Source of the DNA: Rhytidiadelphus loreus
Lineage: Eukaryota > Streptophyta > Bryopsida > Hypnales > Hylocomiaceae
Assembly: GCA_947034895.1 (NCBI GenBank)
Contig: OX344761.1
Coordinates: 32,810,863 to 32,874,862 of the forward strand
DNA: 64,000 nucleotides
Direction: 5' to 3'
Positions within the stretch are counted from its first letter, which is position 1; every line of letters starts with the position of its first letter. Shown here piece by piece: positions 1-64,000 of this stretch. The translations under genes and the position numbers were made by a program. The notes under the pieces are model-generated. The model did not search any database, was not told where the DNA came from, and saw nothing but the letters and a program-made list of their open reading frames with translations.

Positions 1-94
1 TTCAAGGTACATTTGGAGACACTTTAAGGGAACTCTACTATCGAAGTATGGGTACACTAATGATTATGGGTGTTGCTACCTTAACCCATAAACA

Positions 95-530
95 ACTCGG
101 AGGACATTTTTCGGCCGATGAATGACAAAGATGATCTCTCCATGTTCGACAGAAGTGCAACTATTCATCCTCCAAATAATGTGTGAAAAGCTAAGGTCTT
201 CAACAATAGTTTGTCTTCCAATGAGTGTTTTTTCATTTTTTTTAAGCCAACAATTCAAACGGTGACAAGACAATTGATTTCCAGCGTGACCAACTCATTG
301 TTTAACCCTTAAACATCAAGGAAGACGTTTGGCGTCAAATGAATGAGAGAGTATCCTTGTAGTAAGACAAAAGTGCAACTATTCATCCTCAGAATTTTAT
401 TGTAAAAAAGGAGAGGTCTTCTATAGTAGTTTGACTTCCAACGAGTGCTTTTGCTATTTCTAAAGCCCATAATTCACATGGTAATGAAAAGGGATGATTT
501 CCAAGGTCACCTCTTTGTCCTTTAACCCTG
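95..530. repeat. Two tandem copies of a dispersed ~230-bp repeat
   Basis: Two successive segments (about 95-300 and 320-530) share the same order of words: an ...agtgcaactattcatcct... block, a ...gaggtcttc... block with a 'tagtttg..ttccaa' stretch, then '..gatttcca..gt..cc'. A third, more diverged copy in the opposite orientation to none of these (same strand) lies at about 50596-50815 inside intron 5 of the SPEF2/CPC1-like gene. Short reading frames here are not coding. The family is not recognised. Confidence 0.6.
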
Positions 531-2431
531 GAGCTCCGTGAACACCATTCTGTGGTGTTTTGATGACAATACTGTTCAAAAGAAAGAGTCCGAAAGCATT
601 TTTTCATCCAAATTTTTTTTGTTGACCTTTCATGTTGGGTGATGAAGAGTATCCAATTGAGTATTGCTAGTGTTTGTCTTCACGTAAATAAGAAGTTATT
701 TAAAAAAACGGATCACAAAATATGCTATTTTAGAGTATTTTGGGAAGTTGTTGCTCCTTGCTCTAAATCTAAAATTTCTCCACAAAAATGATGTTTTTTA
801 AGTTTGAACCCAACTAACAAAATGAAGGTCATCTACTCTAGTTTCTACCCCAATTTGAATTTTGAAAAAATTTCCAATATTGAATATTTTATTGCAATTT
901 GAACTTTGGATGTATTTTCAATGTCTATTATTTTCTAATTATAGAATGACACGGAAATTGAGTTTACACCATGATATTTGTCACTATAATATACACAAAT
1001 GATGAAATTTAAAAAAAAAATTGAATTATTTTTCTATTTGATGTGATTTTCCTTCACTTTTTTTTCAAACATTCTAAAAAAAATCTAAAAAATTTATGAA
1101 GTAAAGAAGACATGTATCTCCATCTCTGAAAAATAAATTAAAAAAAATTTCATTCACATCTAGTTGCCAAATGGCAGCAAACTGAGTGACAGGTATTGAG
1201 GCTTGAAATTAGTGGTCATGGGTCCGTCATTTAGGGGGTAAGGGTTAAGACTTAATTTCTAAACAACAATTGTCCATTGGATGGACAATTGAAAATCCAG
1301 GTTGGTTTCTATGAAGTCAATTTTGATTGGATGTTCACAAAATTTTGACACAAGGTGTGAACATGTATCCCTTTTTGTAGGAATCAGTTTATGAAATATT
1401 TTCCACACATTCCCATACTAGTCTATTTCAAATTTGTATGGTTGAATTTTGAAAAAAAAAATCAATTTCTTCTCATTGCCCTAAAAAGTTGTAGTTTTTC
1501 ACAATTTTTGCTTGAAATATGCCTCTGGGCTTTAGGGGTTAAATGCCTAATTTCCTCCAAAAAAATGGAGAGCTTCAATCCTATAGAAAAAAAAGAGGGT
1601 AAATGTGTTTTAAAATGCCAAATTGTAATCATGGCCCTACACATCTTTGCCACAATTTTTCCAAATCCTCATTTCATCTCTCGTGCAAAGCCAACACATA
1701 CAAAAATTGCATACAATAATTACATACTCAAAATTGCATGTTCAAAATTTGTCTCCTTTAATTCAGGCCCCAAAAATGAAGGAGCCACGAAACTCAAAAC
1801 TTCCTTGAAAAACTCCTTAAAAGGCCACATAACCATTGGTCCAAGAACAAAAAAATAAACACTAATCTTAGGAGCCTTATTCTTAGTAGGAGTTCTTTTT
1901 CTCAACATCCGTGTCCGAGTGCAAGCTAGGAAGCCAAACTCATGAATAACCAACCCTTTTTCTACTTAACCCCATAAGGATGTTGTGGTCAAAAAGTGGT
2001 TGATGCTGATGACTTTCAAGATTATTGTAGAAATGATGAATGCACTTATTAATCTATAAATTGAATCATTTTTGACAAAGTCCCATACTCCCATGGTGAT
2101 ACGTCTCACTCTTTTAAGGGTAATCCTTATCTATCCATGTTGGAGAGGATAGAATAGGAGTTGGGTTGTAGAGAGCTTAATATTTTTATTATAAAGTGTC
2201 GGCATTGGGGTAAGATAACGATCACATTGGTCCAAGTTTTTTTTATTCCCTTGCAAAAATCCTCTAGCTACGTGTCGTTGCAAGTTCAATGGGGGTCATT
2301 GAGGACATTCTAACTAAAAATTACGCAATTGTATTAACTTGAGTCCTTCAAATTTTGAACAAAGGATGAATGGAAACATGTTCTAAGCATGTAATATTTT
2401 GTTTTTACATTCATCTATTTGTTTGTAGAAT
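531..2431. other. Gene-free A+T-rich stretch
   Basis: No coding pattern. Poly-A/T runs and scattered CCCCTAAA/TTTAGGGG words (for example near 1529-1543), which are the ends of the TTAA-flanked repeat family described at 45067-46010. Confidence 0.6.
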
Positions 2432-3620
2432 CTTAAACTCTGAAGTCCTAAGGCATTCTTTGAATCAAAAAACACTCAAAACTGCCATTTCTATTGCGAA
2501 GAGCAAAAAACTTTACAAATTTATTTTTTTGCATATTTAATTGTAAGATCTTTTACAAGACTAATATAAGAGTGTGTGGAAGAAATTTAAAAGCTTTCAC
2601 TACAAAGACTGCAAGATATTTGTGATGAAAGTGACAAAAAAATAATTTTGGGCTTGTTCCATGATTAGATTATTTAACCTTGAATCTTTTTAACCCCTAA
2701 ATGTGACATGACTCTATTTTCACCAAAAATGCTCCAAAATTGCCATATCTAGTACAAATACTAAATTTTGGGAAAAAACACATTTTTGAACACATGTAAC
2801 TGTAAAATCTTGTAGTATGATGACTTGAAAACATGTGGAAAAAATTTCAGAAATTTCTACCATGTGGATTGCAAGATACAAGCTTTTGAATTTGCAAAAT
2901 TTTTTTTTTGGGCCCTGCAAAAAACCAGGCAGCTGCACTTCACAGTCTCACATTTGTATGAAAAAATCTCCAAAATAGTGGTGTTTCTTTGGATTCATTC
3001 TTCAAGGCAAGTTGACTACATGCTTGAAAATTTTCAGATCATTTGGAATTGTACAACAAATAGGAAAAAATAGTAAGTAGAAAGAAGTAAAGAATGATTC
3101 AAAATACTAAATTGTTAAGAATTTAGTTATGGAATTGAAAAATGCCAATTCCAAGAGTCGAAATGTTGCAATGAACAATCTACATCCCATGATTTTATTT
3201 TTTCAAAAAATATTGAAAATTGAGTCAAATAAAGGACTTGAAAGTTTATTTTAGAGTAGACTAAAACTCCTCATAACTTTTGACTCATTGATCAAAATGG
3301 AATTATTCACAGCTTTCCACATATTTATAACTCTAGAATACCAATTTCAAATTTTTGTTTCTAAAAAAAGTGATTTTTTTTATCTACCCAAACTACACAT
3401 TTATGAAAAAAAATAACATATTAGGCCATAACTTTTGACTCATATTTCCAAATGTCATGAAATTTAATGCATATGACAAATATTCCTTGTTCCTACCTTC
3501 CATTAAAATTTCAGCACCTGAGGAGGACGCTACCCACATTTTAGCAACCCACGTGCGGCGAAAAAAGTAATACAAATAATACATCGGTAAATTTTTATTT
3601 TTTTTCAAAAGAAAAATTAT
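2432..3620 (-). repeat. Two adjacent copies of the TTAA-flanked repeat family (reverse orientation)
   Basis: Segments beginning near 2432 (TTAAACTCTGAAGTCC) and near 2690 (TTAACCCCTAAATG) each run into text resembling the reverse complement of the 45067-46010 element: 'acactcaaaactgcca...' followed by a 'gtaa.atcttgta..ac' stretch and '..gcaagat'. Both are diverged and truncated. There is no coding capacity. Confidence 0.5.
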
Positions 3621-5199
3621 GGATAGATTTTACTACTTTAAAAGTTTATGTTTTGAATTATTGGTATTTTTTAATGCTAATAGTAATTAGTTATAAATTT
3701 TTAAAGAAAAAAGATACACTATAAAGCTGAAAATAACTTTCACACCTCTATATTATATAAGAATTATAATTTTTTTAAATGAGAAAAAAATTCTATAGAA
3801 TATCTTTCTATTGAAAGTTTATTTTGGTTGAATATTGATGCAATAGTCATCTTCATGTGAGCTCTATAAATATTTTAGTTGGAGAACATGCCATTTTAGT
3901 TCATTTTTCAACCCTTTCTAGACAATATATCTTATGTTATTTGGAATTTAAATTTTTGTCAATAGAAACCTTTAGTCATTGTTAAACAAAGCTCAAAATT
4001 ATAGGATGAAATTATAGTTTATTCAAAAGTAAATAGGAGGTCAAAAAATCACTCCGCCACACATGGGTACCCCAAATGTAGTGAGAGTGTCTTCCCCTTG
4101 CGGTCATAGGCATGAAAATCAAAATCAAAATTTTGAAATGTATCCATTTTCTCTTTGTTGGCCTCAAAAATTTCAATTTTTTTTTCAGTTGATGCTCTGG
4201 GCTCACAAAACGTATGCTCATAGCTCCTAAGCTCATGCTTTTAGGCTCACAAACTAGCATTGTTGCCCTAATCCCTCTAGATTTGTGTGTCAAAAATTTG
4301 CAAATACTCCCCAAACTACCAAAGAACAAGACTTTCTAATAAAAAGATATTTAATCATTTTTAATTTTCTTTTGAAATTTTATAACGATAGGATCTTATA
4401 TGTCATAGGTGAAGAATAAGATCCTATGGTTATAAATTTTTTTAAATGAAGGTCAATTTAATTTTATAAAGGTCAATGTAATTTTTTGCCAATTTTTAGT
4501 TTTTTGCCAATATTGACAATGATAATTTATTTACTTTTGGATTTATTGAATCAATTATGTGCATCATGAACTCTAGTCTTTGAACAAAAAAATTGAACTT
4601 AAAAACATGTTATATGGTTGTGAAATATAAATTGAACACGTTGCCCAATTCAACAAATGTTTTGAATGCAAGGACATTAAGATGTAACAATGGGTCCATA
4701 TTGCAACCTATATTTTCTCTACAATGGCTAATGCTATCTCATGCTTTCAATTCCCAAAAAAATTCAAATATTGTGAGAACCAACATCATTTGCATGTTTG
4801 TTTAATTGTTGTTATTTTAAATTCTATAAATGTCAATTTTCTTCCATTTTTGTGTACAACAATTTGAAATGATGTATACCACTATACCAAGGCACAAAAA
4901 GTTTTTTCAGAGTTCTAAGAAAAAATTGGCAAAAGATAATGTAATTCCAAATCATGTTGAACAAAACTAAGTTTTTGACATGTCTAACTTTGAAATTGAT
5001 TTTCTTTCAAATCACAATTAATTTTTTTCTTCAAACATCTATGGTAATGTGTAGTATGTTGCACACTACAACTTTCGTACATGTACTTTTGGACTTTGTC
5101 CACTGATGCTTATGGTGTGCTTGTTTGAATGAAAACGTTTCAACTTTGTACTTAGTTTTTGTTTGTCACTGTAGCAGTGTTGTTTACAACTTGTGCTAC
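3621..5199. other. Gene-free A+T-rich stretch
   Basis: No gene or clear structured element seen; only A/T runs and short chance reading frames. Confidence 0.5.
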
Positions 5200-6430
5200 A
5201 AATGTTTATAATAATCATATTTAGGACCACTCAAAGTTATGACCCCCCCAAACCACCACTTTTTGTTACAATGCCTAATAACTATTATTAGACTAGTTCA
5301 ATTTCCATATTTTCTTGTTGACAAGTGAAAGGAAGTTCCAATGCACCAAAGAACGCAACGTTTGTATCCCATATGCCAAAGTTATAAAGGGTCAAACAAG
5401 TTCTTTTGTTTTTTTTGGGTAGATGTTCTATGATTATTTCTTCAACGTAAGTATATATTGATTTTGAAGATGTAGACAAAGTGATGATGGCGGTTTCAGG
5501 CAATGTGTGATTCATTTTGAGTGTACCCACCTTAGTTAGAGCTTCATCAATCAATCCATCGCTGTAAAAGACCCTGCACAAAGACCTGAAATGTACCCAT
5601 GTCTCATTTGTGCAGAGTCCTTTACAGCGTTACACTGATGATGCGCTTCCTGACATTAATGCACTAAAGTGAAGTCAGGAGCAGTGTCGACTATTGATTC
5701 ACTACAGTAGCTTCCAAAGAACTAAGGTCCAAAATGTGAAAACAAGGTCAGTCAGTGTACGCAATCAAGTCATTTAAAAAATAATCATTTTAATCATTTT
5801 TTTAATTTTTTAATTTTTTTTATGAAGTGGCAAAGTGGCAATATTACATGTTATACTGGTGCTCCAAATTTCAACATTCATTCACATATTGGATAGAAAA
5901 TATCACATTAGCACATATCACATATCCATGATTTTATTTTCATCTACAATCTAGTGATTTCATCCAAGACTTTTTTTTTAATTTGAAGTTTTCTAGCGAT
6001 TTTCTACCCTTTCAATACTATCGTGTTCCAAGGGTGTGGTGCAAGGTCCATTACTTTGGTGCAAATGGCACCAAAAAAACAAACACTCAATTAAGTTGTA
6101 AAGGATTCTAGCCTCTAAGTAAGTAGTTATTCCATTCACACCGCCACTTTTTGCTTTTGCTATTGTGCCTCGTTAGTATTATTAAACTATTCAAATTTTC
6201 ATTGTTTTCTTGATGGCGGGTGAAAGAAAGTTCCAATGTACCAAAGAATGCAACATTTAGATATTGTATTCAAAAAGTTTTTGTTGGTAGAGGTTCTGAA
6301 ATTGTTTCTTCAATATACAAACATATTGATTCTTGAGATGTACACAAAGAGAGTGATGATGATGGTGGTTTTGCGTCACTGTTGCATTTGGGAGGTGCCC
6401 ACCTTAATATGTCTTGAATTATGCATCTTG
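5200..6430. repeat. Direct duplicate of a ~300-bp segment, with a hairpin between the copies
   Basis: About 5230-5560 and about 6137-6425 are related in the same orientation. Both contain '..ccactttttg..', a 'tattatta.actag/at' block, then '..agtgaaaggaagttccaatg.accaaagaa.gcaac..'. Just after the first copy, arms at 5560-5582 and 5607-5629 pair around a ~24-nt loop with a few mismatches. This is probably a decayed mobile element. Confidence 0.5.
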
Positions 6431-7554
6431 TTTTCATAGTTGGGTAGGAAAACCTTGAATTGTTGAATTCTTCTCAAATTGTATTTTTTTAATTCATAAT
6501 TTTTTGGGGGTAGTATGACATGTACATTGGAATTTGGATGGGGTTAGAAAAATCATCATTTTTGTTCATCCATCCATCAAATATAATTTTTCATCCATAA
6601 TATTGTCTAAACTTAACAAGCTTCATCCAAAATCTAACAATTATATCATTCTTTGAGGCCTTTCTACTAGCATTGTTAGATACAAATCACTCAATGATTG
6701 AAAGTATCAGTGATTAATTTTACCAATTTGAAAGTTTTGAAAGTATAAATGAGATGGACTATTTAGGTCTCAAAGGTCTATTTTTTGGTTATTTTTGGAT
6801 CAATTATTGATTTTTCATAGTTCTAGATTTATAATATATTAAAAAAATCTATTGAAAAAATATAATCTCCATAGTGTTTTTAATAATCCAATTTTAAAGA
6901 ACTCAAAATTTAATTATAGTAGTGTCTATGATGCTTTAAAGTCTAAAATTGTAGAATTCCAAAATACATCTTGTTTTCGACTTCTTTATCAATCAACACC
7001 AAAAGTTTTCTAGCTACACAACAATGTTCATCACACTAATTATTTTCATTTCCTCTAAACATTCATACTATTCTAGATATTTTAAAGTCTACATATCAAT
7101 ACAACAATGGCAAAATAACAAGTATGTTCAACCAAATCTTACAATGAAGTCCATCTATACAATATAAAAATAGAAGAAAATTCACCCTTATGCCCTAATT
7201 GTTACTACATGCATTAATGTGTATAATTTAGGTGGGGTAGTATAGGTGTGGTTATTGAGGAAGCCTCATTATATGTTATTTTAGGCCTCCAAGAGACTGT
7301 TTGAGAGCTATTTCCCTTCACTCCTCCTCCTGCAGTGAAGGACGGCTAGTTGTCCCCCCCAAAAATTCTTCAAATGTAAAAAGAAGTTGAATTTTTTTTC
7401 CAGAAATGTGTTGGCAGCCTCTCAGACACGTAGGACCCCTAAGGTATCAGGCCAGGAGTCGTGCTCCCTGCATTCTCACCGCAGTAGAACCCATGGTCTC
7501 TCGGAGGCCCGGGAAACCATCTAATGTGTTAGCACTAGCTCCTCTTCACTATAT
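6431..7554. other. Gene-free stretch with one G+C-rich block
   Basis: Mostly A+T-rich. About 7400-7540 is clearly richer in G+C than its surroundings and contains no open frame of note. I could not assign it to any RNA or repeat family. Confidence 0.4.
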
Positions 7555-7771
7555 TAATGGTCCATTTTGTTAAAATGGCAGTATTCCATTAAAATGGCAC
7601 AAAATTATTGAAGGGGAGTGGAAATGCGTGAACTAGGAGTGATTTGAATGTGCTAGGCATAAATTTGGCACTTGTATGACCCTATCGTAGCGCACTTATT
7701 CTCTTTTGTAAAAGATATTCCATTAAAATGACGTGCAGAATACTGCCATTTTTATAAAATTGACCATATTA
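7555..7771. mobile_element. Small inverted-repeat element (MITE-like)
   Basis: Terminal arms at about 7555-7587 and 7738-7771 are imperfect reverse complements: 'aatggtccattttgtt' with 'aaaattgaccatatt', then 'aaaatggcagtattc' with 'gaatactgccattttt'. Length is about 217 bp with no coding capacity. The superfamily cannot be assigned. Confidence 0.55.
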
Positions 7772-10179
7772 CTAAATTTAGAATATCTTGAAGGTAGTAT
7801 ATTGCAAATACATTGTAATGGAAATGTAAAACAATTAATAATACAATAAGGGACATACTTAATAGCATTTGTCCAAATATTGGCAAATACTAAATAAGTG
7901 TGTACAAGTTGGCAAAATCTTGCTATAGAACTAAACCTTTGTAAGGTGAGTGCGTAGATTTTATATATTTTGTGACTTTCATCTCATGTAAGACTACTTG
8001 TAATTATTTTTCTGCAAACAAAATATTGATATTCCAACTTTTTTTTACTTCTTTGTATGATGGTGTCTTTTAATTAGGAGTCAATTTTTTTTAAAACATC
8101 GTGCTCTTATCTTTGTAAGAATAGAATTGATTGGGATTTTTGGTGCATTAATGTATATATTTTTGGTGCCAATGTAGTTACAATTGACATTTAACATTTT
8201 GTTTATATGTTTTGCATCTTCTCCATCTTACACCCATGCATCTAGAAAAAGATGGTTAATTCTAGATCGGTGTATTTGAAATGTCTGTTGGTAATGGGTC
8301 AATCGTCTAAGTTTCATGGAATTAGATGGTGAATCTACATATCTAAACTATTCAAGAGTTTTTCATGCATTTTTAGTCTTGTATTTGGGAACCAAGAACT
8401 TTGCCACAACTACATACAATTTCCATGGATTTAGACCATATCTTCTTTTGCTTCCAAAAGCTTAGTCCAAACCCTCAAACTCTCTTGAGAATTAGACAAA
8501 ATATATTATATGGCTTCAACAATGTATGGAGTATAAAATACTTTTTTTTTTAATGCTTCGACTCAATGTAAAGAATCTAAAAGATCTAGTGGTATCAAAT
8601 TCATGAGTGTTGTAAATTAAACAAACATAATTGGACTTCTTTATTCTCTAATTCAGACCTATATATCAAAATATATTGTCAAAAACTCAAATATTTATAT
8701 ACATTTATAGTACCTATTGTAAGTATGCTTCCATTCTTATTTCTTTTAGGAATAGAAACTCTTACTCGACTAAAACTCTCCCACCCTAGACACCTTAAAG
8801 CTACCAACTCAATTTGATCCATAATACAAAGTCATATGTAAAAGGTTTGGTGTAATCAATATTCATTGAGTCCACAATGTGAAAAATTCATGAAGGTCTA
8901 CAATAAACATGCCTTTTTTTTTAATAAGTTTAGGTTCCTTCTACTTTCTTGAAACTATTGGGAAATTGAAACAATAATAAATTTATATAGTAGACTCTCT
9001 TATTTACTCTTCAAAGAATGAGCAACACAAGTGAACCACAACATCATTCTTTTAAAATAAAATTACATATACACATACAACCACACAAAATATCAAAGCA
9101 ATCATGCAACATTGAATCACCAACCCTAACTAAATGCAACTATTATTTTCTATACATCTTCCACAACCACATTAAAGCATTTCTTTTCAAATTCTTGTTG
9201 GATTAAAAGATGTGAGTCTCAATGTATGATAACATGAATTTATGAACTTAGGTCAATGTTGACCAACTTCCTCAGAAGGTGGCCAATATAGGATTCTATG
9301 CCATAGGACCAATCTCCATGGAATCAAAATATCCCTATAGTTAAAATACCAACAAACCAACACTGTTTCTATAACTATCATATTGATATCTTGTCAACAT
9401 GGATTCAATGTGTATTACAGATCTTCAATTTCAGTACTTGTTAAAGGTGCTACATCTAAAATCATCCAAATAAACATCTAAACATTGTTATTATTAAATT
9501 GTCAGCAGTTGAAAGAAGACATTACATTTTCTGAAAATGTAGTTCTCAAACACTATATGAGCAAGCAACTACTTTACAAGAATTTTTGTCCCCAACAAAT
9601 GACACTCATGCACAATTCTCAAGTAAGGTCCTACTCAAGCTTCCCCACCAGTAGCTTCAATTAATGCAAAGCTTCCTCCCCATCAGTCAAAGAGCTAAGA
9701 AACTATGAAATCCCAAAGTGCTGATTATAGGTGAACTCAAAATTGATGCACACATGTTCAGAGGGTGTACATTTTCAGAAGGTAGGTTTTGCAACCAGGT
9801 CCCAATTGCTTGTAGTTACCTTACATACCAAATGCTGGTCAACCTCCTCACAAATTTCTAAACGATGTTGATCTGACAACCATCTGCAAAAACTGAAATA
9901 TTTTACAGGCATTAACCTACTATCACTCAGCCACAAGCGAACTGAAGCAAGTGACTATGGATGAATGCTCCCTGGCCTATCAAATTACAGACACAAACTC
10001 AAGAAGCTACACCTGTGAGTTTTTCTTCAAAAAAAATGTCATTTACATTCGGACAATGAATATGCAACCAGCAAATGAAAAGATAATTTCAAGATAATGA
10101 CTCCTTTCCTCCTCCATTTCTTTCCATTGCTTGCAAGCTGCGCTCCCTTGCATCATTTTGTGGATGATATGAAACTCTC
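7772..10179. other. Gene-free stretch, ending in the 3' flank of the DUF300 gene
   Basis: Mostly A+T-rich with no recognisable gene. From about 9400 the base composition becomes less extreme. The last few hundred bases probably include the 3' UTR of the minus-strand gene that stops at 10180. No clear polyadenylation site was assigned. Confidence 0.4.
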
Positions 10180-13100
10180 CTATTGAGCTGGTCGAACTTT
10201 GCCAGGCTCCAAATCCGCGTCCACCGGAATTACAGCTGGTTCCAACGGTGACATGTCATAAGTCTGCCGGAATTCGGCTTCATTGATGAGGGGACCACCT
10301 TGCATGTCAATAATAGCACTTTGACTTTGTTCTGTGTTCCTGGTAATGTCCGCAGAGGGATCAAGAACTGCACTTTGGTTCGGACTCTTTCCAGTCCTTA
10401 CATTTTCCATCTCTTGCCCAGTAGGAACAAAGGTTCGGGTTCGATAACGCTTAGGAGCAGCGTCGGAGTCGTTGCTGTAAAGTACGTAGTCGTGATAAGT
10501 GGGGGCAAACTGCAGTAAAAAATGCTTTTGTTAGGAGGCTGGAAGCATTCGCATGATCTTTCCAAGAAATTGAATAAATCGAGGTAACAAATCTGGAAAA
10601 GCTGTATTACACAATGCAATACTTCCGGAACTAGGCATCACTATTTTCAAGATGAAGACATTCAATAAAATAATATCAGTCGCCAGACAAGAAACTGAAC
10701 ATGTATGAAACAACCATTGAGGTTTGAAATTGCTTTAACCCCTTGAAAGGCTCTACCATCCACACAATGGATGATGCATGTTTTGAAAAGTCCACTTCAT
10801 TCATCAGTCAGAGATCGTTAAAGAAACTTCAAGGAAGATCATGTACCAGTAATATAACAGTGGAAAGAAGAGGTATTGCCCTCATGTTATTAGTGACAAA
10901 TATTTTGGAGGAATTACTATTGTTTAATTTTGATTTTTTCAAATTATTTTACTGAATGAAGGACTTTAGGTAAAATGATAAGTGTAAACTGATGACCATG
11001 TACCTGATGCATTGTGTCGTGGACCACATCGATAAGATTGACCACATGGAATAGACTCTGCCAAGCATTAGTTTCCGTGCCTCCAACATTGGCCTCTGCG
11101 TAATCCTTGTAAGGAAAGGCATAAAGGTGGGCAAAAGCCGCAAGGAGCATCTCTCCACAAATCAGGACATTTTGATAGTCAGCAGCCTCCTGGGGACTCT
11201 TGATGCTGCCACCCTCAGAGAAAAGAAAGATTACCAAGCCCTGCCACAAAACATCTATTCAATACATGCTGCCGCAATGAAATCAATCTCAGCACCACAT
11301 CAATCTGTCATATGCCCCAGCATCACAAGTAACACTTCTTAGGAAGTAGAGACTTTTTCATACCACAGGTCAACATATGAAGTCTACAACCACCGAAAGT
11401 TTCAAATTAACAAGTATAGCCAAACAAAAACAAAACAGCTAGTGGTAAAAATCATCCTAGCTTGTTGCTTATAAATATAGGAGTACTCACTTGCCAGTAC
11501 GTCAGGAAAACCACAGACTTCACAAGAACAAACTTGGGCAAAGCCTTGTACGGTGTCAGAAGATCCCTGCAGGCTACGTAGAATAGAACTAGTGCTCCAA
11601 GAGCCGCAGAATAAGAGAACGTGTAAATCAACGTGATGTACAAATAGCCCCCTCCGATGTAAAAGCTCCCTTCTTCATACTTGTCATTGTAGTAAAGGAT
11701 GAATGCTGCCAGAACCAGCAATGGTTTCAATATGACGAACTGCAGAACTCCTTGCTTACACCTTCGAATGAATCGCCTGCGACATTAGCCAAATCGATAC
11801 GGTCGAGCAAACTTGTCAAGTCGAGTCAAGCAGCTTCTGCTATAGATAGTGATCCAAAAGCCAAGAGATACTATACACAGTGCTCAGATTCAACACTTCG
11901 CGTCGAAATTCTATTTCCATATCACATTTCAAGAGGTTACAAGCAATCAAATGATGATATATGTCACTTCCTGATTACAAAATCAATTATACAGAATCTG
12001 ACACGCACATAGAGTGCATCTATCCACAAAAAGAAACAAGAATGACATTGCCAAACTAGGATTGTATTAACATACTCACCCATCAAGGGGGATAGCTTGA
12101 AAACAACAAGTCATGAGATGCCAAGAAGGCTGCAACACTTTTCCTTGCAGGCTAGTCACCACCTCCCCAGGTCCACCCACCCAGGCAAGACACAAGGACA
12201 GAAAATTGTAGATGACCCATGCCTCGTATCTGCACACAAACAACACCATACGTATCATTCAACAAATCTCGCGTGTGTCTGTTCTGCCAAACTTCTTCTA
12301 CGCATATGTGACACGTTCATCTTCAATTGGTTATAGTTTCTCATAAGATACACACTTAACTCTTTCATGATGACAGCAATTAACATAACTGGATTCAAAG
12401 TGATAATACTATTGAGAGACCAGAATATACACAAATATATAACCATCTAAGGTAGGAACCCATTCCGATCGGGATCCTTTTCCCGTGAGTGGAAAAGCCA
12501 CCCATTTCAATGCAAGTGTCAGCTAAATAAGCGGTTTGTGAGAAATAAGATGCTTCTAGGTTCTATCACATTCAAAGATGCTTCCATCGCAGATGCAGTA
12601 CTCATGGTGCAAGGGTAGTCTAGGCGAGCAATAGAAACCCTACTTAAAACTTCAGCAGTTGATAACTTCTTCATTTGGTGGGGAATGGGTTTCCTACCTT
12701 GCCCGAATTCAAAAAACCTCTCACAATTCTCGATTAGACTGTGAAAGTCACGACTACACTAAATCCAAATACTTCCTCACATAATACTGATCACACCAAT
12801 CTTCTTAAGAAGTACTCCACAATGAATATGAGTGCTAAAATAGAGAGACTGCGTATTATAATGAATATTTTCAGATGGATCATAAGAACAACCCTAACGT
12901 TTCGAATTCCTAAATAACCTAATGAGAACCTAGATCTTCTATCTAACTAACGTTGCATCTTATACAGAAAATCCCACACTCTGCTCAAGTCGCGAAAAAA
13001 AATACTTACATTCCAATTATCGAATTGAAGATGATCGCATTCTTCGGCAGTAATAGAGCCAAAAAAGACATCAAAGAGTAGACCTGCACACCACCAAGTA

Positions 13101-13827
13101 ACAATATCCAAGTCAGGGTAAGAAAATCTCATATCGAAGAGCCCTAAAACCACTCTAAAGTCGTAAGTCAATCTTTTCTAGCTCGAATTGTAAGCGAAAG
13201 AATCTCTCATTATAAAAATCATTATAGAATGAAGTGTAAGAACCATACATATTTACTAAACCCTCTCCAACAGACTTCTTGTCTACACCAAATGGCATAT
13301 CATCAAAACGCTAGAAATCATCGTGTACAGCATTAAAAAAATTACACACTGACGCCAACTAACTCCACCTGCAGCAACCTCCAAGCCCTACCCTACTAGT
13401 TCAGATCTAACAAACCCTAGAAAAACAATCGTGGCCAACAAAAATCACACGATGCTTAAAACATCGACCACATAGAGCTCATCGGATACTTCCCCAAACC
13501 CGCAGATGCCGTATTCCACCAAATTAAAAACAATCACCACAGACACGCAACAAATAAAACAAATAAAACACCGACGCAAACCCTCTTAAACCACCAGCAA
13601 CCCCCGTCCTCCACTAAACCAACACCCGCAAGCAGCAACCCCCAACCCCCTTCCAAGAACCAAGCGCGAGTGCCACTTACAGGAACCATGAGAATAATCC
13701 TCACAGTATACCGCTGATAAATCGGCTCCGTATAGTTACAGAGATGGCGATAAATGTGCTGAAGGGCCACTGCCGACGCCCCGCACGTACACAGAAACGC
13801 AAACAAAATCTCCAAAAACGCCGCCAT
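10180..13827 (-). CDS. DUF300 / TMEM184 (LAZ1-type) multi-pass membrane protein
   Basis: Six coding exons read on the minus strand: 13681-13827, 13010-13083, 12080-12229, 11491-11776, 11004-11240 and 10180-10509. They keep phase throughout and total 1224 nt, giving 407 aa. Family landmarks are HIYRHLCNYTEP with RIILMVPVYSL near the N terminus, YEAWVIYNFLSLCLAWVGGP in exon 3, LMTCCF..IPLDGRFIRRCKQG at the exon 3/4 junction, VLFYVACRDLLTPY and SVVFLTYWQG around exons 4-5, AFPYKDYA in exon 5, and FAPTYHDYVLY then TFVPTGQEM in exon 6. This is the plant LAZ1/TMEM184 family, related to the organic solute transporter alpha subunit. Arabidopsis LAZ1 acts at the vacuolar membrane in brassinosteroid signalling and hypersensitive cell death; the precise role here is not shown by sequence. 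The start at 13827 fits the family's short N terminus. An in-frame upstream ATG at 13911 would add 28 residues. The C-terminal ~80 residues are hydrophilic. Intron 2 carries a small inverted-repeat element. Confidence 0.92.
12449..12700. mobile_element. Inverted-repeat element in intron 2 of the DUF300 gene
   Basis: Left end AAGGTAGGAACCCATTCC (12449-12466) and right end GGAATGGGTTTCCTACCTT (12682-12700) are reverse complements with one extra base. The 252-bp element has no coding capacity and lies wholly inside the intron. No convincing target-site duplication was seen. Confidence 0.55.
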
Positions 13828-14250
13828 CGCACACCCAATCCACAAATCAAACCCTTTTTCTCCAATCCCTCCACTAACAACAGGGCAACTTCCTCCTAGT
13901 CCTCTAATCAATCCAAAGCTCCCAAACCTCCATCATCACGCCCACTCCCTCTCCCTCCCATGCTGCTGCGCGCACTACACTAACCTCCAAATGAGAACCT
14001 CCAAACGGGAAACTGCCAACGGGAAATCTCTGTGTCGCTCTTGGAAACTATTGTACTGCTCGATTGGTTAGCGCAAGCTGGGATTGGGGACTGATTGCGT
14101 ATTGAATGAGGAAATGTAAGCTTATTGCATGTAGCATAGGGGTGTTTGGGGATTTGGGGCAACGTAAAGCTTCGAAGCAGGGGTGGAGATGCGAGTTCGA
14201 GGAGAGAGGAGAGGAGAGTGACGACTGAGAGAGGGTTCGAGGAAAGGGAG
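13828..14250 (-). promoter_or_regulatory. 5' leader and promoter region of the DUF300 gene
   Basis: A relatively G+C-rich, pyrimidine/purine-asymmetric stretch immediately upstream of the start codon, sharply different from the A+T-rich flanks, as expected of a plant gene's leader and core promoter. No TATA box was assigned. Confidence 0.4.
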
Positions 14251-15780
14251 GGAGGCGGGCATCAGGGGGAGGAGGTCCGCAAGTGGGGCTAAATTTAGTG
14301 AAATTTCTTCCCAACTAAAGTTAGGACATCTTAACCCCTAAAAGTCCAAGGGGTTTGAACAAAACACAAATGTATTATAAAATATAAGTTCTATAACTTT
14401 TTTGAAGTTTGCATCAAATGAGATAATGTGAATCATGAGAAGTAGAAAGTATTTGTATGGTCAAAATTTTAAAATTATTTTTAGATTCTCTTCAAATGAA
14501 TTTTGAAGATATAACTTCAAAAATTCACCAAAATACAATTTCTATCTTTAGCATTTGAATTTCTTTTTGATTGGTCAAAATTGTGGTTTCTATTGATTTG
14601 TGAAAAAATGCATAAGATCTAGTAATGAGAACATCAACATTTTTTCCAAATAGTAAGTTTTTCAACACTAGCCAATTCTAGACTCTTTGTGCTATATCTC
14701 TTATAATTTTGGTTTGATCGTAGCAATCTTAGTTTTGAATATGCATACTGAAAAACAATCCAATCTCTTAAGAAAAAAAAAAAAAAAAATTGAAAAAAAG
14801 TTTTTTTCTGCCCGAAAATTCTGCCCAAAGTTGGGCACCGACCATAAAATGGTCGCTCATGCGCTTAGGGGTTAATGCAAGCCGTCTTTGCGTTAATTTG
14901 GATGTTAGGGAGAAGATCAAAGGAGTTATTAATCCTAAAAGGATGAGACCTATCACCAAGGAACTTTGTCAAAAATGATCCAATTTTTTGGACAAATAAG
15001 TGTGTTCTTCATTTCTACAATAATCTTGAGAGTCATTCATTGGCTACTTCTTAGCCTCAATATTTTTATTGCACTATTGTCTTTTGACGATGGGGGGCGG
15101 TTTGCAAATGGGGCTAAATTTAGTAAAATTTGTACCAAACTAGGACACAAGAGGGAGAGTTGGAATAGTGCAAGATGTCTTTGCATTAATTTGGATACTA
15201 GAGAAAGATCAAAGGATTTTATTAATCTTGAAAGGATGAGATCTATCACCAAGGTACTTTGTCAAAAATGATTCAATTTGGGGGACAAATAAGTGCATTC
15301 TTTATTTTTACTAGTAATCTTGAAAGTCATCCATGGACTACTTCTTGGACTTGATGTTTTTGTTGCAATATTATTATCCTTTGGGAACAAGGGAGGGTTT
15401 GTAAATGGGGCTAAATTTAGTAAAATTTCTACTCAACTGGGACATAAGAAGGAGAGTTGGAATAGTGTACGATGTCCTTGTGTTAATTTTTAAAAATTTG
15501 GATATTAGGGAAAGATCAAAGGACTTATTAATCTTGAAAGGACAAGACCTACCGCCAAGGTACTTTGTCAAAAATGATCCAATTTTTTGGACAAATAAAT
15601 GCATTTTTCATTTCCACAATAATCTTAAAAGTCATTCATCGGCCATTTCTTGGCCTTGGTATTCTTGTTGCAATGTTGTCCTTTGGGAATGAGAGAGGGT
15701 TTGCAAATGGCGCTAAATTTAGTAAAATTTGTACTAAACTAGAACATATAAGAGGGAGAGTTTGAATAGTTGGCAAGACT
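14251..15780. repeat. Tandem array of ~300-bp units
   Basis: Shared landmarks recur. 'gatcaaagga' starts near 14915, 15207 and 15514, with a partial unit near 16086. 'ggggctaaatttag' starts near 14286, 15111 and 15407, and as 'ggcgctaaatttag' near 15709. The spacing is about 292-307 bp. Each unit also contains 'ctttgtcaaaaatgat.caa' and a 'ggacaaataa.tgc' block. The first unit is split by the element at 14331-14875. Reading frames across the units are interrupted and not conserved, so the array is taken as non-coding satellite-like DNA. Confidence 0.75.
14331..14875. mobile_element. TTAA-flanked non-autonomous DNA transposon (545 bp)
   Basis: Begins TTAACCCCTAAAAG and ends CTTAGGGGTTAA, so the ends are inverted repeats of about 11 bp flanked by TTAA. 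The outside flanks ('..aactaaagttaggacatc' and 'tgcaag.cgtctttgc..') match successive parts of one ~300-bp array unit, so the element was inserted into a pre-existing repeat. It has no transposase frame. TTAA target duplication and CCC-starting ends are hallmarks of piggyBac-type elements. Confidence 0.6.
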
Positions 15781-18600
15781 TCTTTGAGTTAAGACAACTA
15801 CATCTAAAACCAACACCTTCCTAAAATCAACATCTACAAATTTTTGCATAAAATATACTCACACTGTTTGCTAGTGTCAAGTTTTGAAAATACCTATTTT
15901 CAACACTTTCAGAATTTATAATTTATTTATATGGTGTCTAAAAACCGCATTCTAAAAGAATCTAGAATTTTCTTTTGAATGCCAACAAAACCTCACAAAA
16001 AAATTCAATATAATAATGGAATCATGTTGAATTGCTTATTTTGTTGGTTTCAGACTTACTTATCTTAATTTATATATTAGGGAAAGATCAAAGGACTTAA
16101 TTCTAATAGGTGGCAATTTATCACCAAGGTACACTTTGTCAAAAATGATTCAATTTTTGGACAAATAAGTGCATTCTTTATTTCTATAGTAATTTTGTAA
16201 ATCATCCATGAGCCACATTTTGGTCCCAATGTCCTTATAGAGGTAAGGTATTCTTGCTTTTTGATATGTATTCAAAATGTTTTAAATTTTCACAAATGGA
16301 TAGTCTCATAATGAGAAATAGTTAGATGTAGGTGAATATTTTTGTAATTGTCAAAGATTTGAAGAAAAGACACTAAATTTGTACAATGTTTTGGTCATTG
16401 ACCTAGTTGACTTCTTATGTTTTGGTCAAATACTATAATTTTTTTTATCTATAAAAAGAACAATAAACTAAAATTATTATGCTTCATTTCACTAGTTGAT
16501 TCTAGAACCAAAAAAAAGCATTTTCAATCCTAGAATTAGACTAATAAGGATAAGTAGTTTGAAAAATATGATGAGATTAAAAAGAACTACCTTATTTGGT
16601 AATCATGTTTGATAAAAAATACTTTTGAAAATAGGTGCTTGAAATTTGGCAAAACTATTTTTACAATATAATTTGTTAGGAATTTCTTTTTTGCCAAGTA
16701 TTTTTATTTTGAAGCATCTCCCAAATCACTTTTTTCAACTTTAATTGATTATTTCATGGAAAATGTCAACCTTGGCCTCTAAGTATAATAGGTATAGTAT
16801 TATTAGGGGACAAAGGAATCATAACATTGATTTTCAAGTCTCATGAGGATGCTCATTTGACAATCAAATACAACATTTATTTTAGAATCTAACTCGATTA
16901 TTCCTATTGCCATCTTATACGACATTTGTTTAGGAAAAATTACTTTTAATTTAGCAAATTTAGTTATGAAAATGAATCCATACTCTTTTGAATATTATTC
17001 ATGTTATTTTTGTACAAAAATTGAAGTATCATAAGAATACTCAATGTGAGAATTATCCCTTTTTGGGGGGGCGAAATGGAGCTAGAAAGCACCATTTAAT
17101 AGTGAAAATCTTTTTTTCGCCAAAAAAAAGTAATCTTTTTTTGCCATAAAAGTTTCAATCCAATTTAAAATATGGATGAAATTGTCAAATTTGGATGAAA
17201 AAGAGTGTATGAATTTGATTGAAAAGTGTTTTATGGTGCAAAAGATGAATGTACGAAGAAATAAAATGTTTCACCAAATTTTAAGTGATTGCCATCCTAG
17301 CACTTTTAAAAAAATTAAAAAAAAAGTTGTTTGTGACTATGCAATCAAGTTCTATAAGGTATTTAATTGACAAAAAACATAACTAATCTTATACACATTG
17401 CACTATAATAGGCATTTATATTTACGTATAGTAATTAGCATCATATGGCATTCCAAAGATCATTTCTAGTATATTCTTCGCTTGCATATCTTCCATCTAT
17501 TAAAGTGAATTATTTTTTCCTTTCTAACTTTGAAATATGTCTTTCAAATGTCAATGTACCTTAAAGTAGGAAAAATTGAGTGATTACAAATTCACTTCTC
17601 CACATAGCTTATTAAACAAAAGACTATCTATTCAACTTTTGGATAGTGAATGAACACAAACAAATTCAAAAAATCTATCTACAAATCTTAAGCCTTTTAT
17701 AATTAATATGTGCAATATTCAAACACCATTTTAAGACTTCACCTTAGTTTATCTTAGTTTTAATTATGTGTTAGCATAAAATCATATTTTAGTAATTAAC
17801 AATTATGGATGTTAGTGAAAATGGACCCAAAATTGTAAAATCACATCTTATCATTGATTGCAATGGTTGCTCTCAATTTTAAATTCTTTTAACTTGATAA
17901 GGTAGCCAACCCATACCTGATCACCCTACTATTCTTGACCAATAGACTATTGTAATTCCAACCATAGATTGTTGTAGTTCAAAGAGTTCGAGGAGCAATT
18001 CTGTCACATTATGATCGGTTGCAAGGCCATGAATATTGTAACCGGCCCTTGGTCGACTTTGCAATCACCATTGTAGGTCGAAAAGAATCTTTTACTAAAA
18101 AATTCATAGTAATTATGTTTTGTGTAAAAAAAATTCTTGGAAAAATATGTAATCTTTCCAAATTCTATTTCTATACATGAGAAAAATTTGGCACTCAAAA
18201 ACTTGTGCTCCAAATATGCATAATTGCTTAAGTGATCAAGTATGGGTTGGCTCCTATAGATAAATTTTTAAGAAAATCCTTTTAATTTTTTTATTTTGTA
18301 GTTGATTAATTTTGTATTTCTTTCCTCTCACAATCTAACTCAAAATTCTCCAAGTCCAAGTGCAAATTCAAAATTTTCAAATTTAATCAACTAATTGCAA
18401 AATAATACATTCCTCCATTTCCTCCTATCCAAAGGTAAAAATTGTTGGAGAATATTCTTTAGAGTTGGAACAAAATATTTGCTTGGTAATAGAGTAAACA
18501 TGAAAACTACAAAAATGAGTGTTCTTTTCTTAAAGCGGTTGATGAATGGCTTTGATTTTTCATTGTTCACTGTAAAAACAAAGAATTCACCTTCCTATTG
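15781..18600. other. Gene-free A+T-rich stretch
   Basis: Contains a partial copy of the ~300-bp array unit at about 16075-16215 and otherwise only A/T-rich sequence. No gene or RNA was recognised. Confidence 0.5.
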
Positions 18601-18602
18601 GT

Positions 18603-18659
18603 CCAATAATCCAAGCATTTTGGTTACTACCTTGGTGATGGGGCCACGTCCTTATAAAA
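18603..18659 (+). promoter_or_regulatory. Putative core promoter of MAF1
   Basis: CCAAT at 18603-18607, a CACGTC element near 18645 and TATAAAA at 18653-18659 occur in the expected order just where the sequence changes from A+T-rich to a G+C-richer leader. This would place transcription start near 18685 and leave a ~530-nt 5' UTR before the ATG at 19222. No expression evidence is available here. Confidence 0.45.
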
Positions 18660-19221
18660 CACCAACCGACACACGGTCATGAGCCCCTCAATCATCCCAC
18701 GTTGCCAGGCATAGCCCCCCTGTCAGCCTAACCCCGATGATTGGCACAACTGGACTGGTCTCCGTGTTCATGGGAAGATTCGACGGCACATTCAATAAGT
18801 TTATTCCACGGTCGTACACTGCTCTTCTTTCCTTCCCCGTCAGGCCGTCACCCTCCTCCTCACCTTCGCCAACTTCGCCATAGCCCGGCTTTTCCCCCAC
18901 TCACTTACTCCGCCATAGCCATCTCCGCCACAAGTCATCTTCGCCATAGCCGCTTCTTGTACTGCACCCGCACATCCTAGCTCTCCGCGCGACCACGTTT
19001 TCAACCTGCGGAATCAAAACGGCGGACTCTCCAAGGAAAAAACTTTTCTCCTCGTGGCGTACACCTCTGGTTCTTGCGCATCCCGAGCTGCGATCTGACG
19101 TACGTGCAGGATCACATTTAAGTTGGTGATCTCGCGCGCCCACTCCTACTCTGCGGGCTTGTACCGTTTTCAGTTCGTTTCTGCTATATGTCCCCGTCGT
19201 TTTCTCCGACGGCCCCGAATT

Positions 19222-19557
19222 ATGAAGTTCCTCGAATACACGCCACTCGCTCGGTAACCCTCGGATTCTCCTCAGACTCTCATGATGATTGCCTCTTCTC
19301 GATTTTATGTATCTTGTGTTTGTATATTTCGTGCCGTTTTTATTGGAGATGTTTGGAGATGTTTTTTGTTGCCATGCTGTGGTCTCATCTGATTTTCAAA
19401 CCCTATTGTGGCAGAATAAACTCGTTTCTGTGTCATGTGGATGTGGGAGGATGCATGATTCAAGGTGTCATGGAGGCATACTCTTGTACGTTTTTCAGTC
19501 TTTTCTTGTAGTTTGTTAATTCTAGTTTGGTAGGTGTATGCGGTCTCCTCGCGATCC

Positions 19558-19588
<31 letters not shown>

Positions 19589-22529
19589 TTAAGGTTTGTT
19601 CCTTTTCTGTGACGGTGTTTGTGTGAAATTATAGCGTCTTTTGGTAAGAGAATAAGTTAGGTTTCGTTTTTTACACTTAATGTGTGGTCACTACTTGCGT
19701 TTTTGTTGTCAAGAGGTTTCGGTTTTTGATTGCAATAGCTGTTATATTTTTCTGTGATTGAATTGTAGTGTATTTTGGCAAGAGAGTATGTTAGGTTGAG
19801 TTCACATATTTCGAATTTTAACAATATAAAGAATAGAGTTCGTGTTAACGCTTAGCGTCTTCCATTGTAGTGAGTTTTGAAAAACTGAATTAGCTGGGTT
19901 TTTCGCAGGCAAACTTGCAGGAGTCGATAAAAAGTTGTCGCGGAGTTTGGAGCAAGAGGTTGATTTTTTAAACTTGTTTTGGTCTGTGATCTCATATTTT
20001 AGATCTGATTTGTTGATTTGATGAATTTCTTTGTTGACTGTATTGCTTGATGCAGGTTTAGACTTCTTTCTTTGTTGTTTGTTCTTGCAAATGACTTCAG
20101 CTTCCACGAGGAAGTTCTTTACCTGGACGTGTATCAGTAACTCTTGTATGACCTTTTCACAGGTGGTGGATTCGTTGGCATATTCCCCGTTAGACCTTTC
20201 CACCTCTCCCGTTGGACCGCTCTCTAATACTGCAAGGTAATTGTCTTTTCTTCCAGGTTGTGGAAGAGCTCGAGGGCCGAAGTTTTAATTATTCGTTGGT
20301 ATCCTCGCGGAAGTTCCTGTGCCATGTACATTCATAATTTGGTTGAAGGGAGTGAGGAATTATTGTTCTCATGTTAGAGAATTGTTTCTTTGTGCTTGAC
20401 TGACCGTGGCGTTGTTCAAACGTACAAGGAAGAAAGGATGAGGATGAAGTCGTTCTTAGATTAGCCCCGTGGCTTGTCAATTCCTGACTCCTTCAATGTT
20501 AGCTTGTGTGCGAGTCAAAGCTGGTTCCACGTCTCTTAATTAGTTTTAGTTCCCTCTTTCTGCATTTTCTGTGATTATGTTCACCCCTTTGTTCAATTGT
20601 TTTCAGTCGCAGGACACTGATTCACCTGATTCTGACCTTGAATCATATGTATCCTGACTACGATTTCAGGTAATGGCATCATTCAATGTATGTATCTTTT
20701 ATGGTTTTTCCATTGTGCTCTCCTCGACAATCACCGAAGGAGGCATTTACTATTCAGGTTCTTGTGTTTTATGTGTTTTTAGTCTAGTTTAGGTTAACAT
20801 GGGTACTGTTAGTGCCTACATGGCCGGCAACCCATTTTATTGAAAGGAATTAGGAAGTGGTGTCAATGGTTGACAAGCGGTATATAACCGTTGCTCCTGA
20901 AGGAGCTGAGAGTTCAAGTCTCTCCATTTCCTATTATTTCCTGTGTAGAGTATCGACCAGGTTTGTCGATCAGTTTGTTCATGTTTGGGTAAAGGCGAAA
21001 GTTAAGTAGACTAACATTTTGATATTCTCATGTCCATATACTCACCAGTATGTTGCGACCTCACCACTTTACTAAAGAACATGGAGTTCTGGCTGCAAAG
21101 CAGAAGATTGACGTATCTTTGGTTGAGGCATCGAAGGTAGAAAATGAACTGTTGCCAATCATCTCATTTTGACGTCTTGTCTTATCCTACTCTTTTTCTG
21201 GATCAGATCTGTTGATTAATATACTTGCCAAATCTATTGGATAGTTGTGTTTGTCCATTGAGTAAAGTCTGTCACAGGATTATTGCACCTAATCCTTGGC
21301 AGAATCGTGTCTGGTGTTTTATTTTAAGAAGCATCTTCTTGAAATCTATAAATCAACGCATTTAGACTACATTCAAGTTGTCTGTCGCTGATACTTGATG
21401 CTGGACATTCAAGTTTTCGGAGGGTGGGTTTGTTTTAACACATTTCGAATAACAGATATGGTCTGTAGAATCTGGTGAAGAAACAACATTGATCGACAGC
21501 ATTTGGAGCGGCATTGACCAGGTTAGTGGAACACCGTTTGAGAATGATGGAAGTGATTCGTTGATTCGAACATCGACATGCTTAAAAAATTGCAACGACT
21601 GTCTCCTATCTGAATAAACATGTTCACCGCCTATCAGGTCATCAACTTGGAGGAATGTGAAGTGTACAGCTACTCGCCTGATGCTGAAGGAGATCCTTTT
21701 GCTGACACTGGCAGCATGTGAGTTCCAACAGACATATACGTGCAATATTTTTGAGCTGACAGTATTATACCTCGTCTGTTCTGACCGTTCTTACTTTTCT
21801 AGTGATCATGTTTAGTTTAAGAACTTTTTGAAATTTGCTCTGTGAATATGCATGTGATGTCCTCTAGACTTCGAGGTCAAAGGTTCATGTACTGGAAGCT
21901 GGGCAAATCTTCTGCTTTGAATCTCTAGCGACCATGAATATGGTTGTTTTGAAGTAATATCGAACCATGAAAATGGTTGTGATGCGGTCATACCAGGGCT
22001 ACTACACCAGATCCCATCAGAACTCTGAAGTTAAGCGCCTTTGGGCCGGCATAGTACTGGGAGGGCGACCTCCCGGGAAGTCCCGGTGCTGCATCCAGAT
22101 TTACTTCTTAATGTTGTATGCTTTTCTGTGCCCTTAGATGGTCCTTTAACTACTTCTTCTACAACAAGAAACAAAAGCGTGTTCTCTACTTCAGTTCGCG
22201 ATGCACTAGGTAATCTTCATATTCACTACTTTTAGTAGACACAGCATTGGGTGAAATGCTTTGAACGCTACACGGGCAACACTGCTAGGTTTATCTCTGT
22301 CCTGCATATTTTACTCCATCATCCTCTCTGAGCGACTTTTATGTTCTATTCATATCAATTTCCAGCAGGAGTTGAAGGTCTTTGATAGAGTGGATATTCG
22401 AGCTTTTGAATCAATGTGTTGTTGGGTGGCATTTGTTGCAGCAAGCAATCCATAGACAATTCTTCTAGTGACGATGGATCTGGCGACTGGGACTTAGACT
22501 TCGTGGATGGCATGGACCTTGAAGGCTGA
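19222..22529 (+). CDS. MAF1: MAF1, repressor of RNA polymerase III
   Basis: Ten exons in continuous phase: 19222-19253, 19415-19485, 19909-19958, 20163-20236, 20607-20669, 21049-21136, 21456-21521, 21638-21717, 22138-22209 and 22442-22529. They total 684 nt, giving 227 aa. Family landmarks in order are MKFLEYTPL at the N terminus, EAYSCKLAG.DKKLSRSLEQE across exons 2-3, LTLNHMYPDYDFS in exon 5, ECEVYSYSPDAEGDPF in exon 8, IWSFNYFFYNKKQKRV in exon 9, and an acidic DWDLDFVDGMDLEG tail. MAF1 is the conserved nutrient- and stress-responsive inhibitor that binds Pol III and shuts down 5S rRNA and tRNA synthesis; in plants it is a TOR-linked phosphoprotein. Exon 2 ends at T|GTACGT and exon 3 restores the Cys codon, which fixes that junction. 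Several core positions differ from angiosperm MAF1, for example a divergent ARINSFLCHVDVGG segment. Retention of intron 8 would give TGA immediately after exon 8. Introns 5 and 8 contain Pol III RNA look-alikes. Confidence 0.93.
19558..19587. repeat. (GTT)n microsatellite in MAF1 intron 2
   Basis: About ten uninterrupted GTT units followed by a short T run, inside the intron between MAF1 exons 2 and 3. A simple repeat with no other feature. Confidence 0.9.
20853..20932 (+). tRNA. tRNA-like cloverleaf in MAF1 intron 5 (probably not a standard tRNA)
   Basis: The sequence folds by eye into a class-II tRNA shape. The acceptor arm GGAAGTG (20853-20859) pairs with CATTTCC (20925-20931), and two more pairs extend it outward. 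The D arm is GTCA/TGAC with a short loop holding ATGG. The anticodon stem AGCGG/CCGTT has a 7-nt loop TATATAA. A long variable arm GCTCC/GGAGC has a TGAA loop. The T stem GAGAG/CTCTC has loop TTCAAGT. GTTCAAGTC matches the Pol III B box; the A-box region (TGGTGTCAATGG) is a weaker match. Odd points are A instead of T at position 33, a very short D loop, G at position 8 and no close T-run terminator. It may be a decayed Leu/Ser-type tRNA or a tRNA mimic. It lies in sense orientation in the intron at 20670-21048. Confidence 0.5.
21980..22096 (+). rRNA. 5S rRNA-like sequence in MAF1 intron 8
   Basis: Near full-length 5S rRNA (about 117 nt against the usual ~120) in the same orientation as MAF1. 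Recognisable blocks are GATGCGGTCATACCAG at the 5' end, ATCCCATCAGAACT, the A box GAAGTTAAGCG, the intermediate element ATAGTACTGGGA, the C-box region GACCTCCCGGGAAGTCCC, and GGTGCTGCATCC at the 3' end. Helix I closes (GATGC with GCATC). Relative to the plant consensus, helix II AGCAC/GTGCT has become AGGGC/GCCTT (21995-21999 with 22037-22041), and helix III CGGA/TCCG has become CAGA/TCTG (22008-22011 with 22024-22027). Both remain paired. The bulged T of helix IV is missing. The nearest T run downstream is about 25 nt away. It could be a transposed 5S copy, a Cassandra-type LTR remnant, or a 5S mimic like the regulated exon of plant TFIIIA; the paired changes favour a maintained structure. 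Confidence 0.88.
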
Positions 22530-23454
22530 GAAGCGGAGGCTTCCTTTGTGTTGGATGCTTAGCATACTTTGTATTTGTAGCATTTACATAGCACACGGTC
22601 GCTTCTGGTGAATTTGGAAGCAATGTATCATATCTGTACTTCCAGCTTAGAATGACGTGCTTGCCAAGTAGAGTAGAATTCATTTTCATTTCTTGGATTG
22701 ATCATTGAAGGCTGGTGAAAAAACACATCTTTGGGGATGTTAGGTGAGGATCGCTTCCATGCGGCTTTCCTCTATTTTAATTTCCCCTTGTCGTTTAGGC
22801 AAACTGGAAATTCTAGATGTACATCCCTTGCAGTTGCACAATCAGATCTTCATCTTGGAGGCTTTGGATTTGTTTCTCGTAGTGAAATGGCATTTATAGT
22901 TAATGCTCTGATTATATCCGCCGTATTTATCATATGCATGATAAATACGGCTTGTGGTCTACTCCACTGTTTTGTGGTCCTATATTTACTGTGTGCGTGG
23001 CACTAACTTTCCAAAGTGATACACAGTACTATTTAAAATTAGTGAATATTACTGTATTGTACCAATTTGCTCAAAATTTCATTTTATGGTGACAAGAATT
23101 TTCTTCTTTTCCCCTTTACTAATAGGACAAATCAGTGTACTCTTGGGAGGAGCAATTTACCCTAGAACCATGCTAAGTAATGTTATTTCAAATTAGAAAA
23201 AATCAAGAGAAGATGTGCATCCTATTCCAATATAGGTGAACTTTAACTATGAAAAAGGTATGTTTGCACTTGGTATTAGGGGTAACCTTTGCAATGTGAA
23301 TCTGGTGTAGAAGTAGGTCTAAATTTGTTCTCACGAGCTTCAATAATAACACTCTTTAAGATCAAGTGTGAACATATCTGAAAGGAGAGGTTAGTCCTTG
23401 TAGAAATCATCCTTTTTAGTACAACGTGAATTATTGGAGGTTGTCACTGGAGGT
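22530..23454. other. MAF1 3' flank
   Basis: The first few hundred bases after the MAF1 stop keep a genic base composition and probably form the 3' UTR. Beyond about 23000 the sequence turns A+T-rich. No further exon or gene is supported. Confidence 0.5.
22921..22950. repeat. Perfect 13-bp inverted repeat downstream of MAF1
   Basis: CCGTATTTATCAT and ATGATAAATACGG flank a 4-nt ATGC centre, a perfect hairpin of 30 nt about 390 bp past the MAF1 stop codon. It may be a 3'-end structure or a palindromic protein site. There is no poly-U tract after it, so it is not a simple Pol III terminator. Confidence 0.75.
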
Positions 23455-24050
23455 TGGAGAATAGTCATTGGAAGTTGAGCTAATGTGCAAGACCTTTCCT
23501 TATCACACCAAATTTCAAGGATGAATACTTGCTCAAAAAAATTGTAGAGTAATCATTGTAGGTTGAACTGTCGTACAAGACCTTCCCTTTTCGCACACAA
23601 TTCCAAGGATGAACACTTACTCAAAAAAAAATAAGAGCAAGTCATCGGAGGTTGAACTTATTGTGCAAGACCTTCCTTTTTTCACATCTAATTCCAAGGA
23701 TTCACACTTGCTCAAAAAACAAACTAAGAGCAAGTCATTGGAGGTTGAACTTATTCTGCAATACCTTCCCTTTTCACATTGAATTCCAAGGATTCACACT
23801 TGCTCAAAAAAAACTAAGAGCAAGTCATTGGAAGATGAACTTATTATGCAAGACCTTCCCTTTTTCACACCCAGTTCCAAGGATTCACACTTGCTCAAAA
23901 AAACACCTAAGAGCAAGTCATTGGAAGTTGAACTTATTATGCAAGACTTTACCTTTTCACACAAACTTCTAGTGATGTACACTTGTCGGTTGAACTACTA
24001 GGGATAAGGACCTTCCCTTTTTCACACCAAATTCCAAAGATGAACATTTG
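23455..24050. repeat. Tandem array of ~90-bp units
   Basis: Six to seven copies of a unit carrying '.gcaagtcattggaggttgaa', '.gcaagaccttccctttt.cacac', 'ttccaaggat..acacttgctcaaaaaa'. Successive starts are near 23459, 23550, 23636, 23725, 23817 and 23910. The unit length varies from 86 to 93 bp, so frames are not preserved. It is non-coding. Confidence 0.85.
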
Positions 24051-27000
24051 CACGGATTCAAATGGAATTTTTTGCCTCCATTGTTGAGTACGATAAGTCT
24101 GTTAGGTACATCGAAATTTAGTATCTGAAATATATATATGTAACTTATCTGATGAAAATAATGCATGAAACCCAAGTTGTGTGAATCTGAAATGCAAGAA
24201 ACTCAATAAATTATTTATGTAACTTGCAACATGATACTGTTTGTGTCATTCAGTGGAAACGGTAAAAGGACATGATTGGAGGTCTATTTGAAGTAGATTT
24301 GACAGATTTGACTTTTCTCTCCATACAGTAAGCTTACCATTCCTACCACGACACCACATTTGTTCATTGGCTATGGACCCAAAAGGAGGAAGATGGTTCC
24401 AAAGCATACAATTTAATATGAGAATTCATTTATTCTATGATATCGTAGTTGTAGGGCAAGGTCGGTGGAAAATAATTTTAAAAATGGATTGCTGAAAGAA
24501 ATTATAGGGGATTTTTCTTTTTTCAAAAAACAAAAAAATTGTATGGTAAAATAAAAGAATATTGGCAAAAAAAAGAATTTTGTTTTTAGCATTTGTTGAA
24601 ACTTATTTTTTGGGAAAAAAATAAATATTTTGGTGTCGAAGTGCCGACCTTGCCTTACACCTACGGTATACTATTTTGATGTTGCACTAATCCCTAAAAG
24701 TTTGTTCAAGGGACCATTGGAATTTGGGTAGGTGTCAATGCAAACAAAAATGAACGGATGTTTCTAAAAATTTGATATAAGATAGAGACAAGTTTCTACT
24801 TTGTAAGAATGTAAAAAAAAAACTGATTCGATTTCCAAATTAGAAGTTAAGATGTATGAAACAATTTGGGCAATGTTAGAATCTTTGGCTAAATTTATCA
24901 TCTACTTCTAAAATTTGGCATGATTGTAAGTAATATGGTATGATATATAGTTTAAAAAAAATACTTTTAGTACAAAAATCTCATTCCTATGAGAGGAGTC
25001 ATAACTTTACTAACCTTATTGGCAAGTTTGAAATAAGAAAAAATATATTTTTTTAACTACAAATGCTATTATCTTGAAATCTTCACCCTCAAAAATTTTG
25101 AAATTTTTTCTTCACATTTCAAATGTTTGTCTTTGAGTTTTCAATTGTTTGGATGTCAAATAGAAAATTTCCTAGCTAGATAAAAAATCATCAAAAAATG
25201 ACTAGTGTACTTCCAATTTATTTGACCTCCTCATTTTGTGGGGTGATTTAAAGTAAAGTGGACCTCTTATTTTCTTTTTGAATTTTTGCATGAGTGCAAT
25301 TAACAAGATGTAGTACTCAATGGTATATATCAAGGCTAAAAAATTTTACACCAAGAGGGCTCGAAGTCTACTAAACTCATTTCGCATGAATGAAATGAAT
25401 TTTTTTCTTTTTACTTTAAACATTATGATCTTTCAATCCACAAGGTCAAATGGTTTGAATTTTTTTCAACATATTTTTGTAATAGCCTACTAAAATTTTG
25501 TACAATTGAAGTAAAAAAATTTAATTTTTTAGTTTGACTGATACACTAAAAATGGTAGTGTTGACAATTTTTTTCTTGAAACACCTTCCAATTCTTGTAG
25601 GAGCTACCTCCTAGAATTCCATTATCCCTTCATGGGATAAAATGGACTTCATATAGGTTTATGTGACCTCAAATATTGAGGTGATTTTTTGAAAATCTTT
25701 CTTAAAATAGAAAAACACATTAGCTTTTAGGAAATATAATTTTTATTTCAATCAGTATCTGGGAATAAAAATTATGCCACAACAAGCTCAAAAAGGGGGA
25801 TATTGGGCAACAAAAAAAATCCACAAAAACTTAAAATTAAATTTTTAAATTTTTTTCTCATAAATTATATTTATGTCTACACAAAAAGCTTTAATTGAGT
25901 TCATTTGGATTAGTAATGTGAAAGTTAAGAAGCTTCTTGTTTTGTGGGCAATCATAGAAACTTTTTGGAAAAATGATGTATTGGATCTATGTTTGAACTC
26001 AATTTTCACAATTTAAAAAAAATTCACAAGGTTAAATATACTTTCTAGAACAATCTCACCATTGGGATTATTGTGTTTCAATTCTATTTTCATTAGAGTT
26101 ATAGATGATTCAGTTTTTCCTTCTACTTTGTATCTACTTCTACTTAACAATTTTTTAAGGAATACAAATCATGTATTTTTTTTGAACTTTTTTTCCTTAG
26201 ACTTTCAACTCAAATCCTCAATATAATTTTTTTAATTCAAAATCTCTAGCAAGAAATTTTTAAATTAAGAAGATTCAAAATCAAATAATCTAGTCACAAA
26301 ACATGCTCAAAAACTCATTTTCATTACTCTAAACATGAATATCTTGCAATCTATATGGTGAAAGTTTTTGAAATTTCTACCACACATTTTTATATCATTC
26401 TTGTGCAAGATTTTACTATTAAATATGAAAAAAAAATTATAATTTATTTTGCTCCTTGCAATAGAAATGGACATTTTAAGTGTGTTTTTTGATGAAAAAA
26501 GGCCTTAGGGGACTTCAAGAGTTCAGTTATGGAACACATCAAATTAAACAAACACGAGAACAAACAATAATGTAGTGAGATTCACAATAGCTATATCCAT
26601 TATATAAACTCTCAAATAACTTGCCATGTGGAACATTTCTAATTGTCAAAGATTTCTCCATTTTTTGAGATGGCATGCATTTTAAGGAGGTGCATAATTA
26701 TTTTCAACACTTAATACACTTTTGCATATTTGTAAAGTTTAATCTTCATACTTTCAACAATAGGGACGTCTTTTTCAATTCAAGGTCAAGTGCTCTAAAT
26801 TAGTTGGAAACCCTCACAACACTTTTTAAAATGAAGTTTGTAAGAGTGTATCAATGGCACCTCTTTTTTTGTAAAATAAGAAGTCATAACTTGCTAACAA
26901 TGCACGTATTATTTATCTATGATGTTAGCTCACCATCTTAGGCCTAAGGTTTAACTCCCCTATGACTTCCAACCTTTATTTCAACTTAGGTGCTAGAATA

Positions 27001-27643
27001 CCATATATGCTAGAACTCCTTGTTTCTTTCTATTTAATTTGTCTCTTGCAAGGCTTGAAATATTATCCCTGAAGTATCCCTTTCATAACAAATAGTTGCA
27101 AGTTGTTTGTACAAAAAAGTGTGACAAGATCACACAAGTTGAAGTGACAAATTTGGATTTAGCATGCTCTAATATTGAATAACAATCATGTGCAACTAAA
27201 AACTTTTAGTAATTCATTGAATTTATAACAACTAATTATTTATCAATAGTAAAATATCTAACCCACTTTAAGAATATTGCTTGGAACCTTGTTGTCTCAA
27301 ATTTTTAACATGCCACATAAAGACTAAGATGAAAAAAATTAGGTTGTTGTAAGTTGAAAATCGTTTTAATCGAGGGCTACTCATCATGTCACATTTTCAC
27401 CATGTCAAAAAACTCTCAAGTGCACACGACTCATTGAATAGAAAAATTACACTAATTTATTTAATATACCCTCCAAAAGCTCAAAAAATTTGAACTAGGA
27501 TTCAGAACTTATCTCCAAATCCAATCCCACCCTCATCTAGACTCACCACCTTCTCAACTTAGAAAATGCTCAATCTTAGTTGAGAAACTTAGATTGAAAT
27601 TCAACCTATGCCAACTCTTTCTGTGTGACTTTCTCTATTGGAT
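24051..27643. other. Gene-free A+T-rich stretch with a decayed copy of the TTAA element
   Basis: About 25680-26515 follows the same word order as the 45067-46010 element: 'cacattagctttt.gga.atataatttttatttcaatc', 'ctcataaattatattt.tgtcta', '..cttgcaatct' and a final 'gaaaaaaggcctta'. No complete ends remain. The rest shows no gene. Confidence 0.5.
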
Positions 27644-27878
27644 ACTAGAAGAAGCCCAAGTTTTTTGTAATGAGCCTTGATTTTTTCTAACGGATTTTTT
27701 TGATGTCTAAGTTGACATTTAGTTGGTTTTATGTTTTTCATGACATCCAAATGATCTAATGAACATCATTAAAAACATAAAACAACTAAATGTCAACTTA
27801 GACATCAAAAATAATCCACCAGGAAAAATCAGGGCTCATCTGGGCTCGTCACAAAAAACATTTATTTCTTCTAATAGG
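27644..27878. mobile_element. Fold-back element with ~100-bp arms
   Basis: An inner stem pairs 27701-27738 with 27771-27808 with only about one base missing (…gatgtctaagttgacattt… with …aaatgtcaacttagacatc…). Outer arms continue the pairing with mismatches out to CTAGAAGAAG at the left and CTTCTAATAG at the right. The ends resemble those of the CACTA-type element at 53876-54113, so it is likely an older member of the same group. Confidence 0.65.
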
Positions 27879-28329
27879 AGCAGCCTATTTTTGGAACTTC
27901 ATTTCTTATGTAATTAATGTAGGCTACATTATTTTATTTTTTAGGTATAAAGATATCTTTCTAGTAAAAAGAAAAATATTGAAGAGAATTATTATTTTTA
28001 GATTCTTAAAAAACCCAACGTTGAAGAAAACAAAAAATTCAATTGTTAAAAATTCAATTTTTACACCATCGAAATGGAAGATCACTTATAATCTAAAATT
28101 CATTGCTTCGACATGCAATCTAAAAATAAACTTCTAAAAATTTAAAGAAAAGTTTTTTTTTTTTTTTGGGTAATACCCCCACTTTTGCACCGCTAGAGGT
28201 CCTCCCATTCCAACTCAACGTGTTGAACATTATGCACACCACAAGGCCAGCATGGGAAATTAGTGGATCTTTCAACATGTGTTTTCCCCAATAAGATCAT
28301 CCCCGCACGATCATTTTCCAAAATCCACA
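27879..28329. other. Gene-free A+T-rich stretch
   Basis: No gene seen; contains a poly-T run near 28148. Composition changes sharply at about 28200-28330, where the leader of the next gene begins. Confidence 0.45.
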
Positions 28330-30643
28330 AAATTCCACGAAAAATCCTAGATTCCTCGATTACCAATCCACCCTCTTCTCCGTCCCTCTGTTCCTCCCGC
28401 TATTTCTCCACGCACCTCCGTTCTCGTCCTCTAGCCCGGCGCGCCCTTGCGCTCGCACTTTTCTAGCTCACTGCAACCATCTCCGTCTCACCAACTCCTG
28501 CGAATTCCCCTCACACGCACCGGCCTCGTCTTCCTCTCTCCAACAAGCCGCGGGATGTCGCCGGAGACGCCTTGTCGGAAAAGATCTGGATCCCACGGTT
28601 TTTTCGTTCCCGGATACGAAGCGCTTGTGGTGGCGATCTAACCTGGTCTGTGCGATCATCTGTGAATTTTTACTGTGTTGAATCTTTTCGGTGAGTGAGA
28701 TTTTGATACTTATAGTTGAGTTTAGGGTGCGGTGATTTGGTATTTTGAAAATGGCAGTAGTTGTTTGGAAGAACAATGAGTTGAGAGGTAGGCTTGTTTA
28801 GTTTCGTGTAGGTGTCATTCGGGAGCGTTTGTTTTGAATTTTTTTTTATCTGGTGTCTTTTCCGAAGGATTGAAGTGTTTCCTGAAGAGGTGGCGGCATT
28901 GACGCGGTCGTTGTTCGTTGGAGAGGACGATACCGACATTTTTGTTTTTCCGGCTTGACGACTTGTGGATTGGAGTTTTGCGATTGGATTTCTGGTGTTT
29001 GGTTTTGGAAGCGATTGGGACGTGTTTGCGTGGGCTTGGAGCGCGTCAAGGCGACAGGGGAGTGATTTATGGTGTTGCAACGGATGTACAGGTAATCTCT
29101 AGGTTTTCGTTTGGTACTGTAACTAGGTCAGGAAGGAGAAGTGGAATTCGTGCTCTGGTCAAGAGGTTTTGAGATTCGGTTTGATCCATTCGTGAGGAGC
29201 TGGTCCTTTACATGATTTTCGGCATTGAAAGCGGTTAGGCTTTGGGACATAGTGAGCAGTGAGGCTTCGGGGCGTTCAGGATTTCGTATTAATCAACTCA
29301 CTGGAACTAAGACAATCTCGATTCAGTTCAATTTGTTACTGTTCACCGTAGCGTTCATTTGGACGTGTCTTGTTTTTAGGTGAACCTTTGAGTTAAAGCG
29401 CTTCAAAATTTCTTGGTTTAAGTGCGGTACGGTGACTAGGTCAGGAATGCGGAGTGGAATTGATCCTCTGGTAGGAGTTGTTGATGCGCTGATGAGTCCA
29501 ATTTGTGAGTGGAGCATTCGTCACTTACTTTTCGGCATGGAAAGCGTTTAAAATTTGGGTCTTACTGCTCTAGCACGGTCAGAATCTCGCATCCCTTAAC
29601 TCTCTGGAACTAAGGCAATCTCGGTTCAATTGAATTTTTTTAGGCGGTTTCACCGCAGTGGAGTGATTGGTGACGTTGCAGCAGATGTGCAGGTAATTTC
29701 TAGGTTTTAGTGGAGTTGATACTTTGGTAGGAGGTCTGTATTCTCTGCTTAGTTCATTTTTTGAGGAGCTGGTTCGTCACATACTTTTCAGTATACGAAT
29801 CGCTTAAACTTTTGGGACATTCTGATCTTTGACGTTCAGCATCTCATCTCTTTTTTGAACTGAGACAATCTCGAATAATTTGAAAATTTTACTGCTCACT
29901 GAATCAGTAGAAAAGCAAAGCTTTTGGTAGGGGAACGTAACAGTCGCTTAGTGGTACTGGAGGGGTTTGATTATTCCTGTAGACTCCAACTGTGGACCCA
30001 GAGACCAAGGCAGTGATAAGCGATTTTTGATCCTGACTTTCCCTTAACCTTGTCGGAAAATCTGTTTATTCCACAATGAATACCGAACGAGGAACCATTT
30101 GATTGGATGAGGTAGGAAGTTTGATGAGAATATCTCAAATATGTAACTTTCGGCTGATGTAGTTGCTAACTTTGTTCCTGCTTTTCTATGTTGCATCGGT
30201 GCCTGCAAATTTGTCTTTCTATATTGTCAGAGCAAGTCTCATCTTCCTTAGTATGCTTTGACCTGTAATGTGCAACAGCAAAGCAGGGTTATCGATGGAA
30301 ATATATCTACGAAGGTCGGGAACATTTTCCGTGAGGTCAAGTATTTCAGAATGCGGTGTATTGAGATTCATCCCTGTCGTTCTATGGTGATGTACCCCGG
30401 ACTTCATTGTCCTTGTGGATAGAAAATGTTGCGGAACTGAGTCACGGGTGAAGGGCGAACAGGTATCTAAAGCAATGCTGAAGTTCTGTTTGACATTACA
30501 TATAAGAATTTAAAGAGAATGGACATATCAGCTGTCGTTTCAATTGACGCAGAATTTGGGAGTACCATCGATTTGTAGGTGTTGAAGGTGCTCACGTAGC
30601 ATAATTGTGGCCTTGAGCTTTTGTGTAGAGCCGGAGTTTGTTG
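28330..30643 (+). promoter_or_regulatory. Promoter and long repeated leader of the EDR4-like gene
   Basis: A pyrimidine-rich, G+C-richer stretch at about 28330-28560 marks a likely promoter and transcription start. From about 29050 to 29890 the sequence consists of about three degenerate tandem units. Shared words include 'gcagatgtgcaggtaatttctaggtttt'-like donor regions (near 29080 and 29690), 'gactaggtcagga', 'gaggagctggt' and 'gaactaagacaatctcga'. The repeated CAG|GTAAT sites could serve as alternative 5' splice sites of untranslated first exons. An in-frame TAG at 30626 precedes the ATG, so this region is untranslated with respect to the main frame. Confidence 0.5.
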
Positions 30644-33600
30644 ATGGCTACAATGGAAAAAGCCTCTCGGATTGTACGTTGCCCTAAGTGCCTTGCACTT
30701 CTTCAAGAGCCTCCTCCAGGGACCCCTTTATACAAGTGTGGGAACTGCTCCACTGTCCTGAGAGGTATGTTTCACTACTGTACTTTGGGAAACAGTATAT
30801 GAGGTTAAATTTGTAGTGGATGAATCACGTTTGACCGCGGTGTGTGGGATTTAGGTCAGTTTTGTATGTGCAAAAGAGATTCGTGCTGGGAAGAGGTGGA
30901 TCGGTTTCGAAGTATCGGTATGATTATTGATTTACATCACCTAATTGTCACTGAGCATCAAGTATCAAATTTCCCCTAATAAGATTTGGGACAGACACCT
31001 TTTGTTTCTTTTGACTTTTTCAGTCCTTGGTTATAATCGTTGTGTATCTGTTGTGTATCATGGTTTTGCAGCAAAACATGCAAGCTCTGATGGTTCTGGG
31101 GCTAGAAGGACGACAGCCCGTGCACTGCAGCTGAACAGGGCTGCTCCTCCTGTCCATGCAGATACTGGTAGTATCGATGGTAGAAAACTGCCCTCCAAAC
31201 CAATCCCGCTTGACCTGACATCGAGACAGGCAAGTTTAGACGATCCAGGTGATTTCAGAAATAGCAGTGGAAACCCTAGATTCAGTCCAGCGGACATCGG
31301 AAAGAAATCACCAAGCCACTTGCACCCCCAGAGTAGTTTTTCTCCTGGACCTCCTCCTCCTCATGTGCCTAGCAATACGAATACATATGCCGATAATGGT
31401 TCCCGAACAGGACAGGATCACCAGAGATTTGTAGCACGAGACTCTTTAGCAAGTCCTAGTAGGGAGGTGGATCTTCTTCGTGGGAGAGAAGCCCCAATAA
31501 ACGTGCTACAAACCATGGTTTCTAGCCCTGCATATCTAGAGGAAGCCCATTCTGGTAAGAAATCACTGAATGACATGTACCGCAGCATCCGTTTTCCTCC
31601 GACTGATCAGATTAGGAATCCGTCAGCCATAAGTGATGCATCGACTGACAAGGACGGGCTTGTAGACATGCGACCAAGAAACACTCCCGCTTACGTGAAC
31701 GTCTATACTCGTCAGAAGTCACCATCTGCAGATTCGGTGGATGAGTTTGGTCGCTACAGACTACCATCTGCAGACATGACGAGGGAGAACGTCAATACTC
31801 GTCAGAAGTCACCACCTGCAGCTTCGGTTGCTGAGTCTGCGCTCTACAGACGACCACCTCCAGACATGACAAGTGACGCCGTTACTATTCGTCAGAGGTC
31901 AGCACCTGCAAATTTAGTCGCTGAGGCTGCGCGCTCTAGGCAATCTCCTCCAGACACGACAAGTGAGGACATCAATACTCGTCAAAAGCTACCCACTGCA
32001 GATTTGGTCGCTGAAGCGGCTCGTTACCGGCGACCATCTGCAGACATGACGAGTGAGGGAGCAAACAACAGAGCCAGAGAGCGCCAGGGGACACCTGATG
32101 CCGAAGATGATCGTACATCATTTTCGCCCACTAAAGCTCTTGCTGCGTTGCGATCGCAGAATACTGGACCGCTTTATAAGGTGAAAGAGAGACAAGCGCC
32201 CGGACTGGGAGCGCCAAGTAAGCTCCCAATACGTAATTCACAAGGATGGGGTAGAAACAAATCCCAAGGAGATGAATCCACGGGAACTGGAAGTACTGAT
32301 TTTGGTCTTCGACATGACACAGTAGAGCCTGGCCCATCCACTGGTCGAACTAATGAGGAAATCGTTGGTCTACATCGGCGACAGCGCTCAGATGGTGTGG
32401 TCGTCAGTGATAGGCCTCACGAGAATGATCTTAACGCTGGTAATCCTGCTCTCAATTCTGACACAAGATGGAGCTTAGAAAACGAAGTTAAATCAGTAGG
32501 TAAGTTCCCTGCGGAGCCTACTTCCGTGCCCAATGTATCAGAGAAGGAGAGAAGAATTTTACATAATTTGAAGCTGACAGAGGAAAAAGAGAAAAGCAGA
32601 GACAATCCACTGAGTACTCGAGGGGACGAGGAGAAGGTAACACCTGATCAGAAGTCAATTACAAGGGCCTCATCATCTGATATTGCTAGTCAGTTGAACG
32701 AGACAATAAATGGGTCACCTCCGAAGGCAATTGCGGTTGAACAGGGCTTGCCACCTGCAAGCGATGTTTCCTTAGTCAGGCGGATTTCTCCTGATCTGAA
32801 GGCACTGCACAAGGAGGAGTTCATTATCAGTGAGGACACATTTGACGACGAGGACGAACATGGCGCAGTGCTGGATAAGCGAGAGTATTCTCCTTCTCAG
32901 TCGCCGCGAACGAGGAAACCCCTTTCACCTCCTCGTTTTCTTTCGTCAAACCCAATGATAGGAGGTGTTCAGCCGCAACCGGAGCACTTGTCGAAGGCAC
33001 ACGCTGGTGCACGGCAGGACTCGGATGCCCCTTCGAATCTACAAGTTTTTCCCGGCCTCCCAGATGTTCTGGACTATGATACTAGTGAAGATTCGTCCAA
33101 TGTGGATGATACTGACCAGTATGAGACTGTTTCAAAGCCGCACTCTGAGGAGCTTAAATCACCCACCTTTTCGCACAATGGACAATTAAATGGAGAAGAT
33201 GCTGCAGGAGGTAGCAGTGAGAGGTTGGATGATGAAGATGAGCATGACCCTACAGATACGAGATCGGCGAATTCAATGTCTCAAGATAAAGTGGGGGTTA
33301 GTAGTCCTTTTGACCCAGTCGAAGCTGGTGCTTCTCCCTATTTCTCTCCTGATCATTCTCCTGAGTCCAATCATAATGAGAGTCCTCCCCAAATTCAAAC
33401 GTCCGATCAACGCGAGCAAGACCTGCAAGGAACCTTCACTCAGCCTCCTGATGCACCAGAATCGACGAATAGTTTTTCTTTCGGTCAAGGTGGACAGATT
33501 CAAGGACCATCCTATTCTTCACTGAAGGGGCAAACGCAGAAAGTTAGGTTGCAAATTAATACCTCAGTACCTGAACGTATCCATGTTCGGTGTCGACATT

Positions 33601-35451
33601 GCAACCTGCAGTTGGAGGTCCCGACAAACCTTGGTCGCAGCGAGACAGGTGTACAGAAACTTCGCTGCGGTTCTTGCTGGAAAATCTCGCGCTTTCGCTT
33701 GAACCACCTACTATTACCTAGTGGAACATCTTCTCCAGCTGGAAGTGACAGATCACCTGAATCCTCTTTCCGACTTGGTTCCTCTGATGGCACGTCTGGT
33801 AGATATTCAGGAACAAGGTCTAACCGAGAAACAGGTTCTCAGGACAGAGCAGTAATTCGGACACAGTCTGGAGCTAATCTTCCAGTGCCACCCTCTGCCC
33901 GGCACAACCCTCGTGCTGCTTCAGGGTCTAAGTTGTCGAATATGGTTTCGGTCTCGAGCATTCTATCTGAAACCTCAAAAGCCTCAACTCCAAATACCTC
34001 AGGTGACTTAGGCCCAGGTCAGAGCTCACCTAACCGTGGAAAGGATATTATCGTTGCCATTTCTCCATTAGGGCAAGGTGAGCCTTCACATACGTCGCTC
34101 TCCCCTACATTGTCCAGCACAAGTCAGGATGTCGGCTCAAAAGATCGCCAGCAAAAGACTACCTCACCTGATCGCAGACTTTTGCAATCCAGCAGTGATT
34201 CTGATGAAGAAAAGGCTTCGGCCAAACTGAAAATAGGACCAAGTGCTGTTAATCCTGTACGAATGACCACATGGTCTGCCCCTGAAACCCCCGATTTCGA
34301 TGACGGACACGAGTTCAAAGGCCTCAAAGGGTTCCTCAAGAAAAGTGTCAAGGAGTTCACCAAGGGCAAGAAATCGACCCAATATCGTCGGAAAGTGGTA
34401 GTGAATGGTCATCCTGTGCCTGATGATGTGGTGAGAAGAGCAGAGGAAAATGCTGGAGGCATACATCCGGGGTCTTACTGGTACGTTCTTTTATCTTGTG
34501 TTGTGGTGACTTGTAAAATCCCCACTTGAAACTTTGCAGTTAAAGTCACAATACATCCAGCTGCATAAGCAACTCCACATTGAGTTGAAGGCCATTTTAG
34601 CATCTGTGAACTGTTTTAGAACTTAACCTCTCCTACTGTATATTGAACGATTCCCTTCTTTACTTTTGAAAGAGAAAGAAGCTTATAGCAGTATGTTTGT
34701 TATTATCTATTGTTTTGTTGTTTAGAGGAAATGCTATTGTATGGAGTGCCCGTGAATAGTGAGCTAGACTAGTACTTGGTAAAAGTTCATTATTATCGTA
34801 TCAGTCTATGCCTGCGGACTGCTAGTAAACTATTTTGTGTTGCAGATTCCAGATCTATACTGTGGAAAAGTATCTGAGTCGCATGATCTGGTGGGATTTG
34901 TAGGTACGACTTTCGAGCTGGGTTCTGGGGAGTCATGGGTGGACCTTGTTTGGGCATGATCCCGGTAAGTAGAACTGTGATCTGATCAACACACTGGTTC
35001 TTCATGCTTCAATGTAGTGCTACGGTTGCTCCCCAGGACTGACATCAGCTAAAATGTTTGCAGCCCTATATCGAGGAATTAAACTTTCCATTGGCCCGAC
35101 ATTGCTCCCATGGCAAAACTGGAGTACTCGTGAACGGGAGGGAACTGCATCATAAGGACTTGGAGCTACTGAAGAAGCGTGGTTTACCAGGAACCCCAGG
35201 GAAAGCGTACAATGTGGATATTGACGGTCGTCTAACAGAAGAAACTACAGGAGTCGAACTTAAAGGTCTCGGTCGTCTAGCACCAACGTATGCACCGCAG
35301 TTGCCATCCTCCTAATCATTGAGCTGTCTTGTGAACGGAATCCTTGTCAGCTGATTTTATTACACTGATTTTATAATGTTTCATCTTCAGGTTGGAGCAG
35401 ACTGGTAGAGGTCCAGGTATGTGGGTGCCCGAAAGTCAAAGAGGTTCATAA
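30644..35451 (+). CDS. EDR4 / DUF3133 zinc-ribbon protein with XLG-like C-terminal module
   Basis: Five coding exons in phase: 30644-30764, 31072-34480, 34904-34964, 35064-35287 and 35391-35451. They total 3876 nt, giving 1291 aa. The N terminus has a plant zinc ribbon with CPKC at residues 13-16 and YKCGNC at 30-35, followed by TVLRAKH. A second ribbon (probable zinc-ribbon domain, PF11331/DUF3133) lies at about 875-915: CRHC then LRCGSCWK. The C terminus from about 1148 carries VVVNGHPVPDDVVRRAEENA, GSYWYDFRAGFWGVMGGPCL and GVLVNGRELHHKDLELL. That module is shared with DUF3133 proteins and resembles the Cys-rich part of extra-large G proteins. Arabidopsis EDR4 is a modulator of immunity that works with EDR1 and clathrin; other members are uncharacterised. 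The long middle is Ser/Pro-rich and looks disordered. The start is fixed by an upstream in-frame stop. The protein is longer than the angiosperm relatives I know. Confidence 0.88.
31707..32066 (+). repeat. Four tandem 90-nt (30-aa) repeats in exon 2 of the EDR4-like gene
   Basis: Four in-frame copies of a 30-residue unit starting TRQKSP or IRQRSA, with a central ..VAE.A..RR.. and ending ..DMTSE..N, at about residues 253-372. All copies are exact multiples of three and have diverged, so this is an old coding repeat in the disordered region. Confidence 0.9.
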
Positions 35452-37749
35452 CCATCCGAGAAGCATGATGAACATGGTTTCCAATTTGAAGATCACGATT
35501 AGCGTCTAGGGTGGGTAACCTCATATTGGGCACTACAAAAGTTGGAACCACAAGAATCTCCCGACATTTTTTCTTGAAGGTACGTTGTCCTCATTAATTG
35601 CTGTGATTTATTTCTCCTGTTCTTTGTAATATATTCCAGACCTGAATTTTATTAAAAGATTTGACATTCTGTCCTGTAATGGACCTGCAGGCGTTAAGAC
35701 TAAAGGAGACTTGCACTCTCGTGACTGAAGAAAGAAGATTTAGTTCTCAATAGACCGTCAAGCTTGGCTTTTTTACATTTCAATGTACATCTCCATTTAA
35801 CGTGTGATAATGGATTATTTTTTCTAATACATGATTAATCCAACTTCGGAGGTTGACGGATGGTGATATTTGTTAGCTCGGTCCTCATCGTGGGGCTGCC
35901 ACTAGTGGCATTACTCGGAGGGACTGACAAGGGTACACAGCCACAGTAGTTAACTCGTCAACGTAAAGCTTGGAAGTTACTAGCATCTACACAATTCAAG
36001 CTTATGAGAGCGTGGATTGTTTAGATTCTCAAACTTGGAAGAGGTTGATCCCTTGGGACGTTCAACATAGCATCTATGAATAGTGTATCAATGACAACAT
36101 TGACCTTATTCCAGGCCGGTTGTCATTTTGCATATATCACGAGACAACATTAGTTTCACAACTTACGTGCTTACTGTTGGGTATGGTTTCATTGGGTTTT
36201 AGCTCAAAAAATCATTTGATGTTCATCATCTAATCTTTGAGTTGGAGCCCAACTTCAAAATCCTTCCCTTTGTATGTTTCCATTTTGCTACTTTGTATGA
36301 TTGAATTGGATTTTGTTTATTTTTTGGAGGTGTCAAACTTTGAATTCTTTAACTATATATGCTCCATTTAAAAATTGGTCATTGAAAATGAATGAGAGTT
36401 TGTTGTGAAGATATGAATTAGTCTATCATGAATTTGTGAATCTCAAGAAAAAATGAAGAAAATTCATATAGAATACGAACCACACTTGAAACCCTGAATG
36501 TCTAAAGAGCTTACTTTGGTTTTTAAGGGAAACTTGGTAGTCTCTATTGACTTCAGATTTAGAATTCAGAATTTTTGCATGAAAATTTTAGAATGGATGC
36601 TAATCATCCAAATCTACATGTGAAGCTTTGTTCACATCATTCCAATAAATATTGCAAAAGTTATATGGATTTTTTTATATTTTTTTGTTTGTGATACAAG
36701 TGTGTTGAAACCATTAAATACAAAATAATGTGGTGAAATTTACAAGGAGTAATTTACAAGGTGAAAAACATATTAGCTTTCTAGGAGTATAATTTTTATT
36801 TCAATTGGTGTTGAGAACAAAAGTTATGCCACCCTAAAAGTCCAAAAAACAATTTGAAGGATAGTCCAAAAGAATTTATAAAAAATTGAATTTTTTTCTC
36901 AAAGATTACATTTTTGTCTATCTGTGAAGCTTTTATTCATTCTATTTGAACTATATAGACAATCTTGTTTTACAAGGTTAATCTTGCCTTACTGGAACAA
37001 CACACTATTGGGATTATTGAATTTCAATTCCATCTTAGAGCTATTAACGATTTATTTTTTTGTTCAATCTTGTACTTTTTTTCAGTACTTTTTTTAAGAA
37101 TGAAAATCTAATGGATTTAAAAAAAAAAATTCTTCCCCAATCTCAACTCAATTCTTCAACATAAAAAACTAGAAAATCAAAATTATTAATGCAAAAAATT
37201 TAAGTTCAAAAGATTCAAAGACAAAAATTCTAGTCAAACAAGGTGCAAAAAAACTTGTTTTCTTCACTTTAAATGCAAATATATTGCAATGTACACAATC
37301 AAAGTGTATGAAATTTCTTCTATATATTCCTATTATAATTTGGTGCACAATCCTACGGTAAAAAAAAAAAAATTGTAATTGTTTTTTTGCTCTTAAGTTT
37401 GCAATTGAAGTGGTATTTTTTGAATTTTTATTTTTATGAAAAAAAGGCCTCAAGACTTTAGGGATTAAAGTAGTCTTTTTTTTCACCATAAACTTTCCAT
37501 TTCTATTTAATGTATGGACGAAGTTGCTAAATTTGGATGAAAAAATGCACTAATATCATTGAAAAGTGTTTTTTGGGGGGTCTTAAAGATGGATGAATTT
37601 AGAAATGTGCTTGAAGCGAAGGCACCATCTCAGCATCTTTTTCTTTTTTCTTTTTCTAAAAAAAAAGAAAAGCCCTGGTGTCGAATTCGGAATTGCCATT
37701 CATTTGTACTCGTCTCTCTCACATTCTGTGTCGCCACGTCGACCTAAGT
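35452..37749. other. 3' flank of the EDR4-like gene, then A+T-rich repeats
   Basis: Up to about 36180 the composition is genic and includes probable spliced 3' UTR. About 36760-37478 is a decayed copy of the TTAA-flanked repeat ('acatattagctttctaggagtataatttttatttcaatt' to 'aaaaaggcctcaagactttagggattaa'). No other gene was seen. Confidence 0.5.
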
Positions 37750-38692
37750 CCCTTTTTGTCGACAATTCTAGAGCTCTCATCACCATAGCCGCAGACAGGG
37801 GCGGCCTCTCTTAGGTTACGTTACTTTACGCGAGTCCTCTCTTTCCCTCTCTCGCCTGTAGCTTAGCGGTTTCTGCAGTCCTGTGGGAAGGATCAGAGCT
37901 TCCGCTGATCCATTGTCACACGCTCTTCACCGCAACACTTGAATCCCTCTGACCGAATACTCCCACAGGTACTTCGATTCCATGCCGTTCTTTTTCTGTG
38001 TTTTCACTTCTGTTTTCTCGCGCCTCTGTGAGAGAGTTCGTGCCGTGAGCATTCCAAGAGAGTCGTGGGGAGATTGGTTGGTTGGTTGGTTTGTCTGCTT
38101 GGTGTGACTCGGGGTTGCATTATTGGATTAGGTTGCTGAGGTAGTCTTTTACTCGCTTAGGCTTGATGAGGATTCGTTGGAGGTTAATTTCGCTTTCAGT
38201 ATTGATATTTGATGTTTTTTGATGTTTTTGTTGTTTTTGATTTGGGAATGTTATATGTGAAGGTTCCTTGGAATGTGTTTATATTTCAAGGGAGTGTTAT
38301 TTTTAATCGAGAGAATTGTTTTTCAGCTTATGGACGTTTTTTCGTGGGTTTTTGGTTGTGTGATATCGTCGATGAGGTTAATAGGTTATTTGTTTTATCG
38401 TCGTTGATGGCAATAATGCGAAGGTCTGATGGAGGTAAGGATGGACGTGTTGTAAGAGTTGAGAAGTAGTTGTAAGAGTTCTGTCCCTTAGGTTTCAGAG
38501 TGGCAAGAAGCTGAGACCTAATTATGAAAATCTTGAAGTGGATGGTCAGTCAAGTTTTGAAAGTCAGAGCTCGTGGTGTACAGAGTTGTGATTGATTCTT
38601 GAGCACAGGGTAGCTACAGCTCTGGCTTCGTATTTATCTGAAGCAAGTGATGGTTTTCTTACTTGTCTTTTGTTTTTGGCTCAGAACGTATC
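37750..38692 (+). promoter_or_regulatory. Promoter and 5' UTR (with intron) of the taxilin gene
   Basis: A pyrimidine-rich stretch at about 37830-37960 suggests the start of transcription. A CAG|GTACTT donor near 37968 and the TTTGGCTCAG acceptor ending at 38684 suggest one leader intron, placing the start codon 8 nt into the first coding exon. Confidence 0.5.
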
Positions 38693-41600
38693 ATGGAGTC
38701 TGTTCCGAGTTCACCTGTTGAAGAAGTTGAAACTAGTTCAGTGGCAGAAATGGTTAGCCACCTTCCTGGAGCACAGTCTTTACCTGACGGTTTCTCTGTT
38801 TCAGAGAATTTTCCAGAAGTTTCAACATCAGTAGTTTCAGATGTCACGGAAAGAAACAGAGACAATGTCTCTGAGAGCTCGGATACAGTGGAAATAATAG
38901 ATAGTCGCTCGGATGACAGCACTATCGGATTTAGCTTACAAGAAACTAAGCTCGCAGATGCCTTGAAAAATGAATTAAGTCTCGCGACGCCCTTGCCTGA
39001 AACGGACCATAGTTTTAAATCTTCGTCAGAGATGACTGAGACAGATGAAAATCACTCCCCTGAGCAAGTACAAGGAGAGAAAGATCTGCCAGTTCTTACT
39101 GAGTTTCTAATGAATTCTACTGCGGACTTCACAACTTCAGTTAACAAGTCGTCAGAGAAAATTCGAAGGTTTCCCGTTCCTCTATCGGGAGGAGAGGCGA
39201 CTCCACTTGTTGAAACCGATGCGAGCGAGCCATTATTATTTGGAATTGATACTACTAGCAAAGGAAACACTGGCAATGAAGACTCTGTTGAAGGAAATGT
39301 AGAGAGCGCGACTGATAGTGACGGAGATGATAGTGAGAGACCTTCAAGCTCTCAGACTAGTCATCTCCCTATGGCCACTTTGCGGAGGGACCCCAGTACA
39401 AATGATGAGCCATTACAAGATATGTTGGAGTTGAAGATCGCCGAACTAGAGGTGGCTTCCTCCGGATCATTGAAAGTTGATGACGAAGCAGCCAAAAGGG
39501 GTAAGCTGATTAGTACGCACTAATTGTACTACCTATCGTTCCTAATTTCACGTATATTTTGTTTAAGCATTTGGTTCCATCAAGTACGAAACGGTTGAAT
39601 TATGTTTTTTGGCATTCATGTCCGCAGTAGTCGCTCAAGTCTGCCGAAACAATTTGTGGTGTTGTGAAATTATGAGGAACAACCTTCACCGAGGTTGTTT
39701 AAAATTCTTAAAACTGAAGAATGACGTGTTAATTTTTGGTTTTTGTGTGTGACAGCTAGAGCAACGAAGAGGCAAGTGAAGGAGGTGAGGGCAATGCTTG
39801 ATGGAACAGATAGAAACTCTGATGAAAAGCTTCGACTTCTTAACGCCAAGTATTTGCAGCAGGTTTGGCATATTCCTACCGGCCTCTATGTAATGTTTCC
39901 TGCGTGGATGTCTGAATGTGGTACCTTGGGTGGTCCATGCCTACTGCAGTTGGCGTGGTGTTAGTTATCTGATGCTAATCGATCTTCAACTCGATTCAGG
40001 TGTCAGAGACGAAGAACTTAGTGAAAGAATTATCAACATTGCAGCGGAAGTTGGAGCAGGTCAACAAAGAAAAAGATACGAGTACGTATTCATGTGGGCA
40101 GAGTAATTTAGCACAAGGTTCTGAGGGGCTGCAGTAACTTGTTCTTGTTCGCGGTCTGCACTATGTTGGCAGCTGTTTTAATATTCTTTTGGAGGAGCGA
40201 AAAATTTGAAGTTCGTTGTGGTCTTCTGGAAAATCTTAGTTAAAGAACATCTGGTTCATGATAATTAAAACCTGCAGGATACAAGAAAATTTTGAAATTT
40301 TGTGCTCATGAAGCTCCCGTTCAAAATCTGCTGCAGTTTATGGAGAATATTCAAAAGTTAGTGGACTTCGACAGAAACTGGAATCTTTGTGTCGAGAACT
40401 TCAGAGGCAGAACAAGATGCTGTTTGTGAGCAACCTCTTTTACTAAATTTGGACTGTATTTGGGTTTATAATTTGCGGTTTTATTGATTGGGTTGTATGT
40501 CTTTTGTGGGTAGCGAGCCCTAGAAAGAATTTAAACTTCCAATTGTTCTACAATATTCATCTGTGTGCTTGAAACTGCAGGACGACAGCAGAAGGATCTC
40601 CAATGAAGAGCAGATGAAACGTCAAGAACTGTCCACAAAGTTTCATAATACCATCAAGGTTGTTCATAATTTCTTGCTGACAAGTAGCCGTCAATTGCTC
40701 ACATGTTTGCCTTGCCGTTCTTGTTTAGTACCGATTTCCTGTCAGGGGTTCCTGCTTAAGTTCTGTTTGAGCATGAATTGAGTTTCAAATGAATTCCAAT
40801 TGTTTGAATTGAGTTTGCTCACTACGTTGAGTCTGATGTCTATGTATTCAATTCTTTCTGTGTATCAATTAATAGAGCTTTATTGCATTGATTATTACAG
40901 GATATCACAAGCAAGTTGGAAGAACAAGGAGACGAGAGGTTGCAGCAGATCAAAGAAAATGAAATGTATGCATGATTTTGAGCATGATCTTGACCTGATA
41001 TTATTGTTACAAGGTTTCTTAGAAGACGTCTTTGTGCATTCTTTGAAGGGGTGTTATAAGCTGTATCTTTTTTCTCTAGGTTACGAGAAACGCTTAAAGC
41101 TCTGACTCAGCAGTGTGAGAAGAGGGATCAACACTTTAATCACCAGGTATGCTTGCTTTAAGTACCTATTGCAAATGAGATTAAATCCAAAAGAGGTGAA
41201 ACGAGTGATCAGTGGAGAATCTTCTTCTCTTTAGACTCTACTATTTATTGCCTCATATTAGCATTCAAGTGTACTTTTTGTAAAAAAAATTCCATCTGCA
41301 TAATGTCGAAGTCTTTGTTCTGAATGGCCAGAGCTTGTTCTTATGGGTTTTTTTCAGTTAAGGACCAAGGAGCTTGAACAGCAGCTTGCTGAGGTTAAGC
41401 TGAAGCAGCAGGAAGAATTGGTTGCACAAGAGGAAGCTAAATCACGCCTCTATAAGGAGCAGATTGCTCATCAATTAAAAGTTGAACAAGATTTGAGGGC
41501 TCAATTAGCCCTCTATGGCGATAAATTTGAACAGTTTCAGGCAAGTACTTATTTCCTGTATGGGTAGTCCTTAGCTGAGCAGTCTGTACTTCCAATCATT

Positions 41601-43165
41601 CTATAATTAGAGAAATTATTGTTTCTCTCAGAATGAAAGAACTCGTCCTCTTAGTGTAGTTCTGAAAGATGTGATCCTTTCTCTCAAAGTTCATGTCTTT
41701 CATTAGGTAATTGAATGTGCTTCTGAATTGCTTGATGAAGTTCTTGCGGTGCGTCTGTGTCTGGTATGAAGGAAAAATAGAATGCGTTATCTCATTTAAA
41801 TTTTGTTTTTAATTTTACTCTACCTCCTCTGGTTTTGACTTTCCTAATGCTTGGAACCGTGAAGCTTCACTTTCTAAATTATTTAAATACAAACATTTTC
41901 TTCTTTTTGTGATGCTAGTCACCATCAACGCTACCATGAGCTAATTCTGAAGATGCTCTTACTGAATTGCAGGAGACTCTGACAAAGAGCAATGAGGTGT
42001 TCGCAACCTTCAAGAAAGAGATGGAGAAGGTAAAAATTACAAGTAAATGTCCATTGAAATTCCATTCGGCAGTCAATATCTTGTGCATTTTGAACTCATT
42101 TGCTTCTTTTTTGAGTCCAAGGAAGTTCGAAGAGTTTCGTGCAAGTGTCTTGAAAGCAATATGCTCGGTTGACCGCTTAATGGTTGTTTCCCGTGTTTGA
42201 TCAGATGTCTAAAACGATCAAGAAGTTAGAGAAGGAGAATATAGCACTTAAGAAGAAGGCAGAAAAATCAGATGTCACTGTTATTGATCTTCTGGATGAG
42301 GTAACTCAATACTTCCATTCCTCACATACTTCTGCTCAAAATTAGAATCAGAGTACTTTCAATGCAAGCAATAGAAGTATCAGTACCAATGCGAGTGTAA
42401 ATTCATGGACACAAATATGTTAGGTCTCACGCCGTTGAACATATATGCCAGAACAGATTTAGGTGCTTTCCATGCCGGAAATATATTGCCTTCGCATGTC
42501 ATCATTAACTTCTCTCACTCTGCTTATTGAAAAATAAAAATTGTTTGGTGTATTGGTATTGAGTAATATTCTACAAATACTCATCGTTCTAATGACATAC
42601 TGCAGAGGGTATCTTTGAAAAAACAGCTGGAGACGAGCAAGAATCAGAAGGAAAGATTGGAGGCACTTTGTCGGTCGATGCAAGCAGAGCGAAAATCTGC
42701 TGCGGCTATGACGTTGCCATCTCAAGCCTCTCTGCAGGTAATAGACCCTACTTCCAGATCCGAAGTCATATGGCGTAAGTTGTCATTGTGTACCAAGTGG
42801 GGTCTTTTTCTTGATTTGGTGATTGTAAACCTACTTGTTGATCGACCCGGTCTTCTTGTGTTCTTACGCTCCTTTGATACGGTAGTAGCAAATAGTATGG
42901 GTCGGATATTATTGCATATTCAGTGCATTTTTTCATGATTATTTCTCAATGATCTCCTACTGTTTGCCTCACAAAGTTTCAATTGTGGTCTACTAGAATC
43001 TGTCCATGAAAGGATCATTTTATGTTCTTTACTACCCCGAGTGCTGGGATGGAAGAAGCCTCTAATCGAATTATCCAGACTATGGTATCCTGTTGATTTT
43101 CGCTTTGGTTTTCGTATTTTGGCGTGCAGGAGGCAATGAGCGCTGTGGAGCCAGAAGCGTCGTGA
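38693..43165 (+). CDS. TXLN: Taxilin family coiled-coil protein
   Basis: Twelve coding exons in phase: 38693-39500, 39756-39862, 40000-40081, 40337-40425, 40581-40658, 40901-40965, 41080-41146, 41358-41540, 41973-42029, 42205-42300, 42606-42737 and 43130-43165. They total 1800 nt, giving 599 aa. Residues 1 to about 245 are acidic, Ser-rich and probably disordered. From about 270 to 575 the protein is a long coiled coil with the taxilin hallmarks KLESLCRELQRQNKML, LSTKFHNTIKDITSKLEEQ, then [37 protein letters not shown], and LEALCRSMQAER near the end. Animal taxilins bind free syntaxins and the nascent-polypeptide complex in membrane traffic; the plant members are little studied. The intron after exon 8 starts with GC (CAG|GCAAGT) rather than GT; the phase and the conserved [14 protein letters not shown] junction require it. 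The ATG at 38693 follows a clean acceptor. Confidence 0.92.
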
Positions 43166-45066
43166 AACTGAAACATAAGACCAGGAAATACTAGGACCAT
43201 TGTGTCCCCAAATTTTGCAGACTAGGGAGAACTGTTGATTTAATGGAAAGGTGGTGAACTTGTTTCACTGTATTCCAACTCCTTCGAGAGATACACAGCT
43301 GGATAATGATATCTTTCATGTATTCATTCCTTATTCCATATGTTGTGGACTCTCTTGTTAACTTAGCATGTTCCAAAACACGAGCGCTCTAAAAGAGATG
43401 TTTTTACCCTTGCTATGGAGGTCTAAAATATGGTGGAGAATCATCACTGCCCAAAATGTGACTCCTAAATCTGGTTCAAAAAGTGACAAAAACTTATGTA
43501 CAGATGACACAGGATGTACTGGGTAAAATCAAAACATGAGAGCCCTAAGAGAGCCGTGTCAATTTCTGGTACACCTACAAACAATGTTTGAAATTTCATA
43601 AAACTTGATTCATATGGTGTCCAAATAATGCTTGCTAAAGTGTGAGTTGAATCCTCTTTCACTTTCCAATAAAATCCAATGTAAATTATTTATGTTTTTA
43701 TAGTAATAAGTATGCTCAATTGCAATATATTGTATCCAATTACTGTATATTGTATACCAGAGATGCATTACTTGCATTGGTTAATTCCTGAAGTCCCAAG
43801 GCCCTTTTTTCTTCAAAAGCATTGAAATCTGCCATTTCTATTGCAAAGAGAAAATAGACTTTATTAAACATTTTTTTGCATATCTAACTATAAGGTCATG
43901 TGATAGACTAGTATAACAATGTGTGGAAGAAATTTCAAAAACTTTCACTACGTTGATTGCAAGATATTTGCATTTAAAGTGAAAAAAGCATTTTTTTGAG
44001 CACGTTCTTTAACTACATTATCTAACTTTGAATCTTCTTAACTTCAAAATTTTGCACTAAATAATTTTACTTAACCCATTAAGGACTAGTCAATCATTTA
44101 TTAGTTGAAATTGACACTTTTTCATTAGTAGAGAGTTTTACAATGAATTAGAATATGGACCAAAGAGGACGGGTGTGGGGAATTGTGAACTAAATGCATT
44201 GGGACAACAATCAGGATAGTCTATGCTAGTATGGTATGTGTGAGTGATTTGAATTGTAAGTCTATGAAAAAAATTCAAAAAAAAAATACTTGATTTTCAT
44301 TTTTTTTTAAATTATTAAGTAGAAATAAGTATGAGATCAAAGCAAAAAATAAATCATTATTATCTCTTAGATGGAATTGATATACACTCATCTCAATGGT
44401 GAAATTCTTCTACCAAGTATACTTAACCCCATAGAATTTTATTTTTTTTAATAATAAAAATTGAATTCAAAAACAAATTTAATACACTATTTCTTTAAGA
44501 AATTTCTATAATTACTCTCAAAATAAGAAGTTCCATGACATCACTAATCCAAATGGAATGAATCAAAGCTAGAAATATAATTTATGAGAAAAAAAATTAA
44601 AGAATGATAATATTATGATTTTGTAGAATTTTTTTTGTTATCCAATCTTTCCCATTTTGAGCTTATTGTGGCATAAATTTTCTCCTAGAAATAATAATTA
44701 TATTCCCCAAAAGCTAATGTGATATTTTTTTTTTTTTTTTAAATTCATAAAATCTCATAAGAAAATTGAGGCCCAAGTACACAATTTCCACATTATATTG
44801 TATGGCCCTTATTATAATCACCAATTATGAATTTTAGTCCAATCTCAAGGGTTATAATTTGTTTAATGTAAAAAATTCTAATAACCTTTTTAACAAGAAA
44901 TCCACGAATGTAATTATATACATGAAATGGATATTCTTTGAAAAAATAATAACATTAAAAAACTAATTATACGAGTTTTTTAACATATGTATTATGGGAC
45001 AAGCTACCCAACTTTGGGACTTTAAAAAAAATTAATTAATTAAAAATAAGACACTGTAAATAAATT
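43166..45066. other. Taxilin 3' flank and repeat remnants
   Basis: To about 43400 probably 3' UTR. About 43781-44060 (TTAATTCCTGAAGTCCCAAGG...) and 44500-44760 match, in reverse orientation, the end and the middle of the TTAA-flanked element at 45067-46010. No gene. Confidence 0.55.
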
Positions 45067-46010
45067 TTAACCCCTAAAGGACCATTGTCCCTTCGGGGGA
45101 CAAATGCGTTTTTGGGCAAGTACCTATGGGCTGAAATTTTCTCCTAATTTTCTGAAATTGTTTTTGGAGGTAGAAAAGTTGATTAGCTTTGTGGGAATAT
45201 AATTTTTTTCAAAATCGGTGCCCGGGAACAATAGTTATGACCAAATAAGCTCAAATAAGGGGACGGCAGGCAGCTCGGGCAGCCAAAAGAAAATGGACAA
45301 AAATTTGAATTTTCTTTTTAATATTATTTTTTCTCATAGATTATATTTTTGTCTATTTGTAAAGCTTTGATTCATTTCATTTGGATATGTTATGAAAAAG
45401 TTATGGACATTCTTGTTTTTCGGGCAGTTAGAGCATCTTTTTGAAAAAAATAACTCATAGGATTCATTTCTGAATGCAATTTTTCAAATTTTTCAATTCT
45501 TTTTTTTGCATGGTCTGATTTACTAGCTAGAACAATCTTATTATTGGGATTAGTGCATTTTAATTCCATCTAAAATATATGAATATTTTAGATTTTCCTT
45601 CTATCTCATACCTACTTCTACTTAACAATTTTTTTAAGAATGATAATTAATTTTTTTTGGAACTTTTTTTTTACCTAGACTCTCAACTCAATTCTCCACT
45701 ATAAAGATTTAAAGCTCAAAACTCTATAGTGCAAAAATTTTAAGTTAAAAATGTTCAAAGTCAAAAAATCTAGTCCCACAATGTGTTGAAAAACTTGTTT
45801 TTTCCACTTTAAACGCAGATATCTTGCAATCTGAGCGGTTAAAAATTTTGAAATTTTTTCCACACACTCTCATACTAGTTAGGTGTAAGATCTGACGGTT
45901 AGATATGGAAAAGAAAAAGAAAAAAATTAATTTTTTTTACTCCTTGCTATAGGTATGGTAGTTTTGAGTGTTTTCTGGCAGAAAAAAGGCCTTGGTCCTT
46001 TAGGGGTTAA
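45067..46010. mobile_element. TTAA-flanked transposon with perfect 18-bp ends (944 bp)
   Basis: TTAACCCCTAAAGGACCA at 45067-45084 is the exact reverse complement of TGGTCCTTTAGGGGTTAA at 45993-46010. Subtracting TTAA as the target duplication leaves ends starting CCCCTAAAGGACCA, the pattern of piggyBac-type elements. The interior is A+T-rich with no transposase. Diverged relatives occur at about 2432-3620, 25680-26515, 36760-37478, 43781-44760 and near 55080-55107. Confidence 0.75.
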
Positions 46011-47404
46011 GTTTAATTGGAGGATACTTCTTTTATATATATATATATTTTTTTTTATTTTTTTATTTTTATTTTTTATTTTTATTTATTTTTTATTTTT
46101 TATTTTTTATTTTTTATTTTTTATTTTTTAAAATTTTAAAATTTTTTTAAAATTTTTTTTTTTTTATATTGAATTTTTTCAAATATATGAAATCTAACAT
46201 TTTTAAATTTTATTTTATTTAATTTGGTCTTCACTTAACTTTTTGGTCTTTTTAAATTGATGAATTTTCACAAAAGCCGTCCCTTAAGCCATTTTAATAC
46301 CAATGAATCTTGAGTATACTACAAGAATTGCGTACTTGAAAATTGAGGTTACACAATCCTATCCAAAATCCACCTATGAATTGGTAGCCAAGGACAAAAT
46401 GCACAAGTAAAGAGGGACAACCAATTTTTGTACATTTTTTATTAAGATATTTTTTCATGATGCACTGACAAGTTTTAGGTCTAAAATTTTATAATGAATC
46501 CTGCACATAGAATTGCATTTCACATTCATGTTTTATTTTATTAAAAATAAAATATTGATATAAGAAGTAGAATGTCTTTGCTGAATAGCATAGCTAAAAT
46601 AGGTGTAGCTTGTAGGATTCATTTTGTTAAGAGTTTTAAAATAGAAAAATCTTTTGCATTTAACAACAAAAGGTATGAAAACTTTTTACTTTCTTAATAA
46701 TGTTATACGTATGTGATGTTGGACATAGATTTGGTGCAAGCATAATTTGATTGGTGGAAAGTAGTAGAATTATCAGTAGAATGTTCTATGGGTGTGGTAT
46801 CAAACAATTTGTAGTATACATTGAAGTGTATGTCATTTAGACTTTATTATAAGATTCAAATATAAAAAGATACATTAAATTGGGTTGTTCTTCTATTGAT
46901 GGAATAGGTATTTTTATAATAGGCTAGGTTATGAAGAATAAGAGCATGTAAAGACTTGTAAAGACAAATCAACAACAAGGGTGGTATTGTCGAGTGGCTT
47001 TATGACTTAGCTGACATTGACATTATTTGATAGAATCTCTATGCAAGTAGATTTGAACCAGAGTTTGAACCTTGATTGCCGTGAGATTTCATTATATTCA
47101 CAAAATAAACAAAAAATTACAACTTTACTATTCCAATTGTAAGCTACAAGCCTAAAATGAGCATACTTAATTTTATTGGGCATGTAGTTAAAGTCCATTG
47201 TTATGACATTATCAATATTAATCTTAATTTGACTCTTTTTTAACAATCAAATCTTACCTTGACAACTTAACATGTCGACATTAAGACTATGAAATAGCAA
47301 TGTTGTATGAAGTTTTATTGGAGATTTTTGGTTGAAATTTGTAAAGTGGACATTCATATTGCAAGCCCTAAGTTTGTTGAAGCAACAAGAATTTAATTCG
47401 AAAA
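46011..47404. other. Low-complexity and A+T-rich stretch before the SPEF2/CPC1-like gene
   Basis: 46033-46180 is a TA run followed by (T5-7A)n low-complexity sequence. The remainder has no recognisable gene; any upstream exon of the SPEF2/CPC1-like gene, for example a CH domain, was not found here. Confidence 0.5.
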
Positions 47405-50400
47405 ATGGAAACCAAGGAAAAGGAACCTCCCACTGAGAACCACTTAGAGTGGGAGGAACCAAAACCTAAAAAGAAAGATTGGAGGGTATGGGGGAAAAAT
47501 TTGATGAAGAGACGCACCACAAAACAACTCATTGAAGATGCACTTCTTATGCGCTTCAAGGATCAAAAGACTATTCAGGTTTGATTTTGATTTTCCTTGT
47601 TTTATCTTTGTCATTTCATTTTAGAATACAATGTTTATATTGACTAAATAGTTAAAATTGTGATTGATTCTTTTATTGTATTATGAACTATTCAAAATTA
47701 GAAATTGTTACCTTTTTAATTTCTAAATAATAGCCAATCCCTTAGGCTTTTAAAGTATTTTCAAAAATTGTGACATTTTGCAGTAATCCTTTATCCTTTA
47801 AGGACAAGGGGATAGTCCAAATTTCCAAAATTGTGAGGATGTATTTTGAAACTAAATTTGCTCATATTTGATTGGGCTATTATATTTTTAAATCATTGAT
47901 TTAAAGTAGGCTATCAAAAGGATGTTTATCAAACTTCTTTATGTTTTTTTGGATGATGAAATGAATTCAATAATAGATTAGGTTCAAAATTTGGACCATA
48001 TGTATTGATATATTCATTGCAACACTTAAAATTCAACACCATTGTGGAAGAAAATCTTGTAAGATTCTAAAGTTTTGTTTGCTATTATAATCCAAATTTG
48101 AAACATTCAATAATGTCTCACTTGGTATTTATTTTATTCGATCCAATTCAAATTGAATGAAACTAAAGAACAAAAGAATGACGGTATTGGTTTAATCTAA
48201 AAGCATTTCACATTGATTTAAAGAACCCCAAATTTGTCATGTTAATTGTAACACTAAAGAATTAATAAATTAATATGCTTGATATGTAAAATGTTTGATG
48301 ATAAGACTTTCCATCTTATACAAATGCTACCTCCGACTCTTTATTACTCCATATTATTTACATTCTTAATCCCACATTGTTTAAACACTCATTGTTTGTA
48401 CCTTTTTTGAATTACTGTTTTTGCCTCTATTTTAGAATGAATTTATCATAGAATGCTAATTTTAAATTAAGTTTTTATACGATATAAAAGTTCTAGAACA
48501 TACTTTTCTCAACTAGGATAATATCAAGCTTGAATGTCAACCCTTTGAATTTATCAAGTATTATAAAATAGCATCATGAACCTTGAGAAAATATTCAACT
48601 TTGTCAACATTTTGAAGATTTATTTTTAATTTTTTTACAATTATATGTATAATATTATTAAATTTGAAGAATTGAATTTTAAACATTTTTTTTATTAAAA
48701 TTAGAGGGCATATTTTTATTCAAAATATTTTATTCATTTGAATCAATACATTATTAATAGAATGACTATATAAAAGTAGTCAACTTACTTAAATGTTCGT
48801 ATTTTTTGAGTTGTTATATTTTGAAGTTTCAAAATTTTGAAATATTTATAAATTTTTGTTTTTTTAATATTTTAAATTATGATATAATAGTCAATGTAGC
48901 TTTGTAAAATTCAATTCCTAAGTAGTGTTATAAATTACAGTTACAACTACAATTAAGATGAATGATTTTGATTTTAAGTACTATTGAATATTTATTTATT
49001 TTAATTTTACATTATTTTTTATAGGAAAAGTTCAAACAAGAATTTTTTGCAAAGAAAATGAAAGAATTGTTAATTTTGAGAACACAACGACGTGACATCC
49101 TCTTTGAGGTATGTTTGGGCAAAATCTAAAAATGAACATATGACAAGGAATATAAATATATTTATTTGGATAGAGAGATTGCAAATGACAAAGTTCAATG
49201 CTTCATGCTAGATGCCATGAATCTTGAAATAGGTTATAATACATTATGGTCCAAGTGAAGGTTTTAGTGTCCCAATTTAGTTTTGCTTTGTATCAATCCT
49301 TGCAATGTGCTCCATTTTAAGGGCATTCAAATAATTCAACTAGGTGTTGCTTTCTATTTTTGTTGTAAAGAGTGTGGTTCCAAAGTCTAAATGTAGATCT
49401 AGGTAGTAACCTATCAACCAACTTAGTAAGCAATCTAAACCATCTCCAATTGAATTACAAACTAGGAGGGTTGAAATTCATGCTAATGAGTTTAAAATCT
49501 AACAACGGTCATTTATTGCAGAGATTTCATGCTTCTATGCATTCTAAGAAATTAAAGGAGCAATATGCAATAGCAATGCAAAAAGCTTTACGGGTTCTAA
49601 AACACTATTCTAACTTGCCAAATCTATGCAACATTTGTCTACCTAAATATTTTTTTTGATGTATAGAATATTTGAATATTCTATAATTGTCTCTAAAATA
49701 TTCTTCCTTAATCAAATAGAATTGCTCAGTTTCTTGGTAATTGACATATATATGTGTATTTCAATTGATGTAAATATTGCATCTTAGCACACCATTGAAA
49801 GAGGTTGTGGGAACAGGCTTTATGGCATGACATCCTTGGTTTGCAATTTTTTGCTGAACAAAAAGATGAGAATCGGCGTATCATGATGGTATTTTTTTAC
49901 ACTCAGAGATAATTCTAGCACAATGTGTTATAATATATGTCTTTTATCTGGCAAAGACTAAGATAATATGGGGAGTGTTAGCATGTGAGCTTAGAATCTA
50001 TAAGTTCATGAGCTTAGGAGTCTATATTATAGACACCTTTTATGATTATAGGTGTCTATGTTATAGGTACCTATGATTAGTATAGACTCTTTCCATGTTA
50101 TAGCGTACCTATTTTATAGGTACATATATTATAAACATCTTTAAATGGTTGTGAGTACATACCTACAATTAGGTTCAAGGCTTATTGGCTCACGTCTCTA
50201 CACTCGCACACTAGCATTGTTGAGATAATATTGATATTGTAGTCTTATTTTGGATGTAGGAAAACATGATAACACATTTTGATAAGGCACAAACCGATGA
50301 ATTTTCAAAAGACGTTGAAGAATTTGAAAGTAAAACAGGATTTAGACTTGGTGTAGATGAACCGGCACCCGAAGCAGGTGCAGGGAAAAAAACACCTGCA

Positions 50401-53400
50401 AAACCACCACCACCAAAAAAAATGAGCAAGACTACCATTAAACTAGTCGAAGAAACACCACCTAATCCTCTTGATCCAAAATTTCAAGAAGAGGTACCAA
50501 AATGTGCCTTTATAATGATCAATATATAAAACATATTGGTATTTAGTTTATTATAATTAGGAATTGTTTAATCCTATTACAACGTGGCGGCCTAAAAGTG
50601 TCCAATGGATGACATAGAATCTTTCTATGTAAGCAACAGAAGCATAGATGTGCATATTTGGAATTTTGTGTGGAAAGGGGAGGTCTTGCACAACAGTTTG
50701 ATGTCCAGTGAGTATTCTTGGTGTTTTTTTAAGCAAATGATTCACACAATACCCAAAAGGATGATTTCTACAGTAACTAGCTTGATGTCAATCTAGGGTT
50801 AAAGTTTTAAATGAAAAATAGCTTGTAGTCACTTTAATCCCTAAATGTCCAAGGCTCCATATTTTGGTGTCAACTAAATTTTTAAATCTTACCAAATTAC
50901 TATTTGTGGTAGTTTTTTTTTTCTTCTAACTAAATATCCATTAGTAAAATTTATTTTAAACATAATAAGTTTGATTTTGAAAAAAAAATGTTTATAGTTT
51001 TTCAATTGAAGATTTTGTGCAAGGGGGTCTACTACAAATCTTGATTTTTTAGTGTTAGGGGCTTTTGGAGATGAGCCTCAAATACATTGGATCTTGAAGA
51101 AAAAATCACATTGGAAATTCATTTAAAAAAATTGTAGAATTGATTTGAGAAGTGGTAAATCAATTATGGTTATTCATGTTTTGTGCTTAAACCTCATATT
51201 TTTTAATGGACTCAGTTTTAGATTTGACGAGTAGAAAGAGGATTGAAAGACTTCAAAATAACTTTCACAGTTTCAACACCCTCTTAATTGAACATCAATT
51301 TGTAAGTGAAATTGTTGTGCTTTCTTTTCTTTTGGGATCCAAAACACATCTAGTTTGAATTCATATGGTTGTAATTTCAAATGAATTAATAAAGCTTATC
51401 AAAACTTGACCTTCTTGTTTAATTGTGAGTAAACTTCAAGAAGTTAAAAAAAAACTTGGGTATTTGGGGGGTACTATTAATTAATTGTAAATTCTTTATA
51501 TCATATGTCTTTGTATTGGAACTTTTGTTTTATTTTTGAAATAAAGTCTATCAAATTACAATATGTGTATTTTGATGTGAAAAGATTATTTTCTTTCTAA
51601 TGCATTATGGATTGGATACAACTCTCATTTAACTTAGGTTATAACATTTGAATTGCTGTCTTTTGATATCTTCTCAATGAAAGAAGATATATAATGTAGT
51701 AGAAAAAAATAAACTTGAAACACTTACGTATTTGACGCACTCGGAGAGTCTATTTGTTTAGTGTTGCACATCAAATTTTGAGTAATTGTTCCAAGTGACT
51801 CCTAGACTATATAGCTTTGTAAGAAGGGAGACTCTATACTAACCAAGTAAGATTTTAGAAGGAAAGGGAGAATGGAATTTTTATAGGGGTGGTCTAGTAG
51901 AAATGATTAGGTAGAAAAGAAAGATTAGAGATTGTTGTGAGTTTGATTATAGTAAGGGTTTTAACGTAGTTTGTGTAAATTAGAGAGTGTTTGATTGTTT
52001 TTTCAATAGGTTGTATGAGGCATATTCAATGGCAATATTGTTAATTGGATAGAAAAGGGCATATTTTATAGCAGAAGTGGAAATTTGAAGTTGTTGGTGG
52101 AGTGATTAAATTGAAGGAGTATGTGGGATGCCATGGGGTGCCAATAATAACCATTAGTGGTTGTGTATTTCAACTAAGGTTGCAAGTGTTGGTAATGAGG
52201 GAGTGACATTTCTTTATCTTTTATGCCATAGATTTTGGGGAGAATCTATCATTGCAATATGTGAATTAAATGAATTGAATGTTATAATGTTGTCAAGGAT
52301 TTATTGGTAAGTCATGCTAGAAAATATTGTTATTAGGCTCATTATGTCATGGCATAAGTGTGCAATTGTGCATCACATATACAATGAGTCAGATTAGAAC
52401 ATTGACAAGGATATTTCCATAGGAAGACTATGTATTAGGGGCTTGTTTTTGAGGATTCTTTCGTTTATGGCAAGAAAGTATCTCAACATAGTATATGATA
52501 GTAGTAGTGTACATATTTCATGAATTATTTTGTTATGTCTTTGGATGCCCAATGTATTGTAATATGTAGAAAGGTGTGTTGCAATTTCTTATGAAAATTT
52601 AGGCATTGAAACAATTATATGAAAAGAGAAAATAATTTCATTTTTATAATATGAAATATCCCAAATTTGAATCTAAAATTTCTATAATTATAATCAAAAT
52701 CAAATTGTTTTAGTAAAATTCTTAGTTTTGATCAAATATAACCTTTGTCTAATTAATTTTTTTTTTCTTCACAAATAATTAGAAAATAAAAATAAAAATT
52801 GATGGAACACTTTAAATATTTTTATTACTATTCTTGTTTTATAATTTTCTTCTCACAAAATGTTAATCATTATTTAGTGTAATAAAAAAGAAAAAAATAT
52901 TATTATTCTAACAAGTTTAAATTTTACAATTACTTTAAAAACAAAACATGAAAAATCATTCTATCAAGAATTTTTTTCGTGACATACTTGTGGCAGAATT
53001 TATGTGGTTAGGAAGAATTTTAATGGCATGCTAATGCACATTGCAGCAAGCCAAAGCAGCTAAAGCTTTTATATTAGCAATCAAAGAAAGAAAATTAAAG
53101 GAATTTTCAGATATGCTAGAAGCTCTCAAAAAACAAAAACAAGTATGTTATATTTTTTACAATTTTACAATTTATATTCAATTATATGAATTTATTGAAA
53201 TTGTTGAATCCTTGTTATTTTTCATCCAAAAGATTCATTAAAAAATAAATAAAAAATCTCCTAATGTGAATGAATTTAAATATGGAAAAATATAATTATT
53301 TTAATTATTTTATTTTAATTTTTTAAGGTACAAGTATGTGTGTAACAAAAAAATTGTTGCATTATAATGTTTGTTGTAAATATGTAGGTATTTAAAGTGT

Positions 53401-56400
53401 ATTTGTTTTTTAGTATGTCTTTAGACCTATTTAGTATTGGTATCATGTATCAAATTTCATCAAAATTGTCAAATTTGAAGTGGGTATCAATTTAATATAT
53501 AGCACAATAATAATTTTTTCCCAAAATTGTAGTGAGAATTTGAGATTGTGGTATTTTATGATAATAAGTGATAATTATTTGTGTAGTCGTTAAAATTTGG
53601 AATTCTCTATAAGTGATAACTTTTAAATATTGAATGAATTTAAAAATTCTAATTATTCAATCCTAAAGTCTCATTGTTCCTACAAGAAACAAAATTGATT
53701 TTGGGTAGGCTCGTATAATTTCAATTTACAACACAATTTTATGAAAAAAATTCCAAACTTGCAGTTTTTCAACAACTTCAAGCAATGATTTTGAACTTCA
53801 AGCAATAATTCAAAATCAGTAATGTACTAGAGAACACATTGTGTGGGGCACATTCTATGCAAGGACAAGTCCTTGCACTAGTAGAAAGCCTTGTTTAATT
53901 AGATGTTCTTGCATCAAAGTTGACAGATTTTCTTAAGCATCCAATGTAGCATCTTCATGTGTTTATGTCAACAATGACATCCAATGTAGCATAAAGATGT
54001 TACATTGGATGTCATTGTTGACATAAACACATGAAGATGTTACATTGGATGCTTAAGAAAATCCGTCAACTTTGACACAAGAACATCTAATTAAACAAGG
54101 CTTTCTTCTAGTGTTGGGCTACCCAACAAGGTGAACTCATGGGTGAGTTTTTGTGCAAAATGCGCCCCACATAGCACATTCCCTAGCATGAGGAGCAGTT
54201 TTCTGATGTTCCCGCAACATTCACACAACAAAATTGAACCTTAGTGGTAGAATTAGACCCTACTATTCATTTTGCACTCTCATTGTGTTTAAAAACGTCT
54301 GAATTAGCAAGGACTTCTTTTAACATCAAGGATCCATAGGACAAATGGGCCTAAAGACCACAAGTCTCCTATGAAATGAATGAGTCTAGAATAGCTTAGA
54401 TGCATAAATTGTAGGTGGTAAAGTAGCACTTATGGTAGGGAAACTATTGAGAACAATCCAACTATATGGCCCAAACATGTCACGAACTTTAGGGGAACAT
54501 CCAAAGAACAATGGCCAATCCATTCTTCAAGAGTTGTTCTATCTCTTAGGCTACTTGGAGCTTACAATGTGTAAGAAAACACCACAGAAATTAGAGATTT
54601 TGAAGTTTTGAAATTTTGAAATTTTGATTTTGGACTTGTCAATTATAATTACAAACTTCAATCTACCATCCGGATTACTGAGATTTTGAACTATGTGGTG
54701 GCAAAATGTGTTAAAAAAATCAGATAATGTATTGTCAAATCTTGGAACATAGTCACATTGTAAGATTTTATAGGATGTGTTCCATATCCTAGGTTGACTT
54801 GAAAATTGGTGGAGATGAAATTTGAAGTCCATAGTGTAAAAATTGACCACAAGAGGCAATCAAAGCCGTCTGAAATTCTTGGGTAAGACCAAAAAAACCC
54901 TTTTTACTCAGAATGTCATCATCTTTCAATCCATATAGTTAAACTTCAAGAAATTTTTACCACATCCTCTCATATAAGTGTAGTACAAGATCCTACAATA
55001 AGATTCTAAAAAAACTCATCTTGTACATTTTTCAATAAATGGCAAGTTTTCAATGTTTTTTGGGGTAGAAAATCCTAGAAAGTGCCTAGAGACTGTAGGG
55101 ATTAACTTGATCTTAATTCTTTTAACTTTCTACTAATAAATTCCTACACTATTGGCCTATTGGGCATAGAACATTAATTTTAAATCTTTAAATAGGTCAT
55201 GCTTGAAGAAGAACAAAAAAAACATGCAATAGATGAAGAAGAAGCAAAGAAAAAAAGTGAAGAAGATGCTATCTTGCTAGCCACACAAGCGGCACAAGAA
55301 AAAGAAGAGGTTGAAAAACAACAAATCCTCAAAGAAGAACAAAAAGCAACACATGATGCATGGCTTCTTCAACAACAAGAAATGAAGGAAAAAAATAGGG
55401 TTGCTTTTGATTTGATACAAGCTCATGAACATGAATGCTATTTGATGTATTTTAACGACAAAGGAGATGAAATCAATAAAGAATATGACTCTTGGCAGGT
55501 GAATTTTTTCATGGTTTAGAATTTGTTTCTTCCAAAATTTTGAAGAAAATCATTGCCGAAGTTTAGAGAAAAAATGCTTTGTGGAAAAAATAGGTCTTAG
55601 TTAATATTAAAGAATTAAAAAAAGACTTAATATTCCTAGTTATTAAGCGATTGATTTGATTGGCCTTATTGAAAAGAATTTAATATCTCTAGAATTAGTG
55701 AAGAACAGTGTTTGTTTTGGTAAAAGATTAACTTAAGGTAAAAAAAAAACATTTATATAATCCTTCCAAGATTGGCAAAAAGATATGACATCCAATTTGG
55801 TCTTTTTTGTCATTTAGTAATAAATAATATATATATTCAATATTGAAAAAAATCATATAACTACATTACATTTAAAAAATAATATTGCACTATGATATTT
55901 GATTACATGTACTTCCATCAAAAATACTAGGTGAGTAGTCATTTTTTAATCTTGCAAATTCTTTTGATCCCCAATCAACTTAATATTATGCTTGTAATAG
56001 TTTTTAAAATTTTAGAAAATTAATTTTTAAATCCAAAGTATTATGCACAAGTTGAAGAATTTGATTCTTACAAATCTATATACCTTATGTTTTGTTTCAA
56101 AAAACAAAATCTTTACATTGTATTAACAATGGCAGATTGACATTCAAGCAAAGCATAAGAGGAGGTGGCAAAAACACTACAACTTTTGTTTTGACATTAT
56201 TTTGCAGGTTCTTTGCTATTCCTATTTTTCTTGCAATAGATTTTTATTTGTACTATTATTTGCAATCAATATTAATTACAAGTATTTTGACTTCTACACA
56301 CTTCTCACTAAATTTTATGCTTGAAGTTTTTTCTAATACATGCTTGTTGCAAGATGATTTCTCATTCAATCTTATTTTTCTTGGATTGGAGACCAATTTT

Positions 56401-59400
56401 TTAGATCGTTAGCATGGCAGAATGTATAAATGAATATCGACTTGAAGTAGGAAAGAGTTTGCCTATTGATGAGTGGAGACAATGGAAAAATTTATTCATC
56501 AAAGGAGCACTTTTACCAATTGTTTTACCATCTTCTCCACCACAAATAGAACCTCCTAGTGAAAAAGAATTAAGAATTGCTAAGGTTTTACCTCAAGCAT
56601 GTTTTTCTAAATATACAAATTTACTTCTATTTACTTCTTGCATAGTAGCATTCATATTTCACATTCAAGCTTAAAAAAAACTACAAAAATAATTAGAAAC
56701 TAAATATTAAAATTGCAATTGATATATAAAATTTTGGATCCATAAAGTATAATACAATTTTGATGTAATTCAAAACTTGTATGCACAAAGATTGCAATGT
56801 TAATAAAATACTATTTTACTTATTTGTATCATGTTTATTTAAAAAGAAATTTGTGTACTTATTTGTAGGAAGAATCAGAGGCATATTTAAATGAGACAGG
56901 AGAATACACAAGTCCAGAAGGAATAGAGCCTATAGGAAAAAACAAAGAATTGGGAAAATTTTTGGTAGACATTGATGAATTGGCTCAGAGTCTAGCTAAA
57001 CCGTTTCAACGACCAGACCTATCAAAATTTACACTTATGATTTCTATTGTAGGGGTTCCACATGCAGGTATTATAAAAACTTCATTATTTTATGAATCAA
57101 AATAATTATAATTATTTATTTATTACTAATTATTTAAAATTTTAAAAGACTTTATGTTAAATAAATAGAGAGAGATTTATGAAGATAATGTTAACTATCA
57201 ATATCATGATGAATTTCAATATTCAACATGTAAGTGATGCTAAATAAGAGTCTTGACGATGTTTTAATTAGGGAAGACAATTCTAGCAAAGAAGTTGGCT
57301 ACTACATATGGAATTTTATTGATTGACTTTAAAAGAGTTGAAGACTTGGCTATTAATGCTGCAATAATTGGTGCAATTTTCTTTCTACATTTGCTAATAT
57401 AAAAATATGAATAATTTTTTAATATATATATATATATATATAATTAATAGGTCAATTTTATAATACCAACTATTATATAGAAGCTATCAAGTAAAGCTAT
57501 TGACTAAAAAGTATTTATTTCTATGATGATACAAAAGAAGAGGAGAAACTTAAAGTAGAACTAGTTGCTCAATCTTCAAATGTTGATGGTAATACAAGTC
57601 CTAAAAGCAAGGAAGAAATACTAGCAGACATGTTATCTCAAAAATCACGCTTTGGATTACAAGCCAAAAATGCCATTGAAAATAAAACACAAGTATGCAA
57701 TTAATGTTCTCTAAAATGATATTCAAAGCACATTAAATTTGTACTAGCAAATATGTTTGCAAGTTTTGTTTAAGTTCTCCAAAGTATAATAATAATTTTT
57801 GTATATATATATATATATATCAATTGACTTTTTCAACACATAATATTATATAGGGTGGTGTGTTCTTTAGGTGCCAGATAACGTTATTGCCAACTTGATA
57901 CTCTTAACAATGCTTCATCCTGAAGAATACAGTATAATTTTGAACATTTATGTTTTGTAAAATTATTTATATTTCAATAATTTAAAATTTAGAATTGAAA
58001 GTTATTGATCCATGTATACTCAAATATCTTCAAATTTATTGCCTTGGCCGGAGAAGTGGGTATATTTATGTTTTTTTGACATGTAATCTGAACTTGATAC
58101 AAAAAATCCCAATTAGATTTGTAAATATGACAAATTTTCACAAAATAGATGAATTGTGAATTTTAAAAATACAAAGTTTAAAAAATAAGCATTTTTTATG
58201 ATTGAAAGTATCTATTTAAAATATTTTGTTTTAATTTTATTGTGCTTTCATGATGCAAATAGTACCAGTAAGTGAAGTTGATACACTTTCAACCAAAGGT
58301 GCACCTCCTCCAACTAAAAAAAAATCTAGTTAAGATTTAATATTCACCAGTTAAATTTTATTTGCCTTAATATTTTGATTAATTTAATTGTAATATAAAC
58401 TTTCAAATTTTTTAAATGCTATCAAAATTTTCTATTTACTTTTCTATTTAAAAATGTACACAACCACTCAAATTTATTAAAAATCCATTATTGAATTGTA
58501 CATAATTTGTATTCATTGGTCAATCAAATTGATGTTTAATTTAATTTTAACAAGTTCCACATTACATAGCTATGATTGTTTATAAAGTTGTTCCACTATG
58601 TTGTAGTAAAGGATACTCAGTCTACAACAATACTTGTCCAACAAACTGGATTTATATTGGATGGTTTTCCTCAAACTAAAAGTCAAGTAGCAGCATTAGA
58701 AAAGTGTTTGACGGGTTTTGATTTTGAAGCTTATGAAGCCAAAAAAGAAAAAAAATCCAAAATTGCCCCACCACCTGAGCTTGTAAGCATTCAAGAGGCA
58801 TTAATTAAATACTAAAATTACTAAAAACAATACAAACAAGTCACTTAGATATTAAAGATGAATGCGGAATAAAATAGAATAATGTCACATTTAATTACTT
58901 TTAGACTATTCAATGAATTTTGGACAAATCATCCAGAAATCTCCACATAATAACATTGGGGGATCCTCCAATGTTTGTATACATCTCCCAATGTTTTGCC
59001 TAGATCCCCGAATGTTTTGCATTATCTCCTGATGATTAGTTGTTTTTTCTCTCAATGACCATTACTAATTTTGGACTTTTCAAAGTTCAAAAGTAGTTAA
59101 ATGTGGCATAATATGATAAAATTTGTAAGTATTCAATAGAAAGTAATTACAAAAGACATAATATAATTAATATTTTTTGAAATTTGACAATGAATGAAAA
59201 CCATGAATTTAGTTTCAAATTTTAATATAATTTTTGCACTTAATAATTATTTGGAAATGATATACAAATAATCCATTTGAAAAAATATAAGTATTAGTAG
59301 TCTAAATTGGTTTGTATACCTTTCAGCTAAATACAAAATAGCTTGAAAGTTCATAAAATAAATGTTATGTTTAAATTTTTCAATAGTTGAAAAATAAAAT

Positions 59401-62010
59401 AAAAAAATAATTTATATAAAAAAAATACATTATGAAAGACAATTTTTTGAAACTTGTTACCTTTTTTTGTACAATTTTTTCAAATATTTAAGAGTGTGCT
59501 TCTAACTTACTTAAAAGCACAATTTTCCTATATTTTATGACCATTGTATGCTTTGCACAATGATAAAATAAAATTATAGATATTGTACATAGAAAAACAT
59601 CATACTAAGTGTTCAACTAAAAGGATTTTAAATAGGATATAAAACATATTATTTCTTAGGTTTTTTTTTTGAAATAGTTAGAAAAATAAATATGTCAAAG
59701 AGACTTTTAGAGATTTTTATGTTAATTGCATTAATTTATCACAATATTAATAAATTATTTTAAATAAATATCATGTCTTAAAAAAAGGGATAAAATTTGA
59801 GCTTATATTAGCATAAAATTATTGGCAAGAACTTAAATACCGCAATAATTTTGTTCATATTTTACTAGAAAGAATAAAATACTAAATATTTTAGATGCAT
59901 TAGGAGGTTGAAGAACAAAAAGACTCAGGGCTTCATATGTACTTTATTATCGAAGCACCTCCTCAAGATGTGCTTCTTAATCAACTTTCATCAAGCATTA
60001 TTGATCCAACAACAAATATCATATATCATCCTCTAACAAATCCTGTACCCCTTGGAGATAAAACGTAATTTAAATTTAATTTTGTGACATTGTATGTATA
60101 CGTAATCAACATTCAATCAAAATAAATTATTGGTATTTACTTCACATAAATTTATGCAAAATGTCTATGGATTGTTTTTTTATTATAATAAAATATAATA
60201 TTTAAAAAATAAATATTCCAAAAATAAATATTCCAAAAATAAATAAATCAAATTGTGAGAATTAATGGATGTTTTTTTTTAAAGTAAAATTTATATGAAA
60301 GTATCATTATATGAGTATTTATTATATTGCAAAACTTTAGATAGCTTGAGGTTTGAAAACTATATATACATGGCAGTGGAATTATTGAGCGCCTTCAACC
60401 ACTAAAGTCAAAAGAAGAAATCCTTGCACAAATTGTCAATGAAGTGGAAATTTTCAATTCAATGAAAGATTTTTTAAACAAGTTTAACAATATACACTTT
60501 GTACCACAACATAGTGATGAAATTGTATCTCCAAATGTTGAAATGGCAATAGGAGTTGTTACTACTTTTATTGATAATAAATCCAAAGAAATGGTAGAAA
60601 ATCTTATAAGTGATAATACAAAATCAACGATTGAAGTTGCACTTCAGGTGACTTTTTTGGACAATATATAATTGCCTACTATTAGATACATATTGAAAAT
60701 GAATAAGAGAATGCTTCAACAAATCTAACATTTATTTTAAAATCCCTTTCACAAAACCTTTGGGTTTGAGATTCCAGTATATTTTTGTGAAAAATCTAAT
60801 ACAAAAGTTGAATCTTGAACCTATACCAATTTTTTCCATTTATAAAATATAGAGATATCCATTTAAATTCAAAATGATTAACATTCAATTTTATTTTTTC
60901 AATTATTAATAAATCATAGGCATAAAAATTTATTTTGTTCATAGAAAAAAAATTGTAACAATTTCTTAATTTCGAAAACTTATGGTAGAATTTAATTTTC
61001 ATTTAAAACAAGATGTTTGTTGTCAACATATCTTTGTCAACCAAATCATATTTATAATGCTAGAAAGAAGATTTATTATTTGTCACCATCTTATACTATG
61101 TTCAATCTACAAGTACTTTAAAATATTGAAATTCTATGTGTAAGAGTTGTTAATTAAAATATCTACATCCAAATTAAAATATTTAATTTCTAAAAGCTAA
61201 CATTCTTCACTATAATCATATCAATTTAGTTCCCTTATTGAAAAAAGAATACCATTTTTGTACAAACAATTCATTAGTTGTATTTGAAAATTATAATTTT
61301 TTTGTTATGTATGGTATGATAAGAACCAAAAAATAATTGATTGATGTATTAATTATTAAGCTACCGAATTCTTGTTCAAAAAGATATCTTTCAAAATTAT
61401 AATATCATGTGATTGTTATTTCTAAATAATTGTTGTAGTTTAAATATGTGATAAACCTTAATTTTTTTGCTTGAAGTTAGTTATATAAAGAAAATAATAA
61501 TATATTTCCATTTAATATAATATATAAATATTCAAAATTTCCAAAATAATTCTAACAATAAATATGAAAAAACTATATACTTTATACACAATTTTTCTTT
61601 TGGAGAAACACTTCAAAGACAATATAACTTTAATTCTTTAATTACAATACAACCAATAAAGAATTGATACAACCTCAATTTATCAATGGTTTTTATTTTT
61701 TTATTTATGATAGGCACATAAAAAAGTTGATATAGCAAATAATGTAGCAAAAGCTTTGGCAGAGATTTTCTTCAAAGCAAAATTAGCAGAGGTGGAGGCA
61801 AAACAAGTCCCAAGTGGTAATGCCCCTCTTGTTGATCCAAAGGCTATTAAAGGGGCCCCATTGGCTAAAGGAGCTCAAGTAGGAAAAGTTAGTGATGCTA
61901 TTGCCAAAATGCTAGATGAAGTAACAAAGATTGTTTTAGAAGTCCACGATGCTACTAGAATTGCAACTCTTACTAGTGAAGAAGCTCAAAAGCTTACTCA
62001 AGATTTTTTG
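47405..62010 (+). CDS. CPC1: SPEF2/CPC1-like flagellar central-apparatus protein (3' end outside window)
   Basis: Seventeen exons: 47405-47578, 49025-49108, 49522-49593, 49802-49888, 50260-50493, 53047-53142, 55196-55498, 56405-56584, 56869-57067, 57272-57370, about 57512-57692, 57871-57931, 58263-58328, 58607-58782, 59904-60064, 60377-60647 and 61714-62010. They give about 910 aa so far, and the last exon ends in a donor site. The N-terminal half is charged and coiled-coil. Then comes an adenylate-kinase-like fold: a P-loop GVPHAGKT split by the intron at 57067/57272, and FILDGFPQT in exon 14, in which the usual catalytic Arg of DGFPR is Gln. SPEF2 (KPL2) and Chlamydomonas CPC1 are central-pair projection proteins needed for normal flagellar beating and carry such a domain. 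The gene implies motile sperm. Odd points: exon 10 and exon 11 do not join in phase by visible sites, and no calponin-homology domain is seen at the N terminus. Another AK-containing flagellar protein is a less likely alternative. Confidence 0.75.
50596..50815. repeat. Dispersed ~220-bp repeat in intron 5 of the SPEF2/CPC1-like gene
   Basis: A diverged copy of the repeat found twice at 95-530: 'gaggtcttgcacaacagtttgatgtcca', a run of T then 'aagca..gattcac', and 'ggatgatttc.a..gtaac'. It is followed near 50839 by a TTAATCCCTAAATGTCCAAGG word of the TTAA family type. Confidence 0.5.
53826..54185. repeat. Outer inverted repeat around the CACTA fold-back element
   Basis: About 53826-53860 (ctagagaacacattg.., then tgtggggcacattct) pairs imperfectly with about 54151-54185 (..tgcgccccacatagcacattccctag). 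The fold-back at 53876-54113 therefore appears nested in, or extended from, a larger palindromic element. Confidence 0.5.
53876..54113. mobile_element. CACTA-type fold-back element in intron 6 of the SPEF2/CPC1-like gene
   Basis: Starts CACTAGTAGAAAGCC and ends GGCTTTCTTCTAGTG, flanked on both sides by TTG (53873-53875 and 54114-54116), the 3-bp target duplication typical of CACTA/EnSpm elements. The two halves are almost perfect reverse complements (about 117-nt arms, only a handful of mismatches), so transcripts of this intron would fold into a long hairpin. Confidence 0.8.
57423..57441. repeat. (TA)n microsatellite in intron 10 of the SPEF2/CPC1-like gene
   Basis: Uninterrupted TA run of about 9-10 units. 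A similar TA run occurs at about 57802-57820 in the following intron. Confidence 0.85.
58930..59040. repeat. Short tandem repeat in intron 14 of the SPEF2/CPC1-like gene
   Basis: Three to four degenerate copies of a ~26-nt unit around 'atct.ccaatgttttgc' (near 58965, 58988 and 59012). Confidence 0.5.
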
Positions 62011-64000
62011 GTAAATAACGTGATTGCAATACTTACTTTATATATCACTTGGTAGTATGCATAATAGTAGTATGATGGTAAATATACATTAATGACTAGA
62101 ATTTATCTAATTATTTAATCAATAAATAAAATGATAATCATAAATTTGTTTGTTTGTCAAACATCTAATATACTAAAAGAATCTAGTATACATAAGATAA
62201 TGTTCAAGTAAAATGCATAGAACTTTTTCTCCATTTAACTCCTTAAAGACCAAATGTTTAAATTTCAAACAATAGATAAATGCAAACATATTCCAAGCAC
62301 AAAAAAATGCATTTTTTTAATCATTGATTTTTTTTAATATTCTTTTTAGATTATTTTATATTTATACTATAGATTTTGTTTTTCAGATATTCTATAAGTC
62401 AAATGATATTAATAGGTTCAATCTCAAAAAGTAACTTTTTCAATTCAAAAAACGACCCTTCAAAAACGATTTGAATTTAAAAAGAAATTCCTCAAAAATC
62501 TCTATGATTTAGCATTTAGCATTTCAGACTTAAAAATTTTGAACTTAAAAAATCATTTTAATGAAAATAAAAAATATTCTATCTACAATTGATTTTAGAA
62601 GTTTTTTTTAGTTTTTGACTTCAAATTTAATTGAAAAATACTGGTTTGTGTACTATTTGATATAACCATATGGATATGATCTATGGATTATATTTTACAA
62701 CTATATTATTTGAGGTCATCATTAAATTATTTTTCTAAGTTGCATTTCAATATAGATCTTTACAATTTTGTTAATTTGCACTATGCCCTAGTCTTTAAGG
62801 CATTAAACATTGGGTTTCTTTTGTCAAATTATGTTCTTCTATTAATATTAAAAATGATATTGATGAAAACTTCATAATTATAAGAAAATTAATGTTGAAT
62901 GAGTTTTCTTTTCAAAAAATTATTCATATAGATGAAAGTCTCATTTGATTGGATATTTATTTTTTAAATAAGAAGAATTGATCCAATCGTGGAAACAATA
63001 AAAATATATGAAGAATTTTGTGTAGGTATTTCTATCAATTTATTTAGGATAAATACACTAAAGTAGATGAAAAACATGATACCACTGGGCATAAAAACTC
63101 TATCACTAGTCCAAACCGTATAAGAAAAACATGGTTTGAAATAGTTTTATGTTAAATTTGTGTTATACAATTGTACTTATTTCAATGTGAATTTAGCATA
63201 GAACCATTTCAAACCCATTTTTTTCATATGGATTTGTACTAGTGCATGAGCACATAAAGCTAAAAAATGGTAAGTTAAAATAATGACATAAAGTATATGA
63301 ATTTTTTGGAAGTCTATAATATTTAAGAAAAATATGTATAGTCACAATTAAAATGATAAACTTACAACTTGCATATTGTTTCTAGAGAAAATCATTGCAC
63401 TTAGGAGAAATTGATTTTTTTCTTTTATAAAAAATGTTTAAATGTATCATGACTCCAAAAATATTCCTTCCATCCCAAAATGATCTTCATATTGTACTTT
63501 GTAACATTGTGAATTGGTCAAATTCAACTTTTGATTGCTATTTGGGAGTCTGGGACCAATAAAACACCTCCAATTAGTAGTTTCCTTTCCATCCATGCAA
63601 TCATCAATCAATAGATAAATGAAATAATGAAGGGGTCAATCAACACTATTTGTTCTTATTTTTTGTATTTGTTTGAGTATTGCCTAATTAAAGGAGATGA
63701 AGCTCTAGAAGGTGGAACAAAGGTTCATTTACGGTCTTGGGCCCATACTAATTGCCCACAAAATGATAACTTCACATTCAAGAATTAAGTGCCCAACAGT
63801 GTTCTTTGAAAATACCCTCCAAAATCTACTCCAAAATTGCACTTGAAAAAGGCCCCAAATCTCAAAGTTTTTAGGACAATAGGAGTGCACCAAACTCTAC
63901 TTACATCATGAAACAGATTTCCAACCTTAATGTAGAACATGAAGATCATTATGGAATAGATAGAGTACAAAGACTTGCTTCATTTATGAAGTTTTGTCCA
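62011..64000. other. Intron or gene-free sequence at the window end
   Basis: No convincing further exon of the SPEF2/CPC1-like gene was seen, so this is either a long intron or an exon was missed. Near 63466 a CTTCCATCCCAAAATGA-like word resembles one end of plant Stowaway MITEs, but no matching second end was found. Confidence 0.4.
63104..63244. mobile_element. Small CACTA-ended inverted-repeat element (141 bp)
   Basis: Starts CACTAGTCCAAACC and ends GGATTTGTACTAGTG. Inner arms also pair (ggtttgaaatagtt with ..accatttcaaaccc). The flanking triplets are TAT and CAT, so the target duplication is imperfect. No coding capacity. Confidence 0.6.

Follow-up and report, generated by a model that had tools for sequence, protein, structure and literature searches.

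A complete 5S rRNA-like sequence in intron 8 of MAF1 in the moss Rhytidiadelphus loreus and its possible role as a 5S look-alike

The MAF1 gene of Rhytidiadelphus loreus holds a complete 5S rRNA-like element in its intron 8, in sense orientation to the gene. MAF1 is the repressor of Pol III, the enzyme making 5S rRNA and tRNA. The window, i.e., the whole stretch of 64,000 nucleotides analysed, had been described before from its letters only, and this sequence-only reading had pointed out a complete 5S rRNA-like sequence at 21980..22096, between MAF1 exons 8 and 9. The covariance check which it proposed was run with cmscan and gave no poor score: the element matched RF00001 over model positions 1-120 of 120 with 99.6 bits (E 1.9e-21; gathering score 38), confirming the element with its end at 22097 instead. 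It was the sole Rfam match at gathering level across the 64 kb. Six positions of the Rfam alignment, i.e., three pairs, were non-standard in Rfam's own structure. We consider it close to an even chance, if slightly short of it, that the element in MAF1 pre-mRNA serves as a 5S look-alike, which would be bound by a 5S-binding protein, e.g., RPL5, and would slow the removal of intron 8.

The MAF1 gene and the surroundings of the 5S element

The gene was resolved into ten exons (Table 1) and nine introns, all GT-AG and amounting to 2,624 bases in total. Joined exons gave a protein of 227 amino acids with a terminal stop. A shorter composite assembled by eye was the query for the Pfam match to PF09174 (E 2.8e-44). 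The same composite could be aligned with 14 related MAF1 sequences, isoforms among them, and the nearest named relative was Ceratodon purpureus. The exon model, the domain and the alignment together bear out MAF1 as the host, and the exon/intron model agrees with the earlier placing of the element in sense between exons 8 and 9.

The 5S element is separated from the 3' splice site by 40 nt, which, read directly, likely comprise the branch site and a pyrimidine tract. On its other side lies an imperfect, strongly paired repeat, drawn either as two small hairpins or as one long hairpin. This stretch was picked by eye and contains the direct repeat D2; its fold z was -4.05, and none of 200 shuffles equalled it. 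When intron 8 is kept in the mRNA, the reading frame, as read from the sequence, ends at the second codon past the junction.

Table 1. Features of the MAF1 locus, in positions of the window
Feature	Position	Strand	Remark
MAF1 gene (coding span and stop)	19222..22529	+	10 exons
MAF1 exons 1-5	19222-19253, 19415-19485, 19909-19958, 20163-20236, 20607-20669	+	exon joining
MAF1 exons 6-10	21049-21136, 21456-21521, 21638-21717, 22138-22209, 22442-22529	+	exon joining
MAF1 intron 5	20670..21048	+	GT-AG; houses tRNA-like element
tRNA-like cloverleaf, long variable arm	20852..20933	+	fold prediction, RF00005; in intron 5
MAF1 intron 8	21718..22137	+	420 nt; GT-AG; houses 5S element
Imperfect repeat, strongly paired	21926..21980	+	closes at first base of 5S element
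Complete 5S rRNA-like element	21980..22097	+	RF00001 and 97% to copy consensus
Stretch between 5S element and 3' splice site	22098..22137	+	40 nt; read directly

Scattered 5S copies and the changes in the MAF1 copy

Plant-type 5S-like sequences were found at 14 scattered places in the genome, MAF1 included, several of them being fragments or clearly decayed. The scattered copies, the changes in the C-box region and the tRNA-like element of intron 5 described below go beyond the sequence-only reading. Genuine rDNA 5S, which was approached via a 5.8S search, was not found in the genome, and therefore a consensus of the scattered copies, made by eye, was used as the yardstick in place of rDNA 5S. 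What the 5.8S search turned up was a broken piece of rDNA on C5 and a contig of 5 kb, perhaps from a contaminating alga, whose 18S contains a group I intron with a second one following it.

Among the 14 rows the MAF1 copy was the closest to the consensus; the next full-length rows had 93, 92, 91, and 87% identity, and of the two parts of a split copy one had 93% and the other 92%. Decay by C-to-T and G-to-A changes accounted for 9/9 and 20/24 substitutions in two other copies, and none was seen in the MAF1 copy compared with the copy consensus. The copy at C3:34.3 Mb carried two substitutions and a 13-nt deletion, nothing more. At ten loci, compared with 1.9-kb flanks, similarity among copies stopped within approximately 10 nt of the 5S borders, except between the two paralogues of TFIIIA and where repeats matched at different offsets. 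A Cassandra-type LTR insertion was rejected for this reason. The Cassandra TRIM also carries a 5S-like sequence, which is located within its LTRs, and reports of the family come from monocots, dicots, and ferns (PMC10853983).

Seven copies were tested for target-site duplications. A clear one of 16 nt was present at a single copy, more diverged than that of MAF1, which means that 5S copies do insert. None was found at five others or at the MAF1 copy, where the best flanking repeat was 4 nt and 98% of controls were as good; a young retroposed copy is thus unsupported at MAF1. The MAF1 copy resembles dispersed or retroposed 5S, i.e., single scattered sequences whose flanks are unrelated and one of which has a duplication, but differs in being intronic, sense, without duplication and the least changed. 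We infer that it shares its origin with the scattered copies. Some of these look like genes, since a TATA-like element was present at -34 to -22 in two of six copies (155 of 13,860 positions in the control, the pattern having been chosen after being seen) and one copy had evolved with two compensated pairs. Around five other copies, inspected for ORFs and Pfam domains, a DUF7733 reading frame was located approximately 0.9 kb upstream of one copy, and 19 of 20 ORFs, taken from at least 70, had no Pfam match.

The MAF1 copy deviated from the consensus at four positions, one deletion and three substitutions: a bulge base was deleted, the tetraloop was changed with GNRA kept, an A-U pair became G-U, and one change fell outside pairs. 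All 36 predicted pairs of the consensus stayed unbroken, a weak result, as with three substitutions 24% of random draws did equally well. The counting, which took in six of the 14 places, is also lenient because C-to-T changes often leave G-U pairs, and even a decayed copy, L026, had fewer broken pairs than random (4 vs. 8.06, fraction 0.039). The changes in the MAF1 copy are too few to show selection. The positions which we take to be the A box were unchanged, while those presumed to be the C box had one base deleted and one substituted. The hairpin at the C-box region was more stable as RNA despite the lost base. Positions 18-70, the 53 nt in the middle on the RPL5 side, were identical to the consensus; a review assigns RPL5 to helix II and loop C of the 5S rRNA (PMC6164485). 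Folding gave -44.9 kcal/mol for the 5S fold of the MAF1 copy vs. -45.7 kcal/mol for an alternative. Pair probabilities were 0.22-0.41 in helices II-III (0.57-0.98 in the consensus) and 0.35-0.38 in helix V (0.90-0.98 in the consensus). By predicted folding energy alone, the MAF1 copy is thus divided between two folds, of which only one is that of 5S.

The tRNA-like element of intron 5 and the TFIIIA mimics

In intron 5 a cloverleaf was predicted, with an RF00005 score of 27.7 bits (gathering 29; E 4.9e-4 for 221 bases); it was not among the matches of the Rfam scan of 64 kb. The cloverleaf had a fold z of -5.07, equalled by 0/200 shuffles, and the genome holds one match to it. It was not reported by ARAGORN at default settings and was among 3 hits in 64 kb at -ps90. 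At -ps80 there were 35 hits in 64 kb vs. 32.7 expected from shuffles, and ARAGORN alone is therefore no proof. Akkuratov is said to have described CPIR-1, a structured RNA in plant MAF1 introns, in 2014. Structured RNAs in such introns, one of them tRNA-like, have been reported as CPIR-1 and the “MAF1 motif” (PMC12218528), the motif for flowering plants (Sack 2025, PMC12218528). Compared by description only, the element of intron 5, a tRNA-like fold within a MAF1 intron, is probably CPIR-1 in its moss form. A hairpin at 20799-20835, 16 nt upstream of the cloverleaf, was examined as the published motif, which lies about 10 nt upstream of CPIR-1; its fold z was only -1.44, with 15/200 shuffles as good. 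Neither CPIR-1 nor the motif is 5S-like, in which they differ from the element of intron 8. The authors of the survey put the MAF1-intron structures in the class that lacks an association with NMD-linked splice sites, refrained from a cis-regulatory label and gave the tRNA-like one no function (PMC12218528).

Two TFIIIA paralogues in this genome bear a diverged 5S mimic (P5SM), and inside both there is a donor-like GTAAGA, which we take as the putative donor used there. Plant TFIIIA pre-mRNA contains a 5S-derived regulated exon bound by ribosomal protein L5. The MAF1 element is like P5SM in being a sense 5S-derived RNA in the pre-mRNA of a gene controlling 5S synthesis, with the region of helices II-III and loops B-C retained. 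There are also differences: TFIIIA is an activator and MAF1 a repressor, and the MAF1 copy comprises the complete 5S including helix I, with 97% identity to the local consensus and lacking an internal donor-like site. RPL5 binding promotes removal of the TFIIIA mimic, according to the review (PMC6164485).

Possible roles of the intronic elements

If the intron 8 RNA folds as a 5S look-alike in MAF1 pre-mRNA, RPL5 left free when 5S is scarce would bind it a short way upstream of the probable branch site. The bound intron would be retained and the reading frame would end immediately; with less MAF1, Pol III would then produce more 5S. This direction is guessed from homeostasis and runs counter to the published effect of RPL5 on the TFIIIA element. 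Sensing of free L5, TFIIIA or 5S RNP by MAF1 pre-mRNA had already been suggested in the sequence-only reading; what supports it is the host gene, the sense orientation, the whole 5S with its unbroken pairs and unchanged 53 nt, and the stop upon retention, and what weakens it are the scattered copies, the absence of a TFIIIA-type donor-like site, and the folding energy split between two folds.

The same element may be a 5S copy that inserted by chance in intron 8 and was tolerated away from the splice signals, with no role, to which we give somewhat less than an even chance. The scattered copies, several fragmentary or decayed, make intron capture of one an available neutral route; the 16-nt duplication shows that insertion happens, and the last 40 nt of the intron could still plausibly provide the branch site and the pyrimidine tract. 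In addition, the changes in the MAF1 copy are too few for selection to show, and the C3:34.3 Mb copy has just two substitutions apart from its deletion. Against such a passenger speaks the coincidence of the host gene, as only 4.5e-5 sense copies would be expected in MAF1 introns by chance (14 copies, 407 Mb, 2,624 intron bases), a figure that overstates the case because the site was selected as striking. The MAF1 copy also lacks the C-to-T decay, and it lacks a duplication that a more diverged copy still has, although five others lack one too. Moreover, the same gene has a second look-alike of a Pol III product, by fold prediction, in intron 5.

Two further explanations concern use of the element as a gene or as an exon. 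It is improbable that it is a present or recent transcribed 5S gene, with Pol III activity interfering with MAF1 transcription. The A-box region is intact and some scattered copies are gene-like, but a working gene is disfavoured by the base lost and the base substituted in the C-box region, by the absence of TATAWA at -34 to -22, where there is a weak TAATAT only, and by the first TTTT, at 22122, starting 25 nt past the 5S end. Slightly less probable still is splicing of the element as a P5SM-like poison exon. It has the TFIIIA precedent, twice in this genome, and an AG inside the 5S (21996) scored 8.5 vs. 7.6 for the true acceptor; the crude acceptor model, built on nine introns, cannot decide, since in leave-one-out scoring the true sites ranged from -6.4 to 9.1. 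The poison exon is disfavoured, as the MAF1 copy has no GTAAG-type donor where both TFIIIA mimics have GTAAGA.

Returning to the 5S look-alike bound by RPL5, precedents by analogy are the TFIIIA mimics of the same genome, the tRNA-like element of intron 5, and the published RNAs in MAF1. With two look-alikes of Pol III products in a Pol III repressor, a product-sensing role and a chance passenger appear roughly equally likely. Unspliced MAF1 RNA would display both look-alikes, and it is conceivable, though rather unlikely, that the pre-mRNA gauges the output of Pol III through two channels, in which an ancient tRNA-like and a 5S-like element would bind carriers or processing factors of free tRNA and free 5S and set MAF1 splicing, the repressor thus responding to mimics of both main Pol III products. 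If the 5S copy is functional, the repressor MAF1 and the 5S activator TFIIIA would be set by the same RNA shape, one per gene. The tRNA-like element would follow the same logic for tRNA, which would be a reason for keeping a tRNA-like intron sequence in plant MAF1 genes. Only few structured RNAs controlling plant splicing, P5SM included, were named by the 2025 survey (PMC12218528). Structured RNAs in plant MAF1 introns, one of them tRNA-like, and the 5S mimic in TFIIIA are already known; new here is the predicted tRNA-like cloverleaf in intron 5 of a MAF1 gene that also bears a 5S.

A 5S rRNA sequence in intron 8 of MAF1

The window is plant nuclear sequence, part of a 407-Mb assembly. The protein of its MAF1 gene aligned with 14 related sequences, isoforms included, and a shorter composite of it matched PF09174 (E 2.8e-44). 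Among the best 120 of 366 matches, the nearest named relatives were mosses, i.e., Ceratodon purpureus (70%), Physcomitrium patens (67%) and Sphagnum compactum (61%), and the sequence is accordingly read as that of a moss. A tandem array lies a short way downstream of the gene.

The sequence-only reading had placed a complete 5S-like sequence, in sense, inside a MAF1 intron, and the covariance model RF00001 bore this out, matching over its full length with 99.6 bits, which excludes a chance resemblance to 5S. The element was the sole Rfam match at gathering level in the 64-kb window. Three pairs of the Rfam 5S structure were flagged as non-standard in the RF00001 alignment. The 3' splice site of the intron lies 40 nt past the end of the element. 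Immediately 5' of it is a strongly paired imperfect repeat; this stretch, picked by eye, folded with z -4.05 (none of 200 shuffles as good), and its fold closes on the element's first base. Conceivably the two form a single domain.

Positions of the features discussed; plain numbers refer to the window
Feature	Position	Strand	Remarks
MAF1 gene	19222-22529	+	10 exons, 9 GT-AG introns, 227-aa protein
tRNA-like cloverleaf, long variable arm	20852-20933		MAF1 intron 5; RF00005, fold z
MAF1 intron 8	21718-22137	+	host of the 5S element
Imperfect repeat	21926-21980		5' of the 5S element
5S element (MAF1 copy)	21980-22097	+	RF00001 model position 1 to 120
Tandem array	23463-23985		period 93, 5.8 copies
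Strongest plus-strand fold	53941-54022	+	z -10.4
A17G	MAF1 copy vs consensus		A-U pair to G-U
A71C	MAF1 copy vs consensus		unpaired position
U88C	MAF1 copy vs consensus		tetraloop, still GNRA
Deletion	MAF1 copy vs consensus		bulged U of helix IV
P5SM elements	L019:2043-2160, L023:2030-2148		both with GTAAGA donor-like site
Scattered copy L012	L012:1973-2092 (C4:20865372-20865491)		10 substitutions
Scattered copy L016	C2:84389811-84389929		16-nt target-site duplication, one mismatch

Scattered 5S copies in the genome

Genome-wide, at least 16 RF00001 matches exceeded the cut-off, a lower bound since scoring covered 47 of the 10,133 first-look candidates. By their sequences we sorted them into eight scattered plant-type copies (the MAF1 copy included), two in TFIIIA paralogues, two organelle-like ones, which are identical to each other, and four bacterial-looking ones on small contigs. 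Bacterial-looking 5S marks the small contigs C330, C78, C105 and C63; C484 carries an 18S and two group I introns. These contigs probably stem from associated organisms. A search of the assembly for the genuine rDNA 5S did not turn it up. A DNA search with the by-eye consensus of the scattered copies returned 14 rows from 13 places, one copy being split by an insertion; with one place found by RF00001 alone, 14 5S-like places resulted, of which several are fragments. Nearest to the consensus is the MAF1 copy (97%), followed by full-length rows at 93, 92, 91 and 87%.

Beyond approximately 10 nt from the 5S, the flanks of the copies were unrelated, except for the two TFIIIA paralogues and for repeat matches at other offsets. 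The two bases before the first 5S base are CG in several scattered copies and TG in the MAF1 copy. Of seven copies tested, one is flanked by a 16-nt duplication containing a single mismatch (0 of 300 controls); the MAF1 copy and the five others have none. The copy carrying it, L016, was likely retroposed. In the L012 copy all substitutions are transitions, and TTTT follows it; no pair is broken (0.7% of random draws as good) and two, 32/45 and 83/93, are compensated, so that its sequence may represent a 5S variant under structural selection.

Possible roles of the MAF1 copy

The MAF1 copy departs from the consensus by three substitutions and one deletion. None of the 36 consensus-predicted pairs is broken, as in 24% of random draws of three substitutions, by a count so lenient that even a decayed 5S copy has fewer broken pairs than random draws. 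C-to-T and G-to-A together account for 9/9 changes in one other copy and 20/24 in another, and for none of the three substitutions here. Positions 18 to 70 (53 nt) are identical to the consensus, and RPL5 is described as contacting 5S at helix II and loop C (PMC6164485). By folding energy, an alternative fold (-45.7) has a slight edge over the 5S fold (-44.9). Relative to the consensus, pair probabilities fall from 0.57-0.98 to 0.22-0.41 in helices II-III, and from 0.90-0.98 to 0.35-0.38 in helix V.

One could regard the element as a Pol III gene nested in MAF1. TATA-like elements occurred at -34 to -22 in 2 of 6 copies vs 155 of 13,860 control positions, with a pattern chosen post hoc. Loci L010 and L015 have such elements 5' of their 5S copies, in unrelated flanks and at a spacing which we take to be that of plant 5S genes; scattered copies of this kind may be, or may have been, transcribed 5S genes. 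Against a nested gene, the MAF1 copy has at -34 to -22 no TATA-like element but a weak TAATAT, has lost one base in what is presumably its C-box region, and is followed by its first TTTT only at 22122. A working Pol III gene is thus unlikely, and we assign the nested gene a low probability.

The element could also be an exon like P5SM, the 5S mimic in plant TFIIIA pre-mRNA. This genome has two paralogues, with 85% identity across 2.7 kb, in which a diverged mimic of 5S is lodged between exons for zinc fingers. TFIIIA identity was tested for one, L023, which matched zf-C2H2 and whose best solved relative was TFIIIA (E 9.3e-21), presumably that of Xenopus. In both mimics GTAAGA, a putative donor in use, replaces 5S CCCGGGAA. 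Such a donor is missing from the MAF1 copy, which makes a P5SM-like exon very improbable; therefore, any action must differ from that of P5SM.

A splicing role for the element is proposed tentatively, with a probability just short of one half. Most simply, a protein such as RPL5, bound beside the putative branch site of intron 8, would act through the 5S element and slow intron removal, and retention would then expose the stop which, on reading the sequence, comes at the second codon. In TFIIIA, RPL5 binding is described as promoting removal of the mimic (PMC6164485), whereas this model requires the opposite direction, which is a guess. The weakened predicted 5S fold counts against the model unless the protein selects the 5S fold. 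That the element is instead a passenger is nearly as probable. By chance, 4.5e-5 sense copies would be expected in MAF1 introns (14 copies, 2,624 intron bases), a figure weakened because the finding was selected for being striking. A product look-alike inside the pre-mRNA of a regulator is already known from P5SM; in MAF1, mimicry of 5S would add a new form to this kind. No report of a 5S sequence in a MAF1 gene was found among titles and abstract openings of the open-licence papers retrieved on MAF1 and on the TFIIIA mimic.

A tRNA-like element in intron 5

A weak, wrong-strand Rfam match (RF04351, E 0.18) pointed to the cloverleaf in intron 5. RF00005 gave it 27.7 bits, a little under the gathering score (29); E was 4.9e-4 over 221 bases chosen post hoc, or approximately 0.14 for the whole 64 kb by proportion. 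The cloverleaf was not listed in two other Rfam scans nor reported by ARAGORN at default settings. Its fold (z -5.07, none of 200 shuffles as good) ranks tenth among 2,132 plus-strand stretches scanned, nine, overlapping or separate, folding better relative to shuffles; the strongest lies far downstream. In a genome search that skips very common words it matched only itself, so an origin as a recent copy of a tRNA looks unlikely.

Akkuratov in 2014 reportedly found a tRNA-like intron sequence in all plants studied, moss included. For most of the flowering plants they surveyed, Sack et al. (2025; PMC12218528) describe a "MAF1 motif" in introns of MAF1, with the tRNA-like CPIR-1 of Akkuratov approximately 10 nt downstream, and they do not class it as cis-regulatory. 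Because this published tRNA-like element is reported for plant MAF1 introns, the intron 5 element is, by analogy, probably the moss form of CPIR-1.
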